Shown piece by piece: positions 1 to 44,256 of a stretch of DNA of 44,256 bases. Every line of letters starts with the position of its first letter. The stretch's first letter is position 1. A program made the position numbers and the translations under genes. The stretch covers positions 1 through 44,256 of the forward strand of contig JAAYJT010000051.1 in NCBI GenBank assembly GCA_012522795.1, written 5' to 3'. Origin of the DNA: Bacteroidales bacterium (GTDB lineage: Bacteria > Bacteroidota > Bacteroidia > Bacteroidales > JAAYJT01). A model generated the notes under the pieces. It saw only the letters and a list, made by a program, of their open reading frames with translations. It was not told where the DNA came from and did no database searches.

Positions 1-452
1 ATTGGAAAAATATAATAGACCAATTTTCGCTCTGCTCGATTGTTCTATATATTTAAACCATCGGCATTTACGTTTGTAGATTTACAAAACAGTTTGGACT
101 ATTTTGTAAATACAAATCGTATAAAATGCAAGTTTTGTTTGCAATGATGATACTTTCAAGAGAATATGTGGGACTGGGTACTGCAACCATTGAAGCAATG
201 ACTCTGAGTATTCCGTGCATTTCAAACGTTCCTGAAAATCTTTTTTGGAAAACATTGCAAAAAGATATACAAAACATCATTTATGCAAGTATGAATGTTA
301 CTGAGGTTACAGAAAAGGTTTCTATTGTATTATCAGATATTTCTTTAAGAAAAAGTATAGGGCTGACAGGTAAGGATTTTATGTTGAATAATCTGGGTTG
401 GGATAATGTTGCCAAAGAAATGATCAGTCTTTTTATGAACAAAAGCCAGTAA
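1..452 (+). pseudogene. GT4-type glycosyltransferase, C-terminal remnant or frameshifted gene
   Basis: The open frame from 126 to 452 encodes the C-terminal half of a GT4 retaining glycosyltransferase. The stretch REYVGLGTATIEAM followed by IPCISNVPENL matches the nucleotide-sugar binding segment (E-x-x-G-x-G, then EAM, then P-x-I-x). Upstream the same frame is closed by TAA at 54-56. A plausible continuation, VDLQNSLDYFVN, lies in a different frame at about 76-111, and that frame ends with TGA at 145-147. The gene is therefore frameshifted or decayed, or the sequence near this edge has errors. The rest of the N-terminal domain would lie outside the window. The sugar donor and acceptor cannot be told. 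Confidence 0.55.
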
Positions 453-552
453 AATTTTGTAATTAGTAAAGGCTATTGCAACAAGAATGATGCCTACGGT
501 TATGCCAACAATATTTTCTGAAAAGTAGTTTTTGCCTGAAAAAGACATATAT

Positions 553-1269
553 CTAAAAAATATTATATTTCAGAATACAATATATGGCCCTTACCCCATC
601 TTTCCAGTTTATCTTTTTTCCACTTTCGTACGATCGTCCATGATAACTGATACCGGTCTCGTAAATTCTTAAATTTTTAATTTTAGCCAGTTTTGCTGTT
701 ACTTCAGGTTCAAACCCAAAACGTTTTTCTTTTAATTGAATTTGTTTAATTATATCCGACTTAAACAACTTGTAACAAGTTTCCATGTCGGTTAAACTAA
801 GGTTTGAAAACATATTTGAAAGCCAGGTCAGGAATTTGTTACCCATTGAATGCCAATATCTTACAACTCGATGAGGACTCCCTCGAAGAAATCGTGAACC
901 ATAAACTACATCGGCATTTTTTTCAAGAACCGGTTTTAAAAGCAGCAGATAATCTTCCGGATCATATTCAAGATCTGCATCCTGAATAACCAGATAATCT
1001 CCTGTGGCTTCCTTAATTCCTCTGTGCAATGCTGCTCCTTTTCCCTGATTTGGCTGTTGGCTGAAAATATGGATTTCAGCGTTTAGGTTATTTTGTGCGA
1101 ACTCATTTACTTTTTCCAGAGTGTTGTCAGTTGAGCTGTCGTTTACAACAACAAGCTCTTTTGTAATATTTTGAGGTAGTTGAACTTCTACTACGCGTTT
1201 TAACAATTCCTGAACAGTAGCGGCTTCGTTATAAACCGGAATAACGACAGAGAGCTTTTTAAGTGGCAT
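553..1269 (-). CDS. Family 2 glycosyltransferase, polyprenyl-phosphate sugar synthase-like
   Basis: This 238-residue GT-A enzyme resembles dolichyl/polyprenyl-phosphate mannose or glucose synthases (DPM/DPG-like). The N-terminal VVIPVYNE lies at residues 8-15, the nucleotide-binding VVNDSSTDNT at 41-50, the DxD-type DAD at 97-99 and YGSRFLRG at 123-130. No C-terminal membrane segments follow, so it is the soluble or peripheral form. It is expected to load a sugar from a nucleotide donor onto a polyprenyl phosphate at the cytoplasmic face. It is divergent from the polytopic membrane protein at 1449-3125, a possible user of such a lipid-linked sugar; that link is inference. The ATG is preceded by a TAnnTTTG element. 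Confidence 0.85.
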   Translation of the reverse strand: MPLKKLSVVIPVYNEAATVQELLKRVVEVQLPQNITKELVVVNDSSTDNTLEKVNEFAQNNLNAEIHIFSQQPNQGKGAALHRGIKEATGDYLVIQDADLEYDPEDYLLLLKPVLEKNADVVYGSRFLRGSPHRVVRYWHSMGNKFLTWLSNMFSNLSLTDMETCYKLFKSDIIKQIQLKEKRFGFEPEVTAKLAKIKNLRIYETGISYHGRSYESGKKINWKDGVRAIYCILKYNIF

Positions 1270-1288
1270 ATAATTAATTTATTTTGCG

Positions 1289-1296
1289 CAAAAATA
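1289..1296 (-). promoter_or_regulatory. Bacteroidota-type -7 element of the GT2 gene
   Basis: On the minus strand this reads TATTTTTG, an exact TAnnTTTG match 19 bases before the GT2 start codon. A TTTG that could be the -33 box lies at 1319-1322, with a slightly long spacing of 22. Confidence 0.55.
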
Positions 1297-1394
1297 GCAT
1301 GATTAATTAAAGTATGACCAAACAATAATGAATACTATCGAAATAATACCTGCAATAACATTTTTAAATACCATAAGCTAATTGTATTAATACA

Positions 1395-1402
1395 TACCTT
1401 TG
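1395..1402 (+). promoter_or_regulatory. -7 element of the membrane glycosyltransferase candidate
   Basis: TACCTTTG matches TAnnTTTG and lies 46 bases upstream of the ATG at 1449. I see no good -33 box at the usual distance. Together with the element at 1289-1296 it makes this gap a divergent promoter region. Confidence 0.5.
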
Positions 1403-1448
1403 GGCTTTTAATCTATAGGCCGTAGCCACTAAATATAATATTCATCTT

Positions 1449-3125
1449 ATGTTTTCCAAACGGGTAATATCACCGGGAAAAACAATATTTTCTCTGATTT
1501 TATTGTCAATAACACCCTTTTTTATTTTTTTCATTGGTTATACACTTAGAGTAATAAATCAGGAGTACTCATTATTTGCCATTGATCCGGAATTTAGCTA
1601 TCTACTAAGTGGGATATTGCTCGGTAAGGGGAGTTTTAATCTTTTTATTGACCATCCCGGAACGCCATTGATAATTTTTGCCGCTATTGTTACACGAATT
1701 GTTTATTTATTCCGGAATGCCTCATCTTATTCTGAAGATGTTCTCCAGAATCCTGATCAATATCTTAGCGCTCTGAATATCAGCATGATAATTTTAATAA
1801 CCATTGTGTTATTTCTTGTAGGTTTATGGATTTACCGTAAAACCGGGAACTTACCTGCTGCGATTTTTATACAATTTTCTCCTTTTGTAGCTGAATATGT
1901 TTTTTCGGTAATAGAACGCTATATGCCAGAGCCATGGTTCATGGCACTTGTAGTTATTCTGTGTGGAACCACTTTACTTGATATACATGGAGTGTTTGAC
2001 AATAGCAAAACTAAAAACAAGCGTCCGCTGATATATGGAATTATAATTGGTGCAGGGATTTCACTGAAATTTACGTTTTTCCCTTTTATTATTGCCCCTC
2101 TGTTTATAATCAGGGGGATGAGGAAAAAGCTTTTCTATCTGGCTGCAACAACTGTTTCTTTTCTGGTTTTCACATTCCCTTTGATCAAAAGAGGCAAGGT
2201 GTTTTTTAACTGGATAAATTCAATAGTATTACATAGCGGAAAACATGGAAGCGGAAAAGCATCAGTTATTGATCCACAGCAATTTGTTTTGCATCTAAAA
2301 ACTATAATTCAATCAGAAAAACATTTGGTGTATGCTGCATTGCTTGCCAGCTTTGTTATTCTTGTTTCATTATTGCCATATATCAGAAAAAGGATTGCTA
2401 ATAAAAAATACTTTTATTCACTTGCCGGTTTTTCAACAGCTCTGATAGTTGGAATTCTTGCTGTCTCCAAACATTATGAACCTTATTATCTGATCCCTTA
2501 TTCATTGATAACAGTATTTTTATTCTATCTTTCGGTTAATGTTTTGTTTGAAATTTTTCAGTTCAGGAAAAAATGGGCTGAAGCAATTATATACGGCATA
2601 ATTGCTTTGGTTATGCTGTTAAATCCCAAAAACCTAAAACAGCATGAAGAATATCTTGAAATAAGAAAGAAAATCAGAAGCCATAACAAAACTGTTGCTG
2701 AAGAGGTGAACAGGCTGCCCAAAGCCGATGCTCTGGTGATAGTTGTTAACAATTGGAATATAATGAAAGAGGGCGGATTGATGTTTGGCATGCTGATGAC
2801 TCCGGCAGGAGGTAAAAAATTTGGTAAACAACTCAATTCTATATATCCTGATACATATCTGTTCAAAGAACAGGAAGCACTTTTTTTCAGTTGGTTTGAT
2901 AAGCCCTATACTGCTAATGAATTAGTTAATAATTACCCTGTCATACATGCAATAATCAAGCATCACGATGAAAATTCTTCTGAACTGCTCAAAGATGTTT
3001 TTATTTCAACAGGTTTGGCTGAAGTAAACCTGATTTATTCCGATTCGCTAAACGGAGTAAACATTAATGAAATTAGAAGTATGGATTTGGGAAAACCTGA
3101 TAGTGCAACTGATTTACTGCAATAA
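1449..3125 (+). CDS. Polytopic membrane protein, GT39/GT-C glycosyltransferase candidate
   Basis: The protein has 558 residues, with about ten strongly hydrophobic segments over the first 400 and a soluble C-terminal part of about 140 residues. An early extracytoplasmic loop carries DPEFSYLL and DHPGTPL, acidic and His-containing motifs of the sort seen in GT-C transferases that use polyprenyl-phosphate sugars. I cannot name the acceptor. The divergent GT2 at 553-1269 would be a natural donor-making partner. The C-terminal part (about 420-558) has no domain I recognise. The ATG at 1449 follows a TACCTTTG promoter element. Another kind of polytopic envelope enzyme or an O-antigen processing protein is possible. 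Confidence 0.6.
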   Translation: MFSKRVISPGKTIFSLILLSITPFFIFFIGYTLRVINQEYSLFAIDPEFSYLLSGILLGKGSFNLFIDHPGTPLIIFAAIVTRIVYLFRNASSYSEDVLQNPDQYLSALNISMIILITIVLFLVGLWIYRKTGNLPAAIFIQFSPFVAEYVFSVIERYMPEPWFMALVVILCGTTLLDIHGVFDNSKTKNKRPLIYGIIIGAGISLKFTFFPFIIAPLFIIRGMRKKLFYLAATTVSFLVFTFPLIKRGKVFFNWINSIVLHSGKHGSGKASVIDPQQFVLHLKTIIQSEKHLVYAALLASFVILVSLLPYIRKRIANKKYFYSLAGFSTALIVGILAVSKHYEPYYLIPYSLITVFLFYLSVNVLFEIFQFRKKWAEAIIYGIIALVMLLNPKNLKQHEEYLEIRKKIRSHNKTVAEEVNRLPKADALVIVVNNWNIMKEGGLMFGMLMTPAGGKKFGKQLNSIYPDTYLFKEQEALFFSWFDKPYTANELVNNYPVIHAIIKHHDENSSELLKDVFISTGLAEVNLIYSDSLNGVNINEIRSMDLGKPDSATDLLQ

Positions 3126-3202
3126 GGAGGTTTCTGATTTGATTTGAACCCTCAGAATTATAAAAGCTTTTTATTAATGGCTTATTGTTAGATTTTGTTC
3201 GC

Positions 3203-5689
3203 TTATTCCTGAAAATAAACCCTTTTCACTCTTTGCGAAATTCCTGTAAGTACTTCGTAAGGAATGGTTTGCATAGCCTGAGCCAATTGATTAATGGGAT
3301 AAGATGGTGAAAAAATTATTACTTCATCACCTTCTTCAGCTTTGATTTCGGTAATATCAACCATACACATATCCATGCAGATATTTCCTGTTATTGGTGC
3401 AGTCTTTCCATTTACAAGCAAACTATATTTACCATTGCTGAGACTTCGTTTAAGTCCATCGGCATAGCCTACAGGTACAATTGCAATACGCATGTTTTTT
3501 TCAGCTTTGAATTCGCGATTATAGCCAATTGTAGAACCTGCCGGAATATTTTTAATCTGTGATATTTTGCTTTTCAGTGTACTGACATTCTGCAGGAAAG
3601 GCTGTTCATCAGCAAGATTACTGATCCCGTAAAGACCAATTCCAAGTCTAACCATATCATATTGTGCTTCAGGAAAACGACTTATTCCAGCTGTGTTCAG
3701 GATGTGTTTCAGAAAACCATAACCCAGCTTATGTTCCAGCTCCTCAGTCATTCTGCTGAAGGCATTTATCTGCTCATATGTGAATTTATCATGGTTTGGA
3801 TCATCGCTGGCTGCAAGATGCGAAAATATCGAGGCAATTTTAAAACGCGATCCCTTTAATCGTGTAAGCAATGCAGGCAGGTCGTTTTCATCAAAACCAA
3901 GCCGGTTCATACCTGTATCAAGCTTAATATGAATTTTAAGAACCTCCTGATTATGTCCGGAATATTGTTTTGCAGCCTGTTCCAGTAAACTTAGAGTACG
4001 CAGATTGTAAATTTCGGGTTCAAGATCATATTTAAAAATGCCCTCATAACCCTGTTCTTCAGGATTCATCACCATAACTGGGAGTCTGATACCTGCTTTT
4101 CGTAGCTCAACGCCTTCGTCGGCATAAACAACTGCCAGATAATCAACACGATGGAACTGTAATATGTTGGCAATTTCAAAACTTCCGCTACCATACGAAA
4201 AAGCTTTTACCATAGCCATAAGTTTAACACCGGGCTTAATTTTACTTCGGTAGAAGTTCAGATTATGGACCAGTGCATCAAGATTGACTTCTAAAACGGT
4301 TTCATGATTTTTCTGCTGCAGGAACGCAATTATTTTTTCGAACCCAAATACGCGCGCTCCTTTCACCAGAATACTCTCGTTGTTTAAATTTAGTGATGGC
4401 AATGCTTTTATGAGTTCATCAGTTGACAGATAGAATACCGAATCTTTGGGGAAATTGATTTTCTGGCGTTGCAATGCAGCTCCAACTCCTATAAAACGAT
4501 CAATATCTTTGTTTTTGATCAGATTCCCTATTTCCCGGTATAAATCCTCTTCGTTGCGACCACTTTGCAATATGTCAGACAGGATTATGGTTTTATGGCG
4601 GTGCTGGTTCTGCTGTTGTAAAAAATCAAGTGCTATTGCAAGTGATGAAAGGTCGGAACTGTAGCTGTCATCAATCAATGAGCAGTTATTAATTCCTTCC
4701 TTTAGTGTTAGGCGCATTGCTACTGTATGCAGCGTAAGCATACGAGCAGCGATAAGTTCATTTTTATATCCCAGATGAAGCAGGGTTAACCAGCAATGAA
4801 TGATGTTTTCAAGTGAAGCCTCGTCAGTGAAAGGTACCTCAATACTGATATTTTTCTTCTTAAAAACTGCTTTTATAATAGTGTGTTCCGTATGTTTTTC
4901 GCATTTCGTGATCTTAAGATCAGCTTTTGAATATCGCCCCCATGAAATTAATTTTGGTTTCTCTGTCCATTCAAGCTGATTGTAAACATTTATGATCTCC
5001 CTGTGGTCAGCGCAACAGATAAGTTCTTTACAATTTCTGAACAGCTTTATTTTTTCTCTGGCTTTTTGGGTTGAATCCTCAAAGTTTTCATCATGAGCTG
5101 CGCCAAGGTTCGCAAAAATACCCAGAGTTGGTTTAATGATATTTTCGAGGTTTTCCATTTCACCGGGCATTGATATTCCGGCTTCAAAAATTCCCAGATC
5201 ATGTATTGATTCAATTTTCCAGACAGATAGTGGTACACCAATCTGTGAATTATAACTTTTGGGGCTTCGAACCACATGTTTGTCAGAACCAATAAGCTGC
5301 GACAACCATTCTTTGATTATGGTTTTTCCATTACTGCCGGTAATTCCTATGACAGGAAAATTGAATTGCCGCCTGTGCCATGCAGCCAGTTGCCTGAGTG
5401 CCTCAAGAGTATTATCAACAATAATGAATGATGCATTACTTTTTGACCAGATCGGGTCATAATTACTTATCACAAAGCTTCGCAACCCCTTGTCAATAAG
5501 TTCCTGAATGTAGCGATGCCCATCATTGCGCCGGGTTACGAGTGCAAAAAACAAGTCGTTCTGAATTGAAACAGGTTTACGGCTGTCAACTATCAAATGA
5601 TAAATTCCGTTATCGGGATTATTTCCTTCAATGAGTTTAGCATTTAATATTTTTGCAATTGACCGGGCTGTATATCTTTGATCCAACAT
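3203..5689 (-). CDS. murF-alr: Bifunctional MurF / alanine racemase
   Basis: An 828-residue fusion of two peptidoglycan precursor enzymes. Residues 1 to about 455 are a Mur ligase, UDP-MurNAc-tripeptide:D-Ala-D-Ala ligase, with the ATP loop GITGSNGKT at 115-123. The rest is a fold-type III PLP alanine racemase: the Schiff-base Lys sits in MVKAFSYGSG near residue 495, the Tyr-containing TIGYNREF and AIVPVGYADGLKR follow, and GNICMDMCMVDIT is near the end. One chain thus makes D-Ala and adds the D-Ala-D-Ala dipeptide, although Ddl must join the two D-Ala in between. The fusion is known in Bacteroidota. It lies 69 bases downstream of pdxA on the same strand, probably in one transcript. PLP dependence of the racemase half fits that neighbour. 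Confidence 0.95.
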   Translation of the reverse strand: MLDQRYTARSIAKILNAKLIEGNNPDNGIYHLIVDSRKPVSIQNDLFFALVTRRNDGHRYIQELIDKGLRSFVISNYDPIWSKSNASFIIVDNTLEALRQLAAWHRRQFNFPVIGITGSNGKTIIKEWLSQLIGSDKHVVRSPKSYNSQIGVPLSVWKIESIHDLGIFEAGISMPGEMENLENIIKPTLGIFANLGAAHDENFEDSTQKAREKIKLFRNCKELICCADHREIINVYNQLEWTEKPKLISWGRYSKADLKITKCEKHTEHTIIKAVFKKKNISIEVPFTDEASLENIIHCWLTLLHLGYKNELIAARMLTLHTVAMRLTLKEGINNCSLIDDSYSSDLSSLAIALDFLQQQNQHRHKTIILSDILQSGRNEEDLYREIGNLIKNKDIDRFIGVGAALQRQKINFPKDSVFYLSTDELIKALPSLNLNNESILVKGARVFGFEKIIAFLQQKNHETVLEVNLDALVHNLNFYRSKIKPGVKLMAMVKAFSYGSGSFEIANILQFHRVDYLAVVYADEGVELRKAGIRLPVMVMNPEEQGYEGIFKYDLEPEIYNLRTLSLLEQAAKQYSGHNQEVLKIHIKLDTGMNRLGFDENDLPALLTRLKGSRFKIASIFSHLAASDDPNHDKFTYEQINAFSRMTEELEHKLGYGFLKHILNTAGISRFPEAQYDMVRLGIGLYGISNLADEQPFLQNVSTLKSKISQIKNIPAGSTIGYNREFKAEKNMRIAIVPVGYADGLKRSLSNGKYSLLVNGKTAPITGNICMDMCMVDITEIKAEEGDEVIIFSPSYPINQLAQAMQTIPYEVLTGISQRVKRVYFQE

Positions 5690-5758
5690 TCAGAGACACA
5701 ATGTGTTATCGAATAATTCTGTTTGATGTTTATACTGTTGACATTTCAAACCCTAAGA

Positions 5759-6844
5759 TCAGGTTTCAGGTGTTTCGTTTGAATCTTCAGTTGCAAGTGG
5801 GATCAATGGGTTACTTGTCAGTTCTTCGTATATCATTCTGTTTCTAAAGATATCGCAAGCAAGATAAATGGCTTCTCTGAACGAATCGGGCGATGCCTGA
5901 TTTTTTCCTGCTATTTCATATGCTGTTCCATGGGCGGGCGAGGTTCTTACAATTGGTAAACCTGCAGTATAATTCACGCCGGTATCAAATGACAGGCTCT
6001 TGAATGGAAGCATTCCCTGATCATGATACATGGCAAGAACAGCATCAAAATCTTTATAGGCGGATGAACCAAAAAATCCATCGGCAGGAAATGGCCCGAA
6101 GATCAACATTCCCTGTTTGCTTAATTCTTTGATTACCGGAATTATCATGGTTTGTTCTTCTTCTCCTATCAGTCCGCCTTCTCCTGAGTGTGGGTTAAGT
6201 CCCAATACGGCAATTTTAGGTTTACCAATATTAAAATCACGAACCAGGGAATCATGAAGGGTTTTGGTTTTAACCATTACCAGTTGTTTTGTCAGTTTTT
6301 CAGCTACCTGACGCAATGGAATATGGCCGGTAACAATTCCCACACGCATATTCTTACTTACCATGAGCATAAGGTAATCTTCACTTTCAAAATGATTTGC
6401 CAGATATTCGGTATGTCCGGGGAAATTAAACCCTGCCTGTTTTATAGCATATTTATTGATTGGTGCGGTTACCAGAATATTAATCTGATTGCGCTTAAGG
6501 TCTTCAACTGCTGCCTCAAGCGATTTAAATGCCAACGCACCAGATTGAGGTGTAGTAATACCAAGCTCTATCTTTATTTCTTCTTCCTGAATGTTGACCA
6601 AATTGGGTCTCCTTGAATTTGCCTGATCAGCTTTACGGATAATATTGAAATTAAAATCGTTGATATTAACCGTTTTGCGATGATAAGAGGCTGCTTTTGA
6701 AGAACCGTAAACTATAGGAGTGAACAACTCATTTATCCGGCTATCCGACAGGGTTTTAATTATTATTTCGTAACCTATTCCATTTAGATCGCCACAGGTA
6801 ATACCCGCTTTTATTCTGAAATCTTCATCAAGAAATTTATTCAT
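5759..6844 (-). CDS. pdxA: 4-hydroxythreonine-4-phosphate dehydrogenase PdxA
   Basis: This 361-residue enzyme of DXP-dependent vitamin B6 synthesis oxidises 4-phosphohydroxy-L-threonine with NAD(P), giving 3-amino-2-oxopropyl phosphate. The three metal-binding His are visible in FNFPGHTEYLA, GLNPHSGEGG and MYHDQGM. GDLNGIGYEI near the start and TSPAHGTAYEIAG near the end are also typical. It is first in a minus-strand pair with murF-alr, which needs PLP. The ATG lies 32 bases downstream of a TATCTTTG promoter element. Confidence 0.95.
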   Translation of the reverse strand: MNKFLDEDFRIKAGITCGDLNGIGYEIIIKTLSDSRINELFTPIVYGSSKAASYHRKTVNINDFNFNIIRKADQANSRRPNLVNIQEEEIKIELGITTPQSGALAFKSLEAAVEDLKRNQINILVTAPINKYAIKQAGFNFPGHTEYLANHFESEDYLMLMVSKNMRVGIVTGHIPLRQVAEKLTKQLVMVKTKTLHDSLVRDFNIGKPKIAVLGLNPHSGEGGLIGEEEQTMIIPVIKELSKQGMLIFGPFPADGFFGSSAYKDFDAVLAMYHDQGMLPFKSLSFDTGVNYTAGLPIVRTSPAHGTAYEIAGKNQASPDSFREAIYLACDIFRNRMIYEELTSNPLIPLATEDSNETPET

Positions 6845-6876
6845 AATACCTTAAATATTAAAACATTATTAAATTG

Positions 6877-6884
6877 CAAAGATA
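6877..6884 (-). promoter_or_regulatory. -7 element of pdxA
   Basis: On the minus strand this reads TATCTTTG followed by CA, a full TAnnTTTG match. It lies 32 bases before the pdxA ATG. No convincing -33 box is seen. Confidence 0.55.
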
Positions 6885-7076
6885 GCGTCCACTAAACGAT
6901 TTTACCCAATCTTTAATTATTAAAATCAAATTTTGTCATAAGGAAAATATATTTTCCGGATCCTTTAATTTCAATACAGGACTTTTTTAAACCGGCTTCA
7001 GGATAAATAATATTTTTTAAATATGGTTTGTCCGGGTTTTTTTAAAAATTGCAATCCTGCTATGGAAACGTGATTT

Positions 7077-7571
7077 TTAACTATATAGTTTAACGTACTC
7101 GTAAGTATTGCCTGTATATGAGAGAAATTTTATGAAATCGCTGTATTTTATTATAAGAGAAGCTGTGTTTATACATGGATGGAAACTGATAGTTGAAGAT
7201 TTCTGAAGGTTTTCGTCAAGAAATAAATGAACATGGTGTTCAGCATCGTTTATCAGTCCGAATGGAGTTACAGAACCCGGTGTAACACCCAGATATTTCA
7301 TTAAACGTTTTGGCGAGGCAAAAGTCAGCTTACCTTGTTTCAGGCTTAATTCCAGATCACGTATGGCAAGTGAATTTGAATACTCAAGAATGACCAGATA
7401 ATGCCTGTTGCCTTTATGGTTGCGAAAAAACAGGTTTTTACAATGCGTTGCTTCAAGATCTTTCCAGTAAATAGCAGCTATTTCAACTGTAGGAGCTGGA
7501 GGATGCTCATAATAATCAAATTCAATATTTAATTCTTTAAGAATACGGTACAGATTTGGATCTCCATTCAT
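7077..7571 (-). CDS. PrdX/YbaK-family Ala-tRNA(Pro) deacylase
   Basis: This 164-residue stand-alone editing domain belongs to the YbaK/ProX superfamily and is closest to PrdX (ProXp-ala). It shows KNLFFRNHKGNRHYLV, the lysine-containing core; FASPKRLMKYLGV; and PGSVTPFGLINDAEHHV, the GSVTPFG signature. Members hydrolyse Ala mischarged onto tRNA(Pro) in trans. It is the last gene of a minus-strand unit after the aminotransferase and omega-amidase genes, 44 bases from the latter. I see no functional link to those two. A tRNA-Pro gene lies about 2.3 kb upstream, probably by chance. Confidence 0.85.
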   Translation of the reverse strand: MNGDPNLYRILKELNIEFDYYEHPPAPTVEIAAIYWKDLEATHCKNLFFRNHKGNRHYLVILEYSNSLAIRDLELSLKQGKLTFASPKRLMKYLGVTPGSVTPFGLINDAEHHVHLFLDENLQKSSTISFHPCINTASLIIKYSDFIKFLSYTGNTYEYVKLYS

Positions 7572-7615
7572 TTTTCTGAAATTTATTGATGACAGAGTTT
7601 TACCAGGGATTTAGG

Positions 7616-8407
7616 CTATAAAATCTTAAACTTTTCCCAATCTAAACCATAGTTTACTTTGTTTCTGAAATTAATAAGCTTTTCAGCAGAAATTGTAAGA
7701 GTTTCAACTAATTCCTTATGCGGTTCAAGTTGTTTCAAAGGTTTTCCCAGAGGGTCAACAACCATGGAGTCGCCGCTGTGTGGTATTCCGTTTCCGTCAG
7801 AACCAATACGGTTCACACCAACAATATAAGATTGGTTTTCAATAGCCCGTGCAATGAGCAAAGCCTGCCAAATGTAATTACGTACTTCAGGCCAGCTTGC
7901 AACATTAATCATGCAATCATAAGCAAATTCACCATTGTTATAGGTATTCCGGCTCCAAACCGGGAATCGTAGATCGTAACATATGAAAGCACTTATTTTC
8001 CAGCCTTTAACATTGAATATCAGATGTTTATTTCCTGGTGTGAAATATTTGTTCTCTTCTGCCATCCTGAAAAGATGTCTTTTATCGTAATGATAATTAC
8101 TTCCATCAGGATACATTACAACCAAACGGTTTAAGAACTTTCCATTATCTTCTGCAATATAGCTTCCGGCAACAACACTGTTTTTCTTTACTGCCATTTC
8201 CAGCATCCATTCAGGTGTCCTGCCATTAAGCCTTTCAGCTACATCGTGTGGGTGCATGGTAAAGCCCGTTGTGAACATTTCGGGTAAAACGATCAGATCA
8301 GTGGGTTCATTGATCCTGTCAATCAAATGTTCAAAATGGTCTAAGTTTTTTTCAGGATTGTGCCAGACCAGATCGGACTGAATAAGTGTAACTTTTAAAT
8401 CTTGCAT
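7616..8407 (-). CDS. Omega-amidase (nitrilase superfamily, YafV/NIT2-like)
   Basis: A 263-residue carbon-nitrogen hydrolase with the full Glu-Lys-Cys triad: E43 in LPEMFTTGF, K109 in YDKRHLF and C143 in FICYDLRFP. NIT2/YafV-type enzymes hydrolyse 2-oxoglutaramate or 2-oxosuccinamate to the oxoacid and ammonia. The start codon lies inside the end of the aminotransferase gene, with a 13-base overlap, so the two are translationally linked. This supports a transaminase/omega-amidase pair: the aminotransferase makes 2-oxoglutaramate from glutamine, and this enzyme pulls the reaction forward. That pairing is known for methionine salvage and glutamine transaminase. Confidence 0.88.
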   Translation of the reverse strand: MQDLKVTLIQSDLVWHNPEKNLDHFEHLIDRINEPTDLIVLPEMFTTGFTMHPHDVAERLNGRTPEWMLEMAVKKNSVVAGSYIAEDNGKFLNRLVVMYPDGSNYHYDKRHLFRMAEENKYFTPGNKHLIFNVKGWKISAFICYDLRFPVWSRNTYNNGEFAYDCMINVASWPEVRNYIWQALLIARAIENQSYIVGVNRIGSDGNGIPHSGDSMVVDPLGKPLKQLEPHKELVETLTISAEKLINFRNKVNYGLDWEKFKIL

Positions 8408-9552
8408 AGTATTTTAGCAGCTTTTTCAAGAGTTCCATCGGTTTTTGCAAAACAAAAACGTAGGAGATTATTATTGTTGTTTTTATTATAGAAAGCAGAA
8501 AAAGGTATTGATGCTATTTTATGTTCACGTGTAAGTCTTACAGCAAAATCCATTTCATTTTCGTCAGAAATGTCGCTGTAATCAAGTGTTAGGAAATAAG
8601 TTCCGCTGCATTTCAAAGGTTTGAACCTTGATGTTTTTATCAGTTTCAGAAAAGTATCTCGCTTTTTCTGATAAAATTCCGGCAGATGTTTGTAATTAGC
8701 CTCATCTTCAAGAAATTCAGCAAAAGCATATTGAATTGGTGTGTTTGTAGAAAATACAAGGAACTGATGGATTTTTCTGAGTTCAGCGGTAAGGTTAGCC
8801 GGAGCAAGTACAAAACCCGTTTTCCAGCCGGTAGCATGAAATGTTTTACCAAATGAACCTACAACAAAACTTTTTGAAGCCAGTTCAGGATAGCGACACA
8901 AACTTTCATGCATCAGCCCGTCAAAAATAAGGTGTTCGTAAACCTCATCACTTAAAATAAGGATATCACGGTTTCGCGTAATTCTTATTAACTGATTTAT
9001 ATCGTTGTGACTCAGTACTGTGCCTGATGGATTATGAGGTGAGTTGATAATGATCATTCGTGTATTGCTTGAGATCAGAGCCGGAAATTTTTCCCAGTCA
9101 ATGCTGAAATCAGGCAGCTTCAAAGTGGCATATTTCACCAGACCACCGTTTACTTTTACCGAAGGTGCATAAGAATCGTAAGCAGGTTCAAAAATTATTA
9201 CTTCATCATCAGCCCTTACAATTGCCGAAATAATGGTATAGATAGCCTGTGTTGCACCGGCAGTAATTGTTATTTCAGTAATCGGATCATAATGTGCTGA
9301 GTAATTTTTATTTACTATTTCAGAGATAACTTCACGCAGTTTCAATACACCCGGCATGGGAGAATATTGATTATATCCCATATTCATATATTTGTTAACC
9401 AGCGAAATAAGCTTTTCTGAAATTGGGAAATCAGGGAATCCCTGCGATAGATTTATAGCATTGTTTTCATTTGCCAATTGGGTCATTACGGCAAAGATTG
9501 AATTCCCAACATTAGGTAATTTCGATGATAACTGCCACTGAGGATTATCCAT
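8395..9552 (-). CDS. Methionine/glutamine-type PLP aminotransferase (KAT/YbdL-like)
   Basis: A class I/II fold-type I aminotransferase of 385 residues. NLSQGFPDFP near the start, INSPHNPSGTV, LSDEVYEHL and the PLP lysine motif SFGKTFHATGWK are all intact and match the kynurenine/methionine aminotransferase branch. I place the start at ATG 9552 (MDNPQWQLSSKLPNVG). The longer frame begins with TTG at 9603, which is the -33 box of the promoter found at 9574-9603. The 3' end overlaps the omega-amidase start by 13 bases, which suggests a glutamine transaminase/omega-amidase route, possibly in methionine salvage. Confidence 0.9.
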   Translation of the reverse strand: MDNPQWQLSSKLPNVGNSIFAVMTQLANENNAINLSQGFPDFPISEKLISLVNKYMNMGYNQYSPMPGVLKLREVISEIVNKNYSAHYDPITEITITAGATQAIYTIISAIVRADDEVIIFEPAYDSYAPSVKVNGGLVKYATLKLPDFSIDWEKFPALISSNTRMIIINSPHNPSGTVLSHNDINQLIRITRNRDILILSDEVYEHLIFDGLMHESLCRYPELASKSFVVGSFGKTFHATGWKTGFVLAPANLTAELRKIHQFLVFSTNTPIQYAFAEFLEDEANYKHLPEFYQKKRDTFLKLIKTSRFKPLKCSGTYFLTLDYSDISDENEMDFAVRLTREHKIASIPFSAFYNKNNNNNLLRFCFAKTDGTLEKAAKILCKI

Positions 9553-9573
9553 GATTTTGAAATTTTCAGGGCG

Positions 9574-9603
9574 CAAAGTTATAGTTTTATAATATGATGA
9601 CAA
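9574..9603 (-). promoter_or_regulatory. Promoter of the aminotransferase unit
   Basis: On the minus strand, TTG (9603-9601), 19 bases and then TAACTTTG (9581-9574) match the Bacteroidota -33/-7 consensus closely. The start codon at 9552 follows after 21 bases. The rest of the gap up to the tRNA at 9812 holds only an AT-only inverted repeat (9741-9760) and nothing that I can assign. Confidence 0.7.
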
Positions 9604-9811
9604 TAAGAAACGTAAATATAGTCATGACTTCGGTTCGTTAACTCACTAAAAGCCAGTATTAAACATCCTGAAAATGCTGGAGCATCCGGGCGATAAAAAT
9701 GGATTGGAATTGAGTGGATAAGATGGATATGGATAAGAAATAAAAATACTTTTATTTTTAAAAAGCCAGGTTGTTTCTTAACAGTTGATTTATAGTAATT
9801 CATTGACTACG

Positions 9812-9884
9812 AGCCACTCATGGGACTCGAACCCACGACCCGCGCATTACGAATGCGCTGCTCTACCAACTGAGCTAAAGTGGC
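9812..9884 (-). tRNA. tRNA-Thr (anticodon CGT)
   Basis: A full cloverleaf on the minus strand. The acceptor stem pairs GCCACTT with GAGTGGC (one G-U). The D arm is GCTCAGTTGGTAGAGC. The anticodon stem GCGCA/TGCGC encloses loop TTCGTAA, anticodon CGT. The T arm contains TTCGAGT. CCA is not encoded. It reads ACG. It is the last gene of a three-tRNA unit, 9 bases after tRNA-Pro. Confidence 0.95.
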
Positions 9885-9893
9885 TGAAAAAAG

Positions 9894-9967
9894 TCGGGGT
9901 GGCGAGACTCGAACTCGCGACCTCTACGTCCCGAACGTAGCGCGCTAGCCAACTGCGCCACACCCCG
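9894..9967 (-). tRNA. tRNA-Pro (anticodon CGG)
   Basis: A cloverleaf on the minus strand. Acceptor CGGGGTG pairs with CACCCCG, and the discriminator is A. Anticodon stem CTACG/CGTAG encloses loop TTCGGGA, anticodon CGG with the usual G37 of proline tRNAs. The T loop is TTCGAGT. CCA is not encoded. It reads CCG. It is the middle gene of the unit. Confidence 0.95.
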
Positions 9968-9985
9968 AACCTGTTTAAGATAGTG

Positions 9986-10058
9986 TCTCCCCGGAAGGAC
10001 TCGAACCTTCGACCCGATGATTAAGAGTCATCTGCTCTACCACCTGAGCTACGGAGAG
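9986..10058 (-). tRNA. tRNA-Lys (anticodon CTT)
   Basis: A cloverleaf on the minus strand. Acceptor CTCTCCG pairs with CGGGGAG (one G-U), and the discriminator is A. Anticodon stem GATGA/TCATC encloses loop CTCTTAA, anticodon CTT. The T stem is GAAGG/CCTTC. CCA is not encoded. It reads AAG. It is first in the unit, 18 bases before tRNA-Pro. Confidence 0.95.
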
Positions 10059-10128
10059 ACATTGTTTTATTTCAAAGATTTCACAGCCTGATAATTTGTG
10101 GCAGTGATACTGAAAAAAAAATGAAGTG

Positions 10129-10136
10129 CAAAAGTA
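10129..10136 (-). promoter_or_regulatory. -7 element of the tRNA unit
   Basis: On the minus strand TACTTTTG, a full TAnnTTTG match, lies about 70 bases upstream of tRNA-Lys. A TTTTG lies 15 bases further up, which is short for a -33 box. Confidence 0.45.
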
Positions 10137-10296
10137 TAAAAAGTTTAATTTCAAAAGGAAAACTTTAACATCATCTTATTTATAGAAATCCAAAAACCAA
10201 TTCAAGTAACTGTTAACCAGCAATGTATAATGAGTAAATAATTTGTAATTCTTACCGTTCCTATCATAATAAATATCAATTCAAGACAAAATTTAT

Positions 10297-10304
10297 TATT
10301 TTTG
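10297..10304 (+). promoter_or_regulatory. -7 element of the FISUMP gene
   Basis: TATTTTTG matches TAnnTTTG and lies 42 bases before the ATG at 10347. It overlaps the in-frame TTG at 10302, which rules that codon out as the translation start. Confidence 0.55.
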
Positions 10305-10346
10305 TCTTTTACATTAAGCTATCAACATTTCATAAGCGATCGTCAT

Positions 10347-10895
10347 ATGCGTAAAATATTTTTGATTTTCTTATCGGTTTTATATTTCTCTTCGCTTCCA
10401 GCTCAGGTTTTCAGCACTATGACTGATAATCGTGACGGGAAAACATATAAAACTGTGAAAATCGGGAAATATGAATGGATGGCTGAAAATTTAAATTATA
10501 AAAACACTGCTTCATGGTGTTATAATAACGACCCCGCCAATTGCGATAAATACGGACGACTTTATTCTTATGCCGGCGCTGCACAGGCTTGCCCTTCAGG
10601 TTGGTACCTTCCATCGGCTAAGGATTGGGATCGCCTTATTGATATTATTGGTCAGGAAGATGCAGCGGCTTTATTAAAAGAGGGTGGAAGTATTGGATTC
10701 AATGCTTTAATGGCTGGAATGCGCTACGATTATGGAGATTTTAATTATTTGAACCAGAATGCTTATTTCTGGAGTAAGATATACGCTAATAATGAACCTG
10801 CCTGGGTTTATTTGATAGGAAGTACTATGCTTACTGTTACCCGCATTAAAAGTTTCAGTGGCAGTGGATTTTCGGTGCGATGTGTTAAAAGATAA
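10347..10895 (+). CDS. Secreted FISUMP-domain protein
   Basis: A 182-residue protein made of a signal peptide (MRKIFLIFLSVLYFSSLPAQ) and one FISUMP domain, the Fibrobacter succinogenes major paralogous domain, also common in Bacteroidota. Marks of the family are DGKTYKTVKIGKYEWMAENL, the Cys-rich WCYNNDPANCDKYGRLY, ACPSGWYLPSAKDW and the final SVRCVKR. It has four Cys, likely two disulfides. The function of the family is not known; it is exported and often linked to the cell surface. No C-terminal sorting domain is seen. The gene stands alone between tRNAs and hflX. The ATG at 10347 fits the signal peptide. Confidence 0.85.
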   Translation: MRKIFLIFLSVLYFSSLPAQVFSTMTDNRDGKTYKTVKIGKYEWMAENLNYKNTASWCYNNDPANCDKYGRLYSYAGAAQACPSGWYLPSAKDWDRLIDIIGQEDAAALLKEGGSIGFNALMAGMRYDYGDFNYLNQNAYFWSKIYANNEPAWVYLIGSTMLTVTRIKSFSGSGFSVRCVKR

Positions 10896-10897
10896 AT

Positions 10898-12085
10898 TTA
10901 ATACAGAAAATTATCGTAAGGATATCTCTTTGAGTGTATGGCCTTTACATTATAATAAAGAATATCCCTCAGTTCATCGAGATTGGATTTTTGGGTTGCA
11001 GAAATAAATATAGCTGGCGGATTATTTTTTGCTATCCATAGCTTTTTTAAAGCTTCGATATTTTGTTCTTCCTGTGTCTCATTATTATCCACCAGATCAG
11101 CAGGTTTACTATATGCATCTATCTTGTTGAAAACCATTATAATAGGCTTTTCATTTGCTTTTATCTCAGCCAGGGTCTGGTTTACAACTTCAATTTGTTC
11201 TTCAAATCCAGGATGAGAAATATCAACAACATGCAGAAGGATATCAGATTCACGCACTTCATCCAGAGTTGATTTGAATGATTCTATAAGTAAATGTGGA
11301 AGTTTTCGTATGAACCCAACGGTATCGGAAAGCAAGAAAGGAAGGTTTCCTATTACTATTTTCCGAACCGTTGTATCAAGCGTGGCAAATAGTTTATCTT
11401 CAGCAAATACATCCGACTTGCTTATTACATTCATAATAGTGGATTTGCCTACGTTTGTATAGCCTATTAATGCAACCCTTACCATTGAGCTACGGTTTCC
11501 GCGCTGGGTAGCCATTTGTTTATCAATGGTTTTAAGTTGTTTTTTCAATAATGAAATTTTATCACGGATTATACGACGGTCAGTTTCAATTTCTTTTTCA
11601 CCAGGTCCGCGCATTCCAATACCACCTCTTTGTTTTTCAAGGTGAGTCCACATCCTTGTAAGACGCGGGAGCAGATATTCGTATTGGGCCAGCTCAACCT
11701 GAGTACGTGCATATGCTGTACGTGCACGGCTGGCAAAAATATCGAGTATAAGGTTACTGCGATCCAGTATTTTACATGCTAGTTCGTTTTCAATATTTCT
11801 GATTTGCGAAGGGCTGAGCTCATCGTCAAACACTACAAGGTCAATATTGTTCTCTTTAACGAACTCACTTATTTCCAACAGTTTACCACTACCCACAAAA
11901 GTCCTTGGATCGGGTCTGTCAATTCGTTGAACGAAACGTTTAATAGCTACACCACCAGCAGTTTCGGCTAAAAAAGCAAGTTCATCAAGGTATTCGTCAA
12001 TATGTATCTCATCATTTCGGTTTGTTATCAAACCAACCAAAACCACCTTTTCCAGTTCTTTGGTTAAATTGGTCATTTCTTGCAT
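10898..12085 (-). CDS. hflX: Ribosome-associated GTPase HflX
   Basis: A 395-residue OBG-HflX family GTPase. The N-terminal HflX domain is followed by the signature GIGMRGPGEKEIETDRR, a coiled coil, and a G domain with GYTNVGKST (G1), DTTVRK (switch I), DTVGF (G3) and NKID (G4). HflX splits stalled or idle 70S ribosomes, notably under stress. The stop is only 2 bases from the end of the convergent FISUMP gene. The start could also be the ATG three codons further in. Between this gene and the upstream asparaginase gene lies a weak AT-rich inverted repeat (12138-12158). Confidence 0.95.
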   Translation of the reverse strand: MQEMTNLTKELEKVVLVGLITNRNDEIHIDEYLDELAFLAETAGGVAIKRFVQRIDRPDPRTFVGSGKLLEISEFVKENNIDLVVFDDELSPSQIRNIENELACKILDRSNLILDIFASRARTAYARTQVELAQYEYLLPRLTRMWTHLEKQRGGIGMRGPGEKEIETDRRIIRDKISLLKKQLKTIDKQMATQRGNRSSMVRVALIGYTNVGKSTIMNVISKSDVFAEDKLFATLDTTVRKIVIGNLPFLLSDTVGFIRKLPHLLIESFKSTLDEVRESDILLHVVDISHPGFEEQIEVVNQTLAEIKANEKPIIMVFNKIDAYSKPADLVDNNETQEEQNIEALKKLWIAKNNPPAIFISATQKSNLDELRDILYYNVKAIHSKRYPYDNFLY

Positions 12086-12174
12086 ATAGCCTGTTTTGTA
12101 TAAATACCTTGTTTTAGAATCGGATAAAAAACTTCTTTTGTATTATTTTATGATACAACCGGTAAATATAATAA

Positions 12175-13161
12175 TTATTTGCTGAAGATCAGTACATTGG
12201 TTTCTCCTGTTGATTTCACATAGCCTCTGTACATTGATGAGGTATTACACTGCATTGTAATATTCCCGTCTTTATCCACTGCTATGATTCCTCCGTTTCC
12301 TTTTTGTTTAGCCAGTTTTTCCATCACCACAGAATGTGCAGCGTCTTCCAGGCTCATATTTTTATAAAGCATAAGTGCCGAAATATCGTAACTTACTACA
12401 TTTCTTATAAAATACTCACCATGTCCGGTTGCTGAAACAGCACATGTTTCATTATTTGCATAAGTTCCTGCACCAATTATCGGAACATCGCCCACACGGC
12501 CATATTGTTTCATAACCATTCCTCCGGTAGAGGTTCCTGCTGCAAGATTGCCGTGTTTATCAAGCGCAACGGCACCAACGGTACCTTTACGCCCGTCCTT
12601 TTCCTGAGTTTCTTTTATCCTTAAATATTCATTCCAGCTTCCTTCAGTAAAAAAATACGACGGATCAATTATTTCAATACCCTGTTCTCCTGCAAATTTC
12701 TCAGCACCTTCGCCAATAAGCAAAACATGGGGTGAGGCTTCCATAACCTTACGGGCAGCGGTTATTGGATTTTTAATTGTGTGAACACCAGCAATGGCGC
12801 CTGCCATAGTATTACTGCCATCCATTATTGAAGCATCAAGTTCTATATTACCATCAGCATTAATTACAGCACCTCTGCCTGCATTGAACGCCGGATGATC
12901 TTCCAGCATTCTGATACTGGCTTCTACAGCATCCAAAGCTGAACCACCGGCTCTTAAAACAGCTTCACCGGCATTGAGCGAACGCTGAAGCCCGTTTTTT
13001 ACAATAGTTAATTCATTTTCTGAGCTGTTCTCAGGCGAAAGATATCCTGCTCCGCCATGAATGACCAGTACATATTCGGGTTTTTGAGCTGAAACAACCT
13101 GTGGAAGACTAATAATAGCCACCAGAAGAACCAATAATTTTACAAAACTGAATTTTTTCAT
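12175..13161 (-). CDS. Secreted isoaspartyl peptidase / plant-type L-asparaginase
   Basis: A 328-residue Ntn-hydrolase. A signal peptide (MKKFSFVKLLVLLVAIIS...) is followed by the mature enzyme starting near VLVIHGGAGY. The autocleavage site is GTVGAVALD, whose Thr becomes the N-terminal nucleophile of the beta subunit, and GRVGDVPIIGAGTYA follows. It removes isoaspartyl residues from peptides and can hydrolyse asparagine. The longer frame starting at 13254 would add 31 residues before the signal peptide and overlap the TauE/SafE gene, so I use ATG 13161. It is probably periplasmic. Confidence 0.9.
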   Translation of the reverse strand: MKKFSFVKLLVLLVAIISLPQVVSAQKPEYVLVIHGGAGYLSPENSSENELTIVKNGLQRSLNAGEAVLRAGGSALDAVEASIRMLEDHPAFNAGRGAVINADGNIELDASIMDGSNTMAGAIAGVHTIKNPITAARKVMEASPHVLLIGEGAEKFAGEQGIEIIDPSYFFTEGSWNEYLRIKETQEKDGRKGTVGAVALDKHGNLAAGTSTGGMVMKQYGRVGDVPIIGAGTYANNETCAVSATGHGEYFIRNVVSYDISALMLYKNMSLEDAAHSVVMEKLAKQKGNGGIIAVDKDGNITMQCNTSSMYRGYVKSTGETNVLIFSK

Positions 13162-13172
13162 AAGAATGCGTA

Positions 13173-13949
13173 TTAAATGTGTAACCAATTTTTTAAGTTT
13201 ATCATGCCAAATAAATCGGCTGCTGTTATTACAGTAAATATAACGATAACCCACCTAACAAATTCTGTACCTTTTTTTACTGCAAGGCGCGACCCCACCA
13301 ATGCTCCAACAACATTGCCAATAGCGTGAATTAGTCCATAAGACCAGATCACCTGTTTGTTGATAACAAATATAATAAGTGCAAACGCAGTAAATAAAAG
13401 CATTATCCATCCTTTTATTGCATTGGCTTTAACAAGATTGTATCCGGCACCCAAAACAATTCCTGCAATTAAAAAATATCCTACTCCAACCTGAATAAAG
13501 CCACCATAAAAACCAATTCCAAAAAATACAAGCATCTGCACCCATCCGGGTTTTTTAACTGCGAGATTTTCATTACCCTTAATCCATTGGGCTGGTTTTA
13601 TAAACATCATAACCATAATGAATAAGAGCAAAAAGGCTATTACGTAGTTAAAAACTTCCTTGTTGATATCTACAGCCAGTTGCGCTCCGATAATTGAACC
13701 AATTACAGCAGGTATGGCGAGTTTGGTTCCTTCGTTGAGACTGAATACTTTATAATGCCGGAACGAGCCGGAAGCAAAAAGAGTCTGAAACAAAATACCT
13801 ATCCGGTTTGTACCATTGGCAATCTGAGGAGGAAGACCAAGCATCATAAATACCGATAATGAAATAACCGAGCCTCCGCCAGCAAGAGTGTTGATAAAGC
13901 CAGTTAATATCCCGGAAATAATAAGTAAAACAATCAGATACCAGGTCAT
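13173..13949 (-). CDS. TauE/SafE (YfcA)-family membrane transporter
   Basis: A 258-residue polytopic protein with about eight membrane segments in two repeats. The family marks are GFINTLAGGGSVISL in the first repeat and GFYGGFIQVGVGYFLI in the second. Members export sulfite, sulfoacetate and other small sulfur or organic anions, but this substrate cannot be read from sequence. It lies between NhaC upstream (11 bases) and the asparaginase gene downstream (11 bases from its ATG), so the three are probably one transcript. Confidence 0.88.
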   Translation of the reverse strand: MTWYLIVLLIISGILTGFINTLAGGGSVISLSVFMMLGLPPQIANGTNRIGILFQTLFASGSFRHYKVFSLNEGTKLAIPAVIGSIIGAQLAVDINKEVFNYVIAFLLLFIMVMMFIKPAQWIKGNENLAVKKPGWVQMLVFFGIGFYGGFIQVGVGYFLIAGIVLGAGYNLVKANAIKGWIMLLFTAFALIIFVINKQVIWSYGLIHAIGNVVGALVGSRLAVKKGTEFVRWVIVIFTVITAADLFGMINLKNWLHI

Positions 13950-13960
13950 AGCTTATTCAA

Positions 13961-15901
13961 TTATTGAATTTTACTCACTTTTCGACCAAACAACAGGATA
14001 ATTCCATACAATAATGCAAGTGCAAAAGGGTAGCTAATAAACCACGGAAGCCCGTAAGCTGTAGGTATTGTACCAACTATTATACCAACTATTGCAACTA
14101 TAATAGCATAAGGCATTTGCGTTCGAACATGCTCGATGTGATTACATGAACTTGCCAGTGAACTCATGATAGTGGTATCAGAAATAGGCGAAATATGATC
14201 GCCAAGTACACTGCCAGCCAGTACACACGAAACAACGTTGTGAAATATACTGAGGGTCGCATTGTAATCCATCATATTTGCTTCACAAATCATCCATGAT
14301 GCAGGTAATATCAGAGGATATAAAATAGCCATCGTTCCCCATGATGTTCCTGTTGAAAATGAAACTCCGGCAGCAAACAAAAAGGTTATTGCCGGAATCA
14401 TAAAAGGGCTAACCTTTAAACTCATCAGAATATGTGAAATATAATCGGCAGTGTGAAGATGCTGGGTAATAAGAGCTATACCCCATGCCATTGTAAGAAT
14501 CAAAATTGCGGGAAGCATTGTTTTAAAACCTTCAACTATACTTTCCACAGAATCCCTGAGCGAAAGCAACCTTTGCAATAGAGTAAGAATAACGGCGGTA
14601 AGTGTTGCTGCTAGCGACGACCATAATAAAGCACGGTAAGCATCAGCCTCGCCAATAATATTTGATAGATTCCTTGAAAAACTAAGGTTTTTATCCCAAT
14701 CAACAGCTTCATGTCCGGTAATTATTAAACCAGTTATTGTTCCAAACACTACGATTAAAACCGGTATGGCAGCATTATACCATCGTGCTTTAACCTCACC
14801 TTTGGTGATGATAGAATCAGGTTCAATATTGTTTAAAGACTGTTTACGTGCTTTTACTTCGGCATGAAACATAGGACCAAAATCACGTTGACTGTAAATA
14901 ATAATTCCTACAAAAGCCAAAGTAAGAAAAGGATAAAAAGCATATTGAAGCGAATAAAGAAAAACCTGATATGGAGCTTCATCAAGATTAAGAGTTCGGA
15001 TACCATCAGAAATATAACTGAGCTGAGCTCCTATCCACGTGGTTACAAAAGCAACGGCTGCAACAGGTGCAGCAGTGCTGTCAACAATATATGCAAGTTT
15101 TTCTCTGGAAATCCTCAAACGATCAGTTATAGGCTGCATAGTTTTACCAACTACAAGTGTATTTGCATAATCATCAAAAAAGATGGCCATTCCAAGCAAC
15201 CATGTGGCTATCTGACCTGAACGGGGAGTAGAGGCATAGCGCGACAGAATATCAACAACCCCTTTCATTCCGCCGTTATTAGTTACCAGGCTTACCATTC
15301 CGCCGATAAGCATTGAAAAAACAATAATGGAAATATGCCCCCTGTCCATCAGGGCTTCAGGAATATAGGTGTCAATGATCATGAATAAACCATTGAATAT
15401 AGCTCCAAAAACGCCAACACCTCTGTAAAACCATATAATTAACGTTCCGGCAAATAATCCCAGAAACAAAGCAGAAATTACTTCCCGAAACGTTAAGGCA
15501 ATAATAATAGCTAGCAAAGGTGGCAGAACCGACATCCATAAAGGTATTGGACGAACAGGGAGTTCAGATCTGATATTTCCGGTTTCGACAACCAAAATCG
15601 TTGGTTCATTAAAAGTATAGGGAATTGAAGCTTTTCCCGAACGGAAAATCAAATCATAGGTTTCATTGTTTATTGTAACAGAAAGGGGTTGTTCTTCAGG
15701 ATGAGAAAGCAGGTCTGAAACTATTTCAAGCTCTACGCTTGTTTCAACATTGCTGACAATAATGCCTGGAAGATGTATGTTAATAGATGCATTTTCAGGT
15801 AGTTCTAAGGAGGATCCTTCTGTAATTGTCGCCAGTGCTTCAGAGCTAAACCATAGGAATGCCAGTAAAATAAGACTACTAAAGGATAAAGCTCTTGACA
15901 T
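13961..15901 (-). CDS. NhaC-family Na+/H+ antiporter with an exported N-terminal domain
   Basis: A 646-residue protein. The C-terminal 510 residues or so are an NhaC-type antiporter (LPPLLAIIIALTFREVISAL at the first helix, IFFDDYANTLVVGKTM, SFSTGTSWGTMAILYPLILP). Before this lies an apparent signal sequence (MSRALSFSSLILLAFLW...) and about 100 residues of beta-rich sequence with SLELPENASINIHLPGI and SVTINNETYDLIF, predicted to sit outside the membrane. NhaC transporters exchange Na+ for H+, or lactate/malate in the MleN branch. It is first in a minus-strand unit with the TauE/SafE and asparaginase genes. The ion specificity is not certain. Confidence 0.85.
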   Translation of the reverse strand: MSRALSFSSLILLAFLWFSSEALATITEGSSLELPENASINIHLPGIIVSNVETSVELEIVSDLLSHPEEQPLSVTINNETYDLIFRSGKASIPYTFNEPTILVVETGNIRSELPVRPIPLWMSVLPPLLAIIIALTFREVISALFLGLFAGTLIIWFYRGVGVFGAIFNGLFMIIDTYIPEALMDRGHISIIVFSMLIGGMVSLVTNNGGMKGVVDILSRYASTPRSGQIATWLLGMAIFFDDYANTLVVGKTMQPITDRLRISREKLAYIVDSTAAPVAAVAFVTTWIGAQLSYISDGIRTLNLDEAPYQVFLYSLQYAFYPFLTLAFVGIIIYSQRDFGPMFHAEVKARKQSLNNIEPDSIITKGEVKARWYNAAIPVLIVVFGTITGLIITGHEAVDWDKNLSFSRNLSNIIGEADAYRALLWSSLAATLTAVILTLLQRLLSLRDSVESIVEGFKTMLPAILILTMAWGIALITQHLHTADYISHILMSLKVSPFMIPAITFLFAAGVSFSTGTSWGTMAILYPLILPASWMICEANMMDYNATLSIFHNVVSCVLAGSVLGDHISPISDTTIMSSLASSCNHIEHVRTQMPYAIIVAIVGIIVGTIPTAYGLPWFISYPFALALLYGIILLFGRKVSKIQ

Positions 15902-15926
15902 ATATACAGCTTGGGATTTTGAATGG

Positions 15927-15954
15927 CAAAAATAAAGGAAAAACTTAATGCCAA
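15927..15954 (-). promoter_or_regulatory. Promoter of the NhaC unit
   Basis: On the minus strand, TTG at 15954-15952, 17 bases and then TATTTTTG at 15934-15927, a good -33/-7 pair. The NhaC ATG follows 25 bases later. Confidence 0.6.
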
Positions 15955-15977
15955 CTATTCCTTCGGATTGAAATCAA

Positions 15978-15985
15978 TACCTTTG
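15978..15985 (+). promoter_or_regulatory. -7 element of thiL
   Basis: TACCTTTG, a full TAnnTTTG match, lies 47 bases before the thiL ATG at 16033. It is divergent from the NhaC promoter, and no clear -33 box is seen. Confidence 0.55.
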
Positions 15986-16032
15986 CATCGTATGGATATT
16001 TTTAATTCTGTAATAATAATAATTGTTTGAAA

Positions 16033-17085
16033 ATGAGCAAATCGCATAATAGAACAGAGCTTTCTGAATTGGGTGAGTTTGGTTTGATAGATCATCTTAC
16101 CGGAAATTTAAAACTCAAAAATCCTGCTGTTATTAAGGGTGTAGGTGACGATACAGCCGTGATTGATATCGGCGACAGTTATTTGCTAGCTACAAAAGAC
16201 TTGTTGATTGAAGGTATTCATTTCGATTTGACTTACACTCCTTTGAAACATCTTGGATACAAAGCGGTAGTTATGAACCTGAGTGATATAGCTGCAATGA
16301 ACGGCACTCCTGAGCAAATTCTTATAGGTTTGGCAGTTTCGAACCGTTATTCGGTGGAAGCTCTTTCTGAACTTTACGAAGGAATATATTATGCCTGCGA
16401 ACGCTATAAAGTTGATATGGTGGGAGGCGATACTACCTCAAGTCCGTCGGGTATGTTCTTATCCATTACCGCTTTGGGCAGGGTTGACAAGGATAAAGTT
16501 GTTTATCGCAGCACCTCAAAAGTGAATGATCTGGTTTGTGTGAGCGGTGATCTGGGTGGTGCTTATATGGGTTTGTTAGTACTTGAAAGAGAAAAATCAG
16601 TGTTCAAAAATGATCCTACAATGCAACCCGACCTTAGAGGGCATGATTATATACTTGAGCGTCAGCTAAAACCCGAGCCAAGGTTTGATATACTTGCTGA
16701 ATTAAAGAAAGCAGATATTAAACCTACAGCGATGATTGATATAAGCGATGGTCTTGCTTCTGAAATACTGCATATTTGTAAGAATTCAAAAACTGGTTGT
16801 AATATTTATGAAGATAAGATCCCAATTGATACAGCTACTGCTATTATGGCCGAAGAGTTTAATATTCAGCCGGTTACAATAGCAATGAATGGTGGCGAAG
16901 ATTATGAGCTTTTGTTTACCATTTCACTTTCCGATCATGATAAAATTAAAAATATAAAGGGAGTAACTGTAATAGGTCATATTACCGATGAAAGCTCAGG
17001 AGTAAATCTGATAACCCGCAATGGAACAGCAGTTCAGATACAAGCACAGGGCTGGGAACATTTACGACAGAAAAATCGAATTTAA
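16033..17085 (+). CDS. thiL: Thiamine-monophosphate kinase ThiL
   Basis: A 350-residue AIR-synthase-type kinase that makes thiamine diphosphate from thiamine phosphate and ATP, the last step of the pathway. Key motifs are intact: GVGDDTAV near residue 40, ATKDLLIEGIHFDL, VGGDTTSS, DISDGLASE and NGGEDYELLF. An in-frame TTG at 16027 lies two codons further up, but ATG 16033 is the likely start. uvrC follows after 72 bases on the same strand. No promoter element is seen in between, so the two may be co-transcribed. Confidence 0.95.
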   Translation: MSKSHNRTELSELGEFGLIDHLTGNLKLKNPAVIKGVGDDTAVIDIGDSYLLATKDLLIEGIHFDLTYTPLKHLGYKAVVMNLSDIAAMNGTPEQILIGLAVSNRYSVEALSELYEGIYYACERYKVDMVGGDTTSSPSGMFLSITALGRVDKDKVVYRSTSKVNDLVCVSGDLGGAYMGLLVLEREKSVFKNDPTMQPDLRGHDYILERQLKPEPRFDILAELKKADIKPTAMIDISDGLASEILHICKNSKTGCNIYEDKIPIDTATAIMAEEFNIQPVTIAMNGGEDYELLFTISLSDHDKIKNIKGVTVIGHITDESSGVNLITRNGTAVQIQAQGWEHLRQKNRI

Positions 17086-17157
17086 TTTAAAAACAAAAAA
17101 TAACCAAAATAAGCCACACAAGCAATAAATCACGGGGTTAAATCATTAAATCTTTAA

Positions 17158-18978
17158 ATGATCATGTTTTCAACTGAAACTTCTTTTATTGACCCCATAC
17201 TCCGTACCCTTCCCGAGAATCCGGGTATATACCAGTTTCTTGATAAAGAAGGACAGATTATTTATGTTGGGAAAGCAAAAAACCTGAAGAAACGGGTTTC
17301 TTCATATTTTACCCGCGATAGCAGCCTTACTGGAAAAGTGAGGGTAATGGTAAAAAAGATTGCCGACATCCGACATATTGTTGTTGATACTGAGTTGGAT
17401 GCATTATTACTGGAAAACAATCTGATAAAAACTTATAAACCACGGTATAATATTCTGCTGAAAGACGATAAATCCTTTCCGTGGATATGTATTAAAAATG
17501 AACCCTTCCCCCGCGTCTTCCCAACGCGTAATCTTGTAAATGACGGTTCAGAATATTACGGACCCTATGCTTCAGGTAAAATAATGCATACCCTTCTCGA
17601 CTTGATCCGCCAGTTGTATCCTATACGTACGTGCAATCTTAAGTTGACACAGGAAAATATTAGAAAAGGGAAATTTAAAGTTTGTTTGCAATATCATATC
17701 GGGAATTGCCTGGGACCCTGTGAAAATTTTCAGAGCGAAGAGGATTACATGAAAAATATATCTTCGGTACGGGAAATTATCAAGGGCAATCTGCATACAG
17801 TAAAACTCAGGCTTCAGGAGCTAATGAAAGAACATGCAAAAAACCTTGAATTTGAAAAAGCACAAATCATAAAAGAGAAGCTTGAGACCCTTGAGCGTTA
17901 TCGTAGTAAATCAACGGTTGTCAATCCCAATATAAGCAATGTTGATGTGTTTTCTCTTGTGAAATCAGGGGCTCTGATGTATGTAAACTTCATTAAAGTC
18001 GTTGACGGGGCTATAATTCAGTCATATACCATTGAGATTCAAACCAGACTTGATGAAACCGAGAATGATGTACTTGAGGTGGCAATAACTGAATTCAGGC
18101 AAAGATATGCCAGTGATGCTATGGAGATAATTGTTCCCATGCGTCCTGATTTTGAAATACCCGGTGTGAAATTCACTGTGCCAAAACGCGGAGATAAAAA
18201 ACAACTTCTTGAACTGTCAGAACGTAATGCTACTTTTTTCCGTCTTGAACGACAGAAGCAACGCGATCTGGTTGATTCTGAAAGACGTACCAAGCGTATT
18301 CTGAACCAGATACAGAAAGATCTGAACCTTAAAGAGCTACCTGAGAGGATTGAATGTTTTGATAATTCAAATACTCAGGGAAGCAATCCTGTGGCGGCTG
18401 TAGTTGTATTTTCAAATGCAAAGCCTGATAAGAAGGAATACCGACATTTTAACATCCGTACAGTTGAAGGTCCTGATGATTTTGCTTCAATGTATGAAAT
18501 AGTAACCCGGCGTTATAAAAGAATACTTGATGAAGAAAAGCCATTGCCACAGCTTATTATCATTGACGGAGGTAAAGGACAGCTTAATGCAGCCTATAAA
18601 AGTTTAAGCGACCTAGGCATTCATCACAGAATGGAAATCATTGGTATTGCAAAGCGCCTTGAAGAAATTTACAAACCCGGAGACCCCCTTCCATTGTTTC
18701 TAGATAAAAAATCGGAAACACTTAAGGTTATTCAGCATCTTCGCGATGAAGCTCATCGTTTTGCTATTACCCATCATCGTAAAAAACGTGAAAAAAGTAC
18801 AATAAAAACAGAACTTACTGAAATTGATGGTATTGGAAATGTGCTGGCAGATAAATTACTGAGCAGGTTTCAATCAGTTAAAAATATTAAAAACGCCAGT
18901 CTTGACGAATTGCAGCAATGTGTTGGGAAAAGTAAGGGAGAAATTGTTTACCGTTATTTCAATGAGCCGGAACAATAA
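17158..18978 (+). CDS. uvrC: Excinuclease ABC subunit C (UvrC)
   Basis: A 606-residue nucleotide excision repair nuclease. An N-terminal GIY-YIG domain (GIYQF, IIYVGKAKNLKKR) makes the 3' incision. A UVR motif around residues 215-245 (KNLEFEKAQIIKEKLETL) binds UvrB. The C-terminal RNase H-like domain (ECFDNSNTQGSNPVAAVVV, IIIDGGKGQLNAA) makes the 5' incision, and HhH motifs (IDGIGNVLADKLL) end the chain. Full length for the family. ATG codons at 17158 and 17164 are both possible starts. Confidence 0.96.
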   Translation: MIMFSTETSFIDPILRTLPENPGIYQFLDKEGQIIYVGKAKNLKKRVSSYFTRDSSLTGKVRVMVKKIADIRHIVVDTELDALLLENNLIKTYKPRYNILLKDDKSFPWICIKNEPFPRVFPTRNLVNDGSEYYGPYASGKIMHTLLDLIRQLYPIRTCNLKLTQENIRKGKFKVCLQYHIGNCLGPCENFQSEEDYMKNISSVREIIKGNLHTVKLRLQELMKEHAKNLEFEKAQIIKEKLETLERYRSKSTVVNPNISNVDVFSLVKSGALMYVNFIKVVDGAIIQSYTIEIQTRLDETENDVLEVAITEFRQRYASDAMEIIVPMRPDFEIPGVKFTVPKRGDKKQLLELSERNATFFRLERQKQRDLVDSERRTKRILNQIQKDLNLKELPERIECFDNSNTQGSNPVAAVVVFSNAKPDKKEYRHFNIRTVEGPDDFASMYEIVTRRYKRILDEEKPLPQLIIIDGGKGQLNAAYKSLSDLGIHHRMEIIGIAKRLEEIYKPGDPLPLFLDKKSETLKVIQHLRDEAHRFAITHHRKKREKSTIKTELTEIDGIGNVLADKLLSRFQSVKNIKNASLDELQQCVGKSKGEIVYRYFNEPEQ

Positions 18979-19073
18979 AAAGCCTCTAAATTGCGAAAAA
19001 GATAATAGAATTGAAAATTCAAGAATAGGCTTAAGAATATGAAAACCTGTAAACTGCTGAATATCAGGTTCAA

Positions 19074-19937
19074 TTACAAGAACTTTCCATTATGTTCTTT
19101 AAGGTTTTGACCAAAACGGATATCATTCAGGATATTGGTCAGAAGTTTATCAAGATCGCTGTTGTCACGGTAATCAGCCGGTGCTACGTATCTGGCACGA
19201 CCCTGTCTGAGCAACTCCAGACTAACATCTTTTGCAAGACGCCCCTCACGGTTTACCGATTTTTGTGAATCAAAAACAGCTATTGTATATCCGCCCTGAT
19301 AATTTACCATTTTCATCGCCGGAACATCAGTTTCGCCATCGCCAATGTATATGAACCTTTCAAAAGGGAAAGGCTTCAGGTTTTCAGGCATATATTTATT
19401 AATGATTGAGCTGTCCCAAAAATTAAAAATACCTTTATTAATCCTGAAAAGAAACTGGGTTTTGCCTGTATAATCAATGCCAACTGAGGGCCATTCAGCA
19501 ATACCATCTTCGTTGTAATAATATCCTGATGCAAAAACGAAAGAAAAATTAGGCGCTATTTTAGTCCCCTCTACCATTTCCCTTAATCCCGAAGAGATAA
19601 TAAAATGATTTATATCAAGTCCCAAGGTTTCCCCATAATTATTAATACGTTCAAACCATCCCTCTACTCCCGGATAAAGCGGAATATTTTTACCGTGATT
19701 AACAAAATCAGCCTTTCTGATCGGAAGATTCTTTTGTCTTGATTTTTCAAGGAGCAGCCACATGTATGCCAGAATTTCGTTCATATCGTTTTGTTTGGCA
19801 AACTGGTTAGCCTGATCCCAAAAATCGGTATTTGCAATTCCTAGATTAGGAATATATGAATGTTCCTGCATGTTGCCGGGAGCAAGAGTTCCGTCGAAAT
19901 CGTAACAGATGGCAACAGTTGTGTTTGAATAATTCAT
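19074..19937 (-). CDS. HAD-superfamily phosphatase
   Basis: A 287-residue haloacid dehalogenase-like hydrolase. Motif I is YDFDGTLAPG near residue 12, motif II FIISSGLREM, and motif IV YIGDGETDVPAM. The cap region is mostly helical and sits between motifs I and II, as in phosphoserine-phosphatase-like members. The substrate is unknown. It is a single minus-strand gene, convergent with uvrC and divergent from the symporter gene, so the neighbours give no clue. Confidence 0.8.
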   Translation of the reverse strand: MNYSNTTVAICYDFDGTLAPGNMQEHSYIPNLGIANTDFWDQANQFAKQNDMNEILAYMWLLLEKSRQKNLPIRKADFVNHGKNIPLYPGVEGWFERINNYGETLGLDINHFIISSGLREMVEGTKIAPNFSFVFASGYYYNEDGIAEWPSVGIDYTGKTQFLFRINKGIFNFWDSSIINKYMPENLKPFPFERFIYIGDGETDVPAMKMVNYQGGYTIAVFDSQKSVNREGRLAKDVSLELLRQGRARYVAPADYRDNSDLDKLLTNILNDIRFGQNLKEHNGKFL

Positions 19938-19960
19938 GTTTTTTATAAAGTATTGACGTG

Positions 19961-19968
19961 CAAAATTA
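19961..19968 (-). promoter_or_regulatory. -7 element of the HAD gene
   Basis: On the minus strand TAATTTTG, a full TAnnTTTG match, lies 23 bases before the ATG at 19937. No -33 box is evident. Confidence 0.5.
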
Positions 19969-20057
19969 GTGTAATTGTCAAAATACCAGATGGTTTTTAA
20001 TTTAAATCAGTGAATTATGAATTTTTGAAATAGTCAGATAAAGCCCACTGAATATTT

Positions 20058-20084
20058 ATTTAAGCCTTGGAGGGCTTAAATTTT
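20058..20084 (+). repeat. Inverted repeat with T-run upstream of the symporter gene
   Basis: ATTTAAGCC (20058-20066) and GGCTTAAAT (20073-20081) form a perfect 9-bp stem with a 6-base loop, followed by TTTT on the plus strand. It sits in the divergent region between the HAD and symporter genes, about 85 bases before the symporter ATG. It could be an operator, or an attenuator if transcription starts further up. Confidence 0.45.
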
Positions 20085-20167
20085 ATGTTCACCGGTTTAG
20101 GATCTCTTTCGTCAAATTTTTCTACTTTTAGCGCCTTTTACAAAAGTTACAAACTGAGACAAGCACT

Positions 20168-21379
20168 ATGAAAAAAATAGCATTTCATTGGCAGATACTA
20201 ATTTCACTTGTTTTTGCTGTTATTTTTGGTATTTATTTTCCGGCTCAGGTTAAATATATTTCCTGGATGGGAGATGTTTTTCTCCGCTTGCTGAAAATGC
20301 TTATTATTCCATTGGTTCTGAGTTCTCTTATTTCAGGAGTTACCAATATTGGCGGTTCAAGAAATCTGGGAAGACTCGGTTTAAAAACTATGACCTATTA
20401 TATCGTAACAAGCATTTTTGCAATTCTTACTGGCTTATTACTTATGAATTTATTCAAACCGGGTGTTGAAGCCGAATTAAATTTTACTCAAACTGTTGAT
20501 TCCGGACTTGCTAAAGACAGCCTTGGAGATATTTTGCTAAAAGTGATTCCTGAAAATATATTTTTGGCTTTTACAGATAATGCACAGTTGCTTTCTGTCA
20601 TACTTTTTTCATTGCTATTTGGTTTTTTTATCAATCAGGTTGAAAATACCCATAGCCAGCGATTGAAAGATTTTTTCAATTCAATGTTTGAAGTAATGAT
20701 GAAGCTCACACTTTTCATCATTCGTTTTACACCCTTTGGAATTCTTGGTCTGGTTGCTACTAAAGTTTCGCAACAGAGCGATTTGATCGCTCTAATTCAA
20801 AGTATGGGAATGTATATGTTGGTGGTTATTCTTGGATTGCTTATTCATGCCGGAATTACATTACCGTTGTTGCTAAAGCTGGTAGGAAAGGTTAATCCGC
20901 TGAAGCATTTAAAAGCCTTACAAGTGCCATTGATTACTGCTTTTTCCACTGCATCATCAAATGCTACTCTGCCATTGACAATGGAAGCCACTGAAAAGAA
21001 TGCAGGTGTTTCGAATAAAATTACAAGTTTCACACTACCGCTTGGCGCTACTGTTAATATGGACGGAACAGCACTTTATGAGTGTGCAGCAGTAATTTTT
21101 ATTTCTCAGGTCTATGGTGTTGAGCTTACCTTTGCACAGCAACTGGTAGTTGTGATAACAGCTTTGCTGGCATCCATTGGTGCTGCCGGAATTCCAATGG
21201 CAGGTCTGGTCATGATCACTATAGTACTTACCGCTGTTGGGTTGCCACTTGAGGGTGTAGGTTTGATACTTGCCGTTGATCCATTGCTTGATATGTTTCG
21301 TACGGCTGTAAATGTGTGGAGCGATTCATGCGGCGCAGTTATAATTGCAAAAACTGAGGGCGAAGTATTAATGGTATGA
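20168..21379 (+). CDS. DAACS-family dicarboxylate/amino acid:cation symporter (GltP/DctA-like)
   Basis: A 403-residue glutamate-transporter-homologue fold protein with eight membrane helices and two re-entrant hairpins. The hairpin 1 serine motif is ASSNATLPLTM. TM7 carries the NMDGT sequence (ATVNMDGTALYE). Hairpin 2 shows GAAGIPMAGLVMI, and TM8 ends DMFRTAVNVWSDSCGA. Substrates are acidic amino acids or C4 dicarboxylates taken up with Na+ or H+. TM8 has RTAVNVWSD, where the Asp at the substrate amino group is present, which favours amino acids; this is a weak inference. Stand-alone gene. Confidence 0.9.
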   Translation: MKKIAFHWQILISLVFAVIFGIYFPAQVKYISWMGDVFLRLLKMLIIPLVLSSLISGVTNIGGSRNLGRLGLKTMTYYIVTSIFAILTGLLLMNLFKPGVEAELNFTQTVDSGLAKDSLGDILLKVIPENIFLAFTDNAQLLSVILFSLLFGFFINQVENTHSQRLKDFFNSMFEVMMKLTLFIIRFTPFGILGLVATKVSQQSDLIALIQSMGMYMLVVILGLLIHAGITLPLLLKLVGKVNPLKHLKALQVPLITAFSTASSNATLPLTMEATEKNAGVSNKITSFTLPLGATVNMDGTALYECAAVIFISQVYGVELTFAQQLVVVITALLASIGAAGIPMAGLVMITIVLTAVGLPLEGVGLILAVDPLLDMFRTAVNVWSDSCGAVIIAKTEGEVLMV

Positions 21380-21390
21380 CAATGGTACAT

Positions 21391-21426
21391 CCTGGTTTTG
21401 TTGTTTGAGAACCATTCAAAATCAGG
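21391..21426 (+). repeat. Hairpin after the symporter gene
   Basis: CCTGGTTTTG (21391-21400) can pair with CAAAATCAGG (21417-21426), 10 bp with one G-U and a 16-base loop. AATGGT (21381-21386) and ACCATT (21411-21416) can pair across it. No T-run follows, so it is a weak terminator candidate. It could stabilise the mRNA end. Confidence 0.3.
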
Positions 21427-21578
21427 TAGCAACGGAATAAAAATTGAAATTTTGAAAATAGTGGCAGGATTAAGTAAAAAAATATGGATATTTGCACGGA
21501 TATTCCCCGGTCAGTAGCTTATAACTTGTTCATTACCTGAGTGCATAGTGATTTAATAATCCTTTAAAATAAAAATTA

Positions 21579-22310
21579 ATGTCTGACAGCCTTGTAATTA
21601 TTCCTACCTATAACGAAAAAGAAAACATTGAAAAGATAATTAGAAAGGTGTTTTCGTTTCCTAAAGGTTTTCATATTTTAATAATTGAAGATAATTCGCC
21701 TGATGGCACGGCTGATATTGTGAAATCTCTTATACCTGAATTTCCTGAAAGGCTTTTTATTGAAGAAAGAAAAGGGAAGCTGGGCTTGGGCACGGCTTAT
21801 ATTCATGGGTTTCGCTGGGCATTAAAACATGATTACCAGTATGTTTTTGAGATGGATGCCGATTTTTCACATAACCCCAATGATCTTATCCGTCTTTATG
21901 AGGCATGTGCTGTAAATGGAGCTGATCTTTCAATAGGGTCGCGTTATATAAAAGGTATTAATGTAGTGAATTGGCCTATGAGCCGGATTCTGATCTCATA
22001 TTTTGCTTCATGGTATGTGCGTTTGATTACAAGGATGAAAATTAAAGATCCAACAGCAGGATTTAAGTGTTATACACGCAAAGTGTTGGAAACCATTGAT
22101 CTTGATAGTATCCGTTTTGTTGGTTATGCATTTCAGATTGAAATGAAATTTAATGCCTGGAAACATGGTTTTAAAATAGTGGAGGTGCCTATTATTTTTA
22201 CCGATAGGGCTGAAGGACAGTCGAAAATGTCAAAAGGTATCATTAATGAGGCTGTGTTTGGAGTATTGACTATGAAATGGAAAAGCCTTTTTAAAAAATA
22301 CGATACTTAG
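21579..22310 (+). CDS. Polyprenol monophosphomannose synthase-like GT2
   Basis: A 243-residue Dpm1-type family 2 glycosyltransferase. It begins SLVIIPTYNEKENIEKII and shows IIEDNSPDGTADIV, the acidic motif EMDADFSHNPND, SIGSRYIKGINVVNWP, and the ending DRAEGQSKMSKGIINEA, all close to DPM synthases. It should transfer mannose, or a related sugar, from GDP to polyprenyl phosphate for use by envelope GT-C enzymes. No C-terminal membrane domain. dihydroorotase follows after 216 bases with no other gene between. It is distinct from the GT2 at 553-1269, which shares only the fold. Confidence 0.9.
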   Translation: MSDSLVIIPTYNEKENIEKIIRKVFSFPKGFHILIIEDNSPDGTADIVKSLIPEFPERLFIEERKGKLGLGTAYIHGFRWALKHDYQYVFEMDADFSHNPNDLIRLYEACAVNGADLSIGSRYIKGINVVNWPMSRILISYFASWYVRLITRMKIKDPTAGFKCYTRKVLETIDLDSIRFVGYAFQIEMKFNAWKHGFKIVEVPIIFTDRAEGQSKMSKGIINEAVFGVLTMKWKSLFKKYDT

Positions 22311-22526
22311 GCAAACGAAATCATCCGGGATTATTAAAATAGCACAACATATTTTTTTCGGTTTATTGAAAAAAATTGGGTTTGACAGAGCTTTCGTGTT
22401 CTTATTAGCTGGTATTTGCTGAAGATATATCGGTAAAAGTTCTATGAGCAAACAGATATCTGGTATTAATGTGTTTTAACAAAACATTACAGATTTGTGA
22501 TTAAACAGAAATAAGAGTTTTGAATT

Positions 22527-23879
22527 ATGAAAAAGCCATTACTCATCAGAAATGCTCAGATCGTTAATGAAGGACAGTCATTTAATGGTTCAGTTCTCAT
22601 TTCTGATGGTTTAATCACAGAAATATTCAGAGGTGTACCCTCTAATGAACAGATCCCTGAAAATATTGAGACCCTTGATGCTGAAGACAAACTGCTTATT
22701 CCAGGTGTAATTGACGATCAGGTTCATTTCAGGGAGCCGGGTCTTACACATAAAGCAGATATTGAATCAGAAAGTCGTGCAGCAGTTGCCGGAGGAGTTA
22801 CATCATTTATGGAAATGCCTAATACTTTACCTCCAACCCTTACACAGGAACTGCTTGAAGAAAAATATCAGATCGCTGCAAAGACCTCGGTAGCCAATTA
22901 TTCATTTTATATGGGTACTTCCAATTATAATGTTGATGAAGTATTAAAAACTGATCCTACAACAGTTTGTGGCGTGAAAATTTTTCTTGGTGCTTCCACC
23001 GGCAATCTTCTGGTTGATGATCCACAAACTCTTGAACGATTATTTTCTGAATGTAAACTGCTGATAGCCGCCCATTGTGAAGATGAAACCATAATAAAAC
23101 AAAATTCAGCAGCTTTTTTTCAAAAATATGGAGAGAATGTTCCCATTAATATGCACGCTACTATCCGAAGCAGTGAAGCCTGTTACCGTTCAAGCGAATA
23201 TGCTGTAAATATGGCAAAAAAATATGGCACTCGTCTACATGTTCTTCATCTTTCCACAGCTCAGGAAATGCAATTGTTTGACAACAGTATGCCGCTGGAA
23301 GACAAGCATATAACTGCAGAGGTGTGTGTGCATCATCTTTGGTTTTCTGACGAGGATTATCAGAAACTGGGTACAAAGATCAAATGGAACCCTGCAGTTA
23401 AAACCGCAAATGATCGTAAAGAACTCATGGAAGCGCTGATAAATGACAAACTTGATGTTGTTGCCACCGACCATGCTCCGCATAATATCGAAGAAAAGAA
23501 TAATACGTATTTTAAAGCTCCGTCAGGTGGTCCTCTTGTTCAACATTCATTGCTTGTAATGCTTGAATTTTGGCAACAGAAAAAAATAAGTCTTGAAAAA
23601 ATAGTTGAGAAAATGTGCCATGCACCAGCTATTTGCTTTAGTTTAAAGAACAGAGGTTTTATCCGTAAAGGCTATTATGCTGATCTTGTTTTAATTGACC
23701 CCAGCAGGTTTTTCGCCGTAAACAAAGAAAACATATTGTATAAATGCGGGTGGTCGCCATTTGAAGCTCATACTTTTCACTCAACAATCACTCACACTTT
23801 TGTTAACGGTAATCTTGTTTTTGAGAACGGTATAATTAATGATTCATATAAAGGAATGAGGTTATTATTTAACCGGTGA
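22527..23879 (+). CDS. pyrC: Dihydroorotase
   Basis: A 450-residue amidohydrolase that closes carbamoyl-aspartate to dihydroorotate in pyrimidine synthesis. The long type-I-like form is seen: LIPGVID, then VHFREPGLTHKAD, GGVTSFMEMPNT, the metal-bridging Lys in CGVKIFLGAS, His in IAAHCEDE and LHVLHLSTA, and the catalytic Asp in VVATDHAPHN. The first His of the usual HxH pair is Gln65 here (DDQVHF), while H67 is kept. This variant may be a lineage form, and I still expect dihydroorotase function. Flanked by a GT2 and a lipoprotein gene on the same strand. Confidence 0.88.
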   Translation: MKKPLLIRNAQIVNEGQSFNGSVLISDGLITEIFRGVPSNEQIPENIETLDAEDKLLIPGVIDDQVHFREPGLTHKADIESESRAAVAGGVTSFMEMPNTLPPTLTQELLEEKYQIAAKTSVANYSFYMGTSNYNVDEVLKTDPTTVCGVKIFLGASTGNLLVDDPQTLERLFSECKLLIAAHCEDETIIKQNSAAFFQKYGENVPINMHATIRSSEACYRSSEYAVNMAKKYGTRLHVLHLSTAQEMQLFDNSMPLEDKHITAEVCVHHLWFSDEDYQKLGTKIKWNPAVKTANDRKELMEALINDKLDVVATDHAPHNIEEKNNTYFKAPSGGPLVQHSLLVMLEFWQQKKISLEKIVEKMCHAPAICFSLKNRGFIRKGYYADLVLIDPSRFFAVNKENILYKCGWSPFEAHTFHSTITHTFVNGNLVFENGIINDSYKGMRLLFNR

Positions 23880-23923
23880 TTTTTATTTTTGAATATCCAC
23901 ATGAACTCATAAATCTTTAGACC

Positions 23924-24349
23924 ATGAAAAAAACAATTCTTTTAGGTTTCGTGCTAAGCTTACTTTATGCTTGTACTTCCAATATTGAGCGTGTTGTGGT
24001 ACAAACCTATACGGATGGAAGTGTTGAACTTGAAAAGTATTTCATTATTAAGAACAATGATTCCATTCTGGTGAAAGAAACAGGATATTATCAGAACGGC
24101 ATAAAACGCATTGAAGGAAGTTATAAAGATAGTGAGCGTCATGGTAAATGGAATTATTGGTTTGAGAACGGCAATCAATGGAGCGAAGGGTATTTCTCCA
24201 GAGGTCAGCGAAATGGAAAAAGTATTGTTTGGCATGAAAACGGAAAAAAATATTTTGAAGGAACCTATAAAATGGATGAGCGTGTTGGAATCTGGCGATT
24301 CTGGGATGAAGACGGAGAACTTGAAAAAGAAATTAATTATGATAAATGA
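23924..24349 (+). CDS. Lipoprotein with MORN-variant (YwqK-like) repeats
   Basis: A 141-residue protein. MKKTILLGFVLSLLYAC is a lipoprotein signal peptide with a lipobox ending at Cys17. From about residue 50 to the end there are at least three repeats of the MORN_2 type (pattern GxY...NGxKxxEGxYKxxxxxGxWxxW), for example YYQNGIKRIEGSYK, WFENGNQWSEGYF and WHENGKKYFEGTYK. Such repeats are annotated as YwqK-family antitoxins, but no toxin gene is present here and the protein is exported, so an envelope role is more likely. It starts 44 bases after pyrC and may share its transcript. Confidence 0.8.
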   Translation: MKKTILLGFVLSLLYACTSNIERVVVQTYTDGSVELEKYFIIKNNDSILVKETGYYQNGIKRIEGSYKDSERHGKWNYWFENGNQWSEGYFSRGQRNGKSIVWHENGKKYFEGTYKMDERVGIWRFWDEDGELEKEINYDK

Positions 24350-24604
24350 TTTTATAGCTCGTTAAGTTACATATTTTGTTAAAATCATTGCTCAGAACCA
24401 GCTTTTAGCTCTCTTATCATCATAATCCACTAAACTTTTTTAGAGGATTTTTCTTAAAAAACACTTTTTTTTAATTAAAGAGGCATTTTCTTAATCATAT
24501 TTGTAAAGATTGTAATAAATTTAAAATCAGTACGTTATATAATTAATTTTATAGGAGCAGTAGATTTTTAGAAGATTTTTTAAAAAAATAATGAGACAAT
24601 TGGT

Positions 24605-24633
24605 TTTGATATTAAAAACTATTCCTATCTTTG
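24605..24633 (+). promoter_or_regulatory. Promoter of the rpsL leader / ribosomal cluster
   Basis: TTTG at 24605-24608 and TATCTTTG at 24626-24633, 17 bases apart, followed by CACC. This is close to the Bacteroidota vegetative consensus. Transcription should start near 24640, about 330 bases before rpsL. The preceding stretch, 24350-24600, is very AT-rich and holds no gene or clear signal. Confidence 0.75.
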
Positions 24634-24639
24634 CACCCG

Positions 24640-24891
24640 CAAAAAATGGGGCCGGACCAGGGTAAAAAAAATCCCTGACTGACAAGCTTTAAAGCTTAGT
24701 AAGATTAACAGGAAACCTGAGAAGAGCAGACAAATATAGGTTTCAACGGTATCATATCAAAGATAAAAGCCCCTGACACTGAGATAATTATGATACCCGT
24801 AGTGTCTGGAACGCTATTCTTCTCTCAATTCTTGTCTTACATTGTAAAAAGCAAATCAGTTTTCCGGAATCAGGAAATCCTGAGCCTTTTT
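24640..24891 (+). ncRNA. Structured leader RNA or 6S-like RNA before rpsL
   Basis: The RNA can fold into a nested rod. The pairs are CCGGA 24652-24656 with 24863-24867, ACTGA 24678-24682 with 24856-24860, GCTTT 24686-24690 with 24848-24852, GTAAGA 24699-24704 with 24835-24840, GAGAAG 24719-24724 with 24819-24824, AGC 24725-24727 with 24813-24815, AGACA 24728-24732 with 24803-24807, and ACGGTATCAT 24746-24755 with 24790-24800 (one bulge). A side hairpin CAGGG/CCCTG lies at 24658-24677. A terminator-like hairpin TCAGG/CCTGA (24870-24883) is followed by T5 at 24887-24891. Competing pairs exist: GAAACCT 24712-24718 with 24738-24744, and GACACT 24775-24780 with 24801-24806. Either a cis-regulatory leader of the cluster or a separate 6S-like RNA. 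Confidence 0.5.
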
Positions 24892-24969
24892 GCCTGAGTT
24901 TATTGAATTAATTAAAATGATTTTAAGATCCGAAAAATTTTAAGGATTATGTAAAATAAATATGATTTT

Positions 24970-25350
24970 ATGCCTACAATACAGCAATTGATAAGAAAAG
25001 GACGTAAGGTACTAGTTGAAAAAAGTAAATCTCCGGCATTGGATTCATGTCCTCAAAGGCGTGGTGTTTGCGTAAGGGTTTACACAACAACTCCGAAAAA
25101 ACCTAACTCAGCCATGCGTAAAGTGGCCAGAGTAAGGCTCACTAATAATAAGGAGGTGAATGCTTATATTCCCGGAGAAGGACATAATCTACAGGAACAC
25201 TCCATAGTTATGATACGTGGCGGCAGGGTAAAAGACCTTCCTGGTGTAAGATATCATATTATTCGCGGAGCCCTTGATACAGCCGGAGTTGATGGTCGCA
25301 CACAGCGCAGATCAAAATATGGTACAAAAAAGCCAAAGGCAAAGAAATAA
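24970..25350 (+). CDS. rpsL: Ribosomal protein S12
   Basis: A 126-residue decoding-centre protein of the 30S subunit. [19 protein letters not shown] and [20 protein letters not shown] are the two conserved loops near helix 44 and the A site, and the Lys residues that are changed in streptomycin-resistant strains are the wild-type ones. The Asp after KD may be methylthiolated by RimO. First gene of the cluster, 330 bases downstream of the promoter. The start ATG has no Shine-Dalgarno match. rpsG follows after 38 bases. Confidence 0.98.
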
Positions 25351-25388
25351 GCAAACAACAGTTATAATAATATAAGGTAGTTTCAATA

Positions 25389-25856
25389 ATGAGGAAGACC
25401 AAACCAAAAAAAAGAATTATTCTGCCCGATCCAAAATACAATGATCCGATGGTCACAAAATTTGTGAACAATATCATGCTTTGTGGTAAAAAGAGTTTAG
25501 CATATGATATTTTTTACGAAGCCATTGATCTGGTTTCTGCAAAAACACAGGAAGATGGGCTGGAAGTATTCAAAACGGCTCTTGCCAATGTTACACCTTC
25601 CGTTGAGGTGCGCAGTCGTCGTGTTGGCGGTGCTACTTTTCAGATACCATCTGAAATCCGTCCTTCACGTAAGCAATCAATCGGAATGAAAAACCTCATT
25701 GGATTTGCCCGTAAGCGCCATGAAAAATCAATGGGACAAAAATTAGCCGCTGAAATCATGGCTGCTGCAAAAGAAGAAGGTGGCGCATTTAAGAGAAAAG
25801 AAGATACACACCGTATGGCTGAAGCCAACAAGGCTTTTAGCCATTTCAGGTTCTAA
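25389..25856 (+). CDS. rpsG: Ribosomal protein S7
   Basis: A 155-residue protein that binds the 3' major domain of 16S rRNA and starts head assembly. Family marks are [10 protein letters not shown]-like [14 protein letters not shown] at the start, [22 protein letters not shown] and [16 protein letters not shown] in the middle, and [15 protein letters not shown] at the end. The short C-terminal form. Between rpsL and fusA (44 bases to the latter), as in most bacteria. In E. coli, S7 represses the str operon from the rpsL-rpsG gap; the 38-base gap here looks too short for the same structure. Confidence 0.98.
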
Positions 25857-25900
25857 TAAATATATACTAAGGAATAAAACAGGTTATACAATATAATTCA

Positions 25901-28006
25901 ATGTCAGACAAGCTGAAATATACACGTAACATTGGCATTATGGCTCACATAGATGCGGGTAAAACCACAACTACTGAGCGTATATTGTATTATTCCGGAG
26001 TGAATTATCGTATGGGTGAAGTTCATGATGGTGCAGCTACCATGGATTTCATGGTTCAGGAGCAGGAACGTGGAATTACTATTTCATCGGCTGCTACAAC
26101 AGTTTTTTGGGATTATCATAACCAAAAATATAAGATAAATATTATTGACACCCCAGGTCATGTTGACTTTACTGTTGAGGTAGAACGCTCACTTAGAGTA
26201 CTTGATGGTGCTGTTGCATTGTTTTGTGCTGTTGGCGGTGTTGAGCCACAATCAGAAACTGTGTGGAAACAAGCCAATAAATATAAAGTGCCGCGTATTA
26301 GCTTCATTAATAAAATGGACAGGTCTGGAGCTGATTTTTTCAACGTAGTAAATCAAATCAGGGAACGCCTTGATGCCAATCCTGTTCCCTTACAACTTCC
26401 CATCGGCAGTGAAGAGGATTTTATTGGCGTTGTTGACCTTATCACCAATAAAGCATATGTATGGGACGATGAAAGTTTAGGAGCCAATTATGAAGAAGGT
26501 CCCATACCGGGAGATATGCTTGAGCTGGCAGCAGAATATCGTGCTAAACTAATAGAAGGAGTTGCTGAAGAAAGTGAAGAACTTTTTGAAAAATTTCTTA
26601 CTGATAGCAGCAGTATTACCAAAGAGGAAATGATCGCAGCAATTCGTAAGGCTACACTTGAATTGAGGATAACTCCCGTTATATGTGGTGCGTCATTTAA
26701 AAACAAGGGTGTTCAACATTTACTTGATGCTATTGTGACTTTTCTTCCTAACCCTTATGATGTAGAAGCTGTAAAAGGTACGAACCCATATTCAGAAAAA
26801 GAAGAATTACGCAATCCGGATATTAATGATCCGTTTTGTGCTTTGGCTTTTAAAATAACAACAGATCCTTTTATGGGACGTGTAGCTTTCTTCAGGGTTT
26901 ACAGCGGGGAACTTAAATCAGGAGCTTTGGTTCTAAACACAAATACAGGTAAGAAAGAACGGATTTCCCGTATTTTCCAGATGCACGCCAACAAGCAAAA
27001 TCCTATTGACGTTGTAGAAGCCGGGGATATTTGTACTGCTGTAGGATTTAAGGAAATCCGCACTGGCGATACCCTTAGCGACGAAAAGCATCCTATTGTA
27101 CTTGAAACAATCAGTTTTCCTGATCCTGTTATCAGCGTGGCAATAGAACCTAAAACTCAGGACGATATTGATAAACTCAATATTGCATTACAAAAGCTTA
27201 CCAAGGAAGATCCGACTTTTGTTGTTAAGGTTGATTCTGAAACAGGTCAGACTATCATAAGTGGAATGGGCGAGTTACATCTTGATGTTATTACTGACAG
27301 ATTAAAAAGAGAATATCGTATTGAGGTAAGCAAGGGCGCACCTCAGGTTGCTTATAAAGAAGCTTTTGTTTCAACTATTAAGCATCACGAAATATATAAA
27401 AAGCAAACGGGCGGACGTGGTAAATTTGCTGATATTGTTTTTGAAATGGGTCCGGCTGATCAGAATGTTCGTGGATTACAGTTTATCAATAAAGTTACAG
27501 GTGGAAATATCCCAAAGGAGTTCATTCCCTCAGTTGAAAATGGTTTCAGGCAGGCAATGCAAAACGGTATTCTTGCAGGATTTCCTGTTGACAATCTTAA
27601 AGTAACTCTTCTTGATGGTTCATATCACTCAGTTGATAGTGATCCGCTATCATTTGAAATTGCTGCACGCTTGGCATTTAAGGAAGCTGCACCTAAGGCA
27701 CATGCTGTTTTACTGGAGCCCATTATGAACCTTGAAGTAGTTTGCCCCGAAGAATATATAGGTGAGGTTACAGGTGATTTAAATCGTCGTCGAGCCAACC
27801 TTGAACGTATTGAAGTAAAAGGAAATATGCAGGCAGTAAAAGCCTTGGTCCCGCTCTCTGAAATGTTTGGTTATGTAACAACTTTACGTAGTCTGACATC
27901 TGGGCGTGGCACTTCAACCATGGAGTTTTCGCATTACAGCGAAACCCCGGCTAATTTAACCGATGATATAATTTATAAAACCAAAGGATATTTAATAAAA
28001 GCATAA
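25901..28006 (+). CDS. fusA: Elongation factor G
   Basis: A 701-residue translocase GTPase. G1 is [15 protein letters not shown] near residue 16, switch [16 protein letters not shown]3 DTPGHVDF, G4 NKMD and G5 CGASFKNKG. Domain IV carries [12 protein letters not shown] and ends with the usual [15 protein letters not shown]. Moves tRNA and mRNA after peptide transfer and helps ribosome recycling. No tuf gene follows; the next gene is rpsJ, 29 bases on, which is normal for Bacteroidota. Confidence 0.97.
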
Positions 28007-28035
28007 TTAATCAGAACTCAAATAAATATACAAAC

Positions 28036-28341
28036 GTGAGTCAAAAGATCAGAATAAAATTAAAATCTTATGATTACAATCTGGTAGATAAATCAGCCGA
28101 AAAGATTGTAAAAACTGTTAAATCAACAGGAGCTATTGTTAATGGTCCTATACCTTTGCCAACCAATAAAAAGATTTTTACGGTTAACAGGGCTACTTTC
28201 GTTAATAAAAAATCAAGAGAGCAGTTTCAATTATGCACTTATAAGCGTTTATTGGATATTTACAGTACTACTTCAAAAACCATTGATGCGCTTATGAAAC
28301 TTGAATTGCCAAGTGGAGTGGAAGTTGAGATTAAAGTTTAA
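28036..28341 (+). CDS. rpsJ: Ribosomal protein S10
   Basis: A 101-residue 30S head protein, also NusE in antitermination complexes. The sequence begins [20 protein letters not shown] and contains [16 protein letters not shown] and [16 protein letters not shown]. The start codon is GTG at 28036, the only non-ATG start I accept in the ribosomal cluster. First gene of the S10 part. No separate promoter is seen in the 29-base gap after fusA. Confidence 0.97.
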
Positions 28342-28379
28342 TAAGTGTTAAGACTTCGATAATTTAAATAAAAGAAGAG

Positions 28380-29009
28380 ATGTCAGGAATTATTGGAAAA
28401 AAAATAGGGATGACAAGCATTTTTGATGCTTCCGGTAAAAATGTGCCATGCACTATTATTGAAGCCGGTCCTTGTGTGGTTACCCAGATAAAAGTCAAGG
28501 AAACTGATGGTTATGCAGCTGTTCAGTTAGCTTTTGACGAAAAAAAGGAAAAGCACACTACAAAAGCATTGATGGGTCATTTCAAGAAAGCAGGGACAAC
28601 ACCCAAAAAGAGGGTTGCTGAATTTACTCGTTTTGAGGTCGGAAACAGAAAGGGTTTTGGTGAAACCGTTGGTGTTGATATTTTTGTTGAAGGCGAATAT
28701 ATTGACGTTGTAGGTATTTCAAAAGGAAAAGGTTTTCAGGGTGTGGTAAAACGTCATAATTATTCAGGGGTTGGTCCTACTTCTCATGGTCAGCACGACC
28801 GTGTAAGAGCACCCGGCTCAATAGGAGCTTCTTCAAACCCGTCAAGGGTATTCAAAGGAAAACGTATGCCTGGCCAAATGGGCAGTAAACGTACTAAAAT
28901 GATTAACCTTCAAATATTAAAAATTTATCCGGAGAAGAACCTGATACTTATAAAAGGAGCAGTTCCCGGACCTAAAGGATCATATGTAATTGTTGAAAGA
29001 TGGAGCTAG
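28380..29009 (+). CDS. rplC: Ribosomal protein L3
   Basis: A 209-residue 50S protein that starts large-subunit assembly and reaches the peptidyl transferase centre. Begins [13 protein letters not shown]; the extended loop is seen as [20 protein letters not shown] and [10 protein letters not shown]. At the place where E. coli L3 has the PrmB-methylated Gln (GSIGQ) this protein has Ala, a common variant. The last ten bases overlap the rplD start. Confidence 0.97.
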
Positions 29010-29626
29010 AAGTATATAAAATAACCGGAGAAAAGACCGGAAGGATTGTAGCATTGAATGATGCAATTTTCAATGTTGCTCCCAATGATCATGCACTATA
29101 TCTTGATGCCAAACAATATTTGGCAAATCAAAGACAAGGCACGCATAGTACTTTGGAAAAGTCTATGATGACTTATAGTACACGTAAAATTAAACGCCAG
29201 AAAGGAACAGGAACGGCAAGAGCTGGAAGTATAAAATCACCTTTGTTTCGTGGAGGCGCAAGAGCATTTGGTCCTCAACCACGTGATTATCACTTCAAAC
29301 TGAACAAGAAACTAAAGAAAGTTGCCCGTACGAGTGCATTAACCTATAAAGCACTAGGGAATAATATCATAGTTATTGAAGATTTTACATTTGAAAAGCC
29401 TAAAACAAAAAATATTGTTGAGCTTCTGAGTAATTTCAAAGACTTGGGCAGAAAAGTATTATTTGTAGTTCCTGACTCAAATCCAGGATTAACACTTTCA
29501 GCAAGAAATCTTCCTTATACCAGCGTAGTTCTGGCTGAGAGCCTTAATACCTACGAGATCCTCAATGCAAACAGTATGGTTTTTTTAGAAAGTTCGCTAG
29601 GTAAATTAGAGCGGGTTCTGGCTTAA
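29000..29626 (+). CDS. rplD: Ribosomal protein L4
   Basis: A 208-residue 50S protein whose long loop lines the exit tunnel: [19 protein letters not shown] and [15 protein letters not shown]. The ATG at 29000 lies within the rplC end (ATGGAGCTAG), a 10-base overlap that suggests coupled translation. In E. coli, L4 represses the S10 operon through its leader; no such leader exists here because rpsJ directly follows fusA. Confidence 0.97.
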
Positions 29627-29661
29627 TTAAAGAATTTTAAAACACATTAATATATATTGCG

Positions 29662-29952
29662 ATGAGCATTATAGTAAAACCGATAGTAACAGAAAAGATG
29701 ACAGAACTTGGCGAGAAATTGCAGAGATATGCTTTTGTTGTGCAAAAAAAATCCAATAAAATTCAGATCAAGAAAGCCGTCGAGGATCTGTATGATGTCG
29801 AAGTCAGGGAAGTGAATACTATGAATTATAGCGGGAAAAATAAATCTCGTTTTACAAAGCGTGGGTTCGTAACCGGACGTACAGCGGCATATAAAAAGGC
29901 TATAGTAACATTAGCCGAAGGACAGTCAATAGATTTTTACAGCAATATTTAG
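29662..29952 (+). CDS. rplW: Ribosomal protein L23
   Basis: A 96-residue 50S protein at the tunnel exit, where trigger factor and SRP dock. Marks are SIIVKPIVTEKMTELGE at the start, YAFVVQKKSNKIQIKKAVE, and the loop MNYSGKNKSRFTKRGFVTGR. 35 bases after rplD and 12 before rplB. Confidence 0.97.
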   Translation: MSIIVKPIVTEKMTELGEKLQRYAFVVQKKSNKIQIKKAVEDLYDVEVREVNTMNYSGKNKSRFTKRGFVTGRTAAYKKAIVTLAEGQSIDFYSNI

Positions 29953-29964
29953 AAACCAATATAA

Positions 29965-30789
29965 ATGGCTTTAAAGAAATTCAAACCGACAACACCAGGT
30001 CAGCGCTTTAAGGTCATCAGCGCGTTTGATGACATTACGACCATGAAACCCGAAAAGAGTTTACTGATTCCCCGTAAGAAATCAGGAGGTAGAAATAATC
30101 AGGGAAGAACGACAGTGCGTTATATAGGAGGGGGTCATAAACAGAAAATGAGGGTTATTGATTTTAAGCGCGACAAGGATGGAATTCCGGCAGTAGTTAA
30201 AACAATTGAATACGATCCAATGCGTACTGCCCGCATTGCACTGCTTGTTTACGCCGATGGTGAAAAACGCTATATCGTTGCACCGCATGGCCTTAAGGTA
30301 GGACAGACAGTTACTTCAGGCAATGGTGTAAGTCCCGATATTGGTAACGCTATGTATTTGAGCGAGATACCCTTTGGTACGGTAATTCATAATATTGAGT
30401 TGCGTCCTGGTCAGGGTGCAAAAATGGCTCGTAGTGCCGGATCATCTGCACAGTTAATGTCGCGTGATGGAAAGTTTGCTATAATAAAACTTCCTTCAGG
30501 TGAAAGTAGAATGATACTTCAAACCTGCAAAGCAACCGTAGGAATGGCATCAAATGTTGATAATATTCTTGAAAAATCAGGTAAAGCAGGGAGAAGTCGT
30601 TGGCTTGGACGCAGACCACGTACCCGCGGAGTTGCTATGAACCCGGTTGATCATCCAATGGGTGGTGGCGAAGGTAAGGCATCGGGAGGACACCCCAGAT
30701 CGCGTAAAGGATTGCCTGCAAAAGGTTATAAAACCCGTTCAAATAAAAAGGCATCGAATAAATATATAATAGAAAGAAGGAAAAAATAA
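29965..30789 (+). CDS. rplB: Ribosomal protein L2
   Basis: A 274-residue 50S protein close to the peptidyl transferase centre and needed for subunit joining. [18 protein letters not shown] and the C-terminal [19 protein letters not shown], with the conserved His, are intact. The basic tail ends [17 protein letters not shown]. Full family length. Confidence 0.98.
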
Positions 30790-30832
30790 TTTGTTTAATA
30801 ATATTGCTCAACAATATTAAATATAGTTTCAA

Positions 30833-31111
30833 ATGAGCCGATCGTTAAAAAAGGGCCCCTATGTAAATTATAAACTCGAGAAAAAAATATTGGGCTTACT
30901 CGAAAGTAAAAAGAAAACTGTGATCAAAACATGGTCAAGAAGTTCAGTTATTATTCCTGATTTTGTCGGGCAAACAATAGCTGTTCATAACGGAAATAAA
31001 TTTATTCCTGTATATATTACAGAAAATATGATTGGCCACAGATTGGGAGAATTTGCTCCAACCCGTATATTCAGAGGCCATGCTGGAAGAAAAGATAAAG
31101 GCAAAAAATAA
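30833..31111 (+). CDS. rpsS: Ribosomal protein S19
   Basis: A 92-residue 30S head protein. The start [18 protein letters not shown], the middle [18 protein letters not shown] and the end [19 protein letters not shown] are typical. It contacts the A-site finger region and S13. 43 bases after rplB; rplV follows after 12. Confidence 0.97.
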
Positions 31112-31123
31112 AGAATTATAATA

Positions 31124-31561
31124 ATGGGATCAAGAAAACATAATAGCGCTGAGCGCAGGAAGGAAGAAAAAAAATCAATTGCTTTTGCCCGATTAGGCAA
31201 TGTACCTACTTCGCCTAGAAAAATGCGGTTGGTAGCCGATCTTATTCGTGGTGAAGATGTAGATAAAGCATTATATATTCTTAAAACCTGTCCAAAAGAA
31301 CCTGCTATCAGGCTTCGCAAACTACTTATGTCGGCAATGTCGAACTGGCAACTGAAGAACGAAAGAGTTAGAATTGAAGATAGTCAGTTGTACGTTAAAA
31401 CAATTCAGGTTGACAGCGGACGTATTCTTAAAAGAATCAAACCTGCTGCTCAGGGCCGCGCGCATCGTATTCGTAAGCGTTCAAATCATGTTACTCTTGT
31501 TTTGGGTAGCAGAAATGAAAATATAAATTTAGAAGAAGAAAATCAGGAAACTAAAGAATAA
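31124..31561 (+). CDS. rplV: Ribosomal protein L22
   Basis: A 145-residue 50S protein whose beta hairpin reaches into the exit tunnel ([20 protein letters not shown]). [17 protein letters not shown] is the conserved first helix. It is longer than the usual 110: about 20 charged residues precede the core ([16 protein letters not shown]) and an acidic tail ([13 protein letters not shown]) follows it, as in other Bacteroidota. Confidence 0.96.
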
Positions 31562-31605
31562 AAAAATAATTGCTAAAAAAGCAGAATAAATAAAACCAAT
31601 ATTGA

Positions 31606-32349
31606 ATGGGACAAAAAACTAATCCGATAGGTCTTAGATTAGGAATCATCAGAGGATGGGATTCCAATTGGTATGGTGGAAAGAGCTTTGAAGCAAAGCT
31701 GATTGAAGATGATAAGATCCGCAGATATCTGAATGTTCGTTTATCAAAAGCAAGTGTTTCAAGAATTATCATTGAGCGCACATTAAAACTTGTTACAGTT
31801 ACAATAAATACCGCTCGTCCAGGTATAATTATTGGTAAAGGCGGACAAGAAGTTGATAAGCTCAGGGAAGAATTAAAGAAGCTCACAGGGAAAGAAATAC
31901 AGATTAATATTTCTGAAATTAAACGCCCGGAAATTGATGCCCTTATTGTAGCACAAACCATTGCACGTCAGATTGAAGGAAGGGTGTCGCACCGCCGTGC
32001 TATAAAAACTGCCATAGCTTCGGCTATGCGAATTGGGGCAGAAGGAATTAAGGTATTGATTGGTGGGCGCTTAGGTGGAGCTGAAATGGCTCGACGTGAA
32101 ATTTACATGGAAGGTCGTGTTCCTTTACATACCCTGAGAGCTGATATTGATTATGCTACAGCTGAAGCTCATACAACCTTTGGTCGTATTGGACTCAAGG
32201 TGTGGATATGTAAAGGCGAAATTTATGGTAAGCCCGATTTATCACCCTCTGTTGAAAGTGCTCAGAAACCTAAAGCAGCTGCTGGAAGGCCTAAAGGAGG
32301 TGGTCGCTCTGCCGGTGAAAGAGGTGGCGGACGCCGAAGGAACAGATAA
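31606..32349 (+). CDS. rpsC: Ribosomal protein S3
   Basis: A 247-residue 30S protein at the mRNA entry. It begins [19 protein letters not shown]. The KH domain has the loop [13 protein letters not shown], and the C-terminal domain has [13 protein letters not shown] and [16 protein letters not shown] Gly/Arg-rich tail of about 30 residues ([19 protein letters not shown]) extends beyond the core. Confidence 0.97.
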
Positions 32350-32384
32350 TATAAAATTGTGTACAACTTTAATATTTTACAATA

Positions 32385-32810
32385 ATGTTACAGCCCAAAA
32401 AGACTAAATACAGAAGAAGGCAGAAAGGCAAGATGAAGGGTAATGCTATGCGTGGTAATCAATTGGCTTTTGGTTCTTTTGGAATAAAGACACTGGAAGA
32501 AGCCTGGATCACCGGACGGCAGATTGAAGCTGCCCGACAGGCAGTGACACGTTATATGAAACGTGAAGGACAGATATGGATTAGGATCTTTCCGGATAAG
32601 CCGGTAACTAAAAAACCTGCTGAAGTACGTATGGGTAAAGGTAAGGGTTCTCCTGAATATTTTGTTGCACCGGTTACTCCCGGACGTATTATTTTTGAAG
32701 CTGAAGGAGTTCCTCTGGAAGTTGCCAAAGAAGCTTTAAGGCTTGCAGCACAAAAATTACCTGTAAGTACCAAATTTATTGTCAGACGTGACTATGTTGA
32801 AAAAACTTAA
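32385..32810 (+). CDS. rplP: Ribosomal protein L16
   Basis: A 141-residue 50S protein near the A site and central protuberance. It begins [39 protein letters not shown] and [13 protein letters not shown] are conserved; the Arg in EVRMGKGKG is the one hydroxylated in some species. 35 bases after rpsC. Confidence 0.97.
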
Positions 32811-32841
32811 TTAATCCTTGCGGGAATTAAAGATATAAATT

Positions 32842-33042
32842 ATGAAACAATCAGTAGTTAGAGAGCTTTCCACACCTGATATTATTGAAAGGTTGGAAGA
32901 AGAACGCAAACAACTTTTAAGACTCAAATTAAATCATGCAGTTTCTCCGCTGGAAAATCCTAATAAAATAAAGGATTATAGAAGAACTATTGCAAGGCTT
33001 GAAACCGAGTTAAGAAAAAGACAACTTGCCCAGCAGGGATAA
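32842..33042 (+). CDS. rpmC: Ribosomal protein L29
   Basis: A 66-residue two-helix 50S protein at the tunnel exit next to L23. ELSTPDIIERLEEERKQLLRL and KIKDYRRTIARLETELRKR are the two helices. Confidence 0.96.
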   Translation: MKQSVVRELSTPDIIERLEEERKQLLRLKLNHAVSPLENPNKIKDYRRTIARLETELRKRQLAQQG

Positions 33043-33066
33043 TCACAAATGTTTAATTTTTAAACA

Positions 33067-33324
33067 ATGGAAAAAAGGAAGTTAAGAAAAGAAAAAATAG
33101 GTCTGGTGGTCAGCAATAAAATGGAAAAGACCATAGTTGTGCTTGTTGAGCGCAGAATTACTCATCCAAAATATGGTAAATACGTTAAAAAATCCTCGCG
33201 TTTTAAAACTCATGACGAAAATAACGAATGCCAGATTGGCGATACAGTTCGGATTATGGAAACTCGTCCTTTGAGTAAGGATAAATGCTGGAGATTAGTT
33301 GAAATTATTGAAAGAGCGAAATAA
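33067..33324 (+). CDS. rpsQ: Ribosomal protein S17
   Basis: An 85-residue OB-fold 30S protein. [19 protein letters not shown] and [19 protein letters not shown] are conserved, as is [19 protein letters not shown]. The stop is two bases before the rplN ATG. Confidence 0.97.
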
Positions 33325-33326
33325 TT

Positions 33327-33695
33327 ATGATACAGCAGGAAACAAGATTGAATGTTGCTGATAACAGCGGCGCAAAAGAAGTGTTGTGCATCAGAGTATT
33401 AGGTGGTACAGGAAGACGTTATGCTTCAATTGGTGATAAAATTGTTGTGACCGTTAAGCATGCTTTGCCATCAGGAAATATTAAAAAAGGAACTGTAGCC
33501 AGAGCTGTTGTGGTTCGTACTAAAAAGGAAATACGTCGTAGTGATGGTTCTTATATACGTTTTGACGACAACGCAGTGGTTATCCTTAATAATGCAGGCG
33601 AAATGACAGGAACACGTATTTTTGGACCTGTAGCCCGTGAACTTCGTGAAAAACAATACATGAAAATCATATCATTAGCACCAGAAGTGCTGTAA
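33327..33695 (+). CDS. rplN: Ribosomal protein L14
   Basis: A 122-residue 50S protein at the subunit interface. It begins [19 protein letters not shown]. Further marks are [20 protein letters not shown] and [14 protein letters not shown]. Full family length and no oddities. Confidence 0.98.
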
Positions 33696-33711
33696 TTTTT
33701 TTGAGCAGATT

Positions 33712-34038
33712 ATGACAAAGAAAAAGCTTCATATTAAAAAAGGCGATACCGTAATGGTTATTGCGGGCGAAGATAAAGGGAGCCAGGGCAAGGTTCTCAA
33801 CGTAGATAATGCCAAATATAAGGCAATAGTGGAAGGAATTGCCCTGGTATCAAAGCACACACGACCCGATGCCAATAATCCTAAAGGTGGAATTATTAAA
33901 AAAGAATCATTTATTAACATTTCAAATCTGATGGTAATTGATGGTTCGGGGAAAGCTACACGTATTGCTCGTAGAAAAGATGAAAAAACAGGTAAATTAG
34001 TCAGAATTTCAAAAAAATCCGGGGAGGTGATTAAGTAA
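33712..34038 (+). CDS. rplX: Ribosomal protein L24
   Basis: A 108-residue KOW-domain 50S assembly protein. [20 protein letters not shown] is the KOW motif. The last codons contain an unusually strong Shine-Dalgarno sequence for the next gene (34023-34031). The TAA overlaps the rplE ATG by one base (TAATG). Confidence 0.97.
34023..34031 (+). promoter_or_regulatory. Strong Shine-Dalgarno site of rplE
   Basis: GGAGGTGAT is a 9-base match to the complement of the 16S rRNA 3' end, and lies 6 bases before the rplE ATG. It is inside the rplX coding sequence. Most other genes here have no such site. Confidence 0.6.
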
Positions 34039-34592
34039 TGAGCTATGCCGCACGATTAAAAAAGAAATATCATGATGAAATTATTCCTGTCATGCAGGAA
34101 CAATTCAATTATAAAAGTCCGATGGAAGTTCCACGATTGGTAAAAATTTGTTTGAACCAGGGACTTGGAGCAGCTGTTGCAGATAAAAAACTCATTGATT
34201 TTGGAATTAGTGAAATGACAATGATAGCAGGGCAAAAAGCTGTTCCTACCAAGTCAAAGAAAGATATTTCGAACTTCAAACTTAGACGTAATAATCCTAT
34301 TGGTGTACGTGTTACACTACGAAGAGAAAGAATGTATGAGTTTCTTGACAGGCTTATTTCTGTTTCAATTCCCCGCATCCGTGACTTTCGTGGAATTAAC
34401 GATAAAGGATTTGATGGCAGAGGTAACTATACTTTTGGTGTTCCTGAACAGATCATTTTTCCCGAAATAAATATTGATAAGGTATATAAGATTAATGGAA
34501 TGGATATTACTTTTGTAACTACTGCTAAAACAGATAAAGAATGCTTGGCATTATTAAAAGAATTTGGCTTACCATTTAAAAATCAAAAATAA
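34038..34592 (+). CDS. rplE: Ribosomal protein L5
   Basis: A 184-residue 50S protein that binds 5S rRNA and contacts the P-site tRNA. The N-terminal part is [39 protein letters not shown] and [19 protein letters not shown] are conserved. The ATG overlaps the rplX stop and follows a strong Shine-Dalgarno site, so the two may be coupled. Confidence 0.98.
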
Positions 34593-34595
34593 AAT

Positions 34596-34865
34596 ATGGC
34601 AAAAGAATCAATAAAAGCTAGAGAATTAAAAAGACGCCGAATGGTAGAAAAGTATGCTGAAAAGCGTGCTGCACTTAAAGCTTCGGGCGATTATATTGGT
34701 TTGCAAAAACTACCCCGTAATGCTTCACCGGTTCGTTTACATAATCGTTGTAAAATTACCGGCAGACCTAAAGGTTATATGCGCCAGTTTGGAATTTCAC
34801 GTATTAATTTCAGAGAAATGGCACTCAGTGGATTAATTCCTGGAGTAAGAAAGGCTAGTTGGTAA
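34596..34865 (+). CDS. rpsN: Ribosomal protein S14, zinc-free type
   Basis: An 89-residue 30S protein of the long, zinc-independent form. No CxxC pairs are present; the end reads [38 protein letters not shown]. Three bases after rplE. Confidence 0.97.
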
Positions 34866-34900
34866 AATATCAAAAAAATATAAAAAATAATTAAAATCTC

Positions 34901-35299
34901 ATGATTACCGATCCTATTGCAGATTACTTAACCCGAATAAGGAACGCTATAATGGCCAATCACAGGATTGTTGAAGTTCCTGCATCAAATATTAAAAAGG
35001 AGATGACTAAAATCCTTTATGAAAAAGGGTATATATTGAATTATAAATTTGAAGACGACGATCGTCAGGGCACTATAAAAATTGCTTTGAAATATGATCC
35101 GGTTACAAAAATACCTGCCATCAAAAAATTAGAAAGAATAAGTACTCCTGGTTTGCGTGCATATTCTGACTCGCGTTCTCTTCCCAGAGTTTTGAGCGGA
35201 ATGGGTATTGCTATTCTCACAACATCTCAGGGTGTTATGACTGATAAAGAGGCCAGGGTGAAAAAAATTGGTGGCGAAGTATTGTGTTATGTAAGTTAA
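34901..35299 (+). CDS. rpsH: Ribosomal protein S8
   Basis: A 132-residue 30S protein binding the central domain of 16S rRNA. DPIADYLTRIRNAIMANH at the start, and GLRAYSDSRSLPRVLSGMG and ILTTSQGVMTDKEAR near the end. In E. coli S8 represses the spc operon at the rplE start; a comparable structure was not searched in detail here. Confidence 0.97.
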   Translation: MITDPIADYLTRIRNAIMANHRIVEVPASNIKKEMTKILYEKGYILNYKFEDDDRQGTIKIALKYDPVTKIPAIKKLERISTPGLRAYSDSRSLPRVLSGMGIAILTTSQGVMTDKEARVKKIGGEVLCYVS

Positions 35300-35302
35300 T
35301 GG

Positions 35303-35309
35303 AAGGAGA
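35303..35309 (+). promoter_or_regulatory. Shine-Dalgarno site deciding the rplF start
   Basis: AAGGAGA lies 7 bases before ATG 35317. It supports that ATG over the in-frame upstream codons from 35284 on, which lie inside rpsH. Confidence 0.6.
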
Positions 35310-35316
35310 TCTGAAT

Positions 35317-35871
35317 ATGTCAAGAATAGGAAAATCACCAATAGCTATACCAGCAGAAGTAGAAATTGATGTTTCGAGTAATAATATTGTTACAGTAAAA
35401 GGTAAACTCGGAACCCTGAAACAAGCCATTGATCCAGCAATCACTGTTACGGTTGAAGATGGACATATTGTTCTAAAAAGACATACCGAACAAAAAAGGC
35501 ATAAATCATTACACGGACTTTATCGTGCACTTATTGCCAACATGGTACAAGGAGTTACAGAAGGATTTAAGATTACTCAGGAACTTGTGGGTGTGGGTTA
35601 TAAAGTATCAAATACTGGTAATTTACTGGAGTTTTCACTAGGTTATTCACATAATATTTTACTTGAATTACCTGAGGAAATTAAGGTTCAGACTATTACT
35701 GAAAGAGGTAAGAACCCCACTATTATTATGGAATGTGCTGACAAACAGTTAATTGGTCAGGTTGCGGCTAAAATCCGTTCTTTAAGAAAACCTGAGCCAT
35801 ATAAGGGCAAGGGGATACTATTTGCAGGCGAAGAAATACGTAAGAAAGCTGGTAAAACAGCAGCCAAATAA
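35317..35871 (+). CDS. rplF: Ribosomal protein L6
   Basis: A 184-residue 50S protein near the sarcin-ricin loop. I start at ATG 35317 because MSRIGKSPIAIPAEVEI is the universal N-terminus and a Shine-Dalgarno site lies just before it; the open frame extends 33 bases further up into rpsH. KPEPYKGKGILFAGEEIRKK near the end is the conserved C-terminal motif. Confidence 0.97.
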   Translation: MSRIGKSPIAIPAEVEIDVSSNNIVTVKGKLGTLKQAIDPAITVTVEDGHIVLKRHTEQKRHKSLHGLYRALIANMVQGVTEGFKITQELVGVGYKVSNTGNLLEFSLGYSHNILLELPEEIKVQTITERGKNPTIIMECADKQLIGQVAAKIRSLRKPEPYKGKGILFAGEEIRKKAGKTAAK

Positions 35872-35922
35872 ATAAGTTAACGGAATCGTGGTAAAATCCG
35901 ATTAATAAATGAAGAAATAAAA

Positions 35923-36285
35923 ATGGCTAGAAAAAACTTCAAAGAATTCAGAAGAAAGCGAATAAAAATGAGAATTCGTAAGGTTGTAATAGGTACTTCT
36001 GAACAACCGCGGCTTACTGTTTTTCGCAGTAACAAAGAAATTTATGCTCAGATTATTGATGATACCGTAGGCAACACATTAGTGGCAGCATCGTCAAGGA
36101 CTGTTGCTGAGTCTGATAAAAAAGTTACAAAATCAGAACAAGCCGGAATGGTAGGAAAGCTTGTTGCAGAAAAGGCTATTGAAGCCGGTATTAATAATGT
36201 AGTGTTCGACAGAAATGGTTATTTATATCATGGACGGGTCAAATCGCTGGCTGAAGCTGCCAGACAAGCAGGCCTTAAATTTTAA
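35923..36285 (+). CDS. rplR: Ribosomal protein L18
   Basis: A 120-residue 5S-rRNA-binding protein. [37 protein letters not shown], and the end [20 protein letters not shown] are typical. 51 bases after rplF and 5 before rpsE. Confidence 0.97.
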
Positions 36286-36290
36286 AAATT

Positions 36291-36809
36291 ATGACCAACT
36301 TGAATATAAGAAGAGTAAAATCCAGCGAAATTGAATTAAAGGATCGCCTGGTTGCAATACGAAGGGTAACTAAAGTTACTAAAGGAGGAAGAACTTTTAG
36401 TTTTTCTGCTATAGTAGTAGTAGGTGATGAAAACGGAGTAGTAGGTTACGGCCTTGGTAAAGCTAAGGAAGTAACTTCTGCTATTTCAAAAGGAATTGAT
36501 GATGCTAAGAAGAATCTTGTCAGGATCCCTGTAATAAGAAATACTGTACCTCACGAACAGATTGGAAAACATTCAGGTGCAATTGTTTTTCTGAAACCCG
36601 CTGCACCTGGTACAGGAGTTATTGCAGGTGGAGCAATGCGTGCAGTACTTGAAAGTGTAGGTGTTACCGATGTTTTGGCTAAGTCGAAAGGTTCGCCAAA
36701 TCCCCATTCGGTTGTTAAAGCTACCATCAATGCACTTCTTGAAATGAGGGATCCCTATACTGTTGCCAAACAACGTGGAATAAGCATGAGCAGGGTTTTT
36801 AATGGCTGA
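36291..36809 (+). CDS. rpsE: Ribosomal protein S5
   Basis: A 172-residue 30S protein important for decoding accuracy. The dsRBD-like N-terminal half has [19 protein letters not shown] and [17 protein letters not shown]; the C-terminal half has [19 protein letters not shown] and [16 protein letters not shown]. Confidence 0.97.
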
Positions 36810-36834
36810 TGAAAAAAGTAAAACATTTCAGAAA

Positions 36835-37014
36835 ATGAAAAAATTAAAGATAACACAGATAAAAAGCGGCATAGGTTATCCTCAGCGTCAAAAACGTACT
36901 CTTGAAGCACTGGGTATTCGCCGTATGCATCAAACCATTGAAGTGGAAGCAACTCCACAGATAGTGGGTATGGTAAATAAAGTAAGCCATTTGTTAAAAG
37001 TGGAAGAAATCTAA
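36835..37014 (+). CDS. rpmD: Ribosomal protein L30
   Basis: A 59-residue 50S protein. MKKLKITQIKSGIGYPQRQK is the expected N-terminus. The frame also has an ATG at 36802, which would overlap the rpsE stop and add 11 residues ([11 protein letters not shown]) not usual for L30. I prefer 36835 on family length, but a coupled start at 36802 cannot be excluded. Confidence 0.9.
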   Translation: MKKLKITQIKSGIGYPQRQKRTLEALGIRRMHQTIEVEATPQIVGMVNKVSHLLKVEEI

Positions 37015-37045
37015 TGCTATCAAAAAACAACGAAAAAACTGAATA

Positions 37046-37495
37046 ATGATAGATTTAAGCAATCTCAAACCAGCAAAAGGTTCGGTAAAAAAAAGAAAAA
37101 GAATAGGTCGTGGCGAAGGTAGTGGCAGCGGTGGTACGGCTGGTCGCGGACATAAAGGTCAGAAATCGCGCAGCGGTTACAGTAGGAGATTAGGCCACGA
37201 AGGAGGGCAGATGCCTCTTTACAGGCGTTTACCTAAATTTGGCTTTAAAAACCCTAACAGAGTTGAATACAGAGGTATCAATCTTGATACTTTGCAGAAA
37301 TTAGCCGAAAAGTACAATATTAATGAGATAACTCCCGAAATATTGAGAGAAAATGGTATTTTAGGGAAATCAGATCTTTATAAAATACTTGGAGGCGGTG
37401 AACTCAAAACCAAACTCAATGTTACAGCGCATGGTTTTTCAGCCTCTGCAATAAAAGCTATTGAATCACTAGGTGGTACAGCCACCAAAATCTAA
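37046..37495 (+). CDS. rplO: Ribosomal protein L15
   Basis: A 149-residue 50S assembly protein. The Gly-rich basic N-terminus has GRGEGSGSGGTAGRGHKGQK and GHEGGQMPLYRRLPKFGFKN; the globular part ends ATKI. secY follows after 6 bases. Confidence 0.97.
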   Translation: MIDLSNLKPAKGSVKKRKRIGRGEGSGSGGTAGRGHKGQKSRSGYSRRLGHEGGQMPLYRRLPKFGFKNPNRVEYRGINLDTLQKLAEKYNINEITPEILRENGILGKSDLYKILGGGELKTKLNVTAHGFSASAIKAIESLGGTATKI

Positions 37496-37501
37496 ATCTG
37501 G

Positions 37502-38863
37502 ATGAAAAGGTTTATTGAAACAATACGCAACATTTATAAGATAGAAGAACTTCGTCAGCGAATTCTCTACACTCTCGGGATAGTATTAATATACAGACTG
37601 GGTAGTTTTGTAGTGTTGCCCGGTGTTGACCCGAACCAATTGGCAAATTTGAAACACCAAACTGAAAGTGGATTACTTGGATTACTTGATATGTTCTCAG
37701 GTGGAGCTTTTTCACAAGCATCAATTTTTGCACTGGGTATCATGCCTTACATTTCTGCATCAATTGTAATTCAGCTTCTTGGGATGGCAGTTCCGTATTT
37801 CCAGAAACTTCAGAAAGAAGGTGAAAGCGGACGTCGTAAAATAAATCAGATAACACGATATCTTACAGTTATAATTACAGGATTTCAGGCACCGGCATAT
37901 ATTGGTAATATGATTTCTCAGTTGCCTCCTGAAGCTATAACTCCATTTAGTTCTACCGTCACTACTCCTTCTACATTTTTCTGGGTTTCAACAATAGTTA
38001 TTCTTATTTCAGGAACTCTTTTCATAATGTGGCTGGGTGAAAGAATTACGGATAAGGGTCTTGGAAACGGTATATCGTTGATAATCATGATTGGAATTAT
38101 TGCTCGTTTGCCTTTTGCACTTGCATCTGAGTTTTTCTCACGTATGGAGCAACAGGGAGGCGGGCTGGTAATGTTTTTAATAGAAATTGTTATTCTTATT
38201 ATAGTAATTCTCTTATGTATCATGCTGGTTCAGGGTACACGAAGAGTTCCTGTTCAGTATGCAAAGCGTATTGTTGGAAACAAACAGTATGGTGGAGTTC
38301 GCCAGTATATTCCTCTTAAAGTGAATGCTGCGGGTGTAATGCCTATAATTTTTGCTCAGGCACTTATGTTTTTGCCTATTACAATTGCAGGATTTGCCCA
38401 GTCAGAGTCACTCAGCGGATTTCTTGCAGCATTTTCAAACATGAACGGATTCTGGTATAACTTTGTGTTTGCCCTCATGATCATAGCTTTTACATATTTT
38501 TATACTGCCATTACCATTAATCCAAACCAGATGGCAGAAGATATGAAAAAGAATGGAGGCTTTATTCCTGGAGTTAAGCCAGGAAAGAAAACAGCTGAGT
38601 TTCTGGATACTATAATGTCAAGAATTACTTTGCCGGGATCAATATTTCTGGCTTTTGTAGCGATTATGCCTTCCCTTGTTGGATTAATGGGTGTAAGCAG
38701 GCAATTTGCACAGTTTTATGGAGGTACTTCATTGCTGATTTTAGTTGGTGTTGTGCTCGATACATTGCAGCAAATTGAAAGTCATCTGCTTATGCGTCAT
38801 TATGATGGATTGACCAAATCAGGTCGTATTAAGGGAAGATCATCGTTTAGTGTAAGTGGATAA
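37502..38863 (+). CDS. secY: Protein translocase channel SecY
   Basis: A 453-residue membrane protein with ten helices, the core of the SecYEG channel. Conserved parts are ILYTLGIVLIYRLGSFVVLP at TM1, the plug region with MFSGGAFSQASIFALGIMPYI, and GLGNGISLIIMIGI. The cytosolic loop KAGKRTVP-like GTRRVPVQYAKRIVGN and the C-terminal LLMRHYDGLTKSGRIKGR follow. Sited in the spc part so that it is made with ribosomal proteins. No adk follows. Confidence 0.97.
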   Translation: MKRFIETIRNIYKIEELRQRILYTLGIVLIYRLGSFVVLPGVDPNQLANLKHQTESGLLGLLDMFSGGAFSQASIFALGIMPYISASIVIQLLGMAVPYFQKLQKEGESGRRKINQITRYLTVIITGFQAPAYIGNMISQLPPEAITPFSSTVTTPSTFFWVSTIVILISGTLFIMWLGERITDKGLGNGISLIIMIGIIARLPFALASEFFSRMEQQGGGLVMFLIEIVILIIVILLCIMLVQGTRRVPVQYAKRIVGNKQYGGVRQYIPLKVNAAGVMPIIFAQALMFLPITIAGFAQSESLSGFLAAFSNMNGFWYNFVFALMIIAFTYFYTAITINPNQMAEDMKKNGGFIPGVKPGKKTAEFLDTIMSRITLPGSIFLAFVAIMPSLVGLMGVSRQFAQFYGGTSLLILVGVVLDTLQQIESHLLMRHYDGLTKSGRIKGRSSFSVSG

Positions 38864-38873
38864 TAAATAAATA

Positions 38874-39647
38874 ATGATATATCTCAAAACAGAAGAAGAG
38901 ATACAGCTTATTCGACATAGTTCTTTGCTTGTTAGTAAAACGTTAGCCGAAGTAGCCAGGTATATAAAACCGGGGATAACAACAATAAAGTTGGATCAGA
39001 TTGCTGAGGAGTTTATCCACGATCATGGCGCAAAGCCTGGTTTTAAAGGGTATAGGGGATTTCCTGCAACACTTTGTGTTTCAGTGAACGAAAACGTTGT
39101 TCATGGAATTCCTGATAAGTATGAGCTCAGGGAAGGAGATATTGTTTCAATTGATTGCGGAGTTCTGAAAAATGGGTATTATGGAGATTCGGCTTATACA
39201 TTTGCTGTGGGAAACGTAAAACCTGAAATACTTGCGCTCATGAAAGCTACTAAAGAAGCACTTTATAAAGGAATTGAGCAGGCGGTTGCTGGTAAGCGTA
39301 TTGGAGATATTGGAAATGCAATACAACAGCATGTAAAACCCATGGGTTATGGAGTAGTAAGGGAACTTATAGGGCATGGAGTAGGTAAGAACCTTCACGA
39401 ATCGCCAGATGTACCGAACTATGGTAAAAAAGGATATGGAGTATTGCTTTCAGAGGGGATGGTGATTGCCATTGAACCGATGATAAATTTTGGTAAACGG
39501 CACATTGTTCAGGAAGATGATGGTTGGACAATTCGTACTCTCGATCGTAAACCTTCAGCACATTACGAACATACAATAGCAGTAAGGAAAAATAAAGCTG
39601 ATATCTTATCAAGTTTTGAAGAAATTGAAAAAATAATTAATAATTAA
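38874..39647 (+). CDS. map: Methionine aminopeptidase, type I
   Basis: A 257-residue metalloenzyme that removes the initiator Met. All five metal ligands are present: two Asp in SIDCGVLKNGYYGDSAYTF, His in ELIGHGVGKNLHE, Glu in GMVIAIEPMINFG and Glu in YEHTIAV. 10 bases after secY and 21 before infA, the usual position. Confidence 0.97.
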   Translation: MIYLKTEEEIQLIRHSSLLVSKTLAEVARYIKPGITTIKLDQIAEEFIHDHGAKPGFKGYRGFPATLCVSVNENVVHGIPDKYELREGDIVSIDCGVLKNGYYGDSAYTFAVGNVKPEILALMKATKEALYKGIEQAVAGKRIGDIGNAIQQHVKPMGYGVVRELIGHGVGKNLHESPDVPNYGKKGYGVLLSEGMVIAIEPMINFGKRHIVQEDDGWTIRTLDRKPSAHYEHTIAVRKNKADILSSFEEIEKIINN

Positions 39648-39668
39648 ATAAAAGGAACCTGAATTAAT

Positions 39669-39887
39669 ATGGCAAAACAACAAGCAATTGAACAGGATGG
39701 TGTAGTACTGGAAGCTCTGGGAAATGCTATGTTTCGTGTTGAATTGGAAAACGGACACGTTATTACAACACATATTTCAGGTAAAATGAGAATGCACTAT
39801 ATAAAAATTTTGCCCGGCGATAAAGTAAAAGTTGAAATGTCAGTTTATGATCTTACAAAAGGCAGAATAATTTACCGTTATAAATAA
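39669..39887 (+). CDS. infA: Translation initiation factor IF-1
   Basis: A 72-residue OB-fold factor that binds the 30S A site. The sequence [18 protein letters not shown], the core [20 protein letters not shown] and the end [13 protein letters not shown] match the family in full. Confidence 0.98.
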
Positions 39888-39927
39888 AAACTAGCTTGCG
39901 AGTGAATATTAAAAAAAGTTTAACAGA

Positions 39928-40044
39928 ATGAAAATCAGAGCCAGTATTAAGAAAAGAACACCCAACTGTAAAATTGTACGCCGAAAAGGCAAGGTTTATA
40001 TAATAAATAAAAAAGAACCCAGATACAAACAGCGACAGGGATAA
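39928..40044 (+). CDS. rpmJ: Ribosomal protein L36, zinc-ligand-poor form
   Basis: A 38-residue 50S protein found by reading the gap between infA and rpsM. It begins [20 protein letters not shown] and ends EPRYKQRQG. The zinc site of classical L36 (C-x2-C, C, H) is reduced to a single Cys at position 14: Thr replaces the first Cys, Asn the third, Tyr the His. This is the C-minus type, so it should fold without zinc. Confidence 0.95.
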
Positions 40045-40083
40045 AAAAATAATTCATTAACTGAAATTAAATAATAAAATTCT

Positions 40084-40464
40084 ATGGCTAGAATTGCAGG
40101 TATTGATTTACCAAAGAACAAAAGAGGTGAGATAGGGCTAACCTATATTTACGGAATAGGACGTAGCAGTGCTCAGAAAATTCTTACCGAAGCCGGAGTG
40201 GATTGGAATAAGAAAGTACAGGATTGGGACGATGATGAACAAAATCGTATTCGTACTATTATTGGCGAAAAAATAAAGGTGGAAGGAGCCCTGCGCTCAG
40301 AAGTACAGATGAACATCAAGCGTCTGATGGATATTGCCTCATACCGCGGTATTCGTCATCGTATAGGATTGCCTGTACGCGGTCAGAGTACTAAGAATAA
40401 TGCCCGAACACGTAAAGGTAGGAAAAAAACCGTAGCAAATAAAAAGAAGGCTCCTAAAGGATAA
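40084..40464 (+). CDS. rpsM: Ribosomal protein S13
   Basis: A 126-residue 30S head protein contacting the P-site tRNA and L5. [32 protein letters not shown] and the basic end [18 protein letters not shown] are typical. First gene of the alpha part; no separate promoter is seen before it. Confidence 0.97.
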
Positions 40465-40518
40465 TAATTTTTATTGCTCGTATAATTAGTAAATAAAGAA
40501 GACAGAAAAATAACTGAT

Positions 40519-40908
40519 ATGGCAAAAAGTACCAAATCGTCGAAAAAAAGAGTCGTGAGAATTGATCCCGTTGGAAAAGCATTTGTAAGTGCTTCATTTA
40601 ACAATGTGATTGTTACTTTAACCAATGATAGTGGCCAGGTTATATCTTGGTCATCGGCTGGAAAAATGGGATTCAGAGGATCGAAAAAGAATACTCCATA
40701 CGCCGCACAAATGGCAGCCAGCGATTGTTCAAAAACAGCTTACGATCTGGGATTGAGAAAAGTAAAAGTATATGTAAAAGGACCCGGGTCCGGACGTGAA
40801 TCGGCAATACGTACTATACATTCATCCGGCATAGAGGTAATTGAAATTATTGACGTAACTCCATTGCCACACAATGGATGCCGTCCACCCAAACGCAGAA
40901 GGGTGTAA
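40519..40908 (+). CDS. rpsK: Ribosomal protein S11
   Basis: A 129-residue 30S platform protein. [39 protein letters not shown] and the end [18 protein letters not shown] are the family signature. Confidence 0.98.
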
Positions 40909-40963
40909 ACAATTATCCAGAGTCTTATTTTTTTAAGTTGAATAGTATAAACCAAATCATAAC

Positions 40964-41572
40964 ATGGCAAGATATATTGGTCCAAAAACAAAAATAGCTC
41001 GCAGATTCAGAGAACCTATTTATGGTCCTGATCGCTCGTTTGAAAGAAAGAATTATCCTCCAGGAATGCATGGAAACAGCCGCCGCAGGGGTAAAACATC
41101 AGAATATGGCCTTCAGTTGATGGAAAAACAAAAGGCTAAATATATATATGGCATCCTTGAGCGCCAGTTTAAAAATACTTTTAGAAAAGCTGCCGGTAAA
41201 AAAGGTGGCGTACTTGGTGAAGTTTTACTTCAGTTGATTGAATCAAGACTCGACAACACTGTTTTTCGTCTTGGTATTGCACCTACACGCAGCGCAGCAC
41301 GCCAACTAGTTACTCATAAACATATTACAGTAAATAATAAGGTTGTAAACATACCTTCATATCAATTGAGACCAGGGGATATTGTAGCTGTTAGAGAACG
41401 TTCAAAATCACTTGAAGTAATACAGAATTCATTGTCAGGGCGTGGAAATCCATATTCATGGCTTGAGTGGGACGATAGCCTGATGGCAGGAAAATTTGTT
41501 AATTACCCTGAACGTGAAGAAATTCCTGAAAATATTAAAGAACAACTTATTGTTGAGTTGTATTCAAAATAG
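40964..41572 (+). CDS. rpsD: Ribosomal protein S4, zinc-free type
   Basis: A 202-residue primary 16S-binding protein. The N-terminus [20 protein letters not shown] has no Cys, so there is no zinc knuckle. The S4 domain holds [20 protein letters not shown] and [20 protein letters not shown]. In E. coli S4 represses this operon from the rpsM leader; that is not visible here. Confidence 0.97.
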
Positions 41573-41617
41573 CGTTTTGTTTTTGTTTTATTTTTATCAA
41601 CACAATCCAGCGTAATC

Positions 41618-42610
41618 ATGGCTATATTACCATTTCAGCAACCTGACAAGGTTATCATGAATGAATTGAACGAGTATGAAGGCTCGTTTGAATTTCGACC
41701 GTTAGAACCAGGTTTTGGTTTAACTATAGGCAACGCCCTGCGCAGAGTATTACTTTCATCACTTGAAGGTTATGCTATTGTATCTGTTCGCATTGAAGGC
41801 GTTGAACAGGAATTTTCTACCATTAAAGGAGTAATGGAAGATGTAACAGAGATTGTGCTTAATCTTAAACAAGTACGCTTTAAACGTATAAATGAAAGCG
41901 AAGAAAAAGAAAAAATAAACTTTACAATTACCGAACAGGATACATTTACGGCTGGCGATATGAACAAATACTTAACAGTGTTTCAGGTATTGAATACTGA
42001 CACCGTTATTTGTCGTATGGAGCCCACCGTGAAACTCGTGTTTGAGATTATTATCAGAAAGGGTCGCGGTTATGTTACTGCTGATGAAAACAAAGACCCT
42101 AATGCCCATCTTGGAACTATCTCAATAGATTCAATACACACACCAATAAAAAATGTAAAATATATTGTCGAAGACTATAGAGTAGAACAGAAAACAGACT
42201 TCGAAAATCTTATTCTTACCGTAATTACTGACGGTTCAATTTTTCCAAAAGATGCTATTAAGGAAGCAGCACAGGTTCTTATTCATCATTTCATGCTTCT
42301 GAGCGACGAAAAGATTTCTATTGTCACTGAAGAAAAACATGAAAGAGATGAATTTGATGAAAACACATTGCATGTACGTCAGGTACTTCAGTCGAGACTT
42401 TCTGATTTGGGATTGTCAGTCAGGGCATTTAACTGCCTTAAAGCTGCTGATATTGAAACTCTTGGTGATTTGGTAGTTTACAATAAAAATGATTTATTGA
42501 AATTCAGGAACTTTGGAAAAAAATCACTTGCTGAACTTGAAGAATTATTGGCATCAAAAGGTCTTGAGTTCGGAATGAATATAGCAAAATATAAATTAGA
42601 TAAAGAATAA
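41618..42610 (+). CDS. rpoA: RNA polymerase alpha subunit
   Basis: A 330-residue protein. The N-terminal dimer domain shows [20 protein letters not shown], and the C-terminal DNA- and activator-binding domain has [20 protein letters not shown] and [20 protein letters not shown]. Full length with both domains. 45 T-rich bases after rpsD, without a clear promoter. Confidence 0.98.
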
Positions 42611-42615
42611 CAGAG

Positions 42616-43251
42616 ATGAGACACGGTAAAAAAACAAGTAAACTGGGACGAAAAAGCGCTCACCGTAAAGCCATGTTCGCTAATATGGCATCGTCGCTGA
42701 TCATACATAAACGTATAACAACAACCCTAGCAAAAGGTAAGGCTCTTCGTGTTTATGTTGAACCACTGATTACAAAATCAAAGGATGATTCAACCCATTC
42801 ACGTAGAACAGTTTTTAGCTATCTGCAAAATAAAGAAGCTGTGACTGAACTATTTAGAGAAGTTTCAGTAAAAGTTGCTGACAGACCAGGAGGATATACA
42901 AGAGTTTTAAAATTAGGTCCGCGCCTTGGCGATAGTGCTGAAATGTGTATGATCGAACTGGTTGATTATAATGAAAATCTGCTTAGTACTAAAGAAGCTG
43001 CTAAAGCTAAAACTACCCGTCGCAGAAGGGGAACAGGAAAGAAGAAAAGTGAAGATGCTGTTGCTGCACCTGCAACCCAAACAAAAGTTGAAGAGATTGC
43101 AGAAGAAGCAAAAGATGTAATAGAGGAGGTAGAAGTAAAAGCAGATGAAGTTGTTGAAGAAGTAGAGGACGTAGTTGCTGAAGGTGAAAAACCGGAAAAG
43201 GCTGAAGAACCTCAGGAACCGACTACAGACCCGGAAGAAATAAAAGAATAG
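42616..43251 (+). CDS. rplQ: Ribosomal protein L17 with long acidic tail
   Basis: The first 125 residues are L17: [29 protein letters not shown]-like [20 protein letters not shown], and [19 protein letters not shown] basic stretch ([15 protein letters not shown]) then leads into about 75 residues made nearly only of Glu, Val, Ala, Lys, Asp and Pro ([18 protein letters not shown]). The total of 211 is far above the usual 115-130. The tail is probably disordered. Last gene of the cluster, 5 bases after rpoA. Confidence 0.96.
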
Positions 43252-43289
43252 GTTTGGTTTTTGGGTAGTATCTCATAAACTGTGTAAGT

Positions 43290-43337
43290 AAATAATCAGG
43301 GGGTTAAATGTCCAGACATTTAACCCCCTGATTATTT
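43290..43337 (+). terminator. Terminator of the ribosomal cluster
   Basis: A 22-bp perfect inverted repeat, 43290-43311 against 43316-43337, with a 4-base loop CCAG. The core GGGGGTTAAATGT is GC-rich at one side and the stem ends in ATTATTTT. It lies 38 bases after the rplQ stop. The A-rich left flank could make it work in both directions. Confidence 0.85.
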
Positions 43338-43392
43338 TGAGTCCAAATCCTAAAGAAATAGGGAATAGGAAATTCAAAAAACCACATTAATA

Positions 43393-43423
43393 TTTGTTTA
43401 TATGTTTTTTTGTTGTTATTTTG
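43393..43423 (+). promoter_or_regulatory. Promoter of the transposase gene
   Basis: TTTG at 43393-43396, 20 bases, then TATTTTG at 43417-43423, one base shorter than TAnnTTTG. The transposase ATG is at 43464. A perfect 8-bp inverted repeat, TATTACCT/AGGTAATA, with loop ATTT, follows at 43424-43443, where transcription would start. Confidence 0.45.
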
Positions 43424-43443
43424 TATTACCTATTTAGGTAATA
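43424..43443 (+). repeat. Palindrome in the transposase leader
   Basis: TATTACCT (43424-43431) and AGGTAATA (43436-43443) pair perfectly around ATTT. It lies between the -7 element and the ATG, so it could be an operator or a small mRNA hairpin that limits transposase production. Confidence 0.5.
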
Positions 43444-43463
43444 TTCAAAATTAATATAAACTG

Positions 43464-44256
43464 ATGAAAACAAAGATAAACCATCCCGATTGGGCTTTGA
43501 AACACAAGAAACCGGGAACTGAACTAAAGCTGATAAACGGACGATACTACCTTTATGGCGTAAAATCCGTTTATGACAAAGCGCTTAAACGCTCAAGAAA
43601 AGTCTCGCTCGGTATTCTGGGCAGCATCAGCCAGGAAAAGGGTTTCATCCCATCCGAAAAAGCGGAGCTGAAAAAGAAAAGTAGAAACACCTATCTCGAT
43701 AAGCAAGTGATGGTTTTCGAATACGGATTTGCCAAGTGGCTTCTTGACGAATTAGGAGGTAACGGAATGCTGAACTCATTGAAAAAACACTTCCCAGAGC
43801 ATTGGCAGTTCATCGTTTTTATGGTGTATTGCCACCTGGCCTTCAAGTCCCCATTGAAAAACATCCCCACCGAGCTGGAACGCTCCGCCATATTGGATCT
43901 TCTTGGATGGAAAGGGAAGGTTTACGACCAGAAAGTATCGGACATGCTTTTTGATGTTGGGCAGATGCGCCAATCCATCCATGAATTCATGCGTCCATTG
44001 GACAATAGGCGACGGAGCGTTATGATGGATGCCACTGACATCGTACTACAATCGAATAGCATTGGCTTGGCGCAAAAGGGCTATAATTCAAACATGGATT
44101 TTCAACCACAATTCGTGCTTCTCTACCTGTACGATGCACTCTCGATGGAACCGCTTTACTATCGCCTGCTTCCCGGAAACATAAGAGAAGTGTCAGCCAT
44201 GTACAACACCATAAAAATCAGTGGTATGGAGGAGTGTATGTTTGTAGCTGACAAAG
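43464..44256 (+). CDS. IS4/IS1634-type DDE transposase, 5' part
   Basis: The frame is open from ATG 43464 to the window end, 264 codons without a stop. An N-terminal part (GRYYLYGVKSVYDKALKRSR, KVSLGILG) is typical of IS1634-like transposases. The first catalytic Asp is probably D189 in VMMDATDIVLQSN, followed by KGYNSNMDFQPQFVLLYLYD. The second is probably D263 in MFVADK at the very end, preceded by LPGNIREVSAM. The Glu of the triad lies beyond the window. It has richer GC codon use than its neighbours, a sign of transfer. It lies just after the ribosomal terminator; the inverted repeat ends of the element could not be found. Confidence 0.82.
   Translation, partial: MKTKINHPDWALKHKKPGTELKLINGRYYLYGVKSVYDKALKRSRKVSLGILGSISQEKGFIPSEKAELKKKSRNTYLDKQVMVFEYGFAKWLLDELGGNGMLNSLKKHFPEHWQFIVFMVYCHLAFKSPLKNIPTELERSAILDLLGWKGKVYDQKVSDMLFDVGQMRQSIHEFMRPLDNRRRSVMMDATDIVLQSNSIGLAQKGYNSNMDFQPQFVLLYLYDALSMEPLYYRLLPGNIREVSAMYNTIKISGMEECMFVADK

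Follow-up and report, generated by a model that had tools for sequence, protein, structure and literature searches.

Ahead of rpsL in the window (by which we mean the whole 44,256-nucleotide stretch of Bacteroidales DNA analysed here) stands a structured RNA element whose best reading is that of a new Bacteroidales leader RNA of a ribosomal operon, with a pseudoknot-type putative binding site. Its conservation, its promoter motif, its position and the covariation of the variable pairs in its helices (weaker in P1) are the established parts of this reading. We put at roughly 60% the probability of the reading as a whole, in which the RNA acts in cis and a ribosomal protein would bind at invariant bases and shift the balance between two helices, P0 and P1. 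The folded RNA probably helps to set the amount of ribosome machinery that is made.

Results

A structured RNA precedes a 33-gene operon

Judged from a promoter motif, the predicted fold and a terminator scan, the RNA would run on the forward strand from about position 24639 to 24891. Its predicted promoter (24605-24633) consists of TTTG at 24605-24608 and TATCTTTG at 24626-24633, the latter a -7 motif of the Bacteroidota type. The predicted fold of 24640-24895 is a rod of -65 kcal/mol (z -2.68; 3 of 200 shuffles equal or better), and its core, 24699-24841, has z -3.14 (1 of 200 shuffles equal or better). Across 45 dissimilar representatives of the element the mean z is -2.17, with z below -2 in 26. 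The original prediction had described a rod of nested complementary segments, and every pairing it named is indeed present, in a fold that is a rod. An outer helix, CCGGA/TCCGG (24652-24656/24863-24867), closes the window fold and recurs in the fold of a congener (L021). Further in come P0 (24709-24713/24830-24834), S2a (GAGAA/UUCUC, 24719-24723/24820-24824), S2b (CAGACA/UGUCUG in the window's predicted fold, 24727-24732/24803-24808) and the apical hairpin P2 (GGTATCAT/ATGATACC, 24748-24755/24790-24797), variable among relatives. P1 (GAAACCU/AGGUUUC, 24712-24718/24738-24744, 7 of 7 paired) has two bases in common with P0 and, because it crosses S2, would form a pseudoknot.

P1 was one of two pairings proposed to compete with the rod. 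The other joins GACACT at 24775-24780 to the complementary AGTGTC at 24801-24806. Both exist in the window sequence and P1 is conserved, but the second has no counterpart in L021, the congener: complementarity there extends over 4 nt at most, versus 6 in the window.

The hairpin and T run predicted to follow the rod are also present in the window, as a terminator-like hairpin (TCAGGAAATCCTGA, 24870-24883) with a T run reaching 24891, the single terminator-like site within 24500-25000 (shuffles average 0.3). This feature is not conserved: by a rule that asks for a T run behind one hairpin with a folding energy of at most -7 kcal/mol, which weak terminators may escape, only 2 of the 45 representatives qualify, the window being one of them.

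Downstream, on the same strand, rpsL (S12; 24970-25350; TIGR00981, 1.3e-68) is the first of 33 genes, counted by open frames up to the L17 gene, which ends at 43251. The count omits one overlapping 39-aa frame, and six of the genes were named by search and the others by eye. We take this to be the fused str-S10-spc-alpha ribosomal operon. The claim of a structured RNA ahead of a 33-gene operon is strongly supported. Beyond the L17 gene, an open frame at 43464-44256 continues past the end of the window and looks transposase-like by eye.

The core is near-invariant and patchily distributed

We identified rpsL in 93 of 99 relatives and read the regions upstream of it in 90, leaving out three loci. 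In 17 of these regions a core, GRAACCUGANAA...AGRC...UAUAGGUUYC (window 24712-24744), lies 134-328 nt 5' of the rpsL ATG; the loose motif gave 18 matches, and the remaining one, L036, we take as chance. The 17 aligned cores have 18 invariant columns. In a larger alignment (A3, n=65), the UAUA of columns 30-33, which corresponds to 24735-24738, is nearly invariant as well, with T in 59, A in 65, T in 58 and A in 65. Its last A is able to pair in P1, and the other three bases are unexplained by pairing. A lack of conservation or covariation of the pairs in relatives had been named beforehand as the comparative result that would count against the RNA; this result was not obtained.

A 40-nt covariance model built from the 17 cores (R1) matches 20 of the 99 relatives, about a fifth, adding G068 and G074, where the element stands before rpsL, and G036, where it stands before rpsJ. 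Within the order, 82 of 393 genomes have a match and 311 have none; among 395 genomes sampled from the phylum, the window's genome is the sole match. These searches, like all those over more than 40 genomes, used strict filters under which weak matches are lost. There is one match per genome, apart from a weak second match of 29.7 bits in G015 (L129), which overlaps the end of one frame, precedes another gene and was judged to be chance. An 18.4-bit match before rpsL of G077 suggests that diverged forms of the element exist. The exact pattern occurs at 78 loci in GTDB genomes, whose names point to Bacteroidota or to groups inside this phylum, in most cases Bacteroidales, with one given only as 'bacterium'. 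The element is a patchy feature of one order, which we take to be Bacteroidales because of the names on these records.

In five loci without the element (L046, L049, L066, L070 and L075), a -7 motif lies 138-152 nt before the rpsL ATG; the leaders there often start with TTTTTGACG or TTTTTCGC and are possibly another leader type.

Pairing is maintained in P0, S2 and P1

From 127 extracted loci we left out 42 as duplicates, which gave 85 distinct elements; four of these lacked enough flank, and the 45 representatives were drawn from the other 81. Because whole-element alignment with MAFFT misplaced the 3' arm, pair counts for P0 and S2 use anchors taken from folds computed with the 3' strand of P1 held unpaired, a constraint that leans towards the rod and for which swapped partners served as control. 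Anchors were obtained in 77 of the 85 elements, with P0 (GGA/UCC and outward), S2b (RGRC/GYCU), S2a (GANAA/UUNUC) between them and P2 atop; eight elements had no usable anchors, hence 38 of the 45 representatives enter the pair counts.

P0 positions -1 to -5 are paired in 97, 100, 95, 82 and 76% of the 38 representatives, against 80, 100, 74, 54 and 42% with swapped partners, and the gain is smaller outward of -5. The third pair of S2a occurs as TA, CG, GC and TG and is paired in 74% versus 53% when swapped; the other four gain at most 2 points over the control. S2b, AGRC/GYCT, is paired in 84-100% of the 38, and only its third pair varies much (AT 25, GT 5, GC 4; 89% versus 82% swapped), while pairing of the two bases adjoining it drops from 84 to 43% and from 73 to 41% when partners are swapped. 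Most S2a and S2b pairs, together with P0 -2, are near-constant or no better than the swapped control. P2 is variable: in the 77 elements, GGTTYC is separated from the GYCT anchor by 20-86 nt. In three loci (L152, L165 and L179) we saw by eye a possible inner pairing of the apical hairpin, between a GCGCC or AGCC loop and a downstream GGCGG. S2b of L170 and L266 reads AGAC/GUUU and AAAC/GUUU, a step from G-U to A-U. These two loci are on two contigs of one genome (G782) that differ in the element and in the start of rpsL, perhaps through a strain mixture.

A swap test that needs no anchors gave the same direction: own arms beat the swap mean in 37 of 45 representatives for the upstream arm and in 29 of 45 for the core arm (0 of 5000 permutations equal), and against its own shuffled 3' arm each of the two arms has z below 0 in 37 of 45. 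Conserved structure with covariation, as expected of a ribosomal-protein leader, is therefore present, with the anchors for P0 and S2 taken from predicted folds.

P1 (GRAACC/GGUUYC) was analysed in 64 distinct sequences fitted to it, and 97.7% of their cells are paired. Two pairs have changed on both sides; the second pair is AU in 37, GU in 14, GC in 8 and something else in 5, and the fourth has a double change in G036. Only 1 of 500 shuffles equalled the covariation score, and likewise 1 of 500 the percentage paired; for the three remaining measures, 6 to 27 of 500 did so. Sliding the partner by -2 columns gave a covariation score as high (0.135 vs 0.131) with only 33% of cells paired. Tested on the 17 seeds alone, P1 was unconvincing (42 of 500 shuffles). 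The variable pairs of P0, S2a and S2b covary, and P1 does so more weakly. In free minimum-energy folds of the 85 elements P0 appears in 80 and P1 in 4, nested folding being unable to show P1 together with S2. Since P1 shares two bases with the rod, an exclusive P0/P1 switch is possible; a single pseudoknot is possible too, and the sequences fit both. Of the bistable RNA originally proposed, a conserved first competitor with some covariation therefore stands, but a composite pseudoknot fits it equally well and the second competitor is not shared by the congener.

The element has its own promoter motif and a fixed place

In 81 of 83 loci the motif TAnnTTTG occurs 48-90 nt 5' of the core, compared with 6 of 191 shuffles. 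An additional promoter motif lies between the RNA and the rpsL ATG in 30 of the 45 representatives (53 of 85 overall), 52-80 nt before the ATG in those 30; it was not found in the other 15, which include the window. A promoter at this proximal motif would bypass the leader, which could then act on the distal transcript alone.

All 78 GTDB loci lead to an rpsL start on the same strand, with the core 136-399 nt away. In 77 rpsL itself was seen (in L185, at 171 nt from the core); for L170 the contig stops at the ATG. The downstream side was checked in 54 of the 82 R1-positive genomes, a set that overlaps the 78 loci, and the best match precedes rpsL in 53 and rpsJ in one. The latter is G036, in whose assembly rpsL was not found; there rpsJ, named by search, is followed by two frames resembling rplC and rplD. 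The same-strand place upstream of ribosomal-protein genes that a leader of this kind should have is thus consistent (78 of 78 loci, 54 of 54 genomes). On the other side, the nearest upstream ORFs fall into 34 clusters over 76 loci (44 same strand, 32 opposite) and into 26 clusters among 39 representatives; these ORFs were chosen by length, so that some may be spurious, and 9 of 85 loci have no readable one. An RNA seen only before ribosomal operons, with such diverse upstream neighbours, favours a role in cis, since an RNA acting on its own would not have to keep one particular neighbour.

The 6S candidate of the genome lies elsewhere

Rfam 15 at gathering level finds only three tRNAs in the window and nothing on the element, and gives no match in 20 diverse element loci. 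With E up to 10, six matches appear within 24560-24970, all far below cut-off (best E 0.77), and none of the six is a known bacterial regulatory RNA. The covariance-model check that had been suggested, with 6S and Bacteroidales-1 among the families, thus leaves the element without a family. The idea that it is a 6S-like RNA, perhaps already covered by known 6S families, we judge unlikely, as the 6S (RF00013), 6S-Flavo (RF01685) and Bacteroidales-1 (RF01693) models have no match on it.

Elsewhere in the 99 relatives, RF00013 matches one genome, which is not that of the window. RF01693 matches 21, 16 of them above cut-off, and none of the 21 is among the 20 that carry the element (chance 0.005, uncorrected for ancestry); the element could take the place of the Bacteroidales-1 RNA, or the two could mark different families. 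RF01685 matches 12 relatives, all below cut-off, five of which carry the element, the window's genome included. The match in the window's genome, G000:C24:22501-22638 (1501-1638 of L240, minus strand; 37.8 bits, cut-off 85), sits between zapA and rny (RNase Y), as do the other two RF01685 loci that we fetched from element-bearing relatives (L234 and L237). Of the eight RF01685 loci fetched in all, six have both genes beside them, one RNase Y alone and one neither; of the eight best RF01693 loci, none has zapA or RNase Y beside it. 6S RNA follows zapA in beta- and gamma-proteobacteria, as the text of one report has it (PMC7641849). Model and neighbourhood together, the match itself being weak, indicate that the 6S RNA of the window's genome probably lies between zapA and RNase Y. 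With this candidate elsewhere, the element is not the only 6S candidate of its genome and is better taken as something other than 6S. In L239 and L241 (G080:C28 and G043:C19), RF01693 and RF01685 match the same loci, which suggests that Bacteroidales-1 is itself a 6S RNA, although the best RF01693 loci lack the zapA and RNase Y neighbours.

Discussion

In the leader reading, transcription from the promoter motif at 24626 would yield a rod made of P0, S2a, S2b and the apical hairpin P2. The base of the rod would bear the near-invariant strand AACCUGANAA and its upper part UAUAGGUU; the two could pair as P1, forming a pseudoknot with S2 and competing with P0 for two bases. The invariant bases would be a binding site, and its most likely ligand is one of the operon's own ribosomal proteins, with L4, S7 or S8 as our guesses. 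Binding would shift the P0/P1 balance, so that the distal transcript is read through or translated less. The window's terminator at 24870-24891 could serve this control there; elsewhere it may act through Rho, RNA decay or translation, because no conserved intrinsic terminator was found. We favour an encoded ribosomal protein since the near-invariant bases exceed the needs of pairing and resemble a binding site. Should the single genome with the element before rpsJ be typical, the ligand would be expected among the products of rpsJ and the genes after it, such as L4, and S12 and S7 would be less likely. Against the leader reading count the proximal promoter motif (30 of 45), the lack of a conserved terminator, the presence of P1 in only 4 of 85 free folds, the equally high covariation score of P1 after the slide by -2 columns, the lack of clear rRNA mimicry and the 311 of 393 genomes without a match.

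The same observations can be turned towards other explanations. A new class of free, trans-acting small RNA with its own promoter, rpsL being transcribed from the proximal promoter or by read-through, would account for the promoter motif at 81 of 83 loci, for the second motif before rpsL in 30 of 45, and for a rod that in the window closes near its 5' end and is followed by a terminator-like site. We think this possible but unlikely, since the RNA always precedes a ribosomal operon (78 loci and 54 genomes, overlapping), has diverse upstream neighbours and lacks a conserved intrinsic terminator. A combined arrangement, in which a pseudoknot switch responding to one signal (a ribosomal protein or a growth-state molecule) sets the output of the distal promoter into the 33 genes while the RNA also accumulates in free form and acts in trans, seems to us doubtful. 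A riboswitch, in which a small molecule or ion reporting growth state binds to the invariant bases of the pseudoknot and a P0/P1 exchange controls the operon, would suit a core that is compact and near-invariant, may form a pseudoknot, has two helices sharing bases and is placed upstream of an operon. The A3 columns do look like the invariant core of an aptamer, which a protein site predicts equally; however, all cases checked have rpsL or rpsJ as their first gene and never a metabolic one, and as an expression platform an intrinsic terminator is not conserved (2 of 45), so that we hold a riboswitch to be rather improbable.

Rod shape and size, and the lack of overlap with genomes that have Bacteroidales-1 (0.005), are what could be said for a 6S or 6S-like RNA that replaces Bacteroidales-1 and mimics a promoter, but shared ancestry alone could explain the latter, RF00013, RF01685 and RF01693 do not match the element, and in 5 of 20 element-bearing relatives the 6S-Flavo model points elsewhere, if always below cut-off. 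We give this very little credence, and practically none to a chance rod in AT-rich intergenic DNA: the element is conserved across many families of the order, its covariation beats both swapped and shuffled partners, and the comparison left no point in favour of chance. A coding role is argued against by one-base length changes inside the core and by the lack of a conserved upstream frame. In a search for a conserved upstream peptide, 0 of 43 elements had a frame that starts with ATG and stops at the invariant UGA; with ATG, GTG or TTG as start there were 10 of 43, no excess over the 14 and 12 in the other two frames. We also set aside mimicry of rRNA: the 23S rRNA of one element-bearing relative contains AACCTGAAAC, one mismatch from AACCTGANAA, where about 0.3 chance matches per 23S are estimated. 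The preferred reading is still that of a cis-acting leader.

We did not find the motif in print or in Rfam 15; the supplements of the surveys, and a 2017 survey of 224 structured RNAs, could still contain it. Table 1 of a survey with 20 new r-leaders has none for the S12 gene, if its 'rpsl' beside rplM is read as rpsI (PMC7247131), and 'rpsL' is absent from the main texts of two others (PMC2864571, PMC8040213). Our literature search returned little on ribosomal-protein balance in Bacteroidales; Bacteroidia ribosomes, by the account of one study, fail to recognise Shine-Dalgarno sequences (PMC9976891). Now that a conserved RNA ahead of the 33-gene operon has its core defined and can be searched for with a working model, this balance becomes directly testable. 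The element would also add a family missing from Rfam 15.

The S4 leader of the E. coli alpha operon is a pseudoknot that can fold in alternative ways ahead of ribosomal genes, and the element appears to resemble it in outline, with a longer rod and a distal promoter. The E. coli str and S10 operons are regulated by their encoded S7 and L4 proteins, through sites between rpsL and rpsG for S7 and before rpsJ for L4; the operon contents are similar, but the element instead stands before rpsL. From the same phylum, 6S-Flavo (RF01685) and Bacteroidales-1 (RF01693) are RNA families described in the main text of an earlier survey (PMC2864571), whose models have no match on the element and both find other loci. 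The L13 and S4 r-leaders of Bacteroidia, as presented in the text of their survey (PMC7247131), are likewise structured RNAs ahead of ribosomal genes, confined to one lineage and supported by covariation; they precede rplM and rpsD, whereas the element described here precedes rpsL.
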